Shown piece after piece: positions 1 through 64,000 of a stretch of DNA of 64,000 nt. The notes under the pieces are model-generated. The model did no database searches and was not told the origin of the DNA. It was given only the letters and a program-made list of their open reading frames with translations. Position numbers and translations under genes: made by a program. Every line of letters starts with the position of its first letter. Position 1 is the stretch's first letter. The stretch covers positions 1-64,000 of the forward strand of contig JAISTH010000018.1 of assembly GCA_031272715.1 (NCBI GenBank), in the 5' to 3' direction. The DNA is from Desulfovibrio sp. (GTDB taxonomy: Bacteria; Desulfobacterota; Desulfovibrionia; Desulfovibrionales; Desulfovibrionaceae).

Positions 1-117
1 GCCATGGGCGACGAGGAGAAAAACATCGATGGTGCGTAATGATTTCGCATCGCACGACAGGGGGGGCAGAAGTATATGTGGGAGGATGGGGGTATCAACA
101 CACTACCTGAAGAGAGC

Positions 118-135
118 TATGTCATTTCTGACATA
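118..135. promoter_or_regulatory. Perfect dyad TATGTC-ATTTCT-GACATA immediately upstream of a candidate -35 (TTGACG 136-141; -10 TCTAAC 159-164)
   Basis: Read directly; same half-sites and 6-nt spacer recur at 19690-19707. Confidence 0.65.
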
Positions 136-293
136 TTGACGGTTCTCGCCAAAAGACGTCTAACCTGAAAGCAAACTGCCCGATCCCCCCATGTCATTCC
201 CGCCACGTCCCCGCGAACCGTGACGGCGACCCCGGGATCGCGCCGCCCATTTCGGGCCCCTTCGCCTCCATCCAACCACGAGGAGCAGGGCGT

Positions 294-998
294 ATGAACG
301 AAAAGAACAACACCCCGAGAAAGGGCGGCATCACTCGCCGCCGCTTCCTGGAACAAACCGCACTGGCGGCCGCCGCGCTACCGCTGGCGGCTCAGGCCGC
401 GAAGGCCGCCCAGGCGCCCGCGCCGGCACCCGCCGCACCCCCCGCGAAGCCGAAGATGCGCTACCTCTTCGCCGAACGGGCCTCCTGCACCGGGTGCCGC
501 GCCTGCGAGTACGCATGCTCGCAGTTCCACGAGAAAGGCGTCACCAGACCGGCCCTCTCGCGCATCCACATCACCCGCTACAAGGGCATCGTGGACGTCC
601 CCAACATCTGCTGGCACTGCGAGGACGCCCCCTGCATCGCGTCCTGTCCCACCACCCCCAAGGCCATCAGGAAGGTCAAGGAGACCAACGGCATCGAGTT
701 CATCGACGACAAGACCTGCCTGGGCGCCAAGTGCAACAAGTGCATCGAGGCCTGTCCCCCGAAGTACCTGCGCCGCAACCCCGACACCGGCTGGCCCCTC
801 TTCTGCGACCTGTGCGGCGGCGACCCCGAGTGCGTCAAGGCCTGCGAGAACATAGCCCAGCAGGAACTGGCCCCGGCCCTGGTGACCAAGCCCACCGGCG
901 GCGGCGTCAACCTCACCTACCGCGACGTGACCGGCGACGAGGCCGCGGAGTCCCTGATCCAGAATTTCTACTTCCCCAACAACGAAGGCGGGAGGTGA
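294..998 (+). CDS. Tat-signal 4Fe-4S ferredoxin-like subunit of AOR (YdhY/HybA-like)
   Basis: N-terminal TRRRFLEQTALAAAALPLAAQA Tat motif; multiple CxxCxxCxxxC clusters; 3 nt upstream of AOR gene. Confidence 0.85.
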   Translation: MNEKNNTPRKGGITRRRFLEQTALAAAALPLAAQAAKAAQAPAPAPAAPPAKPKMRYLFAERASCTGCRACEYACSQFHEKGVTRPALSRIHITRYKGIVDVPNICWHCEDAPCIASCPTTPKAIRKVKETNGIEFIDDKTCLGAKCNKCIEACPPKYLRRNPDTGWPLFCDLCGGDPECVKACENIAQQELAPALVTKPTGGGVNLTYRDVTGDEAAESLIQNFYFPNNEGGR

Positions 999-1001
999 GC
1001 C

Positions 1002-2816
1002 ATGGCCGCTCCGAAGGGTTGTTATTTCGGCAAGCTTCTGGACGTCGACCTCACCAGCGGCAAGATCAGCGTGAAAACGCTGGACGAGGAGATCTACAAG
1101 ACGTATCTCGGCGGCATCGGCCTCGGAGCCTACCTGCTCTACTCCGAACTCCCCGCCAAGATCGACCCCCTCTCCCCCCAGAACATGCTCTGCGTGCTCA
1201 CGGGGCCCCTGAACGGCACCGCCTGTCCCGCCTGCCGCCTCAACGTCTCCTTCAAGAGCCCCCTCACGGGCATCTACGGCCACACCCAAGTGGGCGGCCC
1301 CATGGGGAACGAGGTCAAGTGGTGCGGATGGGACGGGATCATCTTCCGGGGCAAGTCCCCCAAGCCCGTCTACCTCCACGTCGTCGACGACAAGGCTGAA
1401 CTCAAGGACGCGTCGAAGCTCTGGGGGAAGGACACCTACACCACGGACGAGATGCTGAAGGACGAGCTCAAGGACAAGGATCTCAAGACCCTCGTCATCG
1501 GTCCCGCCGGCGAGAACGGCGTGCTCTTCTCGGCCATGATCGTCGACCGGTTCCGCGCGGCCGCGCGCAGCGGCGGCGGCGCCGTCATGGGGTCGAAGAA
1601 CCTCAAGGCCATCGCCGTCCACGGAACCCGGGGCGTGCCCCTGGTCAACGTCGAGGCCTTCAACAAGGCGGCGAAGCAGGCCACCGAGGCCGCCCGGACC
1701 CAGGAGGCCTGGGACGGCATCAAGCGCATGGGCACGGCAGTGCTCATCGAGAACGCGAACTTCAACGCCGGCACGCTGGTCACGAGGAACTACCAGACAA
1801 GCTGGTTCCCGGACGTCGGCCGCATCGGCGCCGAGGAGGCCTACCGCACCTTCTGGAAGCGCAACGTCTCCTGTCCCAACTGCCCGGTCCACTGCATGAA
1901 GGTGGGCGTCCTGCGCAACACCAACTTCGACGGCCTCATCGCCGAAGGCCCGGAATACGAGACCGGCACCCTCTTCGGCAGCAACGTGGCCGTCTCCGAC
2001 TTCGACTTCATGATGAAGGCGGTGGAGTACTGCGACGCCATGGGGATGGACACCATCTCCGCCGGCGTCGTCTGCGGCTACACCATGGAACTGGTGGACA
2101 GGGGCATCCTGGATCCCGACAAGGACCTGGACCGGATCGACATGCGCTGGGGGAACGGGCAGGCCGTCCTTCAGGCCCTTGAGGCCATCGCCTTCAAGAA
2201 GGGGAAGGCCGGGGAACTGCTCGGCATGGGCACGAAGCGCATGGGGGAGAAGATCGGCGGCGACGCCCCCAAGTACGCCATGCAGGTCAAGGGGCAGGAA
2301 ATGGCCGCCCACGAGCCGCGAGGCTTCAAGGGCAGGGGCGTCTCCTACGCCCTGGGTCCCCGGGGAGGCTGCCACCACGAGGGGAACAACCCCCAGGGCC
2401 AGTCCCTCTGGACGATGATCGGCTCCACGGTCATGTGCACCTTCATCGGCGGCGTCCCGCTGAACAAGGCGAAGATCAACCCCCAGGTCATCTGCGACAT
2501 GCTCAACGCGGGGGCCGGCTGGAACTGGACCCCGGACACCTACTGGACAACGGCCAAGCGTCTCATTACCCTGCAGAGGTGCTACAACTACCGGGAGGCG
2601 GGCATCACCCGCAAGGACGACCGCCTGCCCGAGCGCTTCAAGGAGCCCCTGCCCGAAGGCCCGAAGAAGGGACAGACCTTCAGCGAGGAAGACACCAAGA
2701 AGATGCAGGACGAGTACTACGCGTACTACGGTTGGGACGACGACGGCATCCCCACCGAGGCGACCCTGACCCAGCTGGGCCTGGGCTACGCCATCAAGGA
2801 CATCAAGAAGAAATGA
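1002..2816 (+). CDS. Aldehyde:ferredoxin oxidoreductase family protein (W/Mo-bispterin)
   Basis: 604 aa; GKLLDVDLTSGKI start, CPNCPVHC (CX2CX3C), EPRGFKGRGVSYALGPRGGCHHEG typical of AOR. Confidence 0.92.
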   Translation: MAAPKGCYFGKLLDVDLTSGKISVKTLDEEIYKTYLGGIGLGAYLLYSELPAKIDPLSPQNMLCVLTGPLNGTACPACRLNVSFKSPLTGIYGHTQVGGPMGNEVKWCGWDGIIFRGKSPKPVYLHVVDDKAELKDASKLWGKDTYTTDEMLKDELKDKDLKTLVIGPAGENGVLFSAMIVDRFRAAARSGGGAVMGSKNLKAIAVHGTRGVPLVNVEAFNKAAKQATEAARTQEAWDGIKRMGTAVLIENANFNAGTLVTRNYQTSWFPDVGRIGAEEAYRTFWKRNVSCPNCPVHCMKVGVLRNTNFDGLIAEGPEYETGTLFGSNVAVSDFDFMMKAVEYCDAMGMDTISAGVVCGYTMELVDRGILDPDKDLDRIDMRWGNGQAVLQALEAIAFKKGKAGELLGMGTKRMGEKIGGDAPKYAMQVKGQEMAAHEPRGFKGRGVSYALGPRGGCHHEGNNPQGQSLWTMIGSTVMCTFIGGVPLNKAKINPQVICDMLNAGAGWNWTPDTYWTTAKRLITLQRCYNYREAGITRKDDRLPERFKEPLPEGPKKGQTFSEEDTKKMQDEYYAYYGWDDDGIPTEATLTQLGLGYAIKDIKKK

Positions 2817-2889
2817 CGAAACGGCCGCCAGCGCCGGGGACGGGGACCTCGCTCCCCGCCCCGGCGACAGGCGGCGACAGGCGGCAAGG

Positions 2890-3594
2890 ATGGCCTGCAA
2901 GCGAACATCCCTCTCGAGACGAACGTTCCTCCAGATCGGCGGCGCCGGCATCGCGGCGGCGGGTCTGACCGCCATCGCCGCGAGCACGGGTGAGGCCGCC
3001 CCGCCCCGCCCCCCGGGAGCCCTCGAGGAGGGCGCGTTCCTCGCGCGCTGCGCCCGGTGCATGCGGTGCGTCGACGCCTGCATCCCCTTGGCGTTGCGCC
3101 CCGGCGGCTGGCTCGACGGCGGCAGGAACCTCGGCACCCCGGTGCTGGATCCCGCCAAGTGCATCTTCTGCATGGAATGCGTGCGGACCTGTCCCACCGG
3201 CGCCCTGGAGAAGATCCCCAAGGCCGAGGTGGACATCGGGGAGATCGTCATCGTCCAGGACGTCTGCCTCGCCTGGCGCAAGACGCGACGCTGCGACATC
3301 TGCTTCAAGGCCTGTCCCGCCAAGGCCATCACCATGCAGGACCGGCGGTTCCCGGTCCTCTCCAAGCCCGAGAAATGCAACGGCTGCGGCATCTGCGTGC
3401 GGCGATGCCCCGAGGCCGGCTCCATCCTCATGACCGACAAGGGGGCCAACCGCCCTGCGCCGCCCCCGGGCCACCTGCTGACGCATCTGGAGGACAGGGT
3501 CGGGCCGTACGAGATCGCCCCGCCACCCTGGTCCCAGTGGTTCCAGAACAGACTTCTCACCCTGGCCCAGCATTTCGGGCTGGCATCTCGTTGA
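2890..3594 (+). CDS. Tat-signal polyferredoxin (NapG/MauM-like)
   Basis: SRRTFLQIGGAGIAAAGL Tat motif and four Cys clusters. Confidence 0.82.
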   Translation: MACKRTSLSRRTFLQIGGAGIAAAGLTAIAASTGEAAPPRPPGALEEGAFLARCARCMRCVDACIPLALRPGGWLDGGRNLGTPVLDPAKCIFCMECVRTCPTGALEKIPKAEVDIGEIVIVQDVCLAWRKTRRCDICFKACPAKAITMQDRRFPVLSKPEKCNGCGICVRRCPEAGSILMTDKGANRPAPPPGHLLTHLEDRVGPYEIAPPPWSQWFQNRLLTLAQHFGLASR

Positions 3595-3610
3595 GGCGGC
3601 GGGGAGGGAC

Positions 3611-4882
3611 GTGTCCATGACCGGAAAGGCTGCGGGACTTCCCGTGCTCGTCGCGGGGGGAGGCGTCGCGGGCATGCAGGCGGCACTGCATCTCGCCGAT
3701 GCCGGCGTCCCCGTGGTCCTGGCCGAGCGGGAGGGATTCCTCGGCGGCCAGGTCTTCCGCCTGGACAAGGTCTACCCCACGGACCACTGCGCCTTCTGCC
3801 CCGTCTGGCCCAAGGCCAGGGCCTGCAGGAGCCATCCCCTGATACGCCTTCGCCTCAAGGCCCGCCTCGAGACCGTCGAGGAGGACGGAGAGGGAACCGT
3901 CGCGGTCCTGCGCGTCGCCCCGGACGCCGTCGACGCCGACCGCTGCGTCTTCTGCGGACGGTGCATGGCGGCCTGTCCCAGGGGGGCCGTCGTCGGACGC
4001 CCCGACGACATCCCCCACGATCCCTCGACCGCCCCCCGGGCGATCGTGCTGGACGACCTGTGCGACGGCTGCGGCGCCTGCGCCGCGGCCTGTCCCGCCA
4101 GCGCCATCGAAAAGAGCGCCCTTGGCCGGAGGGAACCCTCCTTCGAGCGGATCCCCGTCAGGACGGTCGTCCACGCCACGGGCTTCAGGGAACCCGTGCC
4201 CCATCCGGCGCCGGAGTTCGGGGCGGGAACCCATCCGGACATCCTGACCGCCATGGCCTTCGAGAAATTGACGGCGGAATTCGCCAAGGGGGACGGCCCG
4301 CTGCGCTGCCCCTCGGACGGGCGGCCGGCGAAAAGCGTCGCCTTCGTCCAGTGCGCCGGGGCCAGGGACATGCGCCACATCCCCCACTGCTCGGCCGTGT
4401 GCTGCATGCACGCCTCCAAGCACGCCCGGTGGCTGAAACGCCGCGACCCCTCCCTCGACGTCGCCATCTACCACACGGACCTGCGCACCCCGGGCAAGGG
4501 GCAGGAGGCTTACATGCGCGCGGCCAGGGCCGAGGGGGTCCGGTTTTTCCACGCTCGGCCCGGACTTGTCGCGCCTTTGGACCAGCAACGCGCGAAGGGC
4601 GTGCTGTTGCGTCACGAGGCCGCAGAGAAGGTGGCGTCCACGGTCGTGGACCTCGTCGTCCTGAACGGCGGTCTCGCCTGCAATCCCTCGACGGTCGACG
4701 GCGCGACGCCGGGCAACGGGACGGATTCCGGACGTCCGGGAATTTCACGGGCCTGCGGCTTCTGCCGGGAACCGGCGGACATCGCGAGATCGGTCATCCA
4801 GGCGGGAGCCGTCGTGGCAGCCCTTCTGCAGGAACTCGCCGATTGCGTCCCCGGGGACGCCATGGAGGCGAGCCGTGGCTGA
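3611..4882 (+). CDS. HdrA-like FAD/4Fe-4S protein
   Basis: VLVAGGGVAGMQAALHLADAGVPVVLAER FAD fold, two ferredoxin clusters. Confidence 0.8.
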   Translation: MSMTGKAAGLPVLVAGGGVAGMQAALHLADAGVPVVLAEREGFLGGQVFRLDKVYPTDHCAFCPVWPKARACRSHPLIRLRLKARLETVEEDGEGTVAVLRVAPDAVDADRCVFCGRCMAACPRGAVVGRPDDIPHDPSTAPRAIVLDDLCDGCGACAAACPASAIEKSALGRREPSFERIPVRTVVHATGFREPVPHPAPEFGAGTHPDILTAMAFEKLTAEFAKGDGPLRCPSDGRPAKSVAFVQCAGARDMRHIPHCSAVCCMHASKHARWLKRRDPSLDVAIYHTDLRTPGKGQEAYMRAARAEGVRFFHARPGLVAPLDQQRAKGVLLRHEAAEKVASTVVDLVVLNGGLACNPSTVDGATPGNGTDSGRPGISRACGFCREPADIARSVIQAGAVVAALLQELADCVPGDAMEASRG

Positions 4883-6599
4883 TGCGGTCGTCCTGTGCAC
4901 CTGTTGCGGCGCCATGGAGGAAATCTTCGACATGGCGGCCATCGAGGAGCGCCTTAAGGGGGGCGGATCCGCCCCCGTGCCAATGTGCGTCGTCCCGCGC
5001 CTGTGCAGTCGGGAAGGTGCGAGGCTCGCGGCCGACCGGATGAGGCAGCTCCCGCCGGGAGGTCTCGTCATCGGAGCCTGCGCCTTTTCGGCGCGGGGCG
5101 ACGCCGTCATGGGCATGCTGGCCGAGGAGGGTGTCCGGGACATCCCGGTGCACTGGGCCGACCTGCGGGAAGGTTGCGCCTTCGTCCACCCGGGCGACGC
5201 CAAGGGCGCAACGATGAAGGCCGCCGACATCCTCGCCATGGGACTGGCCGACCTCGGACGGGCCGACGGTGGCGCGCCCGTCTTGCGGACGCCCCCGCAT
5301 CGGCGCGTGCTGATCCTCGGAGGCGGCCCGGCAGGCCTCGCCGCCGCGAGAGCGGCCCTGCAGCGGGGCGTCGACGTGACCCTCGTGGAAAAACGCCCCG
5401 CCATCGGGGGGATGCTCCCGATGCTCCGGAAACTCTTCCCGGACATGGGCTCCTCCTCGGACATGCTGGCGCGTCTCGACCTTCCTGCGGGAGTCGACCT
5501 TCGCACCGCAACGGCCGTCTCGGAACTGCGGCCCGCCCTTGGGGGCTTCACGGTCACGCTGAAGGGCGTCAAGGGCGACGGGAAACCCGAGGAACTTTCC
5601 GTCGGCGCCGTCATCCTCGCCATGGGCGGACAGCCGGTGCTGCCGAAGGGACGGCTGCGATACGGGGAGCTTGCCGGCATCGCCAGCCAGATGGAACTCG
5701 AGACCCGGCTCGCCAAGGCGGAACGCAATCCCGACGATGCGGCGTCGCTTCCCCGCAAGGCCGTCTTCGTCCAGTGCGTCGCCGCGCGGGAGGACGACCG
5801 CCCGTACTGCAGCGCCGTCTGCTGTCCCGCCGCCCTGAAGAACGGCATGCGTCTGCTGGAATGCGTCCCCGACGCCGAGGTCACGGTCCTGCACCGGAAC
5901 GTCTGCATGCCCGGGCGCGAACTCGAGAGCTTCTACCGCCTCGCCAGGGAGCGAGGGGTGCGCATGCGGCCCATGGATCCGGAAGTCCCTCTGGAGATCC
6001 TGGAAGAGGACGGAAAAGTGTCCGGGGTGCGCATGCAGGATGCGTCAAGCGGCGAGACGGTGACGCTGCCCTGCGACGGACTTGCGTGCAGCACGCCCGT
6101 GGCCCCTGCGCCCGATGCGGCGAAGCTCGCGGCGATGCTGGGCGTCAGGCTGGACGACATGGGATTCGTCTGCGGCGAGGAACCCGCGCGTCCCCTGGAG
6201 ACCCCGGTGCGGGGCGTCTTCTGCTGCGGATCCGTGCGCTGGCCCTGCACCGTGGCCCAGGCCGTCGAGGAAGGCGCCGCCGCAGGACTGCTCGCTGCGA
6301 CCCACGTCGCGGAACCGTCCGCAACCCCCTCGTGGAGGCCCTTGAACGTCGCCCACGCCACGGCCACGATCCTCGACCGGGATTGCAGCGGCTGCGGCAG
6401 GTGTCTCGCGGCGTGTCCCCACGGCGCATGCGTGCCTGACCGGGGTTCCGGGCCCCGGAGAACCGTGGCCGTGCTCGCCGACCGATGCGAGGGATGCGGC
6501 GGCTGCGCCGCCGTCTGTCCCACCGGTGCGGCCCGCATCGCCTTCCGGCCCGTGGCGGGCGTGGTCGAGGGCCTGCGGCGCGTTCTGGAGGTGGCGTAA
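4875..6599 (+). CDS. HdrA-like FAD-dependent oxidoreductase with C-terminal 2[4Fe-4S]
   Basis: VLILGGGPAGLAAARAALQRGVDVTLVEKRPAIGGMLP; C-terminal CSGCGRCLAACP and CEGCGGCAAVCP. Confidence 0.83.
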   Translation: MADAVVLCTCCGAMEEIFDMAAIEERLKGGGSAPVPMCVVPRLCSREGARLAADRMRQLPPGGLVIGACAFSARGDAVMGMLAEEGVRDIPVHWADLREGCAFVHPGDAKGATMKAADILAMGLADLGRADGGAPVLRTPPHRRVLILGGGPAGLAAARAALQRGVDVTLVEKRPAIGGMLPMLRKLFPDMGSSSDMLARLDLPAGVDLRTATAVSELRPALGGFTVTLKGVKGDGKPEELSVGAVILAMGGQPVLPKGRLRYGELAGIASQMELETRLAKAERNPDDAASLPRKAVFVQCVAAREDDRPYCSAVCCPAALKNGMRLLECVPDAEVTVLHRNVCMPGRELESFYRLARERGVRMRPMDPEVPLEILEEDGKVSGVRMQDASSGETVTLPCDGLACSTPVAPAPDAAKLAAMLGVRLDDMGFVCGEEPARPLETPVRGVFCCGSVRWPCTVAQAVEEGAAAGLLAATHVAEPSATPSWRPLNVAHATATILDRDCSGCGRCLAACPHGACVPDRGSGPRRTVAVLADRCEGCGGCAAVCPTGAARIAFRPVAGVVEGLRRVLEVA

Positions 6600-7912
6600 T
6601 GAGCGCCGTCGCGGTCTGCTTCGTCTGCCAGTGGTGTGCGCAGATCGGCGCCGAGCGTGCCGGCAGGGACAGGCTGCAGCTGCCGGGCGGATTCGTGATG
6701 GTGCCCGTCCCCTGCGCCGGCGCCGTCCCCGTGGACGTCGTCCTGCGGGCCTTCGCCGACGGGGCGGAGGGGGTGGCCGTCCTCGGCTGCCATCTCGGCG
6801 GATGCCACCACAACCAGGGGAACCGCGGGGCATCCGTGCGACTCGCCCTTCTCGGGGCGACCCTCGCCACCCTCGGCGTGCATCCCCACAGGCTTCTGGT
6901 CAGCTTCGGCAGCGCCCACGAGGGACACCAGTTCGCATCGGTCGTCGAGGGCTTCATGACGCGTCTCGGGGCCCTGTCCCAAGGCGCCGATCTCGCCCTG
7001 CTCCGAGGCCGGCTCGAAGGCGCCGCCCTGGCTCCGGGATGCGACCTGCCGCCCCGGGAGCCCGAAGCGGGCGCACCGTCCCCCCTGCCTGCCGACATCC
7101 TCGAGGAGGCGAGACGGCTGCTTGCATCCGGCGAAGTGGGCCATGTCCTTGGACTCGCCGTCACGGACGGAGGCGTCCTTCCGGAGGTCTTCTCCACCCC
7201 CCAGGAACTGGAACGCGCGGTCGCGGCCTCCAAGTATCCCCTCGCCAAGACCTTCTGGCGTTTCATGGGCGGCATGCCGCAGGGGACGAGCGCCGCGCTC
7301 GTCTGCCGTCCCTGCGACGCCCGGGCCGTCCGGGAACAGACGAAGATGGCCCAGTACGAGGGACAGACGGTCCGCTGCCTGACGCTCGGCTGCTCGGAGG
7401 AGGACGCCCACAAGTGCGGCTGCGCCAATCCCGGCGTCGACGCCCCTTCCTACGTCGCGTTGCCCGATCCCCTGGCGGATCTCGACCCCGCCGGCCGCAT
7501 CGCCTTCTGGCGCGACTCCTTCCAGCGGTGCATCAAGTGCTACGGCTGCAGGAACGTCTGCCCCGTCTGCATCTGCCCCTCCTGCCGTCTCGAGGACGAA
7601 ACCTTCGTCCCGCCAGGGATCCTGCCGCCGCCGCCCCTACCCTGGCATGCATGCCGCGCCCTCCACGTCGCGGATCGCTGCGTCGGCTGCGGTGCCTGCC
7701 AGGACGCCTGTCCTTCGGGCCTGCCGCTGCTCGCCCTGCATGGCTCCCTGTCCGGACATCTCCACCGGGAATCCGCCTATATCGCGGGCATGGGCATGAC
7801 GTCCCCCATCGCCGCTGCCATGGCAGCGCAAGGGCCCTGCGGCGGGCCGCCACCCGCCTGGGGCGAGCCGGGAGGCGCACGGGGCGCCGATCGGGAGGTG
7901 CGCCATGGATGA
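6599..7912 (+). CDS. MvhD-like domain fused to a 4Fe-4S electron-transfer module
   Basis: TAATG start overlap; N-term VCFVCQWCAQIGAERAGRDRLQLP...VLGCHLGGCHHNQGN typical of MvhD; C-term CIKCYGCRNVCPVC and CVGCGACQDACP. Confidence 0.78.
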   Translation: MSAVAVCFVCQWCAQIGAERAGRDRLQLPGGFVMVPVPCAGAVPVDVVLRAFADGAEGVAVLGCHLGGCHHNQGNRGASVRLALLGATLATLGVHPHRLLVSFGSAHEGHQFASVVEGFMTRLGALSQGADLALLRGRLEGAALAPGCDLPPREPEAGAPSPLPADILEEARRLLASGEVGHVLGLAVTDGGVLPEVFSTPQELERAVAASKYPLAKTFWRFMGGMPQGTSAALVCRPCDARAVREQTKMAQYEGQTVRCLTLGCSEEDAHKCGCANPGVDAPSYVALPDPLADLDPAGRIAFWRDSFQRCIKCYGCRNVCPVCICPSCRLEDETFVPPGILPPPPLPWHACRALHVADRCVGCGACQDACPSGLPLLALHGSLSGHLHRESAYIAGMGMTSPIAAAMAAQGPCGGPPPAWGEPGGARGADREVRHG

Positions 7913-8393
7913 GCGACGGAACATCCTCCGGCAGCTCAGGCGCCACCATCGCCTCGATGCCTGCGTCGCCTGCGGCAAGTGCTCGGCCGCCTGCGCCATG
8001 GCCGCCATGTACGACGACATCTCCCTCGCGTGCTCGCCCCGCGCCTTCGTGCAGATGGCGCTCCACGCAGAGGAGCCGAGGATCCCCGAGGAAGTCCGGC
8101 GCTGCGTCCAGTGCGGCAACTGCACGGCGACCTGTCCCGAAGGCGTCGATCCCTCGGGCCTCATCCGCGCCCTGCTGCAACTGGACGGTGCATCAGAAAT
8201 CCGCCGCTGCGCGCGATGCCGCCGGGAACTGCCGCCCCCCGCCGCCCTGGCCTGGCTCGAGAACGCACTGCCCAAGGCGGAGCCGACGGGCCTCGAGGAC
8301 GCGCCGCCCCGGAGCGCGTCGGCGTTCCTGGATCTTTGCCCGGTCTGCCGCAGGCAGGCCTTCGCCGAGACCATCTGCAGGGAGGCGTCATGA
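7905..8393 (+). CDS. HdrC-like 4Fe-4S protein
   Basis: CVACGKCSAACAMA...CVQCGNCTATCPEG spacing as in HdrC. Confidence 0.8.
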   Translation: MDERRNILRQLRRHHRLDACVACGKCSAACAMAAMYDDISLACSPRAFVQMALHAEEPRIPEEVRRCVQCGNCTATCPEGVDPSGLIRALLQLDGASEIRRCARCRRELPPPAALAWLENALPKAEPTGLEDAPPRSASAFLDLCPVCRRQAFAETICREAS

Positions 8394-9691
8394 ACACGCA
8401 CGACGCCCCGAGGAAGGCGGCCCCTCTCCCCTATGCACCCCAGAAGGCCGTCCACCGGCCCTTCAAGGGGATATCCACGTTGCGCTTCGACCCGGCAAAA
8501 TGCACCGGGTGCGGCCTGTGCCGGAGCGTGTGCGGCGGACGGGAGACCGGCGCGTCCCAGCCAGGGCTCGGACGCATACGCCCCTGTCCCCTCCCGTCAT
8601 CCGGGGGCAGCTTCAGCGTCTTCTGCCAGCACTGCCGCGACCCGAGATGCCTCGTCGCCTGCCCCCAGGGGGCCATCAGCCGGGACGCCAAGGGCGTCGT
8701 GGGGATGGACAAGGGGCTCTGCGTCAACTGCGGCCTGTGCCAGCAGGCGTGCCTCGAGGCCGCCCCCATGCGCACGGCCACCGGGGACGTGCGCAAATGC
8801 GACCTGTGCAAGGGGAAAACGCCTCCCGCATGCGTCGATGCCTGCCCCAACGGGGCCCTCACCCTCGACGCCGGGAAGAAGGCCAAATGGATAGGCTGGC
8901 TGCGCTGGCCCGTCCAGACATGCTCCTTCCTGCTCCTGACGCTGGTCCTCGTCGGCTCGGTCTGCTCCCTCAGCCTCGCGGCCCTGGACATCGCCTGCCC
9001 CACTGGCGTGGCCCAGAACATCTTCTCCTCCAAGACCATCCTGCTCACCACCGTGATATCGGCGGGCCTGCTGATCCTCCTGGCCCTCCTCGTCGGACGG
9101 GGCTTCTGCGGCTGGCTGTGCCCGTTCGGATTCATCCTGGACGTCGTCGACCGCCTGGTCCCCAAGGTCTTCCGCCTCCCTCCGTGGCTCGGCAACCGCC
9201 TCAACAAGTACGGCGTCCTCGCGGGAGCGCTGGTCGCATCCGCCGGGACCGGCACCCAGGCCTTCTGCACGGTCTGCCCCATCGGGGCCGTGTGCCGCTC
9301 CTACGGCGTCCAGTCCACCCTCGGCGGGGCGGAGATCGCCGTGGTCCCGCTGATCGCGGGTCTCGACCTCGCCGGCAAGCGGTCCTGGTGCCGCCACTTC
9401 TGTCCCGTGGGGGCCCTCTTCGCCCTGTTCTCGCGTCTGAGCCCCCTGACCGTGCACATCAATGCCAGACGCTGCCGGAAGTTCTCCTGCAAGCGATGCG
9501 CGGACGTGTGCCCCATGGGCATCGTCCCCGCCGCGGATCTCGAGGACGGACGCACCCCGGACATCAGCCGCGCCGAATGCATCACGTGCCTGCGGTGCGT
9601 CGACGTCTGTCCGTACAAGGCGGCGCGGGTGCGCTTCAAGCTTCCCGGGCTCCCCTCCTTCGGGAAGGCGCAGAAACCGGACCCGGCCTGA
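8390..9691 (+). CDS. NapH/NosR-like membrane polyferredoxin
   Basis: ATGA overlap start; N-term ferredoxin clusters, several TM segments, GRGFCGWLCPFGF and KRSWCRHFCPVGAL CxxxCP motifs. Confidence 0.85.
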   Translation: MNTHDAPRKAAPLPYAPQKAVHRPFKGISTLRFDPAKCTGCGLCRSVCGGRETGASQPGLGRIRPCPLPSSGGSFSVFCQHCRDPRCLVACPQGAISRDAKGVVGMDKGLCVNCGLCQQACLEAAPMRTATGDVRKCDLCKGKTPPACVDACPNGALTLDAGKKAKWIGWLRWPVQTCSFLLLTLVLVGSVCSLSLAALDIACPTGVAQNIFSSKTILLTTVISAGLLILLALLVGRGFCGWLCPFGFILDVVDRLVPKVFRLPPWLGNRLNKYGVLAGALVASAGTGTQAFCTVCPIGAVCRSYGVQSTLGGAEIAVVPLIAGLDLAGKRSWCRHFCPVGALFALFSRLSPLTVHINARRCRKFSCKRCADVCPMGIVPAADLEDGRTPDISRAECITCLRCVDVCPYKAARVRFKLPGLPSFGKAQKPDPA

Positions 9692-9764
9692 TCGAGGCGC
9701 ATCCCGCGGCCGCGCCGTGGCGCACGCGGGACCGGAAAACAGGCAAAACGCGAGGAACACTCCC

Positions 9765-10928
9765 GTGACCACCCATCCCCCAGCATCCCCCGCCGACTAC
9801 TTCCACAAGCGCCTGCTGCTGGTGGACTGCGCCGCGGGAACGTGCCGCACGGAGATCTTGCCGGACGGCGCGCTGCGGGACGGCCTGGCCGAACCAGGAG
9901 GCCTCGGGGCGACGCTCGCCCGCCGCCACGGCGGCCTCTGTCTCGCGGCCGGCCCTCTCACCGGCGGCTTCGCCCCGGCCAGCGGCGGTCTCGGCATCTT
10001 CGGCGAGGACGGCCCGGCCGCCCACGTCCCCCTCGGCCACGGCACCGCCTTGCGTCTGTGCGGCTTCGACGCCGCCGTCCTCGTCGGCCGCGCGAAGGAA
10101 CCCTCCATCCTGCGCTGCCGGTACAATTCCGCGACCCTCGGGACATGCGCCCCGAGGATAGACGGGCACACGCTGCGCACCTCCCTGCTGGCCGAGACGG
10201 AAAACGGCATCGCCAACATCCTCCTCGCCGTCTCCCCCAGAGGCGCGGACGCCTGCGCGGCCGCAGGGCTCGAACACGGCCCCGCCTCCCAGGGCCGTCT
10301 CATGGCCCGCCTCATGGGCCGTCACGGCATCGTCGCCATCGTCCTCGAGGCCGAAGGCGTCCTGCCGCGGATCCCCGTCCCCCTGAAGAATCCCCTGCAG
10401 GAGGCCGTCGCCGCAGGCATCGGTGCCCCGTCCCTCGACGGCTGGATCCGCGAGACCTTCCAGGAGGGGCACACCCCGCCCCCGGATCTGCACGGGAAGC
10501 CCGCCGCCTGCCATCACTGCCCGTCCCCCTGCCTCGCCTGGCTCAAGGGGGACGATGGCTGGATCCTGTGCGCCGACCATGAAGGCGCCGCCGCGGCCTT
10601 CGAAAAATGCGGCGCCGAAGCGCCCATCCTCCTCGCCCGGTGCTTCCGCCTCGGGCTCGATGCGGCCCTGTGCGCCCCCCTCGTCCCGGAGAAGGTCCCC
10701 CTGGAATCCGTCCTGACGGACCTCGCGACAAAGGCGACCCCACCGCCGGCCCCGGGCGGCCTCGACCTCGCGGACCAGACCGTCGCCATGGGGCTCGCCC
10801 TCGGCCTCTGCCCAAGGTTCCTGCGCCGCAATCCGCGGATCTCCCCGGATCTCGCCGCGTCCCTCCTCGCCCCGGACATGGCCGAGATATTCCTCTCCTC
10901 CCACGGTTCCAAGGAGGGCGCGTCATGA
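9765..10928 (+). CDS. Shortened, diverged AOR-family homologue
   Basis: GTG start; collinear with AOR N-terminal domain (LCGFDAAVLVGRAKEP vs WCGWDGIIFRGKSPKP); CHHCPSPC = CX2CX3C; 387 aa. Confidence 0.7.
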   Translation: MTTHPPASPADYFHKRLLLVDCAAGTCRTEILPDGALRDGLAEPGGLGATLARRHGGLCLAAGPLTGGFAPASGGLGIFGEDGPAAHVPLGHGTALRLCGFDAAVLVGRAKEPSILRCRYNSATLGTCAPRIDGHTLRTSLLAETENGIANILLAVSPRGADACAAAGLEHGPASQGRLMARLMGRHGIVAIVLEAEGVLPRIPVPLKNPLQEAVAAGIGAPSLDGWIRETFQEGHTPPPDLHGKPAACHHCPSPCLAWLKGDDGWILCADHEGAAAAFEKCGAEAPILLARCFRLGLDAALCAPLVPEKVPLESVLTDLATKATPPPAPGGLDLADQTVAMGLALGLCPRFLRRNPRISPDLAASLLAPDMAEIFLSSHGSKEGAS

Positions 10929-12961
10929 GCACCCGCTTCGTCCCCTCCCTCTGCGCCTACTGCGGCACCGGCTGCGGCGTCGTCTACCAGGTGGCGGACG
11001 ACGTCCCGGTGGCGGCGCTGCCCAATCCCGCCTGCCAGGTCAACAGGGGCCGGCTCTGCATCAAGGGATGGAGTCTCGCGGAACACCTCCGCGCACCGGG
11101 CCGCCTCACCACCCCCCTGATACGCCATGGCGCGGACACGGTCCCCGCCTCCTGGGACAAGGCCCTCGCCCTGACGGCGGAGCGCCTGCGCCGCGTCATC
11201 GACAAATCCGGCCCCGACGCCGTGATGGTCCTCTCCTCGGCCCGGATCACCAACGAGGAGAACTATCTGGCGCAGAAGTTCGCAAGAACGGTCATCGGCA
11301 CCAACAACGTGGACCACTGCGCCCGGCTCTGCCACAGCGCCTCCGTCGCCGGCCTCGCCGCGACCCTCGGCAGCGGGGCCATGACGAACTCCATGGAGGA
11401 CCTCGAGAAGTCCCGCTGCATCCTGATCATCGGCTCCAACACCACCGAGTGCCATCCGCTCCTGGCAAGCCGCATACTGCGGGCCCGGGCCGAGGGCGCC
11501 GCGATCCTCGTGGCCGATCCCAGGACCACGCAACTGGCGGGCATGGCGACGCTGCACCTGCGCCTCGCCTCCGGCACCGACGTCGCCCTGCTCAACGCCA
11601 TGTGCCACGTCATACTCCGGGACGGGCTGCAGGTTCCCGACATCGCCTCGAAGACCGAAGGCTTCGAGGAGTTCTCCGAAATGGTCAAGTCCGTGGATCT
11701 CGCGGAAACCTCCGCCCTCACGGGCCTCCCCGTCGCCGACATCGAACGGGCCGCCCGCCTCTATGCCAACGGCCCCTCCGCCATCTGCTACGCCATGGGG
11801 ATCACCCAGTACGCCAGCGGCACGGACCGCGTGGGCGCCTGCGCCAACCTGGCGCTCCTGTGCGGCAACATCGGCGTCCCCGGCGGGGGCGTCAACCCGC
11901 TGCGAGGCCAGAACAACGTCCAGGGCGCCTGCGACATGGGCGCCTTGCCCGACAGCTACCCCGGCTACGTCAAGGTCGCGGATCCCAAGGTCAGGGAGGC
12001 CATGGCCGCGGCATGGGGCACGCCCCTTCCGGATCGCCCCGGCCTCAAGCTCACGGAACTGCCCGAAGCCATGCTGGACGGGCGCGTCAAGGCCCTCTAC
12101 GTCATCGGCGAGAACCCCCTGCGCAGCGACCCGGACATCGGCCACCTGGCCGAGGCCATGAAGTCCCTGGACTTCCTCGTGGTCCAGGACATCTTCCACA
12201 CCGCCACCACGGCCCTCGCCGACGTGACACTCCCCGCCGCCGCCTCGGCGGAGAAGGACGGCACCTTCACCAACACCGAACGCCGCTGCTCCCGCCTGCG
12301 CCGCGCCATCCCACCCCCGGGGGACGCCCTCCCCGACGGCGACATCATCGCCCTCCTCGCCAGCGCCATGGGACACCCCTGGAAAACGCGGGACGCCGAA
12401 GCCATCTTCGACGAGATGCGCGGCGTCGTCCCCTCCTACGCCGGCATGACCTACGAACGCCTCGGCATACAGGGACTGCAGTGGCCCTGCCCGACCCCGG
12501 ACCACCCCGGCACCCCCATCCTCCACGTGAACGGCTGCACCCGGGGCAAGGGGAAATTCATGCTGGCGCGACAGATGCCTCCGGCCGAGGCCGTCGACGA
12601 TGCCTACCCCTTCACCCTCTCCACCGGACGCAACTTCGCCCACTACCACACCGCCACCATGACCGGCGCCTCGCCCACCCTCGCCCGGGAGGGCGGACAC
12701 GTCTACGTGGAGATGCATCCCTCGGACGCCCAGTCCCTCGAAATCGCCCAGGGGATGCGGGTGCGCATAGACTCCCGCCGGGGCGCCATCCACGCCTATG
12801 TCCGGATCACCCCGGGCATCCGCCAGGGAACGGTCTTCGTCCCCTTCCACTACGGGGAAGGCCCCGCCAACGCCCTGACCATCGCCAGCCTCGACCCGGT
12901 CTGCGGGATACCGGAATTCAAGCGATGCGCCGTGCGCATCGCGCCCGACGAGGCGTCGTAG
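10925..12961 (+). CDS. FdhF-type molybdopterin oxidoreductase (formate dehydrogenase-like), Cys at the Sec position
   Basis: SLCAYCGTGCG 4Fe-4S motif, VDHCARLCHSASVAGLA, GGGVNPLRGQNNVQGACDMG; neighbours focA and fdhD. Confidence 0.88.
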   Translation: MSTRFVPSLCAYCGTGCGVVYQVADDVPVAALPNPACQVNRGRLCIKGWSLAEHLRAPGRLTTPLIRHGADTVPASWDKALALTAERLRRVIDKSGPDAVMVLSSARITNEENYLAQKFARTVIGTNNVDHCARLCHSASVAGLAATLGSGAMTNSMEDLEKSRCILIIGSNTTECHPLLASRILRARAEGAAILVADPRTTQLAGMATLHLRLASGTDVALLNAMCHVILRDGLQVPDIASKTEGFEEFSEMVKSVDLAETSALTGLPVADIERAARLYANGPSAICYAMGITQYASGTDRVGACANLALLCGNIGVPGGGVNPLRGQNNVQGACDMGALPDSYPGYVKVADPKVREAMAAAWGTPLPDRPGLKLTELPEAMLDGRVKALYVIGENPLRSDPDIGHLAEAMKSLDFLVVQDIFHTATTALADVTLPAAASAEKDGTFTNTERRCSRLRRAIPPPGDALPDGDIIALLASAMGHPWKTRDAEAIFDEMRGVVPSYAGMTYERLGIQGLQWPCPTPDHPGTPILHVNGCTRGKGKFMLARQMPPAEAVDDAYPFTLSTGRNFAHYHTATMTGASPTLAREGGHVYVEMHPSDAQSLEIAQGMRVRIDSRRGAIHAYVRITPGIRQGTVFVPFHYGEGPANALTIASLDPVCGIPEFKRCAVRIAPDEAS

Positions 12962-12984
12962 CCAACGGGCCGCGAAACGTTGGG

Positions 12985-14118
12985 ATGGCAGGCCCGAAAA
13001 TGGACAGACGTCCCGCATCCGCAGACGCTTTTCCCCGACCCGGGGGGGCCTACCGCATAGGGGAGGTCCTGGACGAGGAACGCAGGGAGGAGGTCTACGC
13101 GTTCCGCTACGCCCATTACTACCGGCACCTGCCCGGCGCCGAAGGCGTGGACGCGGCGGGATGCAGGGTCGTCTCCCCCCACGACGCGGCGTCCACCCAC
13201 ATCGTGGCCCTGGATCCCGAAGGACGCCTTCTCGCGGTGGGCACCGGCACGCCGGCGGACCTTCCCGGACTGCCGGAGCACTGGAAGGAACTGCTGGACC
13301 TGCCGCGCCTCGCCGCCTTCGATCTCTCCAAGGTCCTCGTCTACTCGCGGCTGGTGGAACGTCCCGACTGCCGCGGAGGGACCCTCTTCCTGGAATTCTT
13401 CAAACACTGCGCGCGACTCTTCACGGCGGCGGGCTTCCGCCACACCGTCCACTACTGCGCCCCGTCCCTCGTCGCCCTCTACGAGCGCCTCGGCTACCGG
13501 TGCTACGGCAGGCCCCGGACCCTCAGGGAAGGGACCTTCCGCATCCCCATGATCCTGAACGTCATCGATCACGAGCACCTGCGCCGCGCCCACCCGGCCT
13601 TCCTGAGAGCCACGGAAGGGGTTCTCCCTCCGGCGGACGAGGCGCTGGTGGCCAGGGTGCTTCCCGAGACCGGGGAGATCCCCCTGTGCCTGCAGGACCC
13701 GCCGGAGAGACTCGAACACGTGCGGCGCCTCGCCCCGGTCGGCGCGGCCATCCCGGACTCCGCCGCGGCGGCCCTGCGCCGGGCATCCATCGTGGACATG
13801 GATCCCGGAACCAGCCCCCTGCTGTGGCAGGCGCCGGCGGACTCCACGGACGATCCGGACATCCCGGATCCCCCGCCCCTCTGGCACGTCCTCTCGGGAA
13901 GCTGCACCTTGGCGGGCCCCGACGGGACGACGGAGGAACGGCCGGCGGGCTCCTTCATCGACGCCGGAGGACGCTCGGCCATCCGCTGCACCGCCCCCGG
14001 CAAGCTGCTGCTGCTCGGAACGAGCGGACATCCTTCCGGGACCAGGACACCCGTCCCGGAGGTCGCCATCGACGGATGGCAGGACCTGGGCGTCCACCCC
14101 GTACGGACCGCCCTCTGA
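12985..14118 (+). CDS. GNAT/N-acyl-amino-acid-synthase-like domain with C-terminal cNMP-binding/cupin-like region
   Basis: RYAHYYRHLPGAEGVD...SKVLVYSRLVERPDCRGGTLFLEFFKHCARLFTAAGF; C-terminal VLSGSCTLAGPDGTTEERPAGSFID. Confidence 0.55.
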   Translation: MAGPKMDRRPASADAFPRPGGAYRIGEVLDEERREEVYAFRYAHYYRHLPGAEGVDAAGCRVVSPHDAASTHIVALDPEGRLLAVGTGTPADLPGLPEHWKELLDLPRLAAFDLSKVLVYSRLVERPDCRGGTLFLEFFKHCARLFTAAGFRHTVHYCAPSLVALYERLGYRCYGRPRTLREGTFRIPMILNVIDHEHLRRAHPAFLRATEGVLPPADEALVARVLPETGEIPLCLQDPPERLEHVRRLAPVGAAIPDSAAAALRRASIVDMDPGTSPLLWQAPADSTDDPDIPDPPPLWHVLSGSCTLAGPDGTTEERPAGSFIDAGGRSAIRCTAPGKLLLLGTSGHPSGTRTPVPEVAIDGWQDLGVHPVRTAL

Positions 14119-14153
14119 CGGACGCGGTCCCCACGCCAACGCGGGAGTCGCCA

Positions 14154-15002
14154 ATGAGCGCCATCAAGACACCCGGAGAGATATGCCAGTTCGTGAGCGA
14201 CCTCGGCGTCAAGAAGGCCGCCGCATCGGCATCCTACCTCATCCTGCTCGGCGTCCTCGCCGGGGCCTTCATCGCCTTCGCCGCACAGGGCTCCAACATG
14301 GCCGCCTTCAACCTCCTGGCGGATCCAGGCACCTACGGACTCGGACGATGCCTTGCCGGGACGGTATTCCCCACGGGCCTGATGCTGGTCCTGCTGGCCG
14401 GCGGAGAGCTCTTCACGGGCAACACGCTGATGGCCGTCACCCTGGTCCAGGGACGCATAAGCTTCGGGGCCATGCTGCGGAACTGGGGATACGTGTATCT
14501 GGGGAACTTCCTGGGGTCCGTGCTGCTGGCCCACATGATCGTGTCCAGCGGACTCCTCGGCAGCGGCGGCGGACTTCTGGGCGGGGTCACCGTGAAGATC
14601 GCCTCGGGGAAGGTCTCCTACTCCTTCGTCGCGGCCTTCTATCTCGGCATCCTCTGCAACTGGCTGGTGTGTCTCGCGGTCTGGCTGTGCTTCGGGGCCG
14701 GGGACATGGCCGGCAAGATCCTCGGCGTCTTCTGCCCCATCTGGCTCTTCATCACCTCCGGCTTCGAGCACTCCGTGGCCAACATGTACTACGTCCCGGC
14801 GGGGATCATGGCCAAGAGCACCGCGGCGTGGGCCGCGGCCTCGGGACTCACGCCGGAGAAGCTGGACGCCCTCACCTGGGGGGCCTTCATCTGGAAGAAT
14901 CTCCTGCCCGTGACCCTCGGCAACATCGTGGGCGGATCCATCTTCGTGGGCATGGCGTACTGGTTCGCGTACCTGCGGCATGGCCCCGCGACCAAGGCGT
15001 GA
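14154..15002 (+). CDS. focA: Formate/nitrite transporter family channel
   Basis: FNT signatures, e.g. GGELFTGNTLMAV and GFEHSVANMYYVPAGIM. Confidence 0.92.
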   Translation: MSAIKTPGEICQFVSDLGVKKAAASASYLILLGVLAGAFIAFAAQGSNMAAFNLLADPGTYGLGRCLAGTVFPTGLMLVLLAGGELFTGNTLMAVTLVQGRISFGAMLRNWGYVYLGNFLGSVLLAHMIVSSGLLGSGGGLLGGVTVKIASGKVSYSFVAAFYLGILCNWLVCLAVWLCFGAGDMAGKILGVFCPIWLFITSGFEHSVANMYYVPAGIMAKSTAAWAAASGLTPEKLDALTWGAFIWKNLLPVTLGNIVGGSIFVGMAYWFAYLRHGPATKA

Positions 15003-15024
15003 CGCGGGAAGGGAGGACGAGGGC

Positions 15025-15855
15025 GTGGCCGACTTGACCGACGCGAGCCGGGACGGCGCAACCACCCTCGTGCCCTGCGCCGCCGCGCGCTTCGCCAAGG
15101 GGGTCTGGAAGGACATCCCCGAGGTGACGGCCAGGGAGGAACGGGTGCGGGTCGTGCACGGCTCCACCTGCAGGAACCTCTGGGCCTGGCCCTTCGATCT
15201 CGGGGATCTCGCGCTGGGACACGTGCTGCTGGAATGCCTGCCCCGCCACAACCGGACGGACGGGCCGGAGCGCCTGCCCATGGCCGAGGACGCCCAGTGC
15301 CACCCTTGCGGGGTGCTGGCGGACACGACCCGGGTCCCCCTGCGCACCGGGACGGCCGTCCAAGAGGATCCCGAACCCGGCCTGCACGTCCTCGCCGTCC
15401 GCCTGGGCGCCCCGATCCCCACGGCGGCTCCCCCGTCCCCACTTGACGCCGAGGCGATCCTGCGCACCATGAAACGGTTCATCGCGGAGGGCGGGCACTG
15501 GGACGCCACGGGATCCTTCCACAAGGCCGGCCTTCTCGACGCCGCATCGGGGGACATCCTCCACGTCGTCGAGGACATCGGCCGGCACAACTGCCTGGAC
15601 AGACTGACGGGCCACTGCGCCAGAAACGGCATGGATCCTGGAGGCTTCGCCCTCCTCGTCACCGCAAGGCTCACGGGCAGCCTCTACGCCAAGGCGCGGC
15701 GGGCCGGCTTCGGCTTCATGGTGAGCCGCAGCGCGGTGACCGGCGCCGCCCTCCTCGCGGCCCAGGAGGAAGGGGTCACCCTTGCGGGGTTCTGCCGCCC
15801 GGGGGAGGAGCGGTTGACCGTCTTCCACGATGGCCGGGGCCTGATCCGCCGCTGA
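15025..15855 (+). CDS. fdhD: Formate dehydrogenase accessory sulfurtransferase FdhD
   Basis: GTG start; CHPC catalytic-type motif; DILHVVEDIGRHNCLDRLTG; TARLTGSLYAKARRAGF. Confidence 0.88.
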   Translation: MADLTDASRDGATTLVPCAAARFAKGVWKDIPEVTAREERVRVVHGSTCRNLWAWPFDLGDLALGHVLLECLPRHNRTDGPERLPMAEDAQCHPCGVLADTTRVPLRTGTAVQEDPEPGLHVLAVRLGAPIPTAAPPSPLDAEAILRTMKRFIAEGGHWDATGSFHKAGLLDAASGDILHVVEDIGRHNCLDRLTGHCARNGMDPGGFALLVTARLTGSLYAKARRAGFGFMVSRSAVTGAALLAAQEEGVTLAGFCRPGEERLTVFHDGRGLIRR

Positions 15856-15940
15856 CGGCGGGACGCGGGGATGCCCACCCCGCCACGAAACCCCGGAGCG
15901 GCGCGGAAAACACGCCGATCCGGGCACGGACGAGGTTGCC

Positions 15941-16858
15941 ATGGAACGCATGTGGGACGCCCTCGTGGCCCGGCAGACCGGATACGTCAACTTCACCTCC
16001 GTCACCAACGCCGCCCTCGCCGACACCCCCGTCGCCGTCGTCGGCACGGGAGGCAACGGCGCCGTCCTCGACCTCCTCGTGCGGGCCGGCTTCATGCAAT
16101 TCACCATCGTCGACCCCGACACAGTGGAGCCCTCCAACCTGAACAGGCTCCCCTTCTACCCCGAAGACGCGGGCGCCCCCAAGGTGGCATGCTGGAAACG
16201 GCATCTGCAGCGCCTCAATCCCGAATGCACCGTCGAGGCCCACCAGCGCCCCGTCACCCGCAACGACGGCCCGTGGCTCGCCGACGTCCTCTCCAGGGTC
16301 TCCATCCTCTTCCTCGGCACCACCGACCACGAGGCGAACCTCGTGGCGGGAAGAACCTGCGCCGAACTCGGCCTGCGCATGATCATCGGCCCCGCCTCCT
16401 CCGGAAGCGCCATCGTCACCACCTTCACCCACGACAACGGCCTGACGTTGGAGGGGCTGGGGAAATTCGGGACGGAGGGGATCCCCCTCCAGCAGGTGGA
16501 CTACGAGGCCCTCAGGCAGCGCCACTTCACGGCCCTGGCCTTCCCCGGGCGCAGCAAGAACTACCTCCCCGAGGTCTGGGAGGGGATCAGGTCCTGGACA
16601 CATCCCGCGCGGTCCTGCGGCATCTTCGTGCGCCTCGCCAACAGCGTCATGGCCTTCGAGGGGGTGAAGAACGCCATCGACCTCAAGGGTCTCCCCCTGG
16701 AAGGCACGGGCATCGTGAGGATACCGGAGGTCCAGGTCTTCGACCCGAGGACCGGATGCGCATACAGGTACAACGCCCTGACCGGGGAGATAGGCATCCC
16801 GGACTGGCTCACGGGCGCGGTGGACTGGAGACCGGGGCCGACAAGGGGCGGCGCGTGA
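15941..16858 (+). CDS. ThiF/MoeB/HesA-family E1-like adenylyltransferase
   Basis: VAVVGTGGNGAVLDLLVRAGFMQFTIVDPDTVEPSNLNR. Confidence 0.85.
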   Translation: MERMWDALVARQTGYVNFTSVTNAALADTPVAVVGTGGNGAVLDLLVRAGFMQFTIVDPDTVEPSNLNRLPFYPEDAGAPKVACWKRHLQRLNPECTVEAHQRPVTRNDGPWLADVLSRVSILFLGTTDHEANLVAGRTCAELGLRMIIGPASSGSAIVTTFTHDNGLTLEGLGKFGTEGIPLQQVDYEALRQRHFTALAFPGRSKNYLPEVWEGIRSWTHPARSCGIFVRLANSVMAFEGVKNAIDLKGLPLEGTGIVRIPEVQVFDPRTGCAYRYNALTGEIGIPDWLTGAVDWRPGPTRGGA

Positions 16859-17166
16859 AGGGCGGCATGACGTTTTTGCGGACCGGCGTCGCCGCGGCAT
16901 CGGCTTGCGTCCTGTGGCTTGCGTTTGCCGGGACGTGCGGGGCGTCCTCGACGTCCGCCGCGCCCGGGGACGCCCCGAAGGCCGCCGGGGAGGGATCGGG
17001 GCGGATGATCCCGAGCCGGACGTTCAGGCTTCCGGATCTCATCACCCCGCAGCCCGAGGACACCCCGGGAGGCGAGGCCCCTTGGGAATACCGCTTCGAG
17101 GGGGTGAAGGAGGGGCCGACGAAGAATACGGGGCCGAAACCCGAGGCGCAGACGAAGACGCAGTGA
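16855..17166 (+). CDS. Small exported hypothetical protein
   Basis: ATGA-type overlap with ThiF gene; signal-like segment GVAAASACVLWLAFAGTCGA. Confidence 0.55.
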   Translation: MKGGMTFLRTGVAAASACVLWLAFAGTCGASSTSAAPGDAPKAAGEGSGRMIPSRTFRLPDLITPQPEDTPGGEAPWEYRFEGVKEGPTKNTGPKPEAQTKTQ

Positions 17167-17382
17167 GCGTGGGCGGGGCCGATGCTTCTGCATCGGGGAT
17201 TGCGGCAGGGCGATTGCAGGAAGATTGCGCAAAAAAGTGCCACCCATGACTCTGTCAAAGTCATGTGCAAGTGTATACATCACTTTTGAACGGTGCCGTG
17301 TGGAGCGGAATCACACCGCATTGGTCGGCTTTTGGCGGCCTTCGGCGAAAATCGGCGATAAGCCTATCCAAAAAAAGGAGAA

Positions 17383-17598
17383 ATGATTATGGAAAAAATC
17401 CACGGAGAACGCCATACTCCTGAGTACACGTCGAGAGTGCTGGAGGATTTGCACGCCAACAAGGATCTCCAGAAGGTGTCCTACCTCACATTACCGGATA
17501 GAGAGATTGACCCTGAAATCTCAGAGGAACGTCTTGCGCGCGTTCCCAAGATGCTCGAATCCTTCAAGAGAATGAACATCTGGGGGACAAACAAGTGA
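17383..17598 (+). CDS. Hypothetical 71-aa protein
   Basis: AAAGGAGAA Shine-Dalgarno just upstream; no recognised family. Confidence 0.5.
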   Translation: MIMEKIHGERHTPEYTSRVLEDLHANKDLQKVSYLTLPDREIDPEISEERLARVPKMLESFKRMNIWGTNK

Positions 17599-18206
17599 TT
17601 GAACCAGTTGAATATATTGACGAGGACTTCGGACAGCGCTAGGACAAAGATGGAGATTTGAGCCAAGTAGCTGGACGGTTGTCTTCTTCCAGACAGAAAT
17701 ATTGTTCCCGATGATTCCTGCTACATGCCAAAAGCGGAACAAATCTACAGCCTCTGACTAGCCACTGCTCCATATGGCGTGAAGTCAATGTGATCAATCG
17801 GGGAGGAAGAACTTTACTTTTCAATTCGCTCGGCGATGACACGCAACGCCAGATCCTTGACTCTCTCGCCAGCCTGTTCTTTGGTCGTTCCATGGATGCC
17901 ACGTCAAGCGTGGCGATGCCGCGACAGGCAGAGACGTCTCCGGTCATCCATCACGCAAGGGTCGTTCGCCCTCCGTCCCGGCACCCCACCACGTGGGAAC
18001 ATCCCCCGAGCGGCATGCAATCGCCTTGCGATTCGGGCATTCGATTGACGCGGGCCCCGGAAAGGCGCACCATGGGCAAGGTGGCGCACTGAGAGACCGC
18101 CTCGGAAGGACCGGAGGCAGGATCTACGCGACACGGCGAAGCGCCGCAAGGCGTCCGCCGCAAATGACCGTTCACGGGCCTGCAGGCCCAAAAGGGGAAG
18201 ACGCCA

Positions 18207-19370
18207 ATGGCCGGACACGACTTCGACCAGATCATCGACCGCACCGCCTCGGACAGCATGAAATGGCGCTATCTGCCCCCGGGCGTGCTGCCCATGTGGG
18301 TCGCGGACTCCGACTTCCTGTGCCCTTCCCCGGTGCTGGAGGCCCTGCAGAAACGCATCGCCCACGGCGTGCTCGGATACCCCAAGGGCGACGCCATGGT
18401 CGAGGAGGCCGTGCGACACTGGCTGCACACGCGCTTCGACGCGACCATCGGTGATGGATGGGTCGTCCCCGTCCCGGGCCTCTGCACGGCCATCGCGATG
18501 ATCATCGAGACCTTCACCGCCCCCGGGGACGGCGTCGCCGCCTTCACCCCCTCCTATCCGCCGATCATCAACCTCCCCGTGAAGCTCGGCCGAAAGAGCC
18601 TGCACGTGCCCCTGGTCCGCGAGAACGACGGCTACGCCGTGGACTTCGACGCACTGGAGGCCGCTCTCGCCCAGAAGACCACGACGCTTTTCATCCTGTG
18701 CAGCCCCGAGAACCCCACGGGGAAGGTGTTCACCCGCGAGGAACTGGTCCGCATGGGCGAACTCTGCCTCAAACACGGCGTCGAGATTCTCTCCGACGAG
18801 ATCCACTGCGACTACGTCCACCACGGGCGGCACGTCCCCTTCGTGGCCCTCCCTCCGGAGATCGCCTTCCACGGCATCACCGCCACCGCCCCCAGCAAGA
18901 CCTTCAACATGGCCGGCCTGTTCGCCTCGGCCATCGTCTCTCCGAACCGGGACAAGATCGCCCTCATTCGCAAGAACATCGACGCCCACAGTCTCCACGT
19001 GAACGTCCTGGGACTGCACGCCCTGCACACGGCCTACATGCACTGCGCATCCTACGCCGACGAGGTCTGCGCCTACGTGGGGGAGAACCTGCGCCACGCC
19101 GTGGACTTCATCCGGGAACGCATCCCCGTCCTGCGCACCTACATGCCCCAAGGCACCTACCTGCTCTGGATCGACTGCGCGAGACTCGGCCTCGACCGGC
19201 AGGGGCTCACGGGCTTCTTCATGGGCAAGGCGAAGGTGGGACCGTATCCCGGGTGGGAGTTCGGGCCCGAGGGGGAGGGGTTCGCACGGCTCAACCTGGC
19301 ATGCCCGCGCAGCACGGTCACGGAAGCGCTGGAGCGGATCGCCGGGGCGGTTGCGTCCCTCGGCGGATAG
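18207..19370 (+). CDS. MalY/PatB-type PLP aminotransferase / cystathionine beta-lyase
   Basis: MKWRYLPPGVLPMWVADSDF; LCSPENPTGKVF; ATAPSKTFNMAGL. Confidence 0.88.
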   Translation: MAGHDFDQIIDRTASDSMKWRYLPPGVLPMWVADSDFLCPSPVLEALQKRIAHGVLGYPKGDAMVEEAVRHWLHTRFDATIGDGWVVPVPGLCTAIAMIIETFTAPGDGVAAFTPSYPPIINLPVKLGRKSLHVPLVRENDGYAVDFDALEAALAQKTTTLFILCSPENPTGKVFTREELVRMGELCLKHGVEILSDEIHCDYVHHGRHVPFVALPPEIAFHGITATAPSKTFNMAGLFASAIVSPNRDKIALIRKNIDAHSLHVNVLGLHALHTAYMHCASYADEVCAYVGENLRHAVDFIRERIPVLRTYMPQGTYLLWIDCARLGLDRQGLTGFFMGKAKVGPYPGWEFGPEGEGFARLNLACPRSTVTEALERIAGAVASLGG

Positions 19371-19662
19371 TCCGGCACTGGCGCAATCGCGCAAGGGGCC
19401 GCCACGCCGTGGCACGACCAGGTGCGTCACGGCGATGCCGCGGGATCCGCTGACCGGAATCCACAGCTGAAGACCGCCCCCCGCGCCGCATTCCTGTCGC
19501 AGCAACCGCCATCGACGGGGGGCGATCCCGCCTCCCGTCCTCCCCACCCCCGGGCCTTCCTTCCGCACGTCCCCGAATCCGCCACCCGGAGATCGCCAAG
19601 GACGCTCCCTGCAGCGCCTCCCGCCGTCGCCGTCCGCGCAGTATCCAAACTCGGGCAAGCCC

Positions 19663-19692
19663 TTGACAGCCTGGCCCGAAATCGATCATTAT
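19663..19692 (+). promoter_or_regulatory. Candidate sigma70 promoter of tupA (TTGACA 19663-19668, CATTAT 19687-19692, 18-nt spacer)
   Basis: Read directly. Confidence 0.5.
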
Positions 19693-19707
19693 GTCCTTTG
19701 CGACATA
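19690..19707. promoter_or_regulatory. Perfect dyad TATGTC-CTTTGC-GACATA overlapping tupA -10
   Basis: Same half-sites and spacer as 118-135. Confidence 0.68.
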
Positions 19708-19946
19708 CACGAAAACAGGCGATTTCGTGTCAAGCCCCATGCCTGCCTCGGCGCATGCCCCCCGCGTGCCACGGCGGCGTTCCCCGCGGCCACGACCATC
19801 CCAGACAGGCGTGCCTCTGGCACGGATCCGGTGCAAGACCATGGACGGACGCACCCCTGCCGTCCATTCCCATCAACCCAGGAAGCACATCGGAGGGCGC
19901 CATTCCGCCCGGCGAAACTCCGCCCGGGTTCCCGCGCGCACACCAC

Positions 19947-20879
19947 ATGAAACGTTCCCCGTTCCGCAAGACCGCATTGCTGATCCTCCCCCTCATCGGC
20001 TGTCTCGTCCTGTCGGCGTGCCTCGCCGTCGCCAACGCCCTCGCCGACGAGACCATCAAGATGTCCACCACCACCAGCACGAGGGACTCCGGCCTGCTGG
20101 AATACCTCCTGCCGGAATTCACCAAGGACACCGGCATCACCGTGCAGTACATGGCCAAAGGCACGGGCGCGGCGATCCGTGACGGCTCCGACGGCAACGT
20201 GGACGTCATCTTCGTCCACGATCCGGCCCGGGAGAAGAAGTTCGTCGCCGACGGCTTCGGCACGCAGCGCTACGAAGTGATGCACAACGACTTCGTGCTG
20301 GTCGGCCCCGCCAGCGATCCCGCCGGGACGAAGAAGCTCGATGGCGGGAAGAACATCCTGGGCTCCCTGAAGGCCATCGCCCAGAAGCAGGTCGTCTTCG
20401 TCTCCCGGGGCGACGACAGCGGCACGCATGCCAAGGAACTCGCCCTCTGGAAGGCCTCCGGCGTCCCGCTGACCAAGACGGTGCAGAAGGTCATGAAGGC
20501 CGGCAAGGAAGCGGAGGTCACCTTCGAGGCCCCCACCGGCGCCTGGTATCTCTCCATCGGCCAGGGCATGGGCAAGACGCTGCAGATGGCCGAGGAGAAG
20601 ATGGGCTACGCCCTTTCCGACCGGGGCACCTTCATCCAGCAGAAGTTCGGGAAGACCCCGCCCACGTCCCTCGAGATCCTGGTGGAAGGGGACAAGGACC
20701 TCTACAACCCCTACGGCGTCATCCCCGTCAATCCCGCGAAGCATCCCCACGCGAAGGTCGATGCGGCCACCAAGTTCGCCAAGTGGCTGGTCTCGAAGAA
20801 GGGCCAGGCCCTCATCGCCAACTACAAGCTCCAGGGCAAGCAGCTGTTCTTCCCTGACGCCATTCCGGACGCCAAGTAG
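19947..20879 (+). CDS. tupA: Tungstate ABC transporter substrate-binding protein
   Basis: Signal/lipobox-like N-terminus; KMSTTTSTRDSGLLEYLLPEF; VVFVSRGDDSGTHAKE. Confidence 0.9.
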   Translation: MKRSPFRKTALLILPLIGCLVLSACLAVANALADETIKMSTTTSTRDSGLLEYLLPEFTKDTGITVQYMAKGTGAAIRDGSDGNVDVIFVHDPAREKKFVADGFGTQRYEVMHNDFVLVGPASDPAGTKKLDGGKNILGSLKAIAQKQVVFVSRGDDSGTHAKELALWKASGVPLTKTVQKVMKAGKEAEVTFEAPTGAWYLSIGQGMGKTLQMAEEKMGYALSDRGTFIQQKFGKTPPTSLEILVEGDKDLYNPYGVIPVNPAKHPHAKVDAATKFAKWLVSKKGQALIANYKLQGKQLFFPDAIPDAK

Positions 20880-20897
20880 GCCGTCCCGCGCACGCCC

Positions 20898-20927
20898 GCG
20901 GCGGGGGAGGGATTCCTCCCCCGCCGC
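20898..20927 (+). terminator. Perfect 13-bp hairpin without U-tract between tupA and tupB (attenuator/mRNA-stabiliser)
   Basis: GCGGCGGGGGAGG-GATT-CCTCCCCCGCCGC. Confidence 0.6.
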
Positions 20928-20953
20928 ATGTTCCAGCCAACGAGGAAGGCGAC

Positions 20954-21652
20954 ATGTGGGACATGCTCACGGACAGCCTGCTTTCCGGGCTCGCCATGAT
21001 CTTCGGGGGCAACCCCGAACTCTATCTCATCGTCTTCGTCTCCCTGCGGTGCACGGCCATAGCGTGCCTGATGGCCAGCTGCATCGGCATCCCCCTCGCC
21101 TTCTGTCTCGCCAACTACGAATTCCGCGGCCGCAGGGGCTGCATCCTGCTGCTGAACACCCTCCAGGCCCTGCCCACCGTGGTGGTCGGCCTCTTCCTCT
21201 ACATCTTCATCTCACGCCGGGGCATCCTCGGCCCCCTGGACCTGCTGTACACGTGGAAGGCCATCACCATCGGACAGTTCATCCTCATCCTGCCGCTGGT
21301 CACGATGTTCGTTCTGGCCGCCCTGAGCCGGCTCGACGAGCGATACCGGCTGACGGCCCTCACACTTGGGGCCAGCGAACGGCAGGCCGCCTTCGCGGTG
21401 TTGCGGGAGGCGCGTTTCGCGGTGGTCGCTGCGCTGTGCGCCGCCTTCGGACGGGGCATCGCGGAGGTCGGGGTGAGCATGATGCTGGGAGGGAACATCA
21501 AGGGCTTCACCCGCACCATGACCACCGCCATGGCCCTGGAATACGACAAGGGGGAGTTCACCTTGGCGCTGGCTCTCGGGATCGTGCTGCTGGCCGTGAG
21601 CTTCATCCTGAACTGCGGCCTGGCCGTCTTCCAGGGCAGGACGGGACGATGA
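20954..21652 (+). CDS. tupB: Tungstate ABC transporter permease
   Basis: Membrane protein with permease EAA-like loop (LTLGASERQAAFAVLREARF); lies between tupA and tupC. Confidence 0.9.
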   Translation: MWDMLTDSLLSGLAMIFGGNPELYLIVFVSLRCTAIACLMASCIGIPLAFCLANYEFRGRRGCILLLNTLQALPTVVVGLFLYIFISRRGILGPLDLLYTWKAITIGQFILILPLVTMFVLAALSRLDERYRLTALTLGASERQAAFAVLREARFAVVAALCAAFGRGIAEVGVSMMLGGNIKGFTRTMTTAMALEYDKGEFTLALALGIVLLAVSFILNCGLAVFQGRTGR

Positions 21653-22335
21653 CGCCGCTGTACGGCCTGCGCGGCCTGAAAAAACGCTTCGACACCCGGC
21701 AGGCCCTGGACATCCCGGAACTCGACCTGCAGGGCGAAGTCATATATGGACTGCTCGGCCCCAACGGATCCGGGAAGACCACGCTCCTGCGTCTTCTGTC
21801 CTTCATGGACGCGCCCACGGAAGGGGAGATACGCTTCCGGGGCGAACCCGTCGCGCCGGAGACCATGGCGCGCCACAGGGCCAAGGTCGTCTGGGTGCCC
21901 CAGTCGCCGGTCATGTTCACCGGTTCCCTCCTCTACAACGTCGCCTACCCCATGGCCATCAAGGGGATCGGGAAAGCGCCGCGGCGGGAACGGGCGATGG
22001 AGCTTCTGGCGAAGGTCGGGCTGGAAAAGCTCGCCAACTGGCCCGCCGCCAAGCTCTCCGGCGGCGAGGCCCAGCGGGGGAGCATAGCCCGGGCGCTGGC
22101 GGCGGGGGCCGAGGTCATCCTCTTCGACGAACCCACGGCCAGCGTGGACTACCACGCCCGGGAAGACATCATCACCCTCATACGGGAACTGCACGGGGAG
22201 AGAGGCATTTCCGTGATCATCGCCACCCACGACTTCTTCCTCGCCAGGGAACTCTGCGAACAGTACGTCTACCTCTTCGACGGCAGGGTCGCCGCCATCG
22301 GCACCGACGACCCGCTGCGCTCCGCGCCCTTCTGA
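21649..22335 (+). CDS. tupC: Tungstate ABC transporter ATP-binding protein
   Basis: Walker A GPNGSGKTT, signature LSGGEAQR, Walker B VILFDEPTA. Confidence 0.92.
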   Translation: MTPLYGLRGLKKRFDTRQALDIPELDLQGEVIYGLLGPNGSGKTTLLRLLSFMDAPTEGEIRFRGEPVAPETMARHRAKVVWVPQSPVMFTGSLLYNVAYPMAIKGIGKAPRRERAMELLAKVGLEKLANWPAAKLSGGEAQRGSIARALAAGAEVILFDEPTASVDYHAREDIITLIRELHGERGISVIIATHDFFLARELCEQYVYLFDGRVAAIGTDDPLRSAPF

Positions 22336-22361
22336 ACCCGCCAAATCCCGGAGGCGGCCCT

Positions 22362-23612
22362 TTGACATCCTTCCTGACCCTCACCCCGGTGCCGGAACTT
22401 CTGGCCCACATCGCCTCCTTCGCCCCTCTGGAGGCAGAGGACGTTCCGCTGGAGGAAGGGGCGGGACGCACGCTGGCGGAGGATTTCCGCAGCCCCGAGG
22501 AGCTGCCCGGCTTCGACAGGTCCGTGGTGGACGGCTTCGCCGTCCGGGCCCGGGACGTCTTCGGGGCGGGCGAAGGCATGCCCGCACTGCTGTCTTGCCT
22601 CGGGGAGATCCCCATGGGGGCCGTCCCGACGATCACGGTCATGCCCGGAACATGCGTGCGCATATGGACCGGAGGCATGCTCCCCCAGGGGGCGGACGCC
22701 GTGGTCATGCTGGAGTACGTCCGCCAGGTGGCCGATCCCGACTCCGCGGACGTGGAACTGACGCGCCCGGTCGCGCCAGGGGACAACGTCTTGGCGAAGG
22801 ACGAGGATTGCGGGCTCGGGGAAACGCTCATTCCCGGAGGGCGGCTGCTGCGGCCCCAGGAAGTCGGGCTGCTTGCGGGTCTCGGACAGGAGCGGGTGCG
22901 GGTGCGGCGCAGACCCAAGGTCGCCGTCATCTCCACCGGGGACGAGGTGATCCCCTACGGGCGGCGCCCCCTTCCCGGACAGGTGCGGGACGTCAACGCC
23001 GTCACCCTGGCGGCCCTCGCCCGGGAGGAAGGGGGGGAGGCGAGGTTCTTCGGACTGGTGGGGGACGACGAGGCGACCCTCAAGCGTCTGGTGGGGGAGG
23101 CGTTCGCCTGGGGCGACGTCGTGCTCGTCTCGGGAGGATCCTCGGCGGGACGCCGGGACTACACGTTGAACGCGCTTGCGGCCGTTCCGGGATGCTCGAC
23201 GCTGATCCACGGCGTCGCCGTGAGTCCAGGCAAGCCTCTCATCTTCGCAAGATCCGGCGAGAAGTCCTGCTGGGGCATGCCGGGACACGTGGCCAGCGCC
23301 CTCGTCTGCGCCCACGTCTTCCTGCGTCCGCTCCTGCGGCGTCTGCTGGGTCGGGACGACGGAAACCGGATCGAGCATGTCGTGTCCGCCCGCATGACCC
23401 GCCCGGTGCCCTCGGTCCTCGGTCGGCGGGACTACATCCGGGTGGCGCTGGGTCGCCCCCTGGAGCCGGGGGACGCCCCCACGGCGATCCCCGTCCTCGG
23501 CAAGTCCGGCGCCATCTCCACCCTCGTCAAGGCGGACGGTCTCGTCGTCTGCCTCGAAACCGACGAGGGCATCCCCGCAGGAACCCTGGTCGAAGTCGAA
23601 CCGCTGCGCTGA
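22362..23612 (+). CDS. moeA: Molybdopterin molybdenumtransferase MoeA
   Basis: TTG start; DRSVVDGFAVRA, GGMLPQGADAVV, SGGSSAGRRDY, PGKPLIFA. Confidence 0.9.
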   Translation: MTSFLTLTPVPELLAHIASFAPLEAEDVPLEEGAGRTLAEDFRSPEELPGFDRSVVDGFAVRARDVFGAGEGMPALLSCLGEIPMGAVPTITVMPGTCVRIWTGGMLPQGADAVVMLEYVRQVADPDSADVELTRPVAPGDNVLAKDEDCGLGETLIPGGRLLRPQEVGLLAGLGQERVRVRRRPKVAVISTGDEVIPYGRRPLPGQVRDVNAVTLAALAREEGGEARFFGLVGDDEATLKRLVGEAFAWGDVVLVSGGSSAGRRDYTLNALAAVPGCSTLIHGVAVSPGKPLIFARSGEKSCWGMPGHVASALVCAHVFLRPLLRRLLGRDDGNRIEHVVSARMTRPVPSVLGRRDYIRVALGRPLEPGDAPTAIPVLGKSGAISTLVKADGLVVCLETDEGIPAGTLVEVEPLR

Positions 23613-23652
23613 AGGCGCATGCACGGCGATCCCGGCAGAGCAAGGAGGAACC

Positions 23653-25602
23653 ATGGAACGCAACGTCTATCTCAAGCTCACGGACGTCGACGAGGCCCGC
23701 ACACGGTGGTTCGACGCCCTGGAGGCCGGGGACCGGTCCCCTCTCGCCGTAGAGGAGGTCTCTCTGGAAGCGGCCCGTCATCGCACCCTGGCAACGCCCG
23801 CCGCCGCCCTGCTCTCCTCCCCGGCGTTCCACGGCGCGGCCATGGACGGCATCGCGGTGAAGGCCTCCGACACCTTCGGGGCGTCCCAGCACAGGCCGAA
23901 GACCCTGCGCATCAACAAGGAGGCGTTCTGGATCAACACCGGCCAGCCCCTGCCCCAGGGATGCGACGCGGTGATCATGATGGAGAACGTGATCCCCCGG
24001 GCCTTCGAACCCGACGCCGTGGACGTCGAACAGGCCGCGTTCCCATGGCAGCACGTTCGCAAGCTGGGTGAGGACATGGTGGCCACGGAGATCCTGCTGC
24101 CGCCGGGCACGGTGATCGGCGCCTACGAACTGGGCGCCCTCGCGGCCGCCGGCATCCTGCGCCCCGCCGTCTTCGCGAGGCCCAGGGTGGCGATCATCCC
24201 CAGCGGCAGCGAACTCGTGCCCCTGGCCCAAGCCGACCGCACCCTGCTGCAGCAGGGCAGGCAACTGCCGGAATTCAACTCCCTCATCCTGTCCGCCCTT
24301 GTCAGGGACGCGGGGGGCGACCCGGAGGTCCTCGGCATCGTGCCCGACGACCCCGGTTCCATCGCGGAAGCCCTGCGGGAGGCGGTCAAGGGGCCATACG
24401 ACCTCGTGGCCGTCAATGCCGGCTCCTCCGCCGGAAGCCACGACTTCACCGCCCACGTCGTCGCGGAGGAGGGGGAGCTTCTCGTCCACGGCGTCAACGT
24501 GATGCCCGGCAAGCCGACCATCCTCGGAAAGGTGGGAGGCAAGCCCGTCATCGGCGTGCCGGGCTACCCCATATCCGCCATCATCGCCTTCGAGGAGTTC
24601 GCCCAGCCCCTGCTGACGCTGTGGCAGAAACGGCGCATGCCCCGGCGCGCGACCGGCGCCGTGACACCCTTCCAGCCCCTGCCCTCGAAAGCGGGCCTCG
24701 AGGAACGGATCCGTGTCAAGCTGGGCCGGGTGGGGGACAAACTGCTGGCCGTGCCGCTGCCACGGGGCGCGGGCACCGTGACGAGCCTCTCCCGCGCCGA
24801 CGGCATCATCGCCATCCCTCCCGCAAGCGAGGGCATCCCGGCGGAGACGCCCGTCACCGCCGCCTTCCTGCGGACGCAGGAACAGATCGACGGCGCATTG
24901 CTCGTCATCGGCAGCCACGACAACACGCTGGACCTGCTGGACAGCTTCCTGCGCAAGCGCTTCCCGCGCTTCTCCCTGGCATCGGCCCACGTCGGCAGCA
25001 TGGGAGGTCTCACGGCCATCAGGAACGGACACTGCCATCTGGCGGGAAGCCATCTGCTGGATGCCGCAACGGGAGTTTACAACCAGGCCGACATCGCAAG
25101 GCACCTCGCGGGCATCCCCGTCAAGCTCGTGCGACTGGCCGACCGGGAGCAAGGGCTCATCGTCATGCCGGGCAACCCCGCCAACATCACGGACATCGCG
25201 GATCTCGCGAGATCCGGCGTCACCTTCGTCAATCGCCAGCGGGGCAGCGGCACAAGGGTGCTTCTGGACTACAGGCTCTCCAAGCTCGGCATCTCCCCGG
25301 ACGCCATCCAAGGGTACGAGAACGAGGAGTACACCCACATGAACGTCGCGGCGGCGGTCCTTTCCGGACGCGCCACCACGGGGCTCGGGGTGCGCGCGGC
25401 CGCCAACGCTTTGGGGCTGGAGTTCATCCCGGCGGGGGTCGAGGAGTACGACCTCGTGATACCCGCGCGCCACTGGGATGACGAAAGGATGCAGGCCCTC
25501 ATGGCCGTCATACGGTCGGCGGAATACAGGGACGCCGCGACGTCCATGGGCGGATACATAATGGTTCGGACCGGCGAGGTCGTGTGGGAGTTCGCCGGCT
25601 GA
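23653..25602 (+). CDS. MoeA fused to C-terminal periplasmic-binding-protein-like domain
   Basis: MoeA motifs (GAAMDGIAVKA, NAGSSAGSHDF) then LLVIGSHDNTLDLLDSFLR...INRQRGSGTR-type PBP domain. Confidence 0.88.
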   Translation: MERNVYLKLTDVDEARTRWFDALEAGDRSPLAVEEVSLEAARHRTLATPAAALLSSPAFHGAAMDGIAVKASDTFGASQHRPKTLRINKEAFWINTGQPLPQGCDAVIMMENVIPRAFEPDAVDVEQAAFPWQHVRKLGEDMVATEILLPPGTVIGAYELGALAAAGILRPAVFARPRVAIIPSGSELVPLAQADRTLLQQGRQLPEFNSLILSALVRDAGGDPEVLGIVPDDPGSIAEALREAVKGPYDLVAVNAGSSAGSHDFTAHVVAEEGELLVHGVNVMPGKPTILGKVGGKPVIGVPGYPISAIIAFEEFAQPLLTLWQKRRMPRRATGAVTPFQPLPSKAGLEERIRVKLGRVGDKLLAVPLPRGAGTVTSLSRADGIIAIPPASEGIPAETPVTAAFLRTQEQIDGALLVIGSHDNTLDLLDSFLRKRFPRFSLASAHVGSMGGLTAIRNGHCHLAGSHLLDAATGVYNQADIARHLAGIPVKLVRLADREQGLIVMPGNPANITDIADLARSGVTFVNRQRGSGTRVLLDYRLSKLGISPDAIQGYENEEYTHMNVAAAVLSGRATTGLGVRAAANALGLEFIPAGVEEYDLVIPARHWDDERMQALMAVIRSAEYRDAATSMGGYIMVRTGEVVWEFAG

Positions 25603-25631
25603 CGATAAAAACTGCAAGTCAGGAGGTCACC

Positions 25632-26471
25632 ATGAAAAGACTTGGAGGATTTCTCATGGCACTGTGCGTATTGCTCGCCGCGGGCATGTCTGCGCCGGAG
25701 GGGGCGTTGGCGGCCGCGGGGGAGATACGTCTCTCCAGCACCATCGGCCCCGTGGATGCAGGGATCGTCCCTCTTCTGGCCAAGACCTACGAGCAGAAGG
25801 CCGGCGTCAAGATCACCTACGAGGCGGCCGGCACCGGCGCGACCCTGGACAAGGCGAAGACCGGCACCTTCGACATGGTCATGGTCCACGCCCGCAAGCT
25901 GGAGGACAAGTTCATCGAGGAAGGGTACGGGGTGGACCGGCGTGACGTGATGTACAACGACTTCGTCATCCTGGGGCCCAAGGAAGATCCCGCCCACATC
26001 AAGGGCATGAAGAGCGCCCCCGAGGCCTTCGCCGCCATCGCCAAGGCCAAGGTCCCCTTCATCACGAGGAACGACAGGTCCGGCACCCACGTCAAGGAGA
26101 TGGAGGTCTGGGAGAAGGCCGGCATCGTCCCCGACGGGCCCTGGTACGACCGCTTCGTGGACGGCAAGAAAGGGAACAAGGCCACGACGATCTATGCCAA
26201 CGAAAAGAAGGCCTACACCCTCATGGACAGGGCCACCTACCTGACCCTCAAGAAGGAGATCGCCCTTGTGCCGCTGGTGGAAGGTGACAAGATCCTGCTG
26301 AACTTCATCGCGGTCATCGCGGTCAACCCGAAGAAGTTCCCTTCGGTAAACGCAGCCGGAGCGAAAGGGTTCATGGACTGGCTGGTAGGCCCTGAAGCAC
26401 AGGGCATCATAAAGACCTTCGGTGTGGATGTCTATGGCGAGCCTCTCTTCTTCCCGAATGCAAAGAAATAG
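25632..26471 (+). CDS. Second TupA-like tungstate/molybdate substrate-binding protein
   Basis: GGAGGT SD; signal peptide; LSSTIGPVDAGIVPLL; ITRNDRSGTHVKEMEVW. Confidence 0.83.
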   Translation: MKRLGGFLMALCVLLAAGMSAPEGALAAAGEIRLSSTIGPVDAGIVPLLAKTYEQKAGVKITYEAAGTGATLDKAKTGTFDMVMVHARKLEDKFIEEGYGVDRRDVMYNDFVILGPKEDPAHIKGMKSAPEAFAAIAKAKVPFITRNDRSGTHVKEMEVWEKAGIVPDGPWYDRFVDGKKGNKATTIYANEKKAYTLMDRATYLTLKKEIALVPLVEGDKILLNFIAVIAVNPKKFPSVNAAGAKGFMDWLVGPEAQGIIKTFGVDVYGEPLFFPNAKK

Positions 26472-26522
26472 TCTTGGGATGGCACTACGGAACTTCTGAG
26501 TTACGGATAGATGCAGTGTGAT

Positions 26523-26553
26523 GACAGGGGGAGCGATCCCCCTGTCTTTTTTT
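26523..26553 (+). terminator. Rho-independent terminator
   Basis: GACAGGGGGA-GCGA-TCCCCCTGTC-TTTTTTT. Confidence 0.9.
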
Positions 26554-27176
26554 GCAAACAGATGTCCACTGTGCTTGGCAGTCGACACTTCTCTCTTGCT
26601 TGGCATGTTTAGGCAGGATTACTGTGATCAAAACAGTTGCGTCGCATCTAAGTGCAGATCCGGCACATGGCAAGACCGGACGATGAAAGCCAAGATGCAT
26701 GAAGCGCCCTCAGGCAATGCCTTCACGATGGCCCCATCGGACGCCTGCCGACACGCACGGCGTGGACACTGGCCGGCCGGCCGGTGTGCCGATGCCCCGA
26801 GCGCCCCATGCTGTACATGCCCCGGCGTCCATGGTACAGAAAACCCCATGGGGCCCCACCGCCCGCACGGCCCAACGGCCCGCCATATGCCCCGCGACTG
26901 CGGCGTCCCGCGAACGCATCCCGGACACGGACCGAACGGCGAGACCCAAGAGCCACACGATCGCCGCGTCCATCGCCTGCCAGATGGCTTCACGCCGAAC
27001 CGGGCATCATCCTTGAAGCATGTCGGGCCACTCCGGGAATCGGCTTGCGTGCAGGCCGACGCGGTTCCCGCCTCCGCCGTTTCCTCGCAAGGCGAAGGCC
27101 AGCGTCACCTCGAACTGGCACGCATGGCCCCACCTGCCAGGCCATGCCACGAATCTTCGACCACGGGAGGTCGCTC

Positions 27177-28457
27177 ATGGGACGCGTGCTCAAGATCGAC
27201 ATGACATACGGGGAATCCGGTTTCATCGATGTCCCGCCCGACTTCGAAGGACGCGGCGGACGGGGACTGGTTCCCGCCTTCGCCTCGGATCCCACCCTCG
27301 AACCCCTTGCCCCGGACAACACCCTCGTGTTCGCCCCCGGCCTGCTCGCAGGCACCAGCTGTCCCGGCAGCGGGAGGATCTCGGTGGGGTGCCAGAGCCC
27401 CGTGACGGGATGGCTCGTCGCCTCCAACGCCGGCGGCATGGCGGGACACCACCTGAAATGCATGGGCATAGACGCCATCGTCATCGAAGGGGCGCCCGAT
27501 CCCCCGAAAGGATTCTTCAACATGGTGGTCACGAAGGACGGCGCGAAGGTGGCACCCACGTCCGTCCGCAATCGCAACATCTCCAAGGCGCTCCCGGAAC
27601 TGCGCGGCATGTACGGGGATGCATGCAGCTACATCCTGACGGGCATCGGCGGGGACCAGAAGTGCCCCATGGCGAACATCGCCGTGACCGGGCCGGACCT
27701 GCAGCCGTCCAGCAGGTTCGGGAACGGCGGCGCCGGCGCCGTGTTGGGGTCCAAACTGATCAAGGCCATTGTCATCGATCCCCGGGGTGCGCCTCCCCTG
27801 GTGCCGATGTCGCCGGAGTTCGAAAAGGCGGTGCAGCGTTTCACTGAACTCGCCAAAGAGACGTCCAAGGCGAAGACGGAACGCGGCAAGGGATGCATGC
27901 CGAACTGCGCAGTCCCCTGCATGCGGAAAGCCCCGGAGGGCAAAGGGGTCACGGCGGAAAAGAAGCCGAAGGCGTTCTCCTTCATCGCCAAGACAGACCC
28001 GGAGTTGGCCGACAAATTCATGGATCTCTGCGATGACATGGGGCTGGGCGCATGGGAGATCGCGCGAAGCGTGCAGACACTTTCCCCTGAGAACAAGCCA
28101 CCATGGAATGTGCTACTGAAGAATATCCGTGGACGAAACCCGGCTGGCCTGTTCATTCTATTTCAAAGGCCTGAATTATTTGCCGAACGCATGGGGATAC
28201 CCGTAAGCAATCTCTACAATCCTTGGGCAGAACAATCTCCCGAAAAAACCATGGAAGATTGCGTTATGGATGAACTTGGCCTTTGTCGCAAAGCCTGTGT
28301 GAAGGCACTGAAAAATATAGATGGTCTCCACACTGCCGCAGAGATGATTTCCGCACTGCTGCATAAGGAGGTTACTGCCTTCGACATCTCGGAAAACTCC
28401 TATAATACTGCTTATTTCGAGATGAGGTACCGCAGCAGGATCCCATTCGACAAATAG
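27177..28457 (+). CDS. Internally shortened AOR-family homologue (426 aa)
   Basis: GRVLKIDMTYGESGFIDVP; CQSPVTGWLVASNAGG; MGIDAIVIEG; CMPNCAVPC; lacks the HEPRG-type region. Confidence 0.75.
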   Translation: MGRVLKIDMTYGESGFIDVPPDFEGRGGRGLVPAFASDPTLEPLAPDNTLVFAPGLLAGTSCPGSGRISVGCQSPVTGWLVASNAGGMAGHHLKCMGIDAIVIEGAPDPPKGFFNMVVTKDGAKVAPTSVRNRNISKALPELRGMYGDACSYILTGIGGDQKCPMANIAVTGPDLQPSSRFGNGGAGAVLGSKLIKAIVIDPRGAPPLVPMSPEFEKAVQRFTELAKETSKAKTERGKGCMPNCAVPCMRKAPEGKGVTAEKKPKAFSFIAKTDPELADKFMDLCDDMGLGAWEIARSVQTLSPENKPPWNVLLKNIRGRNPAGLFILFQRPELFAERMGIPVSNLYNPWAEQSPEKTMEDCVMDELGLCRKACVKALKNIDGLHTAAEMISALLHKEVTAFDISENSYNTAYFEMRYRSRIPFDK

Positions 28458-28547
28458 ATGATGGCTAACTTGATATGTAATCCTACATGGAACATAGGTA
28501 TCGCAGAAGATTATGATGCGAATGCAAAAGCGCTTAAGGAGTGACCC

Positions 28548-28922
28548 ATGGGACTTTCGATCAAGCTTTTCGTCGAGAAGGATGGCAAGTACATCCTGGG
28601 GACTGGACGAATCGGACTCCTGAAGTCCATCCCGCAGCTTGGGTCGTTGCGCCAGGCGGCGCAGCAGTTGGGCATGAGCTACCGCTGGGCCTGGGGCCGT
28701 CTGAACACCGCCGAGACGGAACTCGGCATCCCCTTGCTCTCCCGCAACGTCAACACCGGGAAGAACCGTTCCATGTCCCTCACGCCCGAGGGCGAGGCCA
28801 TCGTCAAGTGGTTCGAGGAGACGGAGCGCGAAGTGAACGAATGCCTCGCGAGGATGGAAAAACAGATGCCGGAGCCGCTCAAGAAGGCGCTGGCCAAGGA
28901 CAGCGGAGCGGATGGGGGATAG
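28548..28922 (+). CDS. ModE-like winged-HTH regulator without molbindin (TOBE/MOP) domain
   Basis: GTGRIGLLKSIPQLGSLRQAAQQLGMSYRWAWGRLNTAETELGIPLLSR typical of ModE N-terminal domain; 124 aa only. Confidence 0.85.
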   Translation: MGLSIKLFVEKDGKYILGTGRIGLLKSIPQLGSLRQAAQQLGMSYRWAWGRLNTAETELGIPLLSRNVNTGKNRSMSLTPEGEAIVKWFEETEREVNECLARMEKQMPEPLKKALAKDSGADGG

Positions 28923-29357
28923 GAACGCCGGGGACGGACTTCCGGGAAGACGCCCTGCACCCCGCAACGGCACGCCCGCGCGCCATGCCCTTGCCCCTCC
29001 CACTTCCCGTCGGCCCGTCGGCGCATCCCGGACCCTGCCCAACCGGACGGCTTCACGGTCCCCCCATCCTCGTCGCCGCTAAAGCCTTCGCGGATTCTGC
29101 CGATATAGTCTGCGAGTCAGTTGCTGTCTCTTGTCATTGGGGAGGAGGCGCGCCGGGGCGATCGTCGCTGCAGTCGACCCGGCGCCACCTCGAACCCCGT
29201 TGCGCGACAGGCTCAGGAAAACCAAGGAAGGCCGCCCCAGTGGATCCATTCGAAAACGCGCACCCCTCCACCCCGACGGTCGTCGGGCGGGGAATCGCCC
29301 CCGTCCGGGAGACGCCGGTCCCGCATCCTTCCACGTCCTCCGCCGGAGGCTGAACGC

Positions 29358-30353
29358 ATGTCCCAGACCAACATCCTCTTGGAATCCGGCACCAACGAAC
29401 TCGAGGTCGTCGAATTCTATCTCGACGAACCCGTCCCCGCAGAAGGGGCCGTCGACCCCGCAAACGGAACCGAAGGGCCCCACTATCGCGGCCACTACGG
29501 CGTCAACGTGGCCAAGGTCCTCGAGATCATCCGCATGCCCAAGGTGACGGAACTGCCCGAGGTGCAGCACCCCAGCGTCCTGGGCGCCTTCAACCTCCGC
29601 TCGAGAATCATCCCTCTCGTGGATCTGGCCGTCTGGCTGGGGAAAAGCCACACCGACACCACGTTCCAGGAGATGAAGACCATCGTCACGGAATTCAACA
29701 ACGTCACGACGGCCTTCATGGTCTCGGGCGTGAACCGCATCCACAGGATCAGCTGGGAGAAGGTGGAGCCCCCGAACAGGTACGTGGCCACCGTCTCCGA
29801 CAACACCGTCATCGGGGTCGTCCAGCTGGAGGACCGCATCGTCTTCCTGCTGGATCTGGAGAAGATCGTCGCCGACCTCAACCCCAAGCTGGGACTGCGC
29901 CTCGACGATCTTGGAGAGGACTGGACCAACGCGGGATACCGGGCGCTGATCGCCGACGACTCCGCCCTCGTCCGGGAGATGCAGCGGGACCTTCTGGAGA
30001 AGGCCGGCTTCACCGTCGAGGTGGTGTCCAACGGCAAGCTCGCCTGGGACCGGCTGCTGGAATTCAAGCGCCGCGCCGAGGAGGAGAACCGGCCCATCAA
30101 CGACTTCGTGCACGTGGTGGTCTCGGACATCGAGATGCCGGTCATGGACGGTCTCAACCTCACCAGCAGGATCAAGGAGGACGGCATACTGAAGAAGCTG
30201 CCCGTGCTGCTCTTCTCCTCCCTCATCTCCGACAAGCTCCGCCACAAGGGGGAGAGCGTCGGGGCGGACGGCCAGATTTCGAAGCCCGAGGTGGGGCATC
30301 TCGCGCGGCGCGCCCTCGCCCTCATCCATGAGCGGCAGGCGGCCACGGGCTGA
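29358..30353 (+). CDS. cheV: Chemotaxis coupling protein CheV (CheW + receiver)
   Basis: CheW-type GAFNLRSRIIPLVDLAVWLG and REC motif ALIADDSALVREM...VVSDIEMPVMDGL. Confidence 0.88.
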   Translation: MSQTNILLESGTNELEVVEFYLDEPVPAEGAVDPANGTEGPHYRGHYGVNVAKVLEIIRMPKVTELPEVQHPSVLGAFNLRSRIIPLVDLAVWLGKSHTDTTFQEMKTIVTEFNNVTTAFMVSGVNRIHRISWEKVEPPNRYVATVSDNTVIGVVQLEDRIVFLLDLEKIVADLNPKLGLRLDDLGEDWTNAGYRALIADDSALVREMQRDLLEKAGFTVEVVSNGKLAWDRLLEFKRRAEEENRPINDFVHVVVSDIEMPVMDGLNLTSRIKEDGILKKLPVLLFSSLISDKLRHKGESVGADGQISKPEVGHLARRALALIHERQAATG

Positions 30354-30899
30354 TCCGGCCAAACGACCCGCCCGCCAGAGATTTTCCGGGGCGATCCGCC
30401 TCCCGCCCCATCCGGCTCCACCGTACGCCAGCACGGTGGAGCCCGCTTTTTCCAAAGCCGCCACGGAAAACGGCCACTGCCTGCGGGTGACGAACGCCCG
30501 CCCCTCGGCCGCCACTCCATGCCCGCGACCCGGATCCACGACCGAAAGCCGCGCACCACGCCCTCGGCGAAGGCCGGGACAGACAAGCCACCGCCATGGG
30601 GAATCCGGCACGCATCCAACGGGAATATTCCGCGCCTTCCAGACCCATTGCACGAAAAATCGGCTCGAAGGCATGACGCTTCGGGGGACTCGGCGGGCAT
30701 GTCCGTCTGATTGCAGGTCAGGTTCAAGGTCGGGATGCGACACGTCCTTCAAGCGGCCTGACAGGCCATTCCCCCGCTGTCCTTGTCGTCTTTGGCAGGG
30801 CGAAGTCCCTCCCATGTCAAGGCGATTGTAAAAAAAATGACGTTGACGGAACCGGGATTCCTGAACAGAAAGGGCCCCGCGAGGGGGCCCTGTGCATTC

Positions 30900-31232
30900 T
30901 CATTCCGCATAGGAAGCCGGCGTCTTGGTCGGGGCCGGCGGCTGCGCCCTGAAGGTGCGGTCCAGCGTGGCGTCCAGCCGGGCCATGGTCTGCACGCTCT
31001 GTTCGTAGGCCTTCAAAGCCATGTCCGAGGACTTGTCCGTCTCATGGTACATGAGGGCGACTGCCGCGACGATGGTGGCGATGACCCACCATCGGCTATT
31101 GCGGGTCTCCCTGGCGTTCTCCTGCGAGGCCCTTTCCGACCGATACGCCGCCTTGCGTATTTCCTTGGAAACACCCTTCATGGCCGCCTTCACGGCCGTC
31201 TGGATATCCTGAGTCCGCTCCATCTCGCCCAC
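30900..31232 (-). CDS. Small single-TM hypothetical protein, duplicate copy (GTG or internal start; original ATG lost)
   Basis: C-terminal ~75 aa essentially identical to 31300-31656 product. Confidence 0.5.
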   Translation of the reverse strand: MGEMERTQDIQTAVKAAMKGVSKEIRKAAYRSERASQENARETRNSRWWVIATIVAAVALMYHETDKSSDMALKAYEQSVQTMARLDATLDRTFRAQPPAPTKTPASYAE

Positions 31233-31271
31233 CCTTTCCTCTATGGTACGGAACCGGGATCTGAACAGAAA

Positions 31272-31290
31272 GGGCCCCGCGAGGGGGCCC
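31272..31290 (-). terminator. Hairpin terminator downstream of the intact copy
   Basis: GGGCCCC/GGGGCCC stem with T-run on minus strand; duplicated at 30872-30890. Confidence 0.65.
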
Positions 31291-31299
31291 TGTGCGTTC

Positions 31300-31656
31300 T
31301 CATTCCGCGTAGGACGCCGGCGTCTTGGTCGGGGCCGGCGGCTGCGCCCTGAAGGTGCGGTCCAACGTGGCGTCCAGCCGGGCCATGGTCTGCACGCTCT
31401 GTTCGTAGGCCTTCAAAGCCATGTCTGAGGACTTGTCCGTCTCATGGTACATGAGGGCGACTGCCGCCACGATGGTGGCGATGATCCACCATCGGCTATT
31501 GCGGGTCTCCCTGGCGTTCTCCTGCGAGGCCCTTTCCATCCGATACGCCGCCTTGCGTATTTCCTTGGGAACACCCTTCATAGCCTCCTTCACGGCCTTC
31601 TGGATATCCTGAGTCCGCTCCAGGTCGCCCACCCTCTCCTCTATGGTTCTGTTCAT
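31300..31656 (-). CDS. Small single-TM hypothetical protein (intact copy)
   Basis: ATG start MNRTIEERVGDLERTQD; TM WWIIATIVAAVALMY. Confidence 0.6.
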   Translation of the reverse strand: MNRTIEERVGDLERTQDIQKAVKEAMKGVPKEIRKAAYRMERASQENARETRNSRWWIIATIVAAVALMYHETDKSSDMALKAYEQSVQTMARLDATLDRTFRAQPPAPTKTPASYAE

Positions 31657-32496
31657 GCTTCACCTCGCTGCCTAAAATCAATGTGCACTCGCTGTTTATG
31701 ATTCGCAGTATGAGCTCCTCCCGCCGGATATGCAAGCCCCCTCCCGTCATGCGTCCACGTCCAGGGCGATTGCGCGAAATATCGGCCGCAGGCCATCGTG
31801 CGGGGCAGGCACGCACCACAGGGCAAGCCCCTCGGAAACAGGGCATGGACCGGATGTTCCTGCAGGGTACGAGCATTGCGGCGAACCTGAAGGGAAGCGG
31901 CATCCTGCCAAGGTCTCCTTGGCCGATGCCCGTCCGCAGTGCCGCCGGCGATCCTCCTCGCTCCGACGGCCAGGTGGAGGCGCCTGGCCGGAGGGAGGCA
32001 TCCGCCTCGCCAAAGGCCGAGGTGGACCATGATGCCGTTCCGATGAGCAGGCGGGGACTGCAACACGAAGATGGGCCCTCAGGTGGCAACGGCGACCGTC
32101 TGTTCTCGGTTCGCCGCAGACGGGGCGAATGCAGGCAAAGACGCCGATGGAACGGGACCCCCTTCCCCGAAGCCACGTCATCGGCCGATATGCGTCCATG
32201 CGCAGGCCTGTGCGCATGTTCCCCTCCCCGATGGCCGATCTCCTCGATCTGGGAACCACTCCATCCCGGGATGGACGGTTGGAAAAAATCGGAACGATGG
32301 CCAGCCAGGCGCAGTATCATGCGGACGGGCCCGGCACGGTCAACCTGGCCCCCGTTCATGCAAACGCCCTGCGCACTTTCTTTGCAATGGCCTCCCCGCT
32401 CATGTAGATTCCCATGTCTTCCCCTCTCCAGCGGGGCCTGCCACGACCACAGCCACCCGGTGCGGAGACCCGTCAACCATGCAAGGAACGCTCTCC

Positions 32497-34203
32497 ATGG
32501 CCCAGAACATCCTGATCATCGGCGGTGTCGCCCTCGGACCCAAGGCCGCCTGCCGCTGCAAACGCCTGCTTCCCGACGCCAACGTCGTCCTCGTGGACGA
32601 GAACACCTACATATCCTACGGCGGCTGCGGCATCCCCTACTACGTGTCGGGAGAGATAGCCCGTCTGGACGACCTGCGCTCCACTCCATACAACACCGTA
32701 CGAGACCCGGACTTCTTCCGGACCATGAAGGGCGTGGCCGTGCGCACCGGAACCCGCGCCATCGCCGTGCATCGCGCCGAACGGACCGTCACGGTGCGAG
32801 ACCTGGCCACGGGAAGGGAGGAGGATCTCCCCTATGACAGACTGGTCCTGGCAACTGGGGCGCGTCCCCGGGTTCCGGACATCCAGGGTCTTCCCATGGG
32901 CAACGTCCTCACCCTGACGAATCTCGAACATGCGGATGAGGTCCGCCGTCTGTGCGAGGCGGGAAACATCGCCAACGCCGTCGTCATCGGGGGCGGATTC
33001 ATCGGCCTCGAGGCCGCCGTGGCCCTGACGGATCTCTGGGGAGTGAAGACGACCGTCCTCGAAATGATGGACCAGGTGCTGCCAGGCGCGCTTTCCCCCA
33101 CCATGGCAAGGATGGCCCTCGAGGACATGCGGCGCCACGGCGTGGACGTCTTCACCGGGGAGCGGGTCGTCAGATTCGAAGGAGAGGGGAACGTCCGGGG
33201 CGTCGTCACCGACGCCCGCAGGATCGACGCCGACCTCGTGATCCTCTCCGCAGGCTTCATCCCCAACAGCGAACTGGCCAAGGCCGCAGGGCTTGAGGTC
33301 GCCCCCTTCGGCGGGGTGATCGTCGACGACCACATGCGCACGTCGGATCCGAACATATACGCCGGCGGGGACTGCGCCGCCGTCACCAGCATCATAACCG
33401 GCAAGCCCGGCTACCTCCCCCTGGGCAGCATGGCCAACCGGCAAGGCAGGGTCATCGGCACCAACATCGCGGGCGGCGACGCCACCTTCCCCGGCTTCGT
33501 CGGATCCTGGGCCGTCAAGCTCTTCGACCTGTCCTTCTGCGGCGCCGGACTCACCGCCGACAGGGCGCGCAAGGAGGGATTCGACGCCATGGGCGTCGGC
33601 GTGGAACAACTGGACAGGGCCCACTTCTATCCGGAAAAGCACATGCTGGGCCTGGAACTCGTGGTGGACAGGAAAACGGGACGCGTTCTGGGCATCCAGG
33701 GAGCCAGCCCCGTCCCCGACGCCATCAAGGCCAGAGTGGACGCCGTCGCGGCCGTGCTGCAGCATGCGAGGCCCACGGTCGGGGACATCTCGAACCTCGA
33801 AGTCTGCTACGCCCCTCCCTTCGCCTCCGCCATGGACGTCGTGAACGTGGTGGGCAACGTCGCCGAGAACTGCCTGGCGGGCCGCATGCACCCCGTGACG
33901 GCGGAGGAGTTCGCGAACCTCTGGGAGAAAAGGGCCGAGAACGGCGTCTTCTTCATCGACACCCGTCCGGCGGTCGCAGGGCGGCAGATCGAATCCAGAC
34001 ATCCCGAATGGCACGCCATCCCCCTGGAGGAGATCGAGGCGCACGTCGGCGACATCCCCAAGGACCGCCCTGTGGCACTCGTGTGCAACACGGGCCTTCG
34101 GGCCTACGACAGCGGCCTCATCCTCGCAAGGCACGGCATAGGAGGCGTGACCAACGTCATGGGAGGCATGCAGGCGCTGGGGAAGATCGGCTTCGAGCCA
34201 TAG
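32497..34203 (+). CDS. CoA-disulfide reductase-like FAD oxidoreductase with C-terminal rhodanese domain
   Basis: ILIIGGVALGPKAACRCKRL; NTYISYGGCGIPYYVSG; C-terminal FIDTRPAVAGRQIESRHPEWHAIPLEEI. Confidence 0.88.
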   Translation: MAQNILIIGGVALGPKAACRCKRLLPDANVVLVDENTYISYGGCGIPYYVSGEIARLDDLRSTPYNTVRDPDFFRTMKGVAVRTGTRAIAVHRAERTVTVRDLATGREEDLPYDRLVLATGARPRVPDIQGLPMGNVLTLTNLEHADEVRRLCEAGNIANAVVIGGGFIGLEAAVALTDLWGVKTTVLEMMDQVLPGALSPTMARMALEDMRRHGVDVFTGERVVRFEGEGNVRGVVTDARRIDADLVILSAGFIPNSELAKAAGLEVAPFGGVIVDDHMRTSDPNIYAGGDCAAVTSIITGKPGYLPLGSMANRQGRVIGTNIAGGDATFPGFVGSWAVKLFDLSFCGAGLTADRARKEGFDAMGVGVEQLDRAHFYPEKHMLGLELVVDRKTGRVLGIQGASPVPDAIKARVDAVAAVLQHARPTVGDISNLEVCYAPPFASAMDVVNVVGNVAENCLAGRMHPVTAEEFANLWEKRAENGVFFIDTRPAVAGRQIESRHPEWHAIPLEEIEAHVGDIPKDRPVALVCNTGLRAYDSGLILARHGIGGVTNVMGGMQALGKIGFEP

Positions 34204-34211
34204 CAACGAAG

Positions 34212-34237
34212 AAGGGGCCCCGGACGGGGCCCCTTTT
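34212..34237 (+). terminator. Rho-independent terminator
   Basis: AAGGGGCCCC-GGAC-GGGGCCCCTT-TT. Confidence 0.85.
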
Positions 34238-34283
34238 CAAAAGATTGCGGCATCGCGACGGGAACCGCGAGGTCAAGCCATCG

Positions 34284-34565
34284 CTACCTCATCGCCGCGG
34301 TGGAGCGACCAAGCAGGCACAGGCTCAGCTGCGCCACGCTCAATCTCGTCTTCGTCGGGATGCCGTGGAGCCGGTGCCGAATGAATTCGGCCATGTCCAG
34401 CGCCACTTCCGCATCCCGCAGGATGAAGCGACTCTCCTTTCCGTCATCCTCGCGCGCCACACGGTGCCCGAGGCCGCACACCACAGTGCCGATCTTCCCG
34501 CAAAGCTTCCTTGAGCCTTCGTTTACGGGGGCCGTTCGACTGGTCGCAGTTTTCCCCATAAGCAT
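34284..34565 (-). CDS. Hypothetical small protein
   Basis: GAGGGAGGG Shine-Dalgarno before ATG; no recognised family. Confidence 0.4.
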   Translation of the reverse strand: MLMGKTATSRTAPVNEGSRKLCGKIGTVVCGLGHRVAREDDGKESRFILRDAEVALDMAEFIRHRLHGIPTKTRLSVAQLSLCLLGRSTAAMR

Positions 34566-35358
34566 CCCTCCCTCACGGAACGCCCTACATTGCAACGAGG
34601 ACACAGCGCATGAGCCAAGCGCCCGGCCTTCTCCGGCGCTGTTTCCTTCTTCACTTTAGGTGCTTATCGGCCTGGATGGCAAAAGCAATAGGGGAAACGC
34701 CCGAAAAGGTCAACCCGGGAACCGGGCGACCGAGGGGCAAACGTCCGGGGGGCTTTCGCCTGAAAGCAGCACCCATGGCCACTTTGGTCGGGTCTTCATC
34801 CCTGGCGGGAAAAATGTCCCCAGCCCTGCGGGACCGCGAAAATCCGCCACAACCGGCTTGCAAAACGGATGTGGCATCCGAGAGGAAACGCCAAAAGCGC
34901 GCACAAATGCACACGTCGACACACGGATGCGTGTGATCCGCCTCACCCATCGAAAACCCGTTCTCCATCACGGCCAGACACAGGTGCACCATGGCGCGGG
35001 ACGAACCTTGACCTTGACGCTGGATGGCGTACTATCCGCACGCAGGTCGCACAATCCGCACCCGTCCGAGGCGCCGACACTCCGCGGGCAACTGCGGCTG
35101 GACGGCCATGGGACACGGGGGCGCCCCCGCCCACGCCCCTCATGCAAGTGGCCTGGCTGCCAGACATTGCCGAGTTTTCAAATTTCCCTGTTCCATCTCA
35201 ACTGCGATGGGGTTTTGCCTAGCCCCGAAATCGCAAGATCTCTTTATCTGTCTCAAAGACTGCCAAAGAGTCTAGGCGTACTCTTTGATTTAATTTTTAA
35301 CTTCAGCTAAAAACTCGAGAAGACAACCAACTGCAATATTGCATCGGAGGATCGCACC

Positions 35359-36519
35359 ATGTTCTACAAGGACTTCAATGACTTGCGTCTTTCCGCACTC
35401 GGCTTCGGCAACATGCGCTTACCGACACTTGAGGGTGGCGGCATCGACACGAACAAGGCTGATGAAATGATTGCCTATGCATTTGAAAATGGCGTAAATT
35501 ATTACGATACTGCATATGGCTATCATTCCGGTGAATCAGAACGATTCATCGGGAAATCACTTTCCAGATTCCCTCGTGATTCTTGGTACTTGGCGAGCAA
35601 GTTTCCCGGGTACGAAAAAAGGCCGACATGGGATCCCAAAGAACAGTTTGAAGAACAGTTAAAGAAATGCAATGTTGAATATTTTGACTTCTACATGCTG
35701 CACAATGTATATGAGCACAATGTCAAAACATACCTCAATCCCAAGTGGAATATTATCGACTATCTTCTCGTCCAGAAGAAATCTGGCCGTATCCGACACT
35801 TTGGCATTTCCACACATGCAGGGACAGAAACATTTTCGAAGTTTATTGAAATGTATGGCGATGAAATTGAATTTTGTCAGATTGAATTAAACGCCCTCGA
35901 CTGGACTTTGCAGGATGCAAAAGCAAAATATGAAATATTGACTGCACGAGGAATCCCGATCTGGGTCATGGAACCCGTCAAGGGAGGAAAGCTCGCATCC
36001 TTCTCCGAAGACAATGAGTCAAAGCTCAAAAAGGCACGCCCGAACGAAAGCATTGCGGCTTGGGCTTTCAGGTGGCTTCAAACATTGAACCTTGGCGTGA
36101 CATTGTCTGGCATGACAACACTGGAACAAGTCAAAGACAATGTGAAAACCTTCTCTGGCGGCCAGCCGCTGAACGATAACGAGAAACAAGTCTACGAGGG
36201 CATTATCGCAGGCCTGACGGACTTGATTCCATGTACGGCATGTCGCTACTGCTGCGAGGGATGCCCACAGTCCCTTGACATCCCGACCCTCCTCCAGTTG
36301 TATAACGACTGCCGTTTCACCCCATCTATGGTCGCATGCATGGCCGTCGATGCCATGAAACCCAGCAAACGGCCGTCTGCCTGCATCGCCTGCGAAGCGT
36401 GCATTGAAGTCTGTCCACAGAATATCAATGTCCCTGAAGCGTTCAAGGATTTCCAGTCCATTCTGGACAAGATGGAGCGATTCGTGCCACCGGCAGAGGA
36501 GCATGACGATGAAAACTAG
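35359..36519 (+). CDS. Aldo/keto reductase with C-terminal 4Fe-4S ferredoxin domain
   Basis: LGFGNMRLPTLEGG...NYYDTAYGYHSGESE; CTACRYCCEGCP and CIACEACIEVCP. Confidence 0.9.
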   Translation: MFYKDFNDLRLSALGFGNMRLPTLEGGGIDTNKADEMIAYAFENGVNYYDTAYGYHSGESERFIGKSLSRFPRDSWYLASKFPGYEKRPTWDPKEQFEEQLKKCNVEYFDFYMLHNVYEHNVKTYLNPKWNIIDYLLVQKKSGRIRHFGISTHAGTETFSKFIEMYGDEIEFCQIELNALDWTLQDAKAKYEILTARGIPIWVMEPVKGGKLASFSEDNESKLKKARPNESIAAWAFRWLQTLNLGVTLSGMTTLEQVKDNVKTFSGGQPLNDNEKQVYEGIIAGLTDLIPCTACRYCCEGCPQSLDIPTLLQLYNDCRFTPSMVACMAVDAMKPSKRPSACIACEACIEVCPQNINVPEAFKDFQSILDKMERFVPPAEEHDDEN

Positions 36520-37177
36520 GCCCAGAAACATCCTTGCTATTATCCTGATCGCACTGCTATGCGTTTTCCTTTCACCCAAGGAGAGCAATGCCATGGACAC
36601 TGACCACGGAACGCAGAACATGTCTGCAGAATCCAAAGGGATGGGGCCAGCGAACAAAATACTTGTCGCCTACTTCTCAAGGGCAGACGAGAATTACAAT
36701 GTAGGCTATATCGAGAAGGGCAATACCGAAATAATCGCCGAGATGATCGCAAAGCAGGTCAATGGAACATTATTCCACATCAAGACAGTTATGCCGTACC
36801 CGACAGGATACAAGGAATGCACTGAAGTTGCGAAGAAAGAAAAGGCTGACGGCGCACGGCCGAAGATTGTGGGAAAGGTTGAAGACTTCGCAGACTACAA
36901 CATCGTCTTTCTCGGCTATCCAAACTGGTGGAGCGATATGCCTATGGCGGTGTATACATTTCTCGAAAGCTATGATTTTTCAGGAAAGACAATAATTCCA
37001 TTTATCACCCATGAAGGGAGTGGACTTTCCAATACGGTAAAAAGTATTGCGGAATATTGTCCAAATGCGAAAGTCCTTGATGGTCTTGCGATAAAGGGAA
37101 GCATCGCACAGAAATTGCGAGACGAGGCACAGAAAACCGTGACAAACTGGCTAAGCAAAATCCCTGTATTGCATTAA
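36503..37177 (+). CDS. Exported flavodoxin-like protein
   Basis: Signal peptide ILAIILIALLCVFLSPKESNA; KILVAYFSRADENYNVG; NIVFLGYPNWWSDMPMAVYTFLE. Confidence 0.85.
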   Translation: MTMKTRPRNILAIILIALLCVFLSPKESNAMDTDHGTQNMSAESKGMGPANKILVAYFSRADENYNVGYIEKGNTEIIAEMIAKQVNGTLFHIKTVMPYPTGYKECTEVAKKEKADGARPKIVGKVEDFADYNIVFLGYPNWWSDMPMAVYTFLESYDFSGKTIIPFITHEGSGLSNTVKSIAEYCPNAKVLDGLAIKGSIAQKLRDEAQKTVTNWLSKIPVLH

Positions 37178-37223
37178 AATGATTTACATTACGCAAATTT
37201 TATTTTTATACTAATGTAAGTGC

Positions 37224-38456
37224 ATGAATATGTATATTCCAAGAGCACTTGAGCCTAGTTTCAAATGCACCATAAGAAACAATCCTGTGTCTGCAATTAT
37301 AGGCCCAAAATATAGCGGAAAGACCGCCATCGCCAAACATATTTGCAATACGACGGAGAATTGCTGTTACCTTGATCTCGAAAAAGATACTGACCTTGCT
37401 AAAATTGACGAGGGCATGCGTGCGAGTACATTCTTAAGAGACCACATGGATGGTTATATCATACTTGATGAAATACATTTTCGTCCAAATATTTTTAGTG
37501 TGATGAGGCCGCTCGCTGATGAGATAGCACACTCACGTGACAATAATTTTAGAATAACACATCCTGCTCGCTTTATCGTACTCGGATCAGCATCTCCCAC
37601 ACTTCTAAAACAAACTAAGCAGTCATTGGTTGGAAGAATTTCCTACTGGCGCCTCACAAATCTGTTGGTCACAGAGATCCCTAATGTTGACATGAGGAAA
37701 TACATCATGCGTGGTGGCTTCCCTTCAAGCTACCTTGCGACAGACGCTGAAGAGTCCGCAGCTTGGCTGAAAAGTTATATAAATGATTTGTTAGATAAAA
37801 ATTTATCACAATGGGGAAATTTCTCCAGTGAGGCCATGGCTCAACTATGGGAAATAATCACATATCATAATGGACTGAAAACAAACGACACTAAAATAAT
37901 TGGCTCATTCCAAAATCACGCCGACGAAGCAAAAGCATACATACAGCTATTGAAAAGACTATACTTAATCGATACAGTCGGTCTATATTCTTCAGATCCT
38001 TATAAATTAATAGATATGACGCCAAAGATATTTATTGCTGACTCCGGGATAGTTCTTGCGTCAATGGGTATTCAGACGTTTGAGGCGTTGACATCCCCAG
38101 CGAATGCAACAATCTATGACATAATCTGGAGGTCAATTGTACTCGTACATCTCAGAGCTTGGTTTCCAGACCTTCTGGAACACAATATATTCTTTTATCG
38201 TGATAAGAAGCAAAATGAGATTGATTTAATACTTTACAAAAATCAAAAATTATTCGCGATTGAATGTAAAACATCTCCAAATGCCTATCTATCATCTGTG
38301 ACATACGCCGCTATGAAGAAACTTCAGATTCCTAAAGAACACGCATTTATTGTCGCACCATTCCCCTCTTCAGATGGCAAAGCAAATGCCATTACACTTC
38401 CGGAATTACGTGACAGTCTTAAATTCATACTGTGCCCTCTTGAAGACGAAGAATGA
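37224..38456 (+). CDS. AAA ATPase with C-terminal DUF4143-type nuclease-like domain
   Basis: SAIIGPKYSGKTAIAKHI; YIILDEIHFRPN; RDKKQNEIDLILYKNQKLFAIECK. Confidence 0.85.
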   Translation: MNMYIPRALEPSFKCTIRNNPVSAIIGPKYSGKTAIAKHICNTTENCCYLDLEKDTDLAKIDEGMRASTFLRDHMDGYIILDEIHFRPNIFSVMRPLADEIAHSRDNNFRITHPARFIVLGSASPTLLKQTKQSLVGRISYWRLTNLLVTEIPNVDMRKYIMRGGFPSSYLATDAEESAAWLKSYINDLLDKNLSQWGNFSSEAMAQLWEIITYHNGLKTNDTKIIGSFQNHADEAKAYIQLLKRLYLIDTVGLYSSDPYKLIDMTPKIFIADSGIVLASMGIQTFEALTSPANATIYDIIWRSIVLVHLRAWFPDLLEHNIFFYRDKKQNEIDLILYKNQKLFAIECKTSPNAYLSSVTYAAMKKLQIPKEHAFIVAPFPSSDGKANAITLPELRDSLKFILCPLEDEE

Positions 38457-38873
38457 TACACTAATTTCAAGTGAATATCTCATTGCAAATGCAGATAATC
38501 TGATTCATTACATCATCATTACATATACTTTTTTTGAATCTAGGTATTAATTCTGCAAAAACTTCCAATCGCACTATATCTCATCTCGTTGCACACTTAT
38601 GTAGAATCTCAATTGTGCAGCGTGATACGGTCAAAATCTTCTCTAATAGATATCCCGGATTGAGGATGTTTCGGGGATGGATCCATGAGCCGCTCTATGC
38701 CCAGCATGACTCCTTACTCCGCTGGACCGAACTGCCGCTTCCTGCACCTTGCATTCTCGCCTCCCATCCCCCGCTCCACAACATAGCCGGCCGCTCCTGC
38801 CAGAGTCAACACGAAAGCGGCCCACCCCAGAACTCCAAGGTGGGCCGCTTCGGCATTGACGTTGGCGCTGTGG

Positions 38874-41800
38874 CTAGAATTCCATCCTCAGCGTGCCAAA
38901 GATCCCATGTGAAGTCGTGTGCTCCGAAACCAGGAGGCTATAATTGAGGCCCACCCACACGTCGTTCTTGCCAAACTCGAGTCCAGCCGTGCCCTGGTAG
39001 GCGATGTAGTCCATCACGCGGACGCGCAGATCCGCATTGTCGTTTATCCCGGTGAACCTGACTCTGGACCGTCCCTCCACGTCGCCCGCAGCGGGGATGA
39101 CGACGAGGTCCACGCTCGGCTTCACCCGCCAGCCGTTGCCGGTTTCGATGTCCTTCACGAAGGCGACGCCGACGGGGAAAGTCCAGATGTCGTGATGGAC
39201 GGCATCGGCGTGGAGGACGGAATTGCCATCGCTCTTCACGTCGTAGGGATGCGTGGCCAGGTGCATGTACCGGGCCCCTGCGTGGGGGACGATGTCCACG
39301 CCCGGCGTTTCGACCTTGTACTCAAGCTTGACGCCGGCGGAGAGGGCGTAGCCCTGGATGTCGGCCTCGAGATCCGCCATCCGCATCCTGTCCGGGACAG
39401 CCTGCCGCATCGTGCTGTAGGATCCCGTGTAGTTGACGTCAGCCACTGCGGAGAAATGGTTCACGGCAAAGCCGCCGTACGCTCCGATGCCCCAATACGT
39501 AAAATTGTTGGTGGTCTTGGCGAGTTCCCCTGAGCCCTCGGAATACCCGCCGCCCATGCTGGCACTGAGGCCGACCCTGACCATGCCGGCGGCCGTATAG
39601 TCAGCGCCGACGGACACGCCGCCCAGACCGCCGTGCCAATCCATCTTGAAGTTCCCGGCCTTCATTCCCCAAGCGTTGTGGGACTGATAAAGGGGCATGA
39701 TCCAGAGGGCCAGTCCATTCTTGCTCATATCATCGCCCACCGCGCGGTTCACGGTGCCCCTCTCGTCCTGGACCATCATGCCGCCGCCCATGGGATTGGC
39801 GAGGGAGAGCCGCTGCGTGGCTGCACTCATGGCCGCGTCCGAAGCGATCCTGGTCATCTGTGGGGCTGCGCCGAGGGTGGCGACCCGGGCGGCGGACTCA
39901 ATGGTTCTTGCGGCGAGTGCGTGGTCACTTCCGATATATCCGGTGTTAATCGCACGTGAGATGAATTTCAAGCCCCCCTTGGACGAATAGACCGTCTCGT
40001 TGATATCATACTTTTGAATAACATCGTCTACGATTCTTGCCAGTTCACTATCAATTTTAGGCCAAGTGTTTGCACTTACTGTTGATATTTTAATTCTTAA
40101 ATTTTTTTTATTCGTGGCAGAAGTTATCCATTCGCCTGTCAATATAATCAAATCAGAATCCGCACTAAGCCTGTTATTAACCCAAGCATTGTCATTTCCA
40201 TTATCAGCTATTTCTATATTATTACCAAGAATCGTATATGGCAAATAACTTTCGCTATCTGCATCACTGACTTTTGCGCCAACTATCTTAAGTTTAGCGC
40301 CTGCGCCAATATAAGCACTAGTCGACTTTGCAGCTGATATTGCACCGGCGGGCTCTTTTGCAGCCTTTGCTGAAACGACTAGCATTGTATTATTAGCAAA
40401 ATGGATCTTACCACCCTCAACACTAGAAGCTAGAGTTGATCCCATTTCTGAATTGACACTAAGGCCTGTGCTATCGCTAAGTTGTATCGGTGAAAAAATA
40501 CCAAGTGCTGAGACTATATTCCCTTCGGAAAGTGGGCCGACAATCGTTGGCAGAAGTTTTTCTAAGGTGTCATTTGTCACACCAGATGGAAGATACTCTG
40601 GCGTTCCAATGGCTAAATAGGAATTCTGTCCAACACCTACGTTGCCATTTAGGTGATATATATCACTTGTACTATTAATTCTGTCCATATCTTTAATATA
40701 CATTGTTGTTGACGGCAAGCCCCATGCTGGATCAACGAGAAGCATTCCACTATTTAATACAAGTTTATCAACCTTAACAGTTGTACCTGTTTCAGTATTG
40801 TAATCGTCATCTTGACCTACTTCTATTTTTTTACCGGCTGCTCCTTCAAGTGTGTTAATATTCGCAACAATACCGTTAGAGATGACAGAATCATCCTTTA
40901 GTACTAGTGACGATTTTATTTCTAGCTTGCCGCCTTTTGCATTCATATTATATGCATACACATTGTTTGCATTTAATTCACCAAAATCCGAGACAAGTTC
41001 TTTAATAGCCATTTTATCTGTTCCAATATCTGATAAATTTGTACCATTTTTTATTGATAGTTTACTTCCTGATTGAATGACAAGACTTCCCGTCTTATCA
41101 GTTTTTGTCTCAACTTTTTCTGTGGTAATATTTCCAGCAATATATGCTGTTGCATTACTACTATCAAACGTTATATCTTTAATATTTTTTTCAACGCCTT
41201 TGGTTCCGAGTGTTAATGAAGCATTATCTCGAAGCAAAGCGCCTGCAGAGTCACCATTTTGTAGTGTTATTAGATAGGGTCTATCATCTGCACCAGCAAT
41301 AGTAAGATTTGTTCCGATACTTAATTCGGTGACATTTTCATCTAATCCAACCATGCCTACGACACCTGAAAGGTATGTATTTCCAGAATTATCATTTTTT
41401 GTGTTAACTATTATGTTTCCTTCAAAGTTAGCTCCAAATTGTGCCGGTAGACTAGTAGGTATACTACTATAACTAATTTCATTACTCTGATCAGGCAATA
41501 TCCCAGATATATTACCCAAAATTATACCATCGCCTGTTGAAAAAAATTGATCGTATACTTTGTTAAAATCAGCTGAGCTGTACGTATAGTCATAGTCAGT
41601 CAAATGAATTATACCAGTGCTAAATGTACCATTTATTGTAACATTGCCATTTTCTGAGTTAAAAACAAGCTTTGCATTTTTTTCAAGCGAAAAGCTTGCA
41701 ACGCTTCCACCGACAGCATTAAAGCCTATAATTCCATCATCCCCAACTGTTATTGTATTGCCACTTGCTAGCACCCAATCTCCAGTATTTATGCTTACCA

Positions 41801-42680
41801 GCCCATTTATAATATGTATATCTGCATTAATGCGTCCAGATTTTATCAATGAGTCTGTAGCAGGTTGGTCACCTAGATTTAAATATGTTCCTACATTTGG
41901 TTTCGTATTGTCATTGCCAAGTATTAATTTTTTACCATAAATACTACCATGAGTTAAATTAGTGTCTTGTGATTCTATGTAAATATTCCCATTTGCAACT
42001 GTTGTCTCTTTTGCCAAATTTAATCCAAGTGTATAAATTTTACCATAATCAAAGTCTAATTTTAACGTGTTTGCAGTCCCGGAAAAAGTCAATGTGCCAT
42101 AGATATGAGTTTTTTGATGTTCATAGCCCGTTATATATCCAGATGCTCCTTTTAGATCATCAATAGTATATGGGGCAGGTAGTGCACTACCAGATATAAA
42201 CCATGCAGGATCAATTGTTAAATTATCTATGATGTATAACCCATGATCCTTGACACCAGTGGTATCACCGCCTTTAATAATAATACTACCTCCATTATTT
42301 ATATCAGAATTTGCGACTCGTCCTATAAGAGATAATAGCTGATCGCCTGTCAAATATAGACCGCCTCTTCTGAGTTTTATATCACCATTATTTCTAAGTG
42401 TTGCACCATTATTAATGTGTATATCATAGCCATCATATACATATAATGTGCCACCAGAATATATCTCCAACTTATCAGTATATTCACTGGCATCTGTTGT
42501 TGTCTTCTCAACAGTCTGGTTTGCTGGCACTATAATATCGCCGGCTTTTGCGTTATCTGAGGAGAATACCAATAACACGGTAATAAGTAATAATAGCATA
42601 ATAGCATTCAATATAGCACACATATTGAGTACTATCATATAACTTCCCTGGAGATTTTTCAACCAATTCCATGAAAACAT
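38874..42680 (-). CDS. Type V autotransporter (passenger + C-terminal beta-barrel)
   Basis: Long repetitive passenger; C-terminal barrel ending GTLRMEF; SD GGAGGG before ATG. Confidence 0.88.
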   Translation of the reverse strand: MFSWNWLKNLQGSYMIVLNMCAILNAIMLLLLITVLLVFSSDNAKAGDIIVPANQTVEKTTTDASEYTDKLEIYSGGTLYVYDGYDIHINNGATLRNNGDIKLRRGGLYLTGDQLLSLIGRVANSDINNGGSIIIKGGDTTGVKDHGLYIIDNLTIDPAWFISGSALPAPYTIDDLKGASGYITGYEHQKTHIYGTLTFSGTANTLKLDFDYGKIYTLGLNLAKETTVANGNIYIESQDTNLTHGSIYGKKLILGNDNTKPNVGTYLNLGDQPATDSLIKSGRINADIHIINGLVSINTGDWVLASGNTITVGDDGIIGFNAVGGSVASFSLEKNAKLVFNSENGNVTINGTFSTGIIHLTDYDYTYSSADFNKVYDQFFSTGDGIILGNISGILPDQSNEISYSSIPTSLPAQFGANFEGNIIVNTKNDNSGNTYLSGVVGMVGLDENVTELSIGTNLTIAGADDRPYLITLQNGDSAGALLRDNASLTLGTKGVEKNIKDITFDSSNATAYIAGNITTEKVETKTDKTGSLVIQSGSKLSIKNGTNLSDIGTDKMAIKELVSDFGELNANNVYAYNMNAKGGKLEIKSSLVLKDDSVISNGIVANINTLEGAAGKKIEVGQDDDYNTETGTTVKVDKLVLNSGMLLVDPAWGLPSTTMYIKDMDRINSTSDIYHLNGNVGVGQNSYLAIGTPEYLPSGVTNDTLEKLLPTIVGPLSEGNIVSALGIFSPIQLSDSTGLSVNSEMGSTLASSVEGGKIHFANNTMLVVSAKAAKEPAGAISAAKSTSAYIGAGAKLKIVGAKVSDADSESYLPYTILGNNIEIADNGNDNAWVNNRLSADSDLIILTGEWITSATNKKNLRIKISTVSANTWPKIDSELARIVDDVIQKYDINETVYSSKGGLKFISRAINTGYIGSDHALAARTIESAARVATLGAAPQMTRIASDAAMSAATQRLSLANPMGGGMMVQDERGTVNRAVGDDMSKNGLALWIMPLYQSHNAWGMKAGNFKMDWHGGLGGVSVGADYTAAGMVRVGLSASMGGGYSEGSGELAKTTNNFTYWGIGAYGGFAVNHFSAVADVNYTGSYSTMRQAVPDRMRMADLEADIQGYALSAGVKLEYKVETPGVDIVPHAGARYMHLATHPYDVKSDGNSVLHADAVHHDIWTFPVGVAFVKDIETGNGWRVKPSVDLVVIPAAGDVEGRSRVRFTGINDNADLRVRVMDYIAYQGTAGLEFGKNDVWVGLNYSLLVSEHTTSHGIFGTLRMEF

Positions 42681-42847
42681 TTTGCCCTCCTGTCAAATAT
42701 ATTGTAGTGAATAAATTAACAGAAAAATTCGCTAATTAAGTAACGCATGGGATATGAGCGGCAAGACAGCAGCAACGCACCGTCACCATGCGGTGAGGCA
42801 CGTGGCGCAAACGAGGAGAGGCCGCGAGCGGATTTAGCTAGCGGCTG

Positions 42848-42885
<38 letters not shown>

Positions 42886-43710
42886 AGGAATCGTGCCAAG
42901 TCGTGGCGCGACAAACGAACTGCATGGGTAGTGTTGACCATGTCCTACTCACTTCGGGACAGCTGTGTTCCCCACAGGACATCCGCCAGTCGATCGAACG
43001 GGATGCTCCGCACACATGCGCCAGCGCACGAAGAGCGCCGACATCCAAGCATCCACGCCGACCGCCTCCCGCCTGCACTACCCCTGCATGCGAAAGGACG
43101 TTCAGGCTAGCCTCCCAAGTGGCGCCCCGTCAACCACCTGCACGCATGGTCTCGAAGGAAAAAAATTGCTGCCCCGACATGGCTCATCCCCGCCAATGAC
43201 GCCGCTCCGCTCTCCTCGACACTCCCGGATTCTCTAGAAATTCTCGAAACCCTGCCCGAAATTCGACCCCCTCGACGACCGATCCGGCGAACCCCGAATC
43301 GGATGCCGAACCGGCGATTCACGAGAAGGGAGGACGACCGGTCCGCCATATCGACAACGGCCCCGCCATGGCCGGCGAAGCCCTCTGATGCAATTTGGCC
43401 GAGGTTCTCGGCATGGGCCTCAAGTTCAACCATTGCGGAAACCCCCGACACCCTGGATGCGCGGCCGTCCCCCTTGCCAGATCCCCTCCGCAAGCCCCAT
43501 CACACGGACAGACATCGCCTGTACACGGCCATGATGGCCGTCATTCCGGGCAATCCAGCCATTTTGGGCGCTTGCAGGAAGCCCCCCGCGGAAGTATGCT
43601 GGTCTGTTGCTGCATGAGGACACGTCCGCGGGGAGGGAAACCGTCACCTTACCGCGGTCAAGGCTCCGCCCCGCCTGCGGTTCCGCCCCTTCCCAGACAT
43701 CTTCGGACCC

Positions 43711-46083
43711 ATGATCGACTACGCCCAGAAGCTCAACGCCGCACAGCTCGAGGCCGTCACCTACCCCGACGGCCCCATCCTCGTGGTGGCCGGCGCCGGC
43801 ACCGGCAAGACCCGCACCATCGTATACAGGCTCGCATGGCTCGTGGAGCACGGGGTCCCCAACTCCTCCATCCTGCTCCTCACCTTCACCCGCAAGGCCG
43901 CGGCCGAGATGCTGAACCGCGCCGGGAACCTCCTCGACCAGGGATCCCTCGGCATCCAGGGAGGCACCTTCCACGCCTTCGCCTTCAGCGTGCTGCGACG
44001 CTACCCGCCCCTCTGGCTCGAAGGCAGGCGCTTCACCGTCATGGACGGCCCGGACATCTCCGATGCCATGGCCATCTGCAAGGAAAGCGTCAGGGATGCG
44101 AAGGGCACGTCCTTCCCCAAGCCAGCGGCCCTCGTGTCCCTGTTCAGCAAGGCGCGCAACCTCGAGCTTCCCCTCAGGGAACTCGTGATGCGCGACTACC
44201 AGCACCTCTTGATGTACCTCGACGCCCTTGAGGCCATCGAAAAGGCGTACAGCAAGTATCGCCGCGAAAACTGCCTGCTGGACTTCGACGATCTGCTCCA
44301 CGAGCTCGAAGCGCTCCTGTCGGCCGACGATGCGGACGCCGCGGCCCTGCGCCGCCGCTACTCACACATCCTGGTGGACGAATATCAGGACACCAACCGC
44401 ATCCAGGCGAGGCTCACGCGACTGCTCGCCACGCCCCTCGCCGGGGAGACCGGCGGGAACGTCATGGCCGTGGGGGACGAGGCGCAGTCCATCTATTCCT
44501 TCCGCGGGGCCAGCGTCCGCAACATCCTTGATTTCCCCGAGACCTTCCCGGGAGCGGTCGTCGTGCGCCTCGAGGAGAACTACCGGTCCACCCAGCCCAT
44601 TCTGGACGTCGCCAACCACATCCTCCTGAACGCCTCGGAATCCTACAGGAAGAAGCTCTTCACCAGGAGAGGCGAGGGCGTTCCCGTGCGCCTCGTGCGC
44701 CCGCTGAACGCCGACTCCCAGGCACAGCACGTCGCCAAGCGCATAACGGATTTCCTCAACGCCTACGCACCCTCACAGATCGCGGTGCTCTTCAGGGCGG
44801 GCTTCCATTCCTTCTCCTTGGAAGTGGCCCTCTCCCGCGCCTCCATCCCCTTCCGCAAATACGGCGGGCTCAGATACACGGAATCGGCCCACACGAGGGA
44901 TTTTCTGTCCTTCGCCCGTCTCGTCGTGCATGTCGGCGACCTGCCCGCCTTCACCCGCGTGGCCGCCATGCACCCCGGCGTGGGGGCGAAGACGGCCAAA
45001 CGCTTCCACGATATCTTCATGAAAGACGGAATCGAGGCCTTGGAAAAGGCGCTGGCCAAGCACCCCGACCTCGCGGACGACATCGCCTTCGTCCGGGAGC
45101 ACGCCGACTCCCCACCCGGCGTGGCCCTGCCCGCCATACTCGAACGCTACACCCCGAGACTCCAGAAGCTGTATCCCATGAACTGGCCGAAGCGGGCCCA
45201 GGACCTGGACGAATTGCTGCGCATGTCCGCCGGCTACACCGACATGGAACTCTTCCTGGCGGACATCTCCCTGGAGGTGCCGGACGACAAGGAGGGCGGC
45301 GAACACGTCGTCCTGTCGACGGTGCATTCGGCCAAGGGACTGGAGTGGGACGCGGTGTTCATCATCGATCTCGTGGAGGACCGATTCCCCTCCTACCACG
45401 CCAAGAAGGACAGGCAGCTCTTCGAGGAGGAGCGGCGCCTCTTCTACGTGGCCTGCACGAGGGCCCGCCATCGGCTGGAACTCTACTCCCCTCTCACCGT
45501 CTTCAACCAGAAGTACCAGTCGAACGTCACCGCCGAACCCAGCTGCTTCGTCAGCGAACTGCCTTCCAGCCTGCGGGAGGAGTGGGTGGAGATGAACAAC
45601 GGCAAGCTCGTCTGCGCAACGCTCCGGAGCGCCTCCGGAAGTCCGCGCACCGGGCCCGTCCAGGCGGAACCCGTCCAGGCGGAACCCGTCCAGGCGAAAC
45701 CCGTCCAGGCGGAACCCGTCCAGACGGAGCCGATCCCGTCCGCAGGCCCAGCGAAGGAAGGGGCGCCATGCAGGCACAGGATCTTCGGCGAGGGGAAGAT
45801 CGTCAAGCTCGTGACCCACGAGGCGGCGGAGGTGTCCTTCGCGAACCACGGCATCAAGACCATCATGGTCAGCTATCTCACCTTCGACGATCCGCCTCTG
45901 GAAACCATCCGGCTTGAGCCCGTCCCGCCCGCTGACCCCGCGAAGGAAGGGGCGCCATGCAGGCACAGGATCTTCGGCGAGGGGAAGATCGTCAGGCTCC
46001 TGTCCCCCGAGATGGCGGAAGTGTCCTTCGCGAACCACGGCATCAAGACCATCATGACCAGCTATCTCATCTTCGACGATTAG
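43711..46083 (+). CDS. UvrD/PcrA/Rep-family ATP-dependent DNA helicase with duplicated C-terminal domain
   Basis: LNAAQLEAVTYPDGPILVVAGAGTGKTRTI; VDEYQDTNRIQ; VMAVGDEAQSIYSFRGA; LSTVHSAKGLEWD. Confidence 0.93.
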   Translation: MIDYAQKLNAAQLEAVTYPDGPILVVAGAGTGKTRTIVYRLAWLVEHGVPNSSILLLTFTRKAAAEMLNRAGNLLDQGSLGIQGGTFHAFAFSVLRRYPPLWLEGRRFTVMDGPDISDAMAICKESVRDAKGTSFPKPAALVSLFSKARNLELPLRELVMRDYQHLLMYLDALEAIEKAYSKYRRENCLLDFDDLLHELEALLSADDADAAALRRRYSHILVDEYQDTNRIQARLTRLLATPLAGETGGNVMAVGDEAQSIYSFRGASVRNILDFPETFPGAVVVRLEENYRSTQPILDVANHILLNASESYRKKLFTRRGEGVPVRLVRPLNADSQAQHVAKRITDFLNAYAPSQIAVLFRAGFHSFSLEVALSRASIPFRKYGGLRYTESAHTRDFLSFARLVVHVGDLPAFTRVAAMHPGVGAKTAKRFHDIFMKDGIEALEKALAKHPDLADDIAFVREHADSPPGVALPAILERYTPRLQKLYPMNWPKRAQDLDELLRMSAGYTDMELFLADISLEVPDDKEGGEHVVLSTVHSAKGLEWDAVFIIDLVEDRFPSYHAKKDRQLFEEERRLFYVACTRARHRLELYSPLTVFNQKYQSNVTAEPSCFVSELPSSLREEWVEMNNGKLVCATLRSASGSPRTGPVQAEPVQAEPVQAKPVQAEPVQTEPIPSAGPAKEGAPCRHRIFGEGKIVKLVTHEAAEVSFANHGIKTIMVSYLTFDDPPLETIRLEPVPPADPAKEGAPCRHRIFGEGKIVRLLSPEMAEVSFANHGIKTIMTSYLIFDD
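45658..45732 (+). repeat. 15-bp coding tandem repeat (GTCCAGGCGGAACCC x5, imperfect)
   Basis: Encodes VQAEPVQAEPVQAKPVQAEPVQTEP. Confidence 0.93.
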
Positions 46084-46101
46084 CCCCCGCCGGGCAACCC
46101 C

Positions 46102-47082
46102 ATGTCGCCACTGCTCTCGGAAGACGCCATCCTCGCCCGCATCGCCCGGCACTTCCCGGAGACGCATCCCGGCCTCGCCGTCGGGCGAGGGGACGATGCC
46201 GCCCTGCTCAAGAGGGGGACGCCCCTTGCGGTGAGCACCGACATCTTCCTGGAGGACGTCCACTTCCGCGATGCCTACTTCACGCCTGAAGACGTGGGGC
46301 ACAAGGCCCTGGCCGTGAACCTCAGCGACATGGCCGCCGCGGGAGCCGTCCCCGTCGCCTTCACCATGTGCCTCGGACTCGGGACGGACGTTGACGCCGA
46401 CTGGCTGGACCGATTCCTCCAGAGGATGGCCGTACTGGCCAAGACGTTCGACGTCGCCCTGGCAGGGGGGGATCTTTCCCGCTCCCAGAGGACGATGATC
46501 GCGATCACCATCTTCGGGGCCCAGGAGGAGGAATTCCTCCCCCGGGGCGGCGCCGCCCCCGGCGACTGCATCTTTTGCGTCGGTCCGCTGGGGCTCGCGA
46601 GAGTCGGCCTGGACGTGCTGGAGACCGGAGGCCGCAAGGAGATGGAAAGCTGGCCGGATGCCTGCGCCGCGCACCTGCGCCCCATCCCCCTCGTCGCCGA
46701 TGGCCTTGCCATCGCAAGGCAGCCAAGACCCTTGACGCTCATGGACATCTCGGACGGCATCGTCCGCGACCTGCCACGTCTGCTTGCGGCGGGGGGCCGG
46801 TCCGATCTCGGGGCGGAACTGCTCCTCCCCCGGGAGCGCCTGCATCCTGAAGTGATGCGCCATGCCGCCGGCAAGGGGCTCGACCCCGTGGAACAGGCGC
46901 TGCTGGGAGGCGAGGACTACGGCTTGCTGGGAACCTGCAAGCCCGCGGCCCTTGCATCCCTTCTGGCCGCCGTGCCCTGGGCGTTTCTCTTCGGCACGGT
47001 CACCGGGGACGGAAAGATCTTCTGCAACGGCAGATCCCTGGCGGCGTTGCGGGGATTCGACCATTTCGAGGCCGGGACCTGA
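46102..47082 (+). CDS. thiL: Thiamine-monophosphate kinase
   Basis: GRGDDAALLKRGTPLAVSTDIFLEDVHF; DISDGIVRDLPRLL; LLGGEDYGLL. Confidence 0.88.
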   Translation: MSPLLSEDAILARIARHFPETHPGLAVGRGDDAALLKRGTPLAVSTDIFLEDVHFRDAYFTPEDVGHKALAVNLSDMAAAGAVPVAFTMCLGLGTDVDADWLDRFLQRMAVLAKTFDVALAGGDLSRSQRTMIAITIFGAQEEEFLPRGGAAPGDCIFCVGPLGLARVGLDVLETGGRKEMESWPDACAAHLRPIPLVADGLAIARQPRPLTLMDISDGIVRDLPRLLAAGGRSDLGAELLLPRERLHPEVMRHAAGKGLDPVEQALLGGEDYGLLGTCKPAALASLLAAVPWAFLFGTVTGDGKIFCNGRSLAALRGFDHFEAGT

Positions 47083-47123
47083 CCTGCAGGTCGATGGATC
47101 GGATCTCGACCTCCGGAGGGGAC

Positions 47124-48026
47124 ATGCCATACTCGGACATGATGTTGAGGGATGCGCCGCTGGCGAAGAAGGGAAAATACCGGCTGCCGGGGGGCGAGGA
47201 CGGGTTGTATCTGGAGGTCGGCACGGCCGCCAAGTCCTGGCGCATGGACTTCAGGTTCAAAGGCAAGCGCAGGACCATGACTCTCGGGCAATATCCCGCG
47301 GTCTCGCTGGCCGATGCCCGCAAGGCGAGAGACGCGGCGAAGGCCTTGTTGCGCCATGACATCGATCCCGCCGCCGAGGGGGGACAAAGGATGAAGGAGG
47401 CGCACAAACGGGTGGAGGACAGGGAAAGGCGGAGCGGGCTGCAACACCGAAGGTCGGTGGCGTGCGCCAAGCTGTGCGACCTGTGCCGTGAGGCCAGCGC
47501 CAGCGGACTCATGTGCGGTTGCAGCGGGAACGCCAGCGTTCGGGTCGCCGGCAACGACTTCGTCATCACGCCGACGGGAAGACGCAAGAGCGCTCTGACG
47601 CCGGATGACGGCATCCACATCGTCGAGGGCCGACCGCTCGACCTGGTACGGCCTTCGTCGGAGATGCCGATGCACCTGGCCGTCTACGAGTCGAATCCCT
47701 TCATCCTGACCATCCTGCACACCCATCCCGAGGCCCTCTCGGCCCTGGGCCTGCTGCGGCCGGACGGGCCGCTGCTGCGGTCGGAACTCTTCGAGACGAA
47801 GGCGGTGCGGAAACGGCTTGTCCGGGTGCCGGCGCTGCCTCCGGGCAGCGAGGAACTGGCCAGGGCCGTGGGGCACGCCGCAAAGAGCCATGCGGCGATC
47901 TGGATGGATCTGCACGGTCTCGTCTGCGTGGGGGAGACGAGCGAGGAGGTCCTCGCCCTGAGCGAGGCCCTGGAACATCTGGCGAGAATCGAGCTGCTTG
48001 CGGCAGGCCGAGGTGCGCAAGCCTGA
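47124..48026 (+). CDS. Fusion of integrase arm-type (DUF4102-like) DNA-binding domain and class II aldolase/adducin domain
   Basis: GGAGGGGAC SD before ATG; GKYRLPGGEDGLYLEVGTAAKSWRMDFRFKGKRRTMTLGQYPAVSLADARKARDAAKALLRHDIDP then SGNASVRVAGNDFVITPTG, HTHPEALSAL, WMDLHGLVCVGETSEEVL. Confidence 0.82.
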   Translation: MPYSDMMLRDAPLAKKGKYRLPGGEDGLYLEVGTAAKSWRMDFRFKGKRRTMTLGQYPAVSLADARKARDAAKALLRHDIDPAAEGGQRMKEAHKRVEDRERRSGLQHRRSVACAKLCDLCREASASGLMCGCSGNASVRVAGNDFVITPTGRRKSALTPDDGIHIVEGRPLDLVRPSSEMPMHLAVYESNPFILTILHTHPEALSALGLLRPDGPLLRSELFETKAVRKRLVRVPALPPGSEELARAVGHAAKSHAAIWMDLHGLVCVGETSEEVLALSEALEHLARIELLAAGRGAQA

Positions 48027-48028
48027 GG

Positions 48029-49996
48029 TCACCCCTCCTGAAGCATCGCGGCGATCTCCTCGCGAAGGATCTTGGCGGCCGCTGCGGCGGCGGCCTTTTC
48101 CAAGGTCTTCTTCATGCGGGGTTCCAGATCGGACACCGTCTGCTTCAAGGCCTCCAGTTCCGTCTCCAGATTCCTGACCGCGCCCTCGGACGCCTCCCGG
48201 TCCTGTTCCACCGCCGCGGCGATCATTTCCGCAAGGCCGGTCATCAGCGGGCCGTTCTCCTCCAGCAGGGCCTCGAGCGCCTCGATGCGCTCCCCGGCGT
48301 TATGGAGGGCCTCCTTCATTTCGTCCGGAGCCGCTCCGCCTTCCGCCTGGGCGCCCTTCTCGGCGATCCTGGCTTCAAGGGACTGCATCTGCGACTCCAG
48401 CGTCTGATGGACCTCGTCGATCCGGTCCGCGATCTGGATGCCGAACTCCTCCAGCACCGCCTCCATGCGGGTGAAGACGGGGCTGTCCTCGTGAAGGATC
48501 GCGTCCATGACGTCATCCAGCGCGAGAGGCGGCTGGCCGTGCTGGGCCTCCAGTTCCAGGATGCGGTCCTGGGCGACGGAGAGGGCGGTCTCGCAGGACT
48601 CGAGACGTGTCAGCAGTTCCGTCATGTCGATGGGCTGATCCATCCCTGAAGGCTGCTGGGGGCGACGCCCGGAGGGGGCGTCAAGGGGCTCCCGACCTTC
48701 GGCCTGGGGGACGTCCTCTTCGGCCGTTCCGGACGGGGCTTCGTCAAGCGGAGGCTGGTCCGGGGCCGGGGCGGACGTGTCCGCCCCAGGTTGCGGCGTG
48801 GCCGCGGCCTGGGCCATGAACGCGTCGAGATCCTCCGTGGAAACCGGCGTCTTCGGGGCCGTGGGGGCCGAAGGCGGCGGGGCGGGAGCAGGTGCCTCAG
48901 GCTCGGGGGCAACCTGCCCCTCGGCCAGCAACGCATCCAGATCGTCCGAGGAAAGCGGCGTTTTCGGGGCCGCGGGGGCCGAAGGCGGCGGGGCGGGAGC
49001 GGGTGCCTGAGGTTGCGGCGCGTCCTGTGCCTGGGCCAGCAAGGCGTCCAGATCGTCCGAGGAAAGCGGCGCTTTTGGGGCCGCAGGGGCCGAAGGCGGC
49101 GGGGCGGGAGCGGTCGCCTGGGGTTGCGGCGTGTCCTGCGCCTGGGCCAGCAAGGCGTCCAGATCGTCCGAGGAAAGCGGCGGCGCGGGGGCTGCAGGCG
49201 ACGTGGGAGCTGCTGGCGGCGTAGGGGGTGCAGGCGGCGCGGCGGGTGCCTGTGCCTGGGACTGTTGCGCTGCGCTCGCTGCCGCATCGGCATGCGCCAG
49301 CAGTTCGTCCAGATCGAAATCATCCACCGGAGCAGGAGCGGGAGCGGGAGCCTCAGGGGGCGCCTCGGCCGGCGCGGATTCCGGCTCGCCCGCGTCCGGC
49401 GTCTCGGCCACGTTGATGGCACCGTCCACGGCCGAAATGAAATCATCCAGGGCCGCGGACATCTTGGCGACGCCCGGGGGTTCGGGAAGGGACGACGCCG
49501 TCTCGGCCGGCTCGGCCGAAGGAGGTTCGGCGGGTTCCTCAGCGGGCTTTCTGGCCGGTTTCTTTTTCTGGTCGGGCGGAGCCACGGCCGCCGCGAGCAG
49601 GTCGTCCACTTCCGCGATGGGGGCCGTCCGGGGCTGCTCGGCGGGAGCCTCGCGCCGTTGCGGAGGACCGCCCAGACTGCCGAGACTCGCGAAGAGATCG
49701 TCCGCCTTCCCCATGCCGGACATGTCCAGCTTCTCGTTGGGATCCACCACCCCGGGACGTTCCTGTCCCACGGACTCCACGGGCTTCCCCGATCCGGCCT
49801 GTTCCGACACCCCGACCATCTGGTCCAGCAGGCTGTCGACGTCTTCCTCGGACTGGTCCGAAGGCGATCCGCCGAGATCCGGGCCCCCCCCGTCCTGAGA
49901 GGCTTTCCCAGGTTCCTGCGCACGGCTCTCACCCTTCTCGATGAGGTCGGTGAGGTCGAATATCTCGCCGTCTTTCTCAGGAGTCTGTGTGGCCAT
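48029..49996 (-). CDS. Acidic Pro/Ala-rich protein with repeated DLDALL peptides and C-terminal coiled coil
   Basis: ATG MATQTPEKDGEIFDLTDLIEKGE; four 37-aa repeats; C-terminal heptad-like region. Confidence 0.75.
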   Translation of the reverse strand: MATQTPEKDGEIFDLTDLIEKGESRAQEPGKASQDGGGPDLGGSPSDQSEEDVDSLLDQMVGVSEQAGSGKPVESVGQERPGVVDPNEKLDMSGMGKADDLFASLGSLGGPPQRREAPAEQPRTAPIAEVDDLLAAAVAPPDQKKKPARKPAEEPAEPPSAEPAETASSLPEPPGVAKMSAALDDFISAVDGAINVAETPDAGEPESAPAEAPPEAPAPAPAPVDDFDLDELLAHADAAASAAQQSQAQAPAAPPAPPTPPAAPTSPAAPAPPLSSDDLDALLAQAQDTPQPQATAPAPPPSAPAAPKAPLSSDDLDALLAQAQDAPQPQAPAPAPPPSAPAAPKTPLSSDDLDALLAEGQVAPEPEAPAPAPPPSAPTAPKTPVSTEDLDAFMAQAAATPQPGADTSAPAPDQPPLDEAPSGTAEEDVPQAEGREPLDAPSGRRPQQPSGMDQPIDMTELLTRLESCETALSVAQDRILELEAQHGQPPLALDDVMDAILHEDSPVFTRMEAVLEEFGIQIADRIDEVHQTLESQMQSLEARIAEKGAQAEGGAAPDEMKEALHNAGERIEALEALLEENGPLMTGLAEMIAAAVEQDREASEGAVRNLETELEALKQTVSDLEPRMKKTLEKAAAAAAAKILREEIAAMLQEG

Positions 49997-50336
49997 GGAA
50001 AAACCTCTCGCGTTGCTGGGATCCGCAGATCCGCAAAACCGCCAAGGGCGCGTCCCGCGATGCGCCCGTCGCCCCGGGGGACGATGCGCGGCACTGCCCA
50101 TCCGGCATCGGCGAATCCTCCCGACACCGAAACGTCAAGGTGGCACGATTTATGCTATGTACGTCAATATCCCCGAACAGTATATCCCGGTTCGCCCGGC
50201 ACGTCCACCTTGCCGATTCGAGCGGGCACGCTCATGTCTTGTCGGACGTTTGCCCGCGAACCTTTATGGGGTCCGTCGGCGTCCAACCCTGGGTCGCGTC
50301 CGCGACTCCGGCCTTCCGTCCCCGGGGCCCGGACGC

Positions 50337-50363
50337 GAAAGGCCGCCCCGAGGCGGCCTTTCG
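50337..50363 (-). terminator. Hairpin terminator downstream of cytochrome c3
   Basis: GAAAGGCCGCC-CCGA-GGCGGCCTTTC dyad. Confidence 0.6.
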
Positions 50364-50404
50364 GAAGGGTCAGATGGCGTTGCCGGAGGCAGGCCCGTGG
50401 ACGG

Positions 50405-50794
50405 CTAGGGGTGACACTTCGACTTGGCGCATCCCGTCATATCCTTCTTCTTGTCCGGCTTCTCCGCGACGAGCTTCGTGTGGCACTCGAGACAGGTCTG
50501 GTGCTTCAGTCCGGTCTTGGTGTGGATGGAGGCGTAGAGGCTCTTCTCGCCCTTCTTGGCCTTGAGGTCGTCATGGCAGCCGGCGTCCGCGCACTTCTGG
50601 TAGTTCTCCTTGCCATTGACCTCGTGGTGACAGACGGCGCAGTCCACCTTCTCGTGGGGCGCATGGGGGAACTTCACCGTCTTCTGGGATCCCTTCACCT
50701 CCAGCGGTTCCTTGGGAACGTCCGGACGGGCGGCCAGGGCCGGGATCGCAATGGCCAGCATGAACGCCGCGAGCAGCGCGACAAGGCTCTTCAT
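50405..50794 (-). CDS. Tetraheme cytochrome c3
   Basis: Signal peptide; CAVCHH, CADAGCH, CLECH, CAKSKCH heme motifs (two CX2CH, two CX4CH). Confidence 0.92.
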   Translation of the reverse strand: MKSLVALLAAFMLAIAIPALAARPDVPKEPLEVKGSQKTVKFPHAPHEKVDCAVCHHEVNGKENYQKCADAGCHDDLKAKKGEKSLYASIHTKTGLKHQTCLECHTKLVAEKPDKKKDMTGCAKSKCHP

Positions 50795-51124
50795 ACAAAA
50801 ACTCCTTATCTGAGGGCTCAAAATGGACACGTGGCCTGCTTAGTCCCATCATTGTCCACTGTCAACGCCGCATGCGGCATCGGACCTAGCCGGGACTGGG
50901 ATGCAGGACGGCCGACCCGCGTCGCGGGGCGATGAAGACGGGCCTGACTCGGGCACGGACGCATCGGCATCGAGACTGGACGGAACGGATGCTCGAGACC
51001 AGGAAAGCGCCGTCCACAAGGATGCCGACGATGTCGAGGAACCCGCAGGGAGTATCCGAGGATGGATTCCATGCGGACTTCCCCGCGGTCGGCCATGGCT
51101 CGATGCGGTCTTCAGGATCCTTCG

Positions 51125-52723
51125 TCACCTGCCGCGACCCGGGCCGTGTCCTGGTCCTCCCCCGCCGCCCGGACCTCCCGGGCCTCCAGGGCCTCCCGCG
51201 CCCCCGCGCCTGCCGTCCGCGAACCACACGACGCCCACCAGCAGCAGGAACCCCACGGCGCTGAGCCAGTACAGCTCGTTGGCGGCGATGATGAAGGACT
51301 GCTGCGTCACCTTCCCGGCGACGTACCCGGAACTCTGCAAGGCGTCCATGCCGAGACTCTGCAGACCCTCCAGCCTCTCCCGCACGTAGGGGGAGAAGAT
51401 GTCCACGCGCTCGGTGAGCCGCGTGTGGTGCAGCGCCTCCCGCCGCTCCCACAGCGTGGTGTAGACGGACGTGCCGATGGCCGCGAAGAGGACCCGCACG
51501 CAGTTGAAGAGGCCCGCCGCCCCGGCCATCTGGTGGGGTTTCAGGCGACTGAAGGCGAGGGCCGTCAGCGGGGCGAAGAAGAGCGCATGGGCGATCCCCT
51601 GGAAGAACTGGGGGATCATGACGAACTCGATGTCCATCATCGGGGAGAACCAGCTGCGCGTGTACATGCACGCGGCGAAGATCCCGAAGCCCAGCGTCGC
51701 CAGAACGCGCAGGTCGACCCTGCCCATGTTCTTCCCCACGATGGGCGCCATGGGCAGCTGCAGAACCCCGATGGGCGCCGCGGCGAGCCCCGCCAGCGTC
51801 GCCGTGTACGCGTACTGGGACTGCAGCAGCAGCGGAAGCAGCACCACCGTGCCCATGAAGATCATCATGCCGAGGCTTATGCAGACGACCCCGATGGTGA
51901 AGTTCCTTTGGGTGAAGAGCTTCAGGTCCACAACCGGATGGGCGTCCGTCGTCTCGAAGACGATCAGGAAGGCCAGGGACACCACGGCCGTGATCCCCAG
52001 CACCAGGATCTCGGTGGAATTGAACCAGTCCAGCTCCTTGCCCCTGTCCAGCATGATCTGGAGCGCCCCCACGCCCAGCACCAGCAGGACCAGGCCGACA
52101 CGGCTCATGGGCTGCGCGCTCCGCCTGCTCTCCCTGTCCTTCAGCAGCGCCCAGCACACCACCACGACCACCACGCCCACCGGCACGTTGATGAAGAATA
52201 TCCACCCCCAGTGGACGTTGTCGCTGATCCACCCGCCGAGAAGCGGCCCCAGGATGGGGGCGATGGAGACGGTCATCCCCCAGAGGGCGATGGCCATGTT
52301 CTTCTTCGACTGCGGGTAGTTCACGATCAGCAGGCTCTGGGCCAGGGACAGCATGGGGCCGGAGACCGCCCCCTGGAGCACCCGGAACGCCACCAGCATG
52401 CCCAGGCTCGTGGAGAGGCCGCACAGCAGGGACGTCAGGGCGAAGAGCCCCGCGGACAGGAGGAAGAGCCTGACCTCACCCAGCCGCCTCGCAAGGGGGC
52501 CGGTGATGGGCAGGGAGATGGCGTTGGCCACGGAATACGACGTGATGACCCACGTCCCCTGGGTCGTGGAGGCCCCCAGGTTGCCGGCGATGGTCGGCAC
52601 GGCGACGTTGGCGATGGTCGTGTCCAGCACCTGCATGAACGTCGCCAGGGGGAGGGCCACGGTGAGCAGCGCCAGCGAGACCCCCGACAGCGGCGGATGT
52701 CCGGCTTCAGCTCCCTGTTGCAT
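51125..52723 (-). CDS. DHA2-family MFS multidrug efflux (EmrB-like)
   Basis: LPLATFMQVLDTTIANVAVPTIAGNLGAS; many TM segments; adjacent EmrA-like. Confidence 0.88.
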   Translation of the reverse strand: MQQGAEAGHPPLSGVSLALLTVALPLATFMQVLDTTIANVAVPTIAGNLGASTTQGTWVITSYSVANAISLPITGPLARRLGEVRLFLLSAGLFALTSLLCGLSTSLGMLVAFRVLQGAVSGPMLSLAQSLLIVNYPQSKKNMAIALWGMTVSIAPILGPLLGGWISDNVHWGWIFFINVPVGVVVVVVCWALLKDRESRRSAQPMSRVGLVLLVLGVGALQIMLDRGKELDWFNSTEILVLGITAVVSLAFLIVFETTDAHPVVDLKLFTQRNFTIGVVCISLGMMIFMGTVVLLPLLLQSQYAYTATLAGLAAAPIGVLQLPMAPIVGKNMGRVDLRVLATLGFGIFAACMYTRSWFSPMMDIEFVMIPQFFQGIAHALFFAPLTALAFSRLKPHQMAGAAGLFNCVRVLFAAIGTSVYTTLWERREALHHTRLTERVDIFSPYVRERLEGLQSLGMDALQSSGYVAGKVTQQSFIIAANELYWLSAVGFLLLVGVVWFADGRRGGAGGPGGPGGPGGGGGPGHGPGRGR

Positions 52724-53924
52724 GGGCGGCGCCCCGGGCGTGTTCGCGGATGATGGCGGCGATTTCCGCATCGATCTCGGCAGTGTCCTCGACAAGGACG
52801 TCCGTCGTGCTGGCGGGAAGGTCGGGAACGGGCCCGCCCCCCGCCTCCGGGGAGATGTCCACCTTGACGATGCAGGAAAGCCCCACCAGGAGGGGCGTGC
52901 GTCGCAGTTCCTCCACGTTCAGGACGATCCTCACCGGCACCCGCTGCACCACCTTGATCCAGTTCCCGGTGGCGTTCTCCGGGGGCAGGAGGGAGAAGGC
53001 GCTGCCGGTCCCCGGAGAGAGGCCCGCCACGATGCCGGAGAAGCTCTTCGAGCTTCCGTACATGTCAACCTCGATCATCGCCTTCTGTCCCGGCTTCACG
53101 TTCTCCAGCTGGCCCTCCTTGAAATTCGCGTCGACCCACACCTCCTCGAGAGGCACGACGGCCATGAGGGCCGTGCCCGGCGTCACGTGCATCCCGACCT
53201 GCACCCCCCGCTTGGCGATCCTTCCCGCCACGGGACTTTTTATGGTGCAGCGGCGCAACGCCAGCCACGCCTCGCGCACGGCGTCGCTCCGGGCAAGGAC
53301 CTGGGGCTGCCGCTCAACCGGCGTGTCCTGCACCAGGTGGAAGCTGCGGGCCCTGTCGTGACGCGCCACCTCCAGCGCCATGACGGCGATGGCGAGATTG
53401 TCCCTGGCGTGTCCCATCTCCTCCTCGCTGACGGACATGGGGGACGTGCTCTTGCGACGGCGGTCGTAGTCCCCCTGGGCCCTCTTCATCTCCCGTTCCC
53501 GCAGTTCCACCAGCGCCGTGAGGCGGGCGGTCTCGGCAATCTGGCCGCACACCGTCCTCACCGCATCCGCGAGGGCCGCCCGGGCCCGCTCGAGGGCCAG
53601 CCGGGCGTCCGTGTCGTCGAGGACGACCAGGATCTGCCCACGGGCCACCTCGTCGGTGACGTCCGCCAGGACCTCCTTCACGTTCCCCGCCTGGAACGGC
53701 ACGACCCGCGCGATGTTCCCCGCGACGTAGGCGTCGTCGGTGGACTCCTCCCACCGCAGGAACATGAACCAGTAGCCGGTGCAGCCAAGAGCGACCAGCG
53801 CGAGGACGGCGCAGAGCCGGATCAGCAGCTTCTGCCGCAGATGCGGGTTGCCCGCGGGAGGATTCTGGCCGGGAGGGCCGCCTGGCGGTCCCTGGGCGGA
53901 CGGGGGAGAGGCGGATTCGTTCAC
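52707..53924 (-). CDS. HlyD/EmrA-like membrane fusion protein
   Basis: GTG start; EESTDDAYVAGNIARVVPFQAGNVKEVLADVTDEVARGQILVVLDDTDA. Confidence 0.88.
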   Translation of the reverse strand: MNESASPPSAQGPPGGPPGQNPPAGNPHLRQKLLIRLCAVLALVALGCTGYWFMFLRWEESTDDAYVAGNIARVVPFQAGNVKEVLADVTDEVARGQILVVLDDTDARLALERARAALADAVRTVCGQIAETARLTALVELREREMKRAQGDYDRRRKSTSPMSVSEEEMGHARDNLAIAVMALEVARHDRARSFHLVQDTPVERQPQVLARSDAVREAWLALRRCTIKSPVAGRIAKRGVQVGMHVTPGTALMAVVPLEEVWVDANFKEGQLENVKPGQKAMIEVDMYGSSKSFSGIVAGLSPGTGSAFSLLPPENATGNWIKVVQRVPVRIVLNVEELRRTPLLVGLSCIVKVDISPEAGGGPVPDLPASTTDVLVEDTAEIDAEIAAIIREHARGAAHATGS

Positions 53925-54427
53925 GTCGGGTTCCCTCCGGATGCCTCCCCGCTGGGGGAGGGCCGATCGTCGTTGTCGTTCAAGGCCCGACCCAGGGTCC
54001 GTTTGACCCTGGCCAGGATGGAAAGGCACATGGCTATCTCGGCGTCGTCGATCCCGGCCCAGGCCCGGGCCAGCGTTCCCAGGGCGACCTCGGCGCATCG
54101 TCCCTGCATGGCGTCGGCCTTGGGCGTGCTCCGCCACATCCGGCGACGCCTGTCCCGCGTGTCCACGCTGCTGGAGACGAGTCCCTTGCGCCGCATCATC
54201 TCGAGGATGCGGCTCATGCTGGACTTGTCGACGCAGGCGCTGGCCACAAGCTCCTCCTGGCTGATCTGCCCCCGGTTCCAGACATGCACGAGGACGCCCC
54301 ACTGCTCGGCGGTGACGTCAAGTCCCGCGTCCTGCATGCTCCTGCGCATCAGGGTCCGCAGAAGGCGGTTCGTCGTGATCGTCATGTACCCGAGGGACAT
54401 TTCAAGATCGAAGAAGGTCGGTTCCAT
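53921..54427 (-). CDS. MarR-family transcriptional regulator
   Basis: LDVTAEQWGVLVHVWNRGQISQEELVASACVDKSSMSRILEMMRRKGLV. Confidence 0.9.
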   Translation of the reverse strand: MEPTFFDLEMSLGYMTITTNRLLRTLMRRSMQDAGLDVTAEQWGVLVHVWNRGQISQEELVASACVDKSSMSRILEMMRRKGLVSSSVDTRDRRRRMWRSTPKADAMQGRCAEVALGTLARAWAGIDDAEIAMCLSILARVKRTLGRALNDNDDRPSPSGEASGGNPT

Positions 54428-54435
54428 GAAAATGA

Positions 54436-54447
54436 TTGTATATGCAA
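54436..54447. promoter_or_regulatory. Candidate MarR operator TTGTATATGCAA
   Basis: Imperfect TTG-N6-CAA dyad directly upstream of marR start. Confidence 0.4.
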
Positions 54448-54464
54448 CCGTTGATGATGTCCAC

Positions 54465-54488
54465 AAAAAAAGCGCCCCGAAGGGGCGC
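54465..54488 (-). terminator. Rho-independent terminator downstream of zraP-like gene
   Basis: GCGCCCC-TTC-GGGGCGC-TTTTTTT on minus strand. Confidence 0.88.
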
Positions 54489-54542
54489 GCGGGGTCCGCC
54501 GGGGGAGGGCCGGCCCGTGGCCGGCACCTCCCGCCGCGGCGC

Positions 54543-55070
54543 CTACCAGCCGTGGCCGCGACCGCCGCCCCTGCAGCCCTGTCGCATGCCGCCGTAGACG
54601 CCCTTCTCCGCCAGCTTCCGCTTCAGGGACGCCCGCTCCACGAAGAGTTCGGCCTTGATGTCCGCGATCTCCTTGTAGAGCTTCTGCACCTTCGGGACAT
54701 CGACGGCGCCCGTGGCGTAGTAGATCGCATCCAGTTCGGCGCGCTTGGCCTGCAGCTGCTGGTGCATCGGCCCCACCTTCTTCTCGTGCTCCCGGCGCAG
54801 CTTCTGCACGTCCGCCACCTGCTCGGGGGTCAGCCCTTCGGGGCCGAATTCCGGACAGTCTCCAGGGCCGTATCCGAATCCGGGTCCGTGTCCATGGCCG
54901 GGGCCGTATCCGTGGCCAGGGCCGTGACCAGGACCGCGCATCTTCATTTCGGGGGCGCCGGGACCGCCGGGGCCACCAGGGCCGCCAGGACCGCCAGGCT
55001 CTGCATTGACGAACATGGGCGCGCCCAACAGGGATATCATCGCCAGGGCGGCAATAATCGACTTTTTCAT
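54543..55070 (-). CDS. zraP: ZraP/CpxP-like periplasmic metal-binding protein, Gly/Pro/His-rich
   Basis: Signal peptide; GPGHGPGHGYGPGHGHGPG; LTPEQVADVQKLRREHEKKVGPMHQQLQAKRAEL. Confidence 0.8.
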   Translation of the reverse strand: MKKSIIAALAMISLLGAPMFVNAEPGGPGGPGGPGGPGAPEMKMRGPGHGPGHGYGPGHGHGPGFGYGPGDCPEFGPEGLTPEQVADVQKLRREHEKKVGPMHQQLQAKRAELDAIYYATGAVDVPKVQKLYKEIADIKAELFVERASLKRKLAEKGVYGGMRQGCRGGGRGHGW

Positions 55071-55129
55071 TTCAGGCTCCTTTCCTCGGTACGTTGTTGT
55101 GCATGACATCCATGCACGCCACTCCCTTG

Positions 55130-55144
55130 GCAAGGGGTGTGCCA
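55130..55144 (-). promoter_or_regulatory. Sigma54-type promoter TGGCACA-CCCC-TTGC driving zraP-like gene
   Basis: One mismatch to TGGCACG-N4-TTGC. Confidence 0.7.
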
Positions 55145-55230
55145 AGACGGGGGGATCCGAACAAACCCTTGTTCCACGCGGGATTCTCCAATCCGCCAGC
55201 ATAGCACAGGATGGGGCATCTGGCCAAAAA

Positions 55231-55270
55231 TTACACAGGGTCCGGGGCACATCGTGTAAAAACTACACAG
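55231..55270. promoter_or_regulatory. Candidate enhancer sites: TTACAC...GTGTAA dyad and TTACACAG/CTACACAG direct repeat
   Basis: Read directly between divergent sigma54 promoters. Confidence 0.5.
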
Positions 55271-55465
55271 CCGCCCGTCGAACCTTGCCTTCATGCACTG
55301 CCCAGGATGCCGAGGCGTCCCGTAGGTCCACGTGCCCCATGGACATCCACTCGCCGGCGCATCCGGCCATGCGCCGGGACGTCCGGGGCGCATGCCGCAC
55401 GAGTTCCAGGGGACGCCGCCGTCCCGGAGACGATCCCTCCGCCGGATCCGCTCATGGCGACACTC

Positions 55466-55480
55466 TGGCACGGCCTTTGC
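55466..55480 (+). promoter_or_regulatory. Sigma54-type promoter TGGCACG-GCCT-TTGC
   Basis: Exact consensus match upstream of histidine kinase. Confidence 0.75.
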
Positions 55481-55623
55481 CTCTCCCGTTCCGCCCCTCT
55501 TCCTCGCGCACGACCCGTCATGCTCCGCAGCCCTGCGCTTCGCCCAACCCCGAAGGGCCACGCACACGGACCCTCGCGAGACAGGGGACCACGATCGTCT
55601 CCCTTTGACAGGCGGCGTAGCAC

Positions 55624-57537
55624 ATGAGTAAGAACGAAACGGTTCCCGCAGCCCACCCCGCAAATTCCACACCCCCTTCCAGCGTGGCGCACCAACACCC
55701 CCATCCCGACGGACACCCACCGCAGACGGACGATCGCCGCAATCGCCTGCCCCACTGGCTCGTGGGGGGCGTCTGCGCCGTCCTGGCCCTCGCGGTGACC
55801 GTTCTGGTCCTGCACAACGCCCAGCGGAACCGGCAGCACGTCCTCGCCAACTACCTCGACAGGGCCGACGCGCTGATCTGGGCCCTTGAGGCCGGCACAA
55901 GAGCCTGGATGGCCTTCGAGACGGAACGCACCATCCTCCAGCCCCTGATCGAGGAGACGGCCAAGCAGCCCGGCATCGTCTACATGGCCGTCATCGACGG
56001 GGAAGGGCACGTCATCGCCCACAGCGACAGAGGTCTCGCAGGGTCCTCCCTGCCACCGGAGGCCGTCCCCGCCGGAGAACCCCAACTTGCGCCCCAGTGG
56101 CGCATCAGAGACCAGGACGGGACCGCCGTCTGCGAAGTCTACAGGCAGTTCGCCCCTCTCAGGGGAGGCTTCGGCGGCCCGGGCCGTCACGGTCCTTTCA
56201 GGGGAGGTTTCGGCCCCCCCGGCCCATATGGACCGCACATGGGACATCGTCCCGGCCACGACATCATGCCGCCGAGAAACGGACCACGTCCCCTCGTCCG
56301 CGAAGGGACCGACTACACCGCCCTCGTCGGCTTCGCCCACGGCCCCTTCGCCGCCGCCATCGAACAGGACTACCACAGCACGCTGCTCGCCGCCGCCCTC
56401 GTCGCCGCCCTCGGCATCGGAGGCCTGCTTGCGCTCTTCTGGGCCCACGGATACCGCCGATCCAACTGGCTGCTCAAGGTGACCCGGGCCCTCGCCGACG
56501 CCGTCGTGTCGAGCCTCCCCTGGGGCCTGCTGACCACCGACACCCGCGGCCGCGTCACCATGATCAACGCCGCCGCCCTCTCCCTCCTCGACATAGACAT
56601 GGAGCACGCCATGCACAGGGAGGTGCGGGACATCCCGGGACTGGACTGGGACGCGGCCCTGGCCGGACAGCTGGACGGAAGAGTCGCCGACCGGGAGACG
56701 ACCGTCGTCCGCGGCGCAGAATCGATCCCCATCAGTTTCGCCGTCTCCCCCATCCGGGACGAGGACGGGACGGCCCTGGGACAGGTCTTCCTGCTCAGGG
56801 ACATCGCCCAGATGAAACGGCTGCAGCAGGAGGCGCGCCGCAACGAGCGCCTTGCGGCACTCGGGAACCTCGCCGCCGGCGTTGCCCACGAACTGCGCAA
56901 CCCGCTGAGTTCCATCAAGGGGCTTGCGGTCTTCCTGGCAGGCAAGGTGGCGTCCGGCGCCCCCACCCAAGCGGCGAAGACCATGGTCCAGGAGGTGGAT
57001 CGCCTGGACAGGGTGGTGACGCAACTGCTGGACTTCTCCCGCCCCGGCTCCCCGCGGCTGGCAAGAACCGACCTGAACGACGTCGTCCGGCATACGCTGA
57101 CGCTGGCGTCCTCCGACGCCCTCGCCAAAAACATCGAGGTCGACTTCCTCCCGGAGACGGACGTCGACGCCGTCGCCGTGCTCGGGGACGCAGAGGAACT
57201 CACCCAGGCCCTCCTCAATCTCGTCCTGAACGCCATACAGTCCATGGACGACGGCGGGACCCTGCGCATCCGACTGGAACGCCGCCCAGGCGACGACGGG
57301 GCCCCCGTTGTCGCCATGGCAGTCACCGACACGGGATCCGGCATGACCCCCGAGATCCAGGCGTCCATCTTCACGCCCTACTTCACCACGAAACCCTCGG
57401 GGACGGGACTCGGACTCGCCATAGTCCGCAAGATCGTGGAATCCCACGGCGGCCGCATGGAGGTGGAAAGCTCCCCCGGACAAGGGAGCACCTTCCGCGT
57501 CCTTCTGCCCGCCATCCCGACGGAGCCAGGGACATGA
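55624..57537 (+). CDS. zraS: ZraS-like membrane histidine kinase with Gly/Pro/His-rich periplasmic insert
   Basis: Two TM segments, PAS-like region, VAHELRNPLSSIKGL H-box, GSGMTPEIQASIF and GTGLGLAIV. Confidence 0.85.
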   Translation: MSKNETVPAAHPANSTPPSSVAHQHPHPDGHPPQTDDRRNRLPHWLVGGVCAVLALAVTVLVLHNAQRNRQHVLANYLDRADALIWALEAGTRAWMAFETERTILQPLIEETAKQPGIVYMAVIDGEGHVIAHSDRGLAGSSLPPEAVPAGEPQLAPQWRIRDQDGTAVCEVYRQFAPLRGGFGGPGRHGPFRGGFGPPGPYGPHMGHRPGHDIMPPRNGPRPLVREGTDYTALVGFAHGPFAAAIEQDYHSTLLAAALVAALGIGGLLALFWAHGYRRSNWLLKVTRALADAVVSSLPWGLLTTDTRGRVTMINAAALSLLDIDMEHAMHREVRDIPGLDWDAALAGQLDGRVADRETTVVRGAESIPISFAVSPIRDEDGTALGQVFLLRDIAQMKRLQQEARRNERLAALGNLAAGVAHELRNPLSSIKGLAVFLAGKVASGAPTQAAKTMVQEVDRLDRVVTQLLDFSRPGSPRLARTDLNDVVRHTLTLASSDALAKNIEVDFLPETDVDAVAVLGDAEELTQALLNLVLNAIQSMDDGGTLRIRLERRPGDDGAPVVAMAVTDTGSGMTPEIQASIFTPYFTTKPSGTGLGLAIVRKIVESHGGRMEVESSPGQGSTFRVLLPAIPTEPGT

Positions 57538-58901
57538 ACGCGAAAAGGAAGCTTTCCATCCTCGTGGTGGAGGACGACGAGGGCCACAGATCCATGCTCC
57601 AGACCCTCCTTGCTGACTGGGGGTATCAGGTCGCCCAGGCCGTCGACGGCGAGTCCGCCGTGGAGCAATGCCGACAGACGCCCTACGACCTCGTCCTCAT
57701 GGACGTGCGCATGGGAGGCATGAGCGGCATCGAGGCCCTCGGGGCGATCCGGGAATTCAACCCCGCCATCCCCATCCTCGTCATGACTGCGTATTCCGAC
57801 GTCAAGGACGCCGTGCAGGCCGTCAAGGCCGGTGCGTACGACTACCTGCAGAAACCCCTGGACTTCGACGACCTCAAGCTGAAGCTCGAGCGGGCCGCGG
57901 ACCACGCCCATCTGCGGGAGGAGAACCGGCGCCTGCGGGACGCCGCAGGCACGGACGACGCCGGCATCATCGGCCGAAGCCAGCCCATGCGGCAATTGCT
58001 GGAAATGGTCGCCGCCGTCGCGCCCTCGGACGCGACGGTCCTCTTCACGGGGGAGTCGGGCACCGGCAAGGAACTGCTCGCGAAGACCCTCCACGCCGAA
58101 AGCGCCCGCAAATCCGGCCCCTTCATCGCCGTCAACTGCGCCGCCATCAGCGAGAATCTTCTGGAATCCGAACTCTTCGGCCACGAAAAGGGGGCCTTCA
58201 CGGGCGCGGACAGGCGCCGGGAAGGACGGTTCATGGCCGCCGACAAGGGGACCCTCTTCCTCGACGAGATCGGGGAACTGCCCCTCGCCATGCAGGCGAA
58301 GCTCCTGCGGGCCATCCAGGAGCGCGAGGTCCAGCGGGTCGGCAGCGACGTCCCCGTCAAGGTGGACGTGCGCATCGTGGCCGCCACCAACAGGGATCTG
58401 CAGGAGGAGGTCCATAGGGGGGGATTCAGGCAGGACCTGTTCTACCGCCTGAACGTCGTCACGATGCACGTCCCGGCGCTGCGGGACCGGCCGGACGACA
58501 TCCCGCTGCTCGCGGCCCACTTCCTGCGCATCTTCGCGGACAGGAACGGCAAGACGGTCAAGGGGTTCACCCCCGCCGCCATGGACAGGATGGTCAAGCA
58601 CGCATGGCCCGGGAACGTGCGGGAACTGGAGAATTGCGTCGAGCGCGCCGTCGTGCTGCTGGTGGGGGAATACGTGACCGAGCGGGAACTGCCCCCGACG
58701 CTGGCCACGTCCGATGGGACCGCGGAGGGGAGGGGCTGGGACTTCGCCGGACTGACGCTCGAGGAGATAGAGCGGGCCGTCGTCGTCGACACGGTCGAGA
58801 GCGTCGGCGGGAACAAGAGCGAGGCCGCCCGCAGGCTTGGCATCTCCCGCAAGACGCTCCTCACGAAATTGCGGGATGCGGAGGGGGACGGCGCCACGTG
58901 A
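57534..58901 (+). CDS. zraR: Sigma54-dependent response regulator (ZraR/NtrC-like)
   Basis: REC VVEDDEGHRSML...LVLMDVRMGGMSG; GESGTGKELLAKTLH; ELFGHEKGAFTGA; C-terminal Fis HTH NKSEAARRLGISRKTLLTKL. Confidence 0.9.
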   Translation: MNAKRKLSILVVEDDEGHRSMLQTLLADWGYQVAQAVDGESAVEQCRQTPYDLVLMDVRMGGMSGIEALGAIREFNPAIPILVMTAYSDVKDAVQAVKAGAYDYLQKPLDFDDLKLKLERAADHAHLREENRRLRDAAGTDDAGIIGRSQPMRQLLEMVAAVAPSDATVLFTGESGTGKELLAKTLHAESARKSGPFIAVNCAAISENLLESELFGHEKGAFTGADRRREGRFMAADKGTLFLDEIGELPLAMQAKLLRAIQEREVQRVGSDVPVKVDVRIVAATNRDLQEEVHRGGFRQDLFYRLNVVTMHVPALRDRPDDIPLLAAHFLRIFADRNGKTVKGFTPAAMDRMVKHAWPGNVRELENCVERAVVLLVGEYVTERELPPTLATSDGTAEGRGWDFAGLTLEEIERAVVVDTVESVGGNKSEAARRLGISRKTLLTKLRDAEGDGAT

Positions 58902-59031
58902 GGGAGTCCCGGGGCGGCGACCGCATGAGCCCGCAGTCAGAAGAGTTCCATGCAGGAGGCGCGATCCTGGATGACGGTCAGAGGGAAGCGCCTCGCCCTC
59001 GTTGACGCCCCCCTGGACGTAGAGGGACGGG

Positions 59032-61767
59032 CTAGCCGCCATTGCGTTGCACCGTTCCGGCACTTGTGTGCATGACGCCTCCATCGGGATCGATGGCGAG
59101 AATCCTGATCCCGTTCAGACTGTCGCCCACGCGCAGGGCATGCAGGCGACCCTCCGCATCCTCCACCGCAAGTCCCGATCGTCCGGACGGCACGAGTTTC
59201 CAGCCCTTGATTCCCGCCAGGTTCGCCCCGGATCCGCCGGATGCCGCCGTTCCCTTGCGCCCCGGAGAGGATCCGGCCGCAGGGGCGACGTTGCCTTTTG
59301 CCTTGTCGACCGCCTTGGACGGCGGGATGGAGACGGTCTTGGCAACGGAAGGCTTGCCCTTGGCCTTGCCGGTCGCCTTGGCCTGCCGCGACCCCGCTTG
59401 CCTGGCCGGGGTCGTCCCCGGAACTGGGGCGATGCCCGGGACTGCAGCGATGCCCGGAACTTCGGCGATGCCCGGAACCGCGGCGATGCCGATGGTTTCT
59501 GGCCTTTGCCCGGGACGGCCGGACACCCCTTCGGCTCCCGTAATCGCCCCAACCGCCCCGTCCGCCATGACCGAAGATACGGTCGGGATGCCCAGAGTCG
59601 CAGAGAGACTTGACGTGATGGTCGCCACGGGGAACGACGAAGCGCCAGGAAGCGTCTCGACGATGCCGGCCGGCTCAATCCCCTGCCCAGGGATATCCAG
59701 CGTCCACTTCGCTTCCAGAAGAACGTTGTTCGCCTGACTTGCAGCAGCCGGGACGCCGGGATTCCTGGAGGATTCGGGTTTCCCTGATGCGGCGGGAACC
59801 GGGTCCGGGATGGTGAGCGGTTCCCGAAGGCCCTCGCGCTCCGGCACGGATGCCAGGGAGGGACGTTCCGGCGGAGACGACGCATCCATCATGAACACGA
59901 TGGCTGCGCCGCACAGCAGCGCGAGCAACACCGCGATGACGGGCGTCCACGCCATGCGCATGGAAGGATCCGTCCCGCCCTGCCCCACCGTGACCGTGCA
60001 TCCGTCGCCGAAGCGGACATGCACATCGTGCCGACATTGCCCAAAGCCTTTGCATGAACAGTGATTGCGGCACCCGGATGTGCCGCGTACCGACCGGCCC
60101 CTCGGCCCATCCCGCCTTGCGCCGACGGAACCATTGCCCTCCGCAGCGTCTACGGGCCGCATCACGGCCCCCGTGTCGTTCCTGTCCTTCATGTCGATAC
60201 CCACGTTCGGCTTTGCGGCCATGGCACCAGGCCCGTCCGCGGACAGAGCCGCGGAGAAGGCGCCGCCGGACCGCGTTTCATGGCGATTGTCCTCTTCGGA
60301 CGCATCCTGGACCGATGCTCCTTTGGTTTGGCCATCCCCGGCCATATCCTCCCTCGTGACGTCATGGGGGGCCCCGTCAGGACCGTCCAGAGGGCATTCC
60401 TCTCCGACGGCCTTCTCGGCGGCTTTCCCGATGGCTTCCGCACCGCCATGCAGGACGGCCTTCTCGCCCGAGGACGCATCGCAGTTCATGACGCCCGGAG
60501 AGGCCCCGTCGTCTCCTGCCCCTTGACGCAGGGGAACGGCATCGACCGTCGCGGCGTTCGTTTCCACGTTCCTCCGAGCCTCTTCGCCTGCGCCGTTTCC
60601 AGCGCAGGAAGGCGCTTCGGTCTGGAATCCGGGCGCCTGGGAATCATTCAGGCCCTTCCCAGAGCACCGGGGCGCCGCCACGTCCGTGTCCGGGATACCC
60701 ACGGAATCCCGACAACCTTCCCCCCGCGCTATCGGCGATGTCACCGAATCCAATGCTTCCGTCACCACGGCGGCCCCCTCTGCCCCGACTTTCGGTGACG
60801 GGCCGTTCCGGCGCGCCATGCGCCTGGGGTTGCCGGATGACCGCGGCTTGCCGCGAGTCCCGTTCTCCGGTTCCTGGCCATCCTGATTCCGGCCTGCCAG
60901 GGCGATGCCGCTTTCCCCGAAGCCGATCGCCGGGATCCAGTGCGAGACGTCCCACGCGTCTCCCTCCAAAAACGAGGCGAGATCCAACTCATCACCACAG
61001 CAAGTCTCAGCCGAGGGCGGATCAGGCGCCGTTCCTTCGGCCGCATCCATCTTCCGCTCCATGACGTCCGCAGACGCCCGGGGACGCTCCACGGGAACGG
61101 TCGCGGCCATGTCGGCGACCTTCCCGTGCCGCTCTTCAAAAACGTGCACGATGGCCTCCGGAATGCGGCCCACCCATGCCTCCAGCACGGGTTCCCGCCC
61201 GTCGAAGCCCGGGACGCCCAGTTCCGTCGCCGACCTGGCGATGCCAAGGGCCGTCATCACGGACCGTGCGGCAGACTGTACCGCCTTGATCGCGGCTTCC
61301 CTCGGTTTTTCAAGTCGCCGCCGCGACGACCTCGACCCTTGCGCCGCGACCAGTTCCGCGATGCGGCTTTCCGCCTGCTTCAAGATCCCGGCGGCCTTTG
61401 CGGCCTCCTTCGCCGCCCTTCCCGCCGTCGCGGCCGTCGTCTCGGCACTGGACCCGTCCGACGTCGAGACGAGGAGATTCAAGCCCTGCTTCGCCGCGGC
61501 CTCCCACCGCACGGCCATCCTCGCAGCGGCCTCTGCGGCATCCCTGGTCTCGGCCAGGATATCCTTGCCCTCCGGCGCACCGGACCCTTTATGCGCCATT
61601 TCCTCGGACACAGGGCGGATCCCGTCGCCTTCGATGGCGCCCCGCACCTCTTCCGGCACGTTGCATGACACTCCCCCATGTCCATGGTCCGTGCCTGCAT
61701 GACCCGCTGGCCCGATGGAGGACTCGAGGCCCTTGCCGTTGTGGAAACTTCTCATGCTGTGCTCCAT
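59032..61767 (-). CDS. Large low-complexity single-TM protein with C-terminal PilP/TraP-like domain
   Basis: TM TPVIAVLLALLCGAAIVFMM; C-term GWKLVPSGRSGLAVEDAEGRLHALRVGDSLNGIRILAIDPDGGVMHT. Confidence 0.5.
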   Translation of the reverse strand: MEHSMRSFHNGKGLESSIGPAGHAGTDHGHGGVSCNVPEEVRGAIEGDGIRPVSEEMAHKGSGAPEGKDILAETRDAAEAAARMAVRWEAAAKQGLNLLVSTSDGSSAETTAATAGRAAKEAAKAAGILKQAESRIAELVAAQGSRSSRRRLEKPREAAIKAVQSAARSVMTALGIARSATELGVPGFDGREPVLEAWVGRIPEAIVHVFEERHGKVADMAATVPVERPRASADVMERKMDAAEGTAPDPPSAETCCGDELDLASFLEGDAWDVSHWIPAIGFGESGIALAGRNQDGQEPENGTRGKPRSSGNPRRMARRNGPSPKVGAEGAAVVTEALDSVTSPIARGEGCRDSVGIPDTDVAAPRCSGKGLNDSQAPGFQTEAPSCAGNGAGEEARRNVETNAATVDAVPLRQGAGDDGASPGVMNCDASSGEKAVLHGGAEAIGKAAEKAVGEECPLDGPDGAPHDVTREDMAGDGQTKGASVQDASEEDNRHETRSGGAFSAALSADGPGAMAAKPNVGIDMKDRNDTGAVMRPVDAAEGNGSVGARRDGPRGRSVRGTSGCRNHCSCKGFGQCRHDVHVRFGDGCTVTVGQGGTDPSMRMAWTPVIAVLLALLCGAAIVFMMDASSPPERPSLASVPEREGLREPLTIPDPVPAASGKPESSRNPGVPAAASQANNVLLEAKWTLDIPGQGIEPAGIVETLPGASSFPVATITSSLSATLGIPTVSSVMADGAVGAITGAEGVSGRPGQRPETIGIAAVPGIAEVPGIAAVPGIAPVPGTTPARQAGSRQAKATGKAKGKPSVAKTVSIPPSKAVDKAKGNVAPAAGSSPGRKGTAASGGSGANLAGIKGWKLVPSGRSGLAVEDAEGRLHALRVGDSLNGIRILAIDPDGGVMHTSAGTVQRNGG
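59420..59491 (-). repeat. 18-bp coding tandem repeat x4 (GIAxVP)
   Basis: GGAACTGGGGCGATGCCC-type unit; encodes GIAAVPGIAEVPGIAAVPGIAPVP. Confidence 0.85.
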
Positions 61768-61859
61768 GTTTGACCTACCGATGCGAGTTTGCGGATTTTC
61801 GGCATAGATTGATTCGGTTCTGATGTGCCCGTGAAATGCTGGGCGCATCTAGGGGACTA

Positions 61860-61873
61860 TGTCACATGTGACA
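61860..61873. promoter_or_regulatory. Perfect 14-bp palindrome TGTCACATGTGACA
   Basis: Upstream of the minus-strand gene starting at 61767. Confidence 0.5.
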
Positions 61874-61938
61874 ATATAAAATATCAATATCTTACATATT
61901 GCCATAGAATTCGATTTCATTCATGTTTCTTTTAGTGC

Positions 61939-63600
61939 TTATCTACAGAATAGGCGTTTTTTCATATTTTTTAGATATTCCCGCTTTTCTTCAGTTTCTA
62001 TTGAAAACAAATCGATATTTCCACTTGCTTGATTAGGTTGTGGCAAATCTGCTGGAATATCATTTGGCATCCATACGATACCGCCATTATCACTCTCTGA
62101 CAATCTAACAGTGAACGGTTTTGCATCATCTCCAAAGACATCGCGCGCCTTAGTCAATTGCACTTTGAACATCGCACCATCAGACATTTTATAACTTTTT
62201 GGATGCGTGAGGCTTATAACAGTATCAAGGATGTCTTCTTTGGAGTTTGATCCACGTTGTTCTCCGCTTTTTCCTTGATGATGGATAAGCAATACAGATA
62301 TATTTCTATTTCGCATTTGCAGCAGCCATTCCTGCAATGCTCGTTCCGTTGCAATGCCGCTCCCTTTGACAAGCGTTGATAGATTGTCAATAATCAGAAA
62401 TTCAATGCCATGTAGATTGCACTCGAGTATGTCCTGCCCTTCGGTTGTCGCAAGGTTCAACTTTCTCGTGCCGTTGCGAAGGCGATCAGAAGTGATGATC
62501 CGTAGGTAGTCATGTTTGACGGTGATGCCCATTCCCTTCTCGAGACCAAAGAGACGCTCCTTGAGCGTTCTTTCGGGCATCTCGCCGTCTATGTAGAGGG
62601 TCTGTACCGGTCTCGCGCATCGCCAGCGGCCGAAGACGCTCCCGCCGTACGCCGCCGCCAAGGCGAAGGTGAGAGCCACGTTGGTCTTGCCGACGCCCCT
62701 GAAGGCGTGAAGCATGATCAATCCCGGCTTCGGGAGCACGGGGTTGATGATCCACTCCTGCTTTTGCACCGGCATCGACCTGAACGATTGATAATCGATC
62801 GCCATAACCTCCCGTTCGACGGACGGCACCGGAGGATTGCCACATCCAGGCGCACTCCCCAAGGCGTCATCCAGCATCCGTGCGACATGTCCCTTGCCGT
62901 ACCTCGCATGCAGACGGTTGAAGTCGGCCGGTCCCTCTCCATCCCGCGCGATCAGAAATTTCGCGTCTATGGCCGATGCCGCCTTTTCGGCATACGTGGC
63001 GGCCTGACCGTCATCCGTCCCCGTGTCCTGGTCGACGCAGAGAAGGATCGCACGCTCCGGGTACCGCCTCCGGGCCATATGCGCCACCGGTGCGAGATTT
63101 TCGGCCTTGAAGGCGACCAGCACGGGGTGTCCCGAGCATTCGTGAAGGGACAGACAGGTCGCCAACTCCACGCCGATCAGCAGGGGCCCCGTGGACTCCA
63201 TCCGCCCGATGGGGAAGTGGCCGCCCTCCCTGAAACCGTTCGAAAGATACATGCCGCCGTCTGCTTCGATGCGCAGCACGCTCATGCACTTGCCGCCCAC
63301 GTCCAGAATCGGCACAAGCAGCGACATGTCACGCACCAGCAGGCCTTTGCAGGGGACGACACCCCTTGCCGCAAGATAGGGATGCCCGGTGCAGGCTGAC
63401 GCCGTGCCGAGTTCCTTTGCTGCACCGATGGCAGCATCGGTTCCCTGCAACATCACCGATTCTCCGGCCGAAAGCCGCATTCGCCCCATGGATGGTCCTG
63501 ACAGCGAGTCATGTCCGACCAGTTCCTTGATATACATCTCGTTGACGGCTGAGGCAGCCCGACATTCTTCCATGTGATCCACCAACGTGTTCATGATCAT
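61939..63600 (-). CDS. TOPRIM-domain + RepA-like AAA ATPase (plasmid/ICE replication-type helicase)
   Basis: LLIGVELATCLSL...AILLCVDQDTG TOPRIM-like; IMLHAFRGVGKTNVALTFALAAAYGG Walker A; LIIDNLSTLVKG; ISVLLIHHQGKSGEQRGSNSKEDILDTVI. Confidence 0.8.
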   Translation of the reverse strand: MIMNTLVDHMEECRAASAVNEMYIKELVGHDSLSGPSMGRMRLSAGESVMLQGTDAAIGAAKELGTASACTGHPYLAARGVVPCKGLLVRDMSLLVPILDVGGKCMSVLRIEADGGMYLSNGFREGGHFPIGRMESTGPLLIGVELATCLSLHECSGHPVLVAFKAENLAPVAHMARRRYPERAILLCVDQDTGTDDGQAATYAEKAASAIDAKFLIARDGEGPADFNRLHARYGKGHVARMLDDALGSAPGCGNPPVPSVEREVMAIDYQSFRSMPVQKQEWIINPVLPKPGLIMLHAFRGVGKTNVALTFALAAAYGGSVFGRWRCARPVQTLYIDGEMPERTLKERLFGLEKGMGITVKHDYLRIITSDRLRNGTRKLNLATTEGQDILECNLHGIEFLIIDNLSTLVKGSGIATERALQEWLLQMRNRNISVLLIHHQGKSGEQRGSNSKEDILDTVISLTHPKSYKMSDGAMFKVQLTKARDVFGDDAKPFTVRLSESDNGGIVWMPNDIPADLPQPNQASGNIDLFSIETEEKREYLKNMKKRLFCR

Positions 63601-63677
63601 GTTTCCCTCCCTGCTGGCCGGGAACCCGGTCAAGGGTTCCCGGCCGACCTCGAAGCATCCGTTCCATCGCCGCAGGA

Positions 63678-63698
63678 TACTTGAAATACCTTCAAGTA
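63678..63698. promoter_or_regulatory. Dyad TACTTGAA-ATACC-TTCAAGTA upstream of the helicase gene
   Basis: Perfect 8-bp arms. Confidence 0.5.
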
Positions 63699-63926
63699 AC
63701 TACTGTCGTGATGTTCTCCCATCGAAACCAATGTTTTGCTGATTGCAGCTCCTGTAGCCTTTATCGGCAATTGCATCGGACATTGACCGTCCGAGCACGT
63801 ATTGCCGATACTGTCTGTTGAAGCAGTCCGCCATAACACCAATCACCCATACTTGCCATATATCTCACTTGGCCAGCGTATCAATATTAAATTCTGAATA
63901 TTCAACGTCATACTCCATTGTTATGC

Positions 63927-63984
63927 TGATGTTATACATGTATTCGATAAATTGATGTCGATACACATATAACATCAATTTATC
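63927..63984. repeat. Overlapping inverted repeats in AT-rich edge (GATAAATTGATGT/ACATCAATTTATC; TGATGTTATA/TATAACATCA)
   Basis: 13-bp and 10-bp perfect arms. Confidence 0.8.
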
Positions 63985-64000
63985 ATTAATTACAAAAACA

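Follow-up and report, generated by a model that had tools for sequence, protein, structure and literature searches.

The window analysed here, 64,000 nucleotides of contig JAISTH010000018.1 from Desulfovibrio sp. (assembly GCA_031272715.1), contains an open reading frame (positions 47124..48026, + strand) that encodes a 300-aa protein, P0001, in which the arm DNA-binding domain of a tyrosine integrase is joined through a linker to a class II aldolase. We think it probable that this gene arose by a lineage-specific event in which a native aldolase gene captured, in frame, the 5' fragment of an integrase gene.

The P0001 frame is open from the ATG at 47124 to the stop codon at 48024-48026. Within it, Pfam places the arm domain (Arm-DNA-bind_3, PF13356) at aa 17-85 (47172..47378; 74 bits, E 9.7e-21, cut-off 27) and the aldolase domain (Aldolase_II, PF00596) at aa 116-291 (47469..47996; 121.5 bits, E 4.8e-35, cut-off 22.2), the latter match spanning the full-length domain (profile positions 2-183 of 183). 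A phmmer search against the PDB returned the arm of the HAI7 integrase (3ju0, E 3e-15) as well as L-fuculose-1-phosphate aldolases (E 1e-14), and the similarity to integrases begins at aa 1, ahead of the Pfam arm domain. The catalytic domain PF00589 (Phage_integrase) has no match in P0001 or anywhere on its contig, the six matches in the genome all being located on other contigs. The sequence-only reading had described an arm domain at the N-terminus, its continuation in frame into a class II aldolase and a missing catalytic integrase domain, and these matches bear that description out. P0001 thus resembles integrases of the IntSXT/P4 type (DUF4102; HPI and HAI7 arms, 3jtz, 3ju0 and 3rmp) in arm sequence and predicted fold but, unlike them, has no core-binding and catalytic domains and hence cannot be a recombinase. 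Similarly, it shares with FucA-like class II aldolases the full-length PF00596 domain, the HTH and HG histidines, the catalytic Glu and the phosphate-loop motifs and differs from them in its N-terminal extension of 112 residues, made up of integrase arm and linker.

Comparison with related genomes indicates that the aldolase is the native part of the fusion and that the standalone form is ancestral. A thiL-like gene with an AIR synthase-related N-terminal domain (46102..47082, + strand; Pfam AIRS, 89 bits) precedes the fusion, its stop being at 47082 and the ATG of the fusion at 47124, and its orthologues upstream of the aldolase in relatives are 50-62% identical. The gene order uvrD-thiL-aldolase is that of the relatives, with the arm segment added. 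In every congener for which an aldolase match is listed (64 of 64), the aldolase is standalone and located downstream of thiL on the same contig and strand, which answers the question of the ancestral form raised by the sequence-only reading. The distance between the thiL and aldolase matches is 37-333 nt in 46 of these congeners and 956-1394 nt in the other 18; the larger gaps, where read, contain another gene. The standalone homologues that were read lack an arm; their N-terminus is variable and short, the domain being preceded by ~15-45 residues. When a profile of congener integrase arms was run in six frames over the fetched thiL-aldolase loci of relatives, including those with gaps of 200-330 nt, no arm was found, and the segment is present at this site in this genome only. 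The assembly, which is 80% complete, has no Aldolase_II gene besides the fused copy, which is hence the true orthologue rather than an additional duplicate.

Several features of these loci were noted in passing. In one relative (L009), the gap between thiL and the aldolase holds a 308-aa open reading frame that looks glycosyltransferase-like by eye. The UvrD-like helicase of the window (43711-46083, + strand) carries PVQAE repeats, and its C-terminal EGAPCRHRIFGEGKIV (tudor-like) unit is duplicated. On the other side of the fusion, a 690-aa protein without a Pfam match (48029-50101, - strand) is encoded by a gene with 111-bp tandem repeats at 48762-49198, which encode units of the form SSDDLDALLAQAQ..PAPPPSAPAAPK.

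The best reading of the aldolase gene is that it is a working one, as predicted from its kept catalytic residues. E180, H199, H201 and H264 align with metal and catalytic positions of FucA, in which H92, H94 and H155 are the Zn ligands and E73 is the catalytic Glu, the roles being matched to P0001 by alignment. The GNAS, TPTG and PSSE motifs are all kept, as are 22 of the 22 near-invariant positions (conserved at 95% or more across the remaining sequences). None of the NCBIfam equivalog cut-offs was reached by this domain. In the tree, the P0001 aldolase has a long terminal branch of 0.95, whereas that of this genome's thiL is 0.49; this is modest evidence that the aldolase has changed faster, and other taxa in the tree show it too.

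The junction between the two parts falls within ~aa 87-112, since a profile of integrases fades out to aa 102 and a profile of aldolases sets in at aa 100. The former was built from 17 genus integrases, among them 2 records that overlap and both represent the integrase of this genome itself, and it aligns aa 1-102 with 90 bits and with a confidence that drops after ~aa 85; the latter was built from the aldolases of 56 relatives. The linker so delimited (aa 87-112; 47382..47459, + strand) is basic. AlphaFold predicts one continuous helix, aa 82-126, that connects the arm with the aldolase, and it models the arm with a pLDDT of 85-97. By Foldseek, the arm model matches 3ju0 (rmsd 0.9), 3jtz and 3rmp with E values of 1e-6 to 4e-5. 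The alignment given to AlphaFold was supplemented with viral arms and two aldolases; the arm is confident in this model, and the aldolase half is weak because only two aldolases were supplied, so we make no claim on how the arm packs against the aldolase. A single-sequence prediction of P0001 gave a poor model (pLDDT 43).

The arm itself is recognizable and, judged from its model, foldable and intact, albeit somewhat off consensus. It scored 77 bits with PF13356, versus 83-104 bits for the ~150 best arms of congener integrases, while the true arm-type integrase of its own genome scored 58 bits, below the fusion arm. Its net charge is +5.6, compared with +6.6 to +9.7 for congener arms. The segment has no stops, a GC3 of 0.85 and a host-like codon structure. 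The nearest integrases found are only ~45-58% identical to it, and therefore no close donor was identified among the genus, class and phylum-sample genomes and the viral contigs; in the latter, the best matches were 42-49% identical over the whole arm and at most 61% over 56 residues. The congeners are rich in integrase arms, and some of these lie in truncated open frames of ~116-213 aa, from which it follows that stray 5' integrase fragments are common in the genus.

Short arm frames of ~126-188 aa without the remaining integrase are frequent in the genus (for example, G007:C6, G045:C92, G021:C1:2875350 and G025:C2:88327); some lie at contig ends, and others could represent remnants or arm-only proteins. 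We also observed that PHROG 3423, a family of 157 positions and unknown function, matches the fusion arm and that, on other contigs of the genome studied here, tyrosine recombinases occur in pairs on opposite strands, the two members lying within ~3 kb (G000:C51:30338-33084 and G000:C79:36147-38944).

As far as we searched, the arm-aldolase architecture is a singleton. No second match was found in the genus (79 genomes), in the class (348) or in a sample of the phylum (395; the sets overlap), and none was found in plasmid or phage records. Scans of GTDB and viral contigs with degenerate patterns, which were peptides of the exact protein and reach close relatives only, likewise returned no arm-aldolase. 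The literature likewise yielded no relevant account of an aldolase fused to an arm or to TrmO.

We propose that the aldolase gene downstream of thiL gained ~300 bp in frame at its 5' end and that the donor would have been an IntSXT/P4-type tyrosine integrase, which contributed its arm domain and the start of the next linker; the remaining integrase and any surrounding element would since have been lost. Smyshlyaev et al. (2021, PMC8138268) assign arms of the DUF4102 type to IntSXT, a subgroup of the integrases of mobile elements, and report that members of the major IntSXT clusters insert close to essential genes. The fragment may have been left by an integrated element or brought in by illegitimate recombination. 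The simplest account, we infer, is that a residual 5' fragment located downstream of thiL was joined in frame to the aldolase via a deletion or illegitimate recombination. This route is putative, as no direct repeats bracket the arm segment, no second DNA copy of the segment exists elsewhere in the assembly, and no remnant of an integrase or element adjoins it. After such a capture, the enzyme would remain a class II (Zn) aldolase of the sugar-phosphate type, and the arm would be a tolerated passenger, aided by the predicted helical linker that enters the first helix of the aldolase. It is also conceivable that selection acts on the arm, which contains no stop and shows no obvious decay. A direct repeat that matches at 17/19 positions links thiL (46899-46917) to the arm (47183-47201); weighed as a possible trace of recombination, it was set aside, being likely a chance match in GC-rich coding DNA.

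For the sequence-only reading, the gene was either a frozen integration scar or a domesticated DNA-binding metabolic enzyme. The ancestral standalone aldolase, the presence of the arm in this genome only and the lack of recurrence favor the scar. In the strict sense, however, the scar is only a putative one: the search for attachment-site repeats revealed no direct-repeat pair around the arm, and no remnant of a catalytic domain was found. The enzyme interpretation has as its sole positive evidence the intact-looking fold of the arm and loses ground with an architecture that recurs in none of the genomes searched, an outcome that the sequence-only reading had itself named as refuting. The other refuting outcome that it named, translation from the aldolase alone, may also apply, given the strong Shine-Dalgarno-like sequence before the ATG at 47391.

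The same aldolase family has acquired other N-terminal partners in relatives. In one relative (L010:1045-2019), the N-terminal domain of TrmO, the tRNA m6t6A methyltransferase, is fused to this class II aldolase, as confirmed by Pfam, and by-eye reading points to the same TrmO_N-aldolase in many order-level relatives (L004, L007, L014 and L029). Two genomes from a different genus of this family encode ThiL (AIRS domain) and the class II aldolase in a single open reading frame (L051:848-2566 and L059:599-2392), in agreement with the conserved thiL-aldolase neighborhood. These fusions resemble P0001 in the aldolase family and in the N-terminal position of the partner and differ from it in that their partners are housekeeping enzymes and that each occurs in several genomes, whereas the arm fusion is found in one. 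The N-terminus of the aldolase thus tolerates, or even favors, the addition of domains, so that a viable fusion with an arm comes as less of a surprise. The fusions also hint that the aldolase works with ThiL or TrmO.

The capture we propose has to be weighed against the possibility, which we regard as rather unlikely, that the enzyme is made without the arm from an internal start and that the arm sequence is a relic, either untranslated or with an initiation of its own. An in-frame ATG, Met90 (47391..47393, + strand), could serve as such a start, and its predicted product, a plain aldolase of 211 aa, would have a length ordinary for standalone homologues and close to that of the congeners' proteins. 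Seven nucleotides before it lies a Shine-Dalgarno-like GAGGGGGG (47376..47383, + strand) with the strongest anti-SD pairing among the candidates (-11.7 kcal/mol); only 1.2% of the window's ATGs pair as well. However, the ATG at 47124 is likewise well served, with a Shine-Dalgarno-like GGAGGGG (47115..47121, + strand) that pairs at -10.0 kcal/mol, a value matched by 3.7% of the window's ATGs. An arm segment that is stop-free and host-like in its codons also speaks against initiation at 47391 only, and Met90 falls inside the weakly aligned integrase-linker part of the profile, so that an ancestral start is not required there.

A domesticated DNA-binding enzyme, in which the expected FucA-like tetramer would display several arms and be recruited to specific DNA, for example, in gene regulation or sugar-phosphate sensing, seems to us improbable. 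The arm is basic and is confidently modelled as an integrase arm, the linker is predicted to be a single helix continuing into the aldolase, and the aldolase family accepts other N-terminal partners, all of which would suit such a role. However, the architecture occurs once, no candidate binding site was found, and the arm is less charged and scores lower than most genuine congener arms. Nor are there signs of a regulator, the thiL-aldolase arrangement and all catalytic residues being retained. The more specific version, in which the fusion is expressed and selected and the oligomeric aldolase binds arm-type sites through its several arms and so couples a sugar-phosphate enzyme to DNA, we hold to be very improbable. 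A misjoining of a mobile-element fragment between thiL and the aldolase during assembly is the least credible reading: the draft is in 101 contigs, 80% complete and probably metagenome assembled, and the architecture is unique, but the expected syntenic neighbors lie on both flanks, so that a chimera would need two breakpoints within ~400 bp, and the insert is in frame, has a host-like GC3 and lacks a second copy in the assembly.

If the fusion protein is made, in-frame capture at this locus would represent a conserved metabolic gene caught in the act of gaining a mobile-element domain, with the ancestral gene and its neighborhood known from dozens of relatives, and one could then test directly whether gaining such a DNA-binding domain is neutral or useful. 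If the internal start alone is used, the arm would be an ordinary genomic scar. As for the role of the enzyme itself, the TrmO and ThiL fusions of this thiL-linked aldolase may tell more than the arm does.
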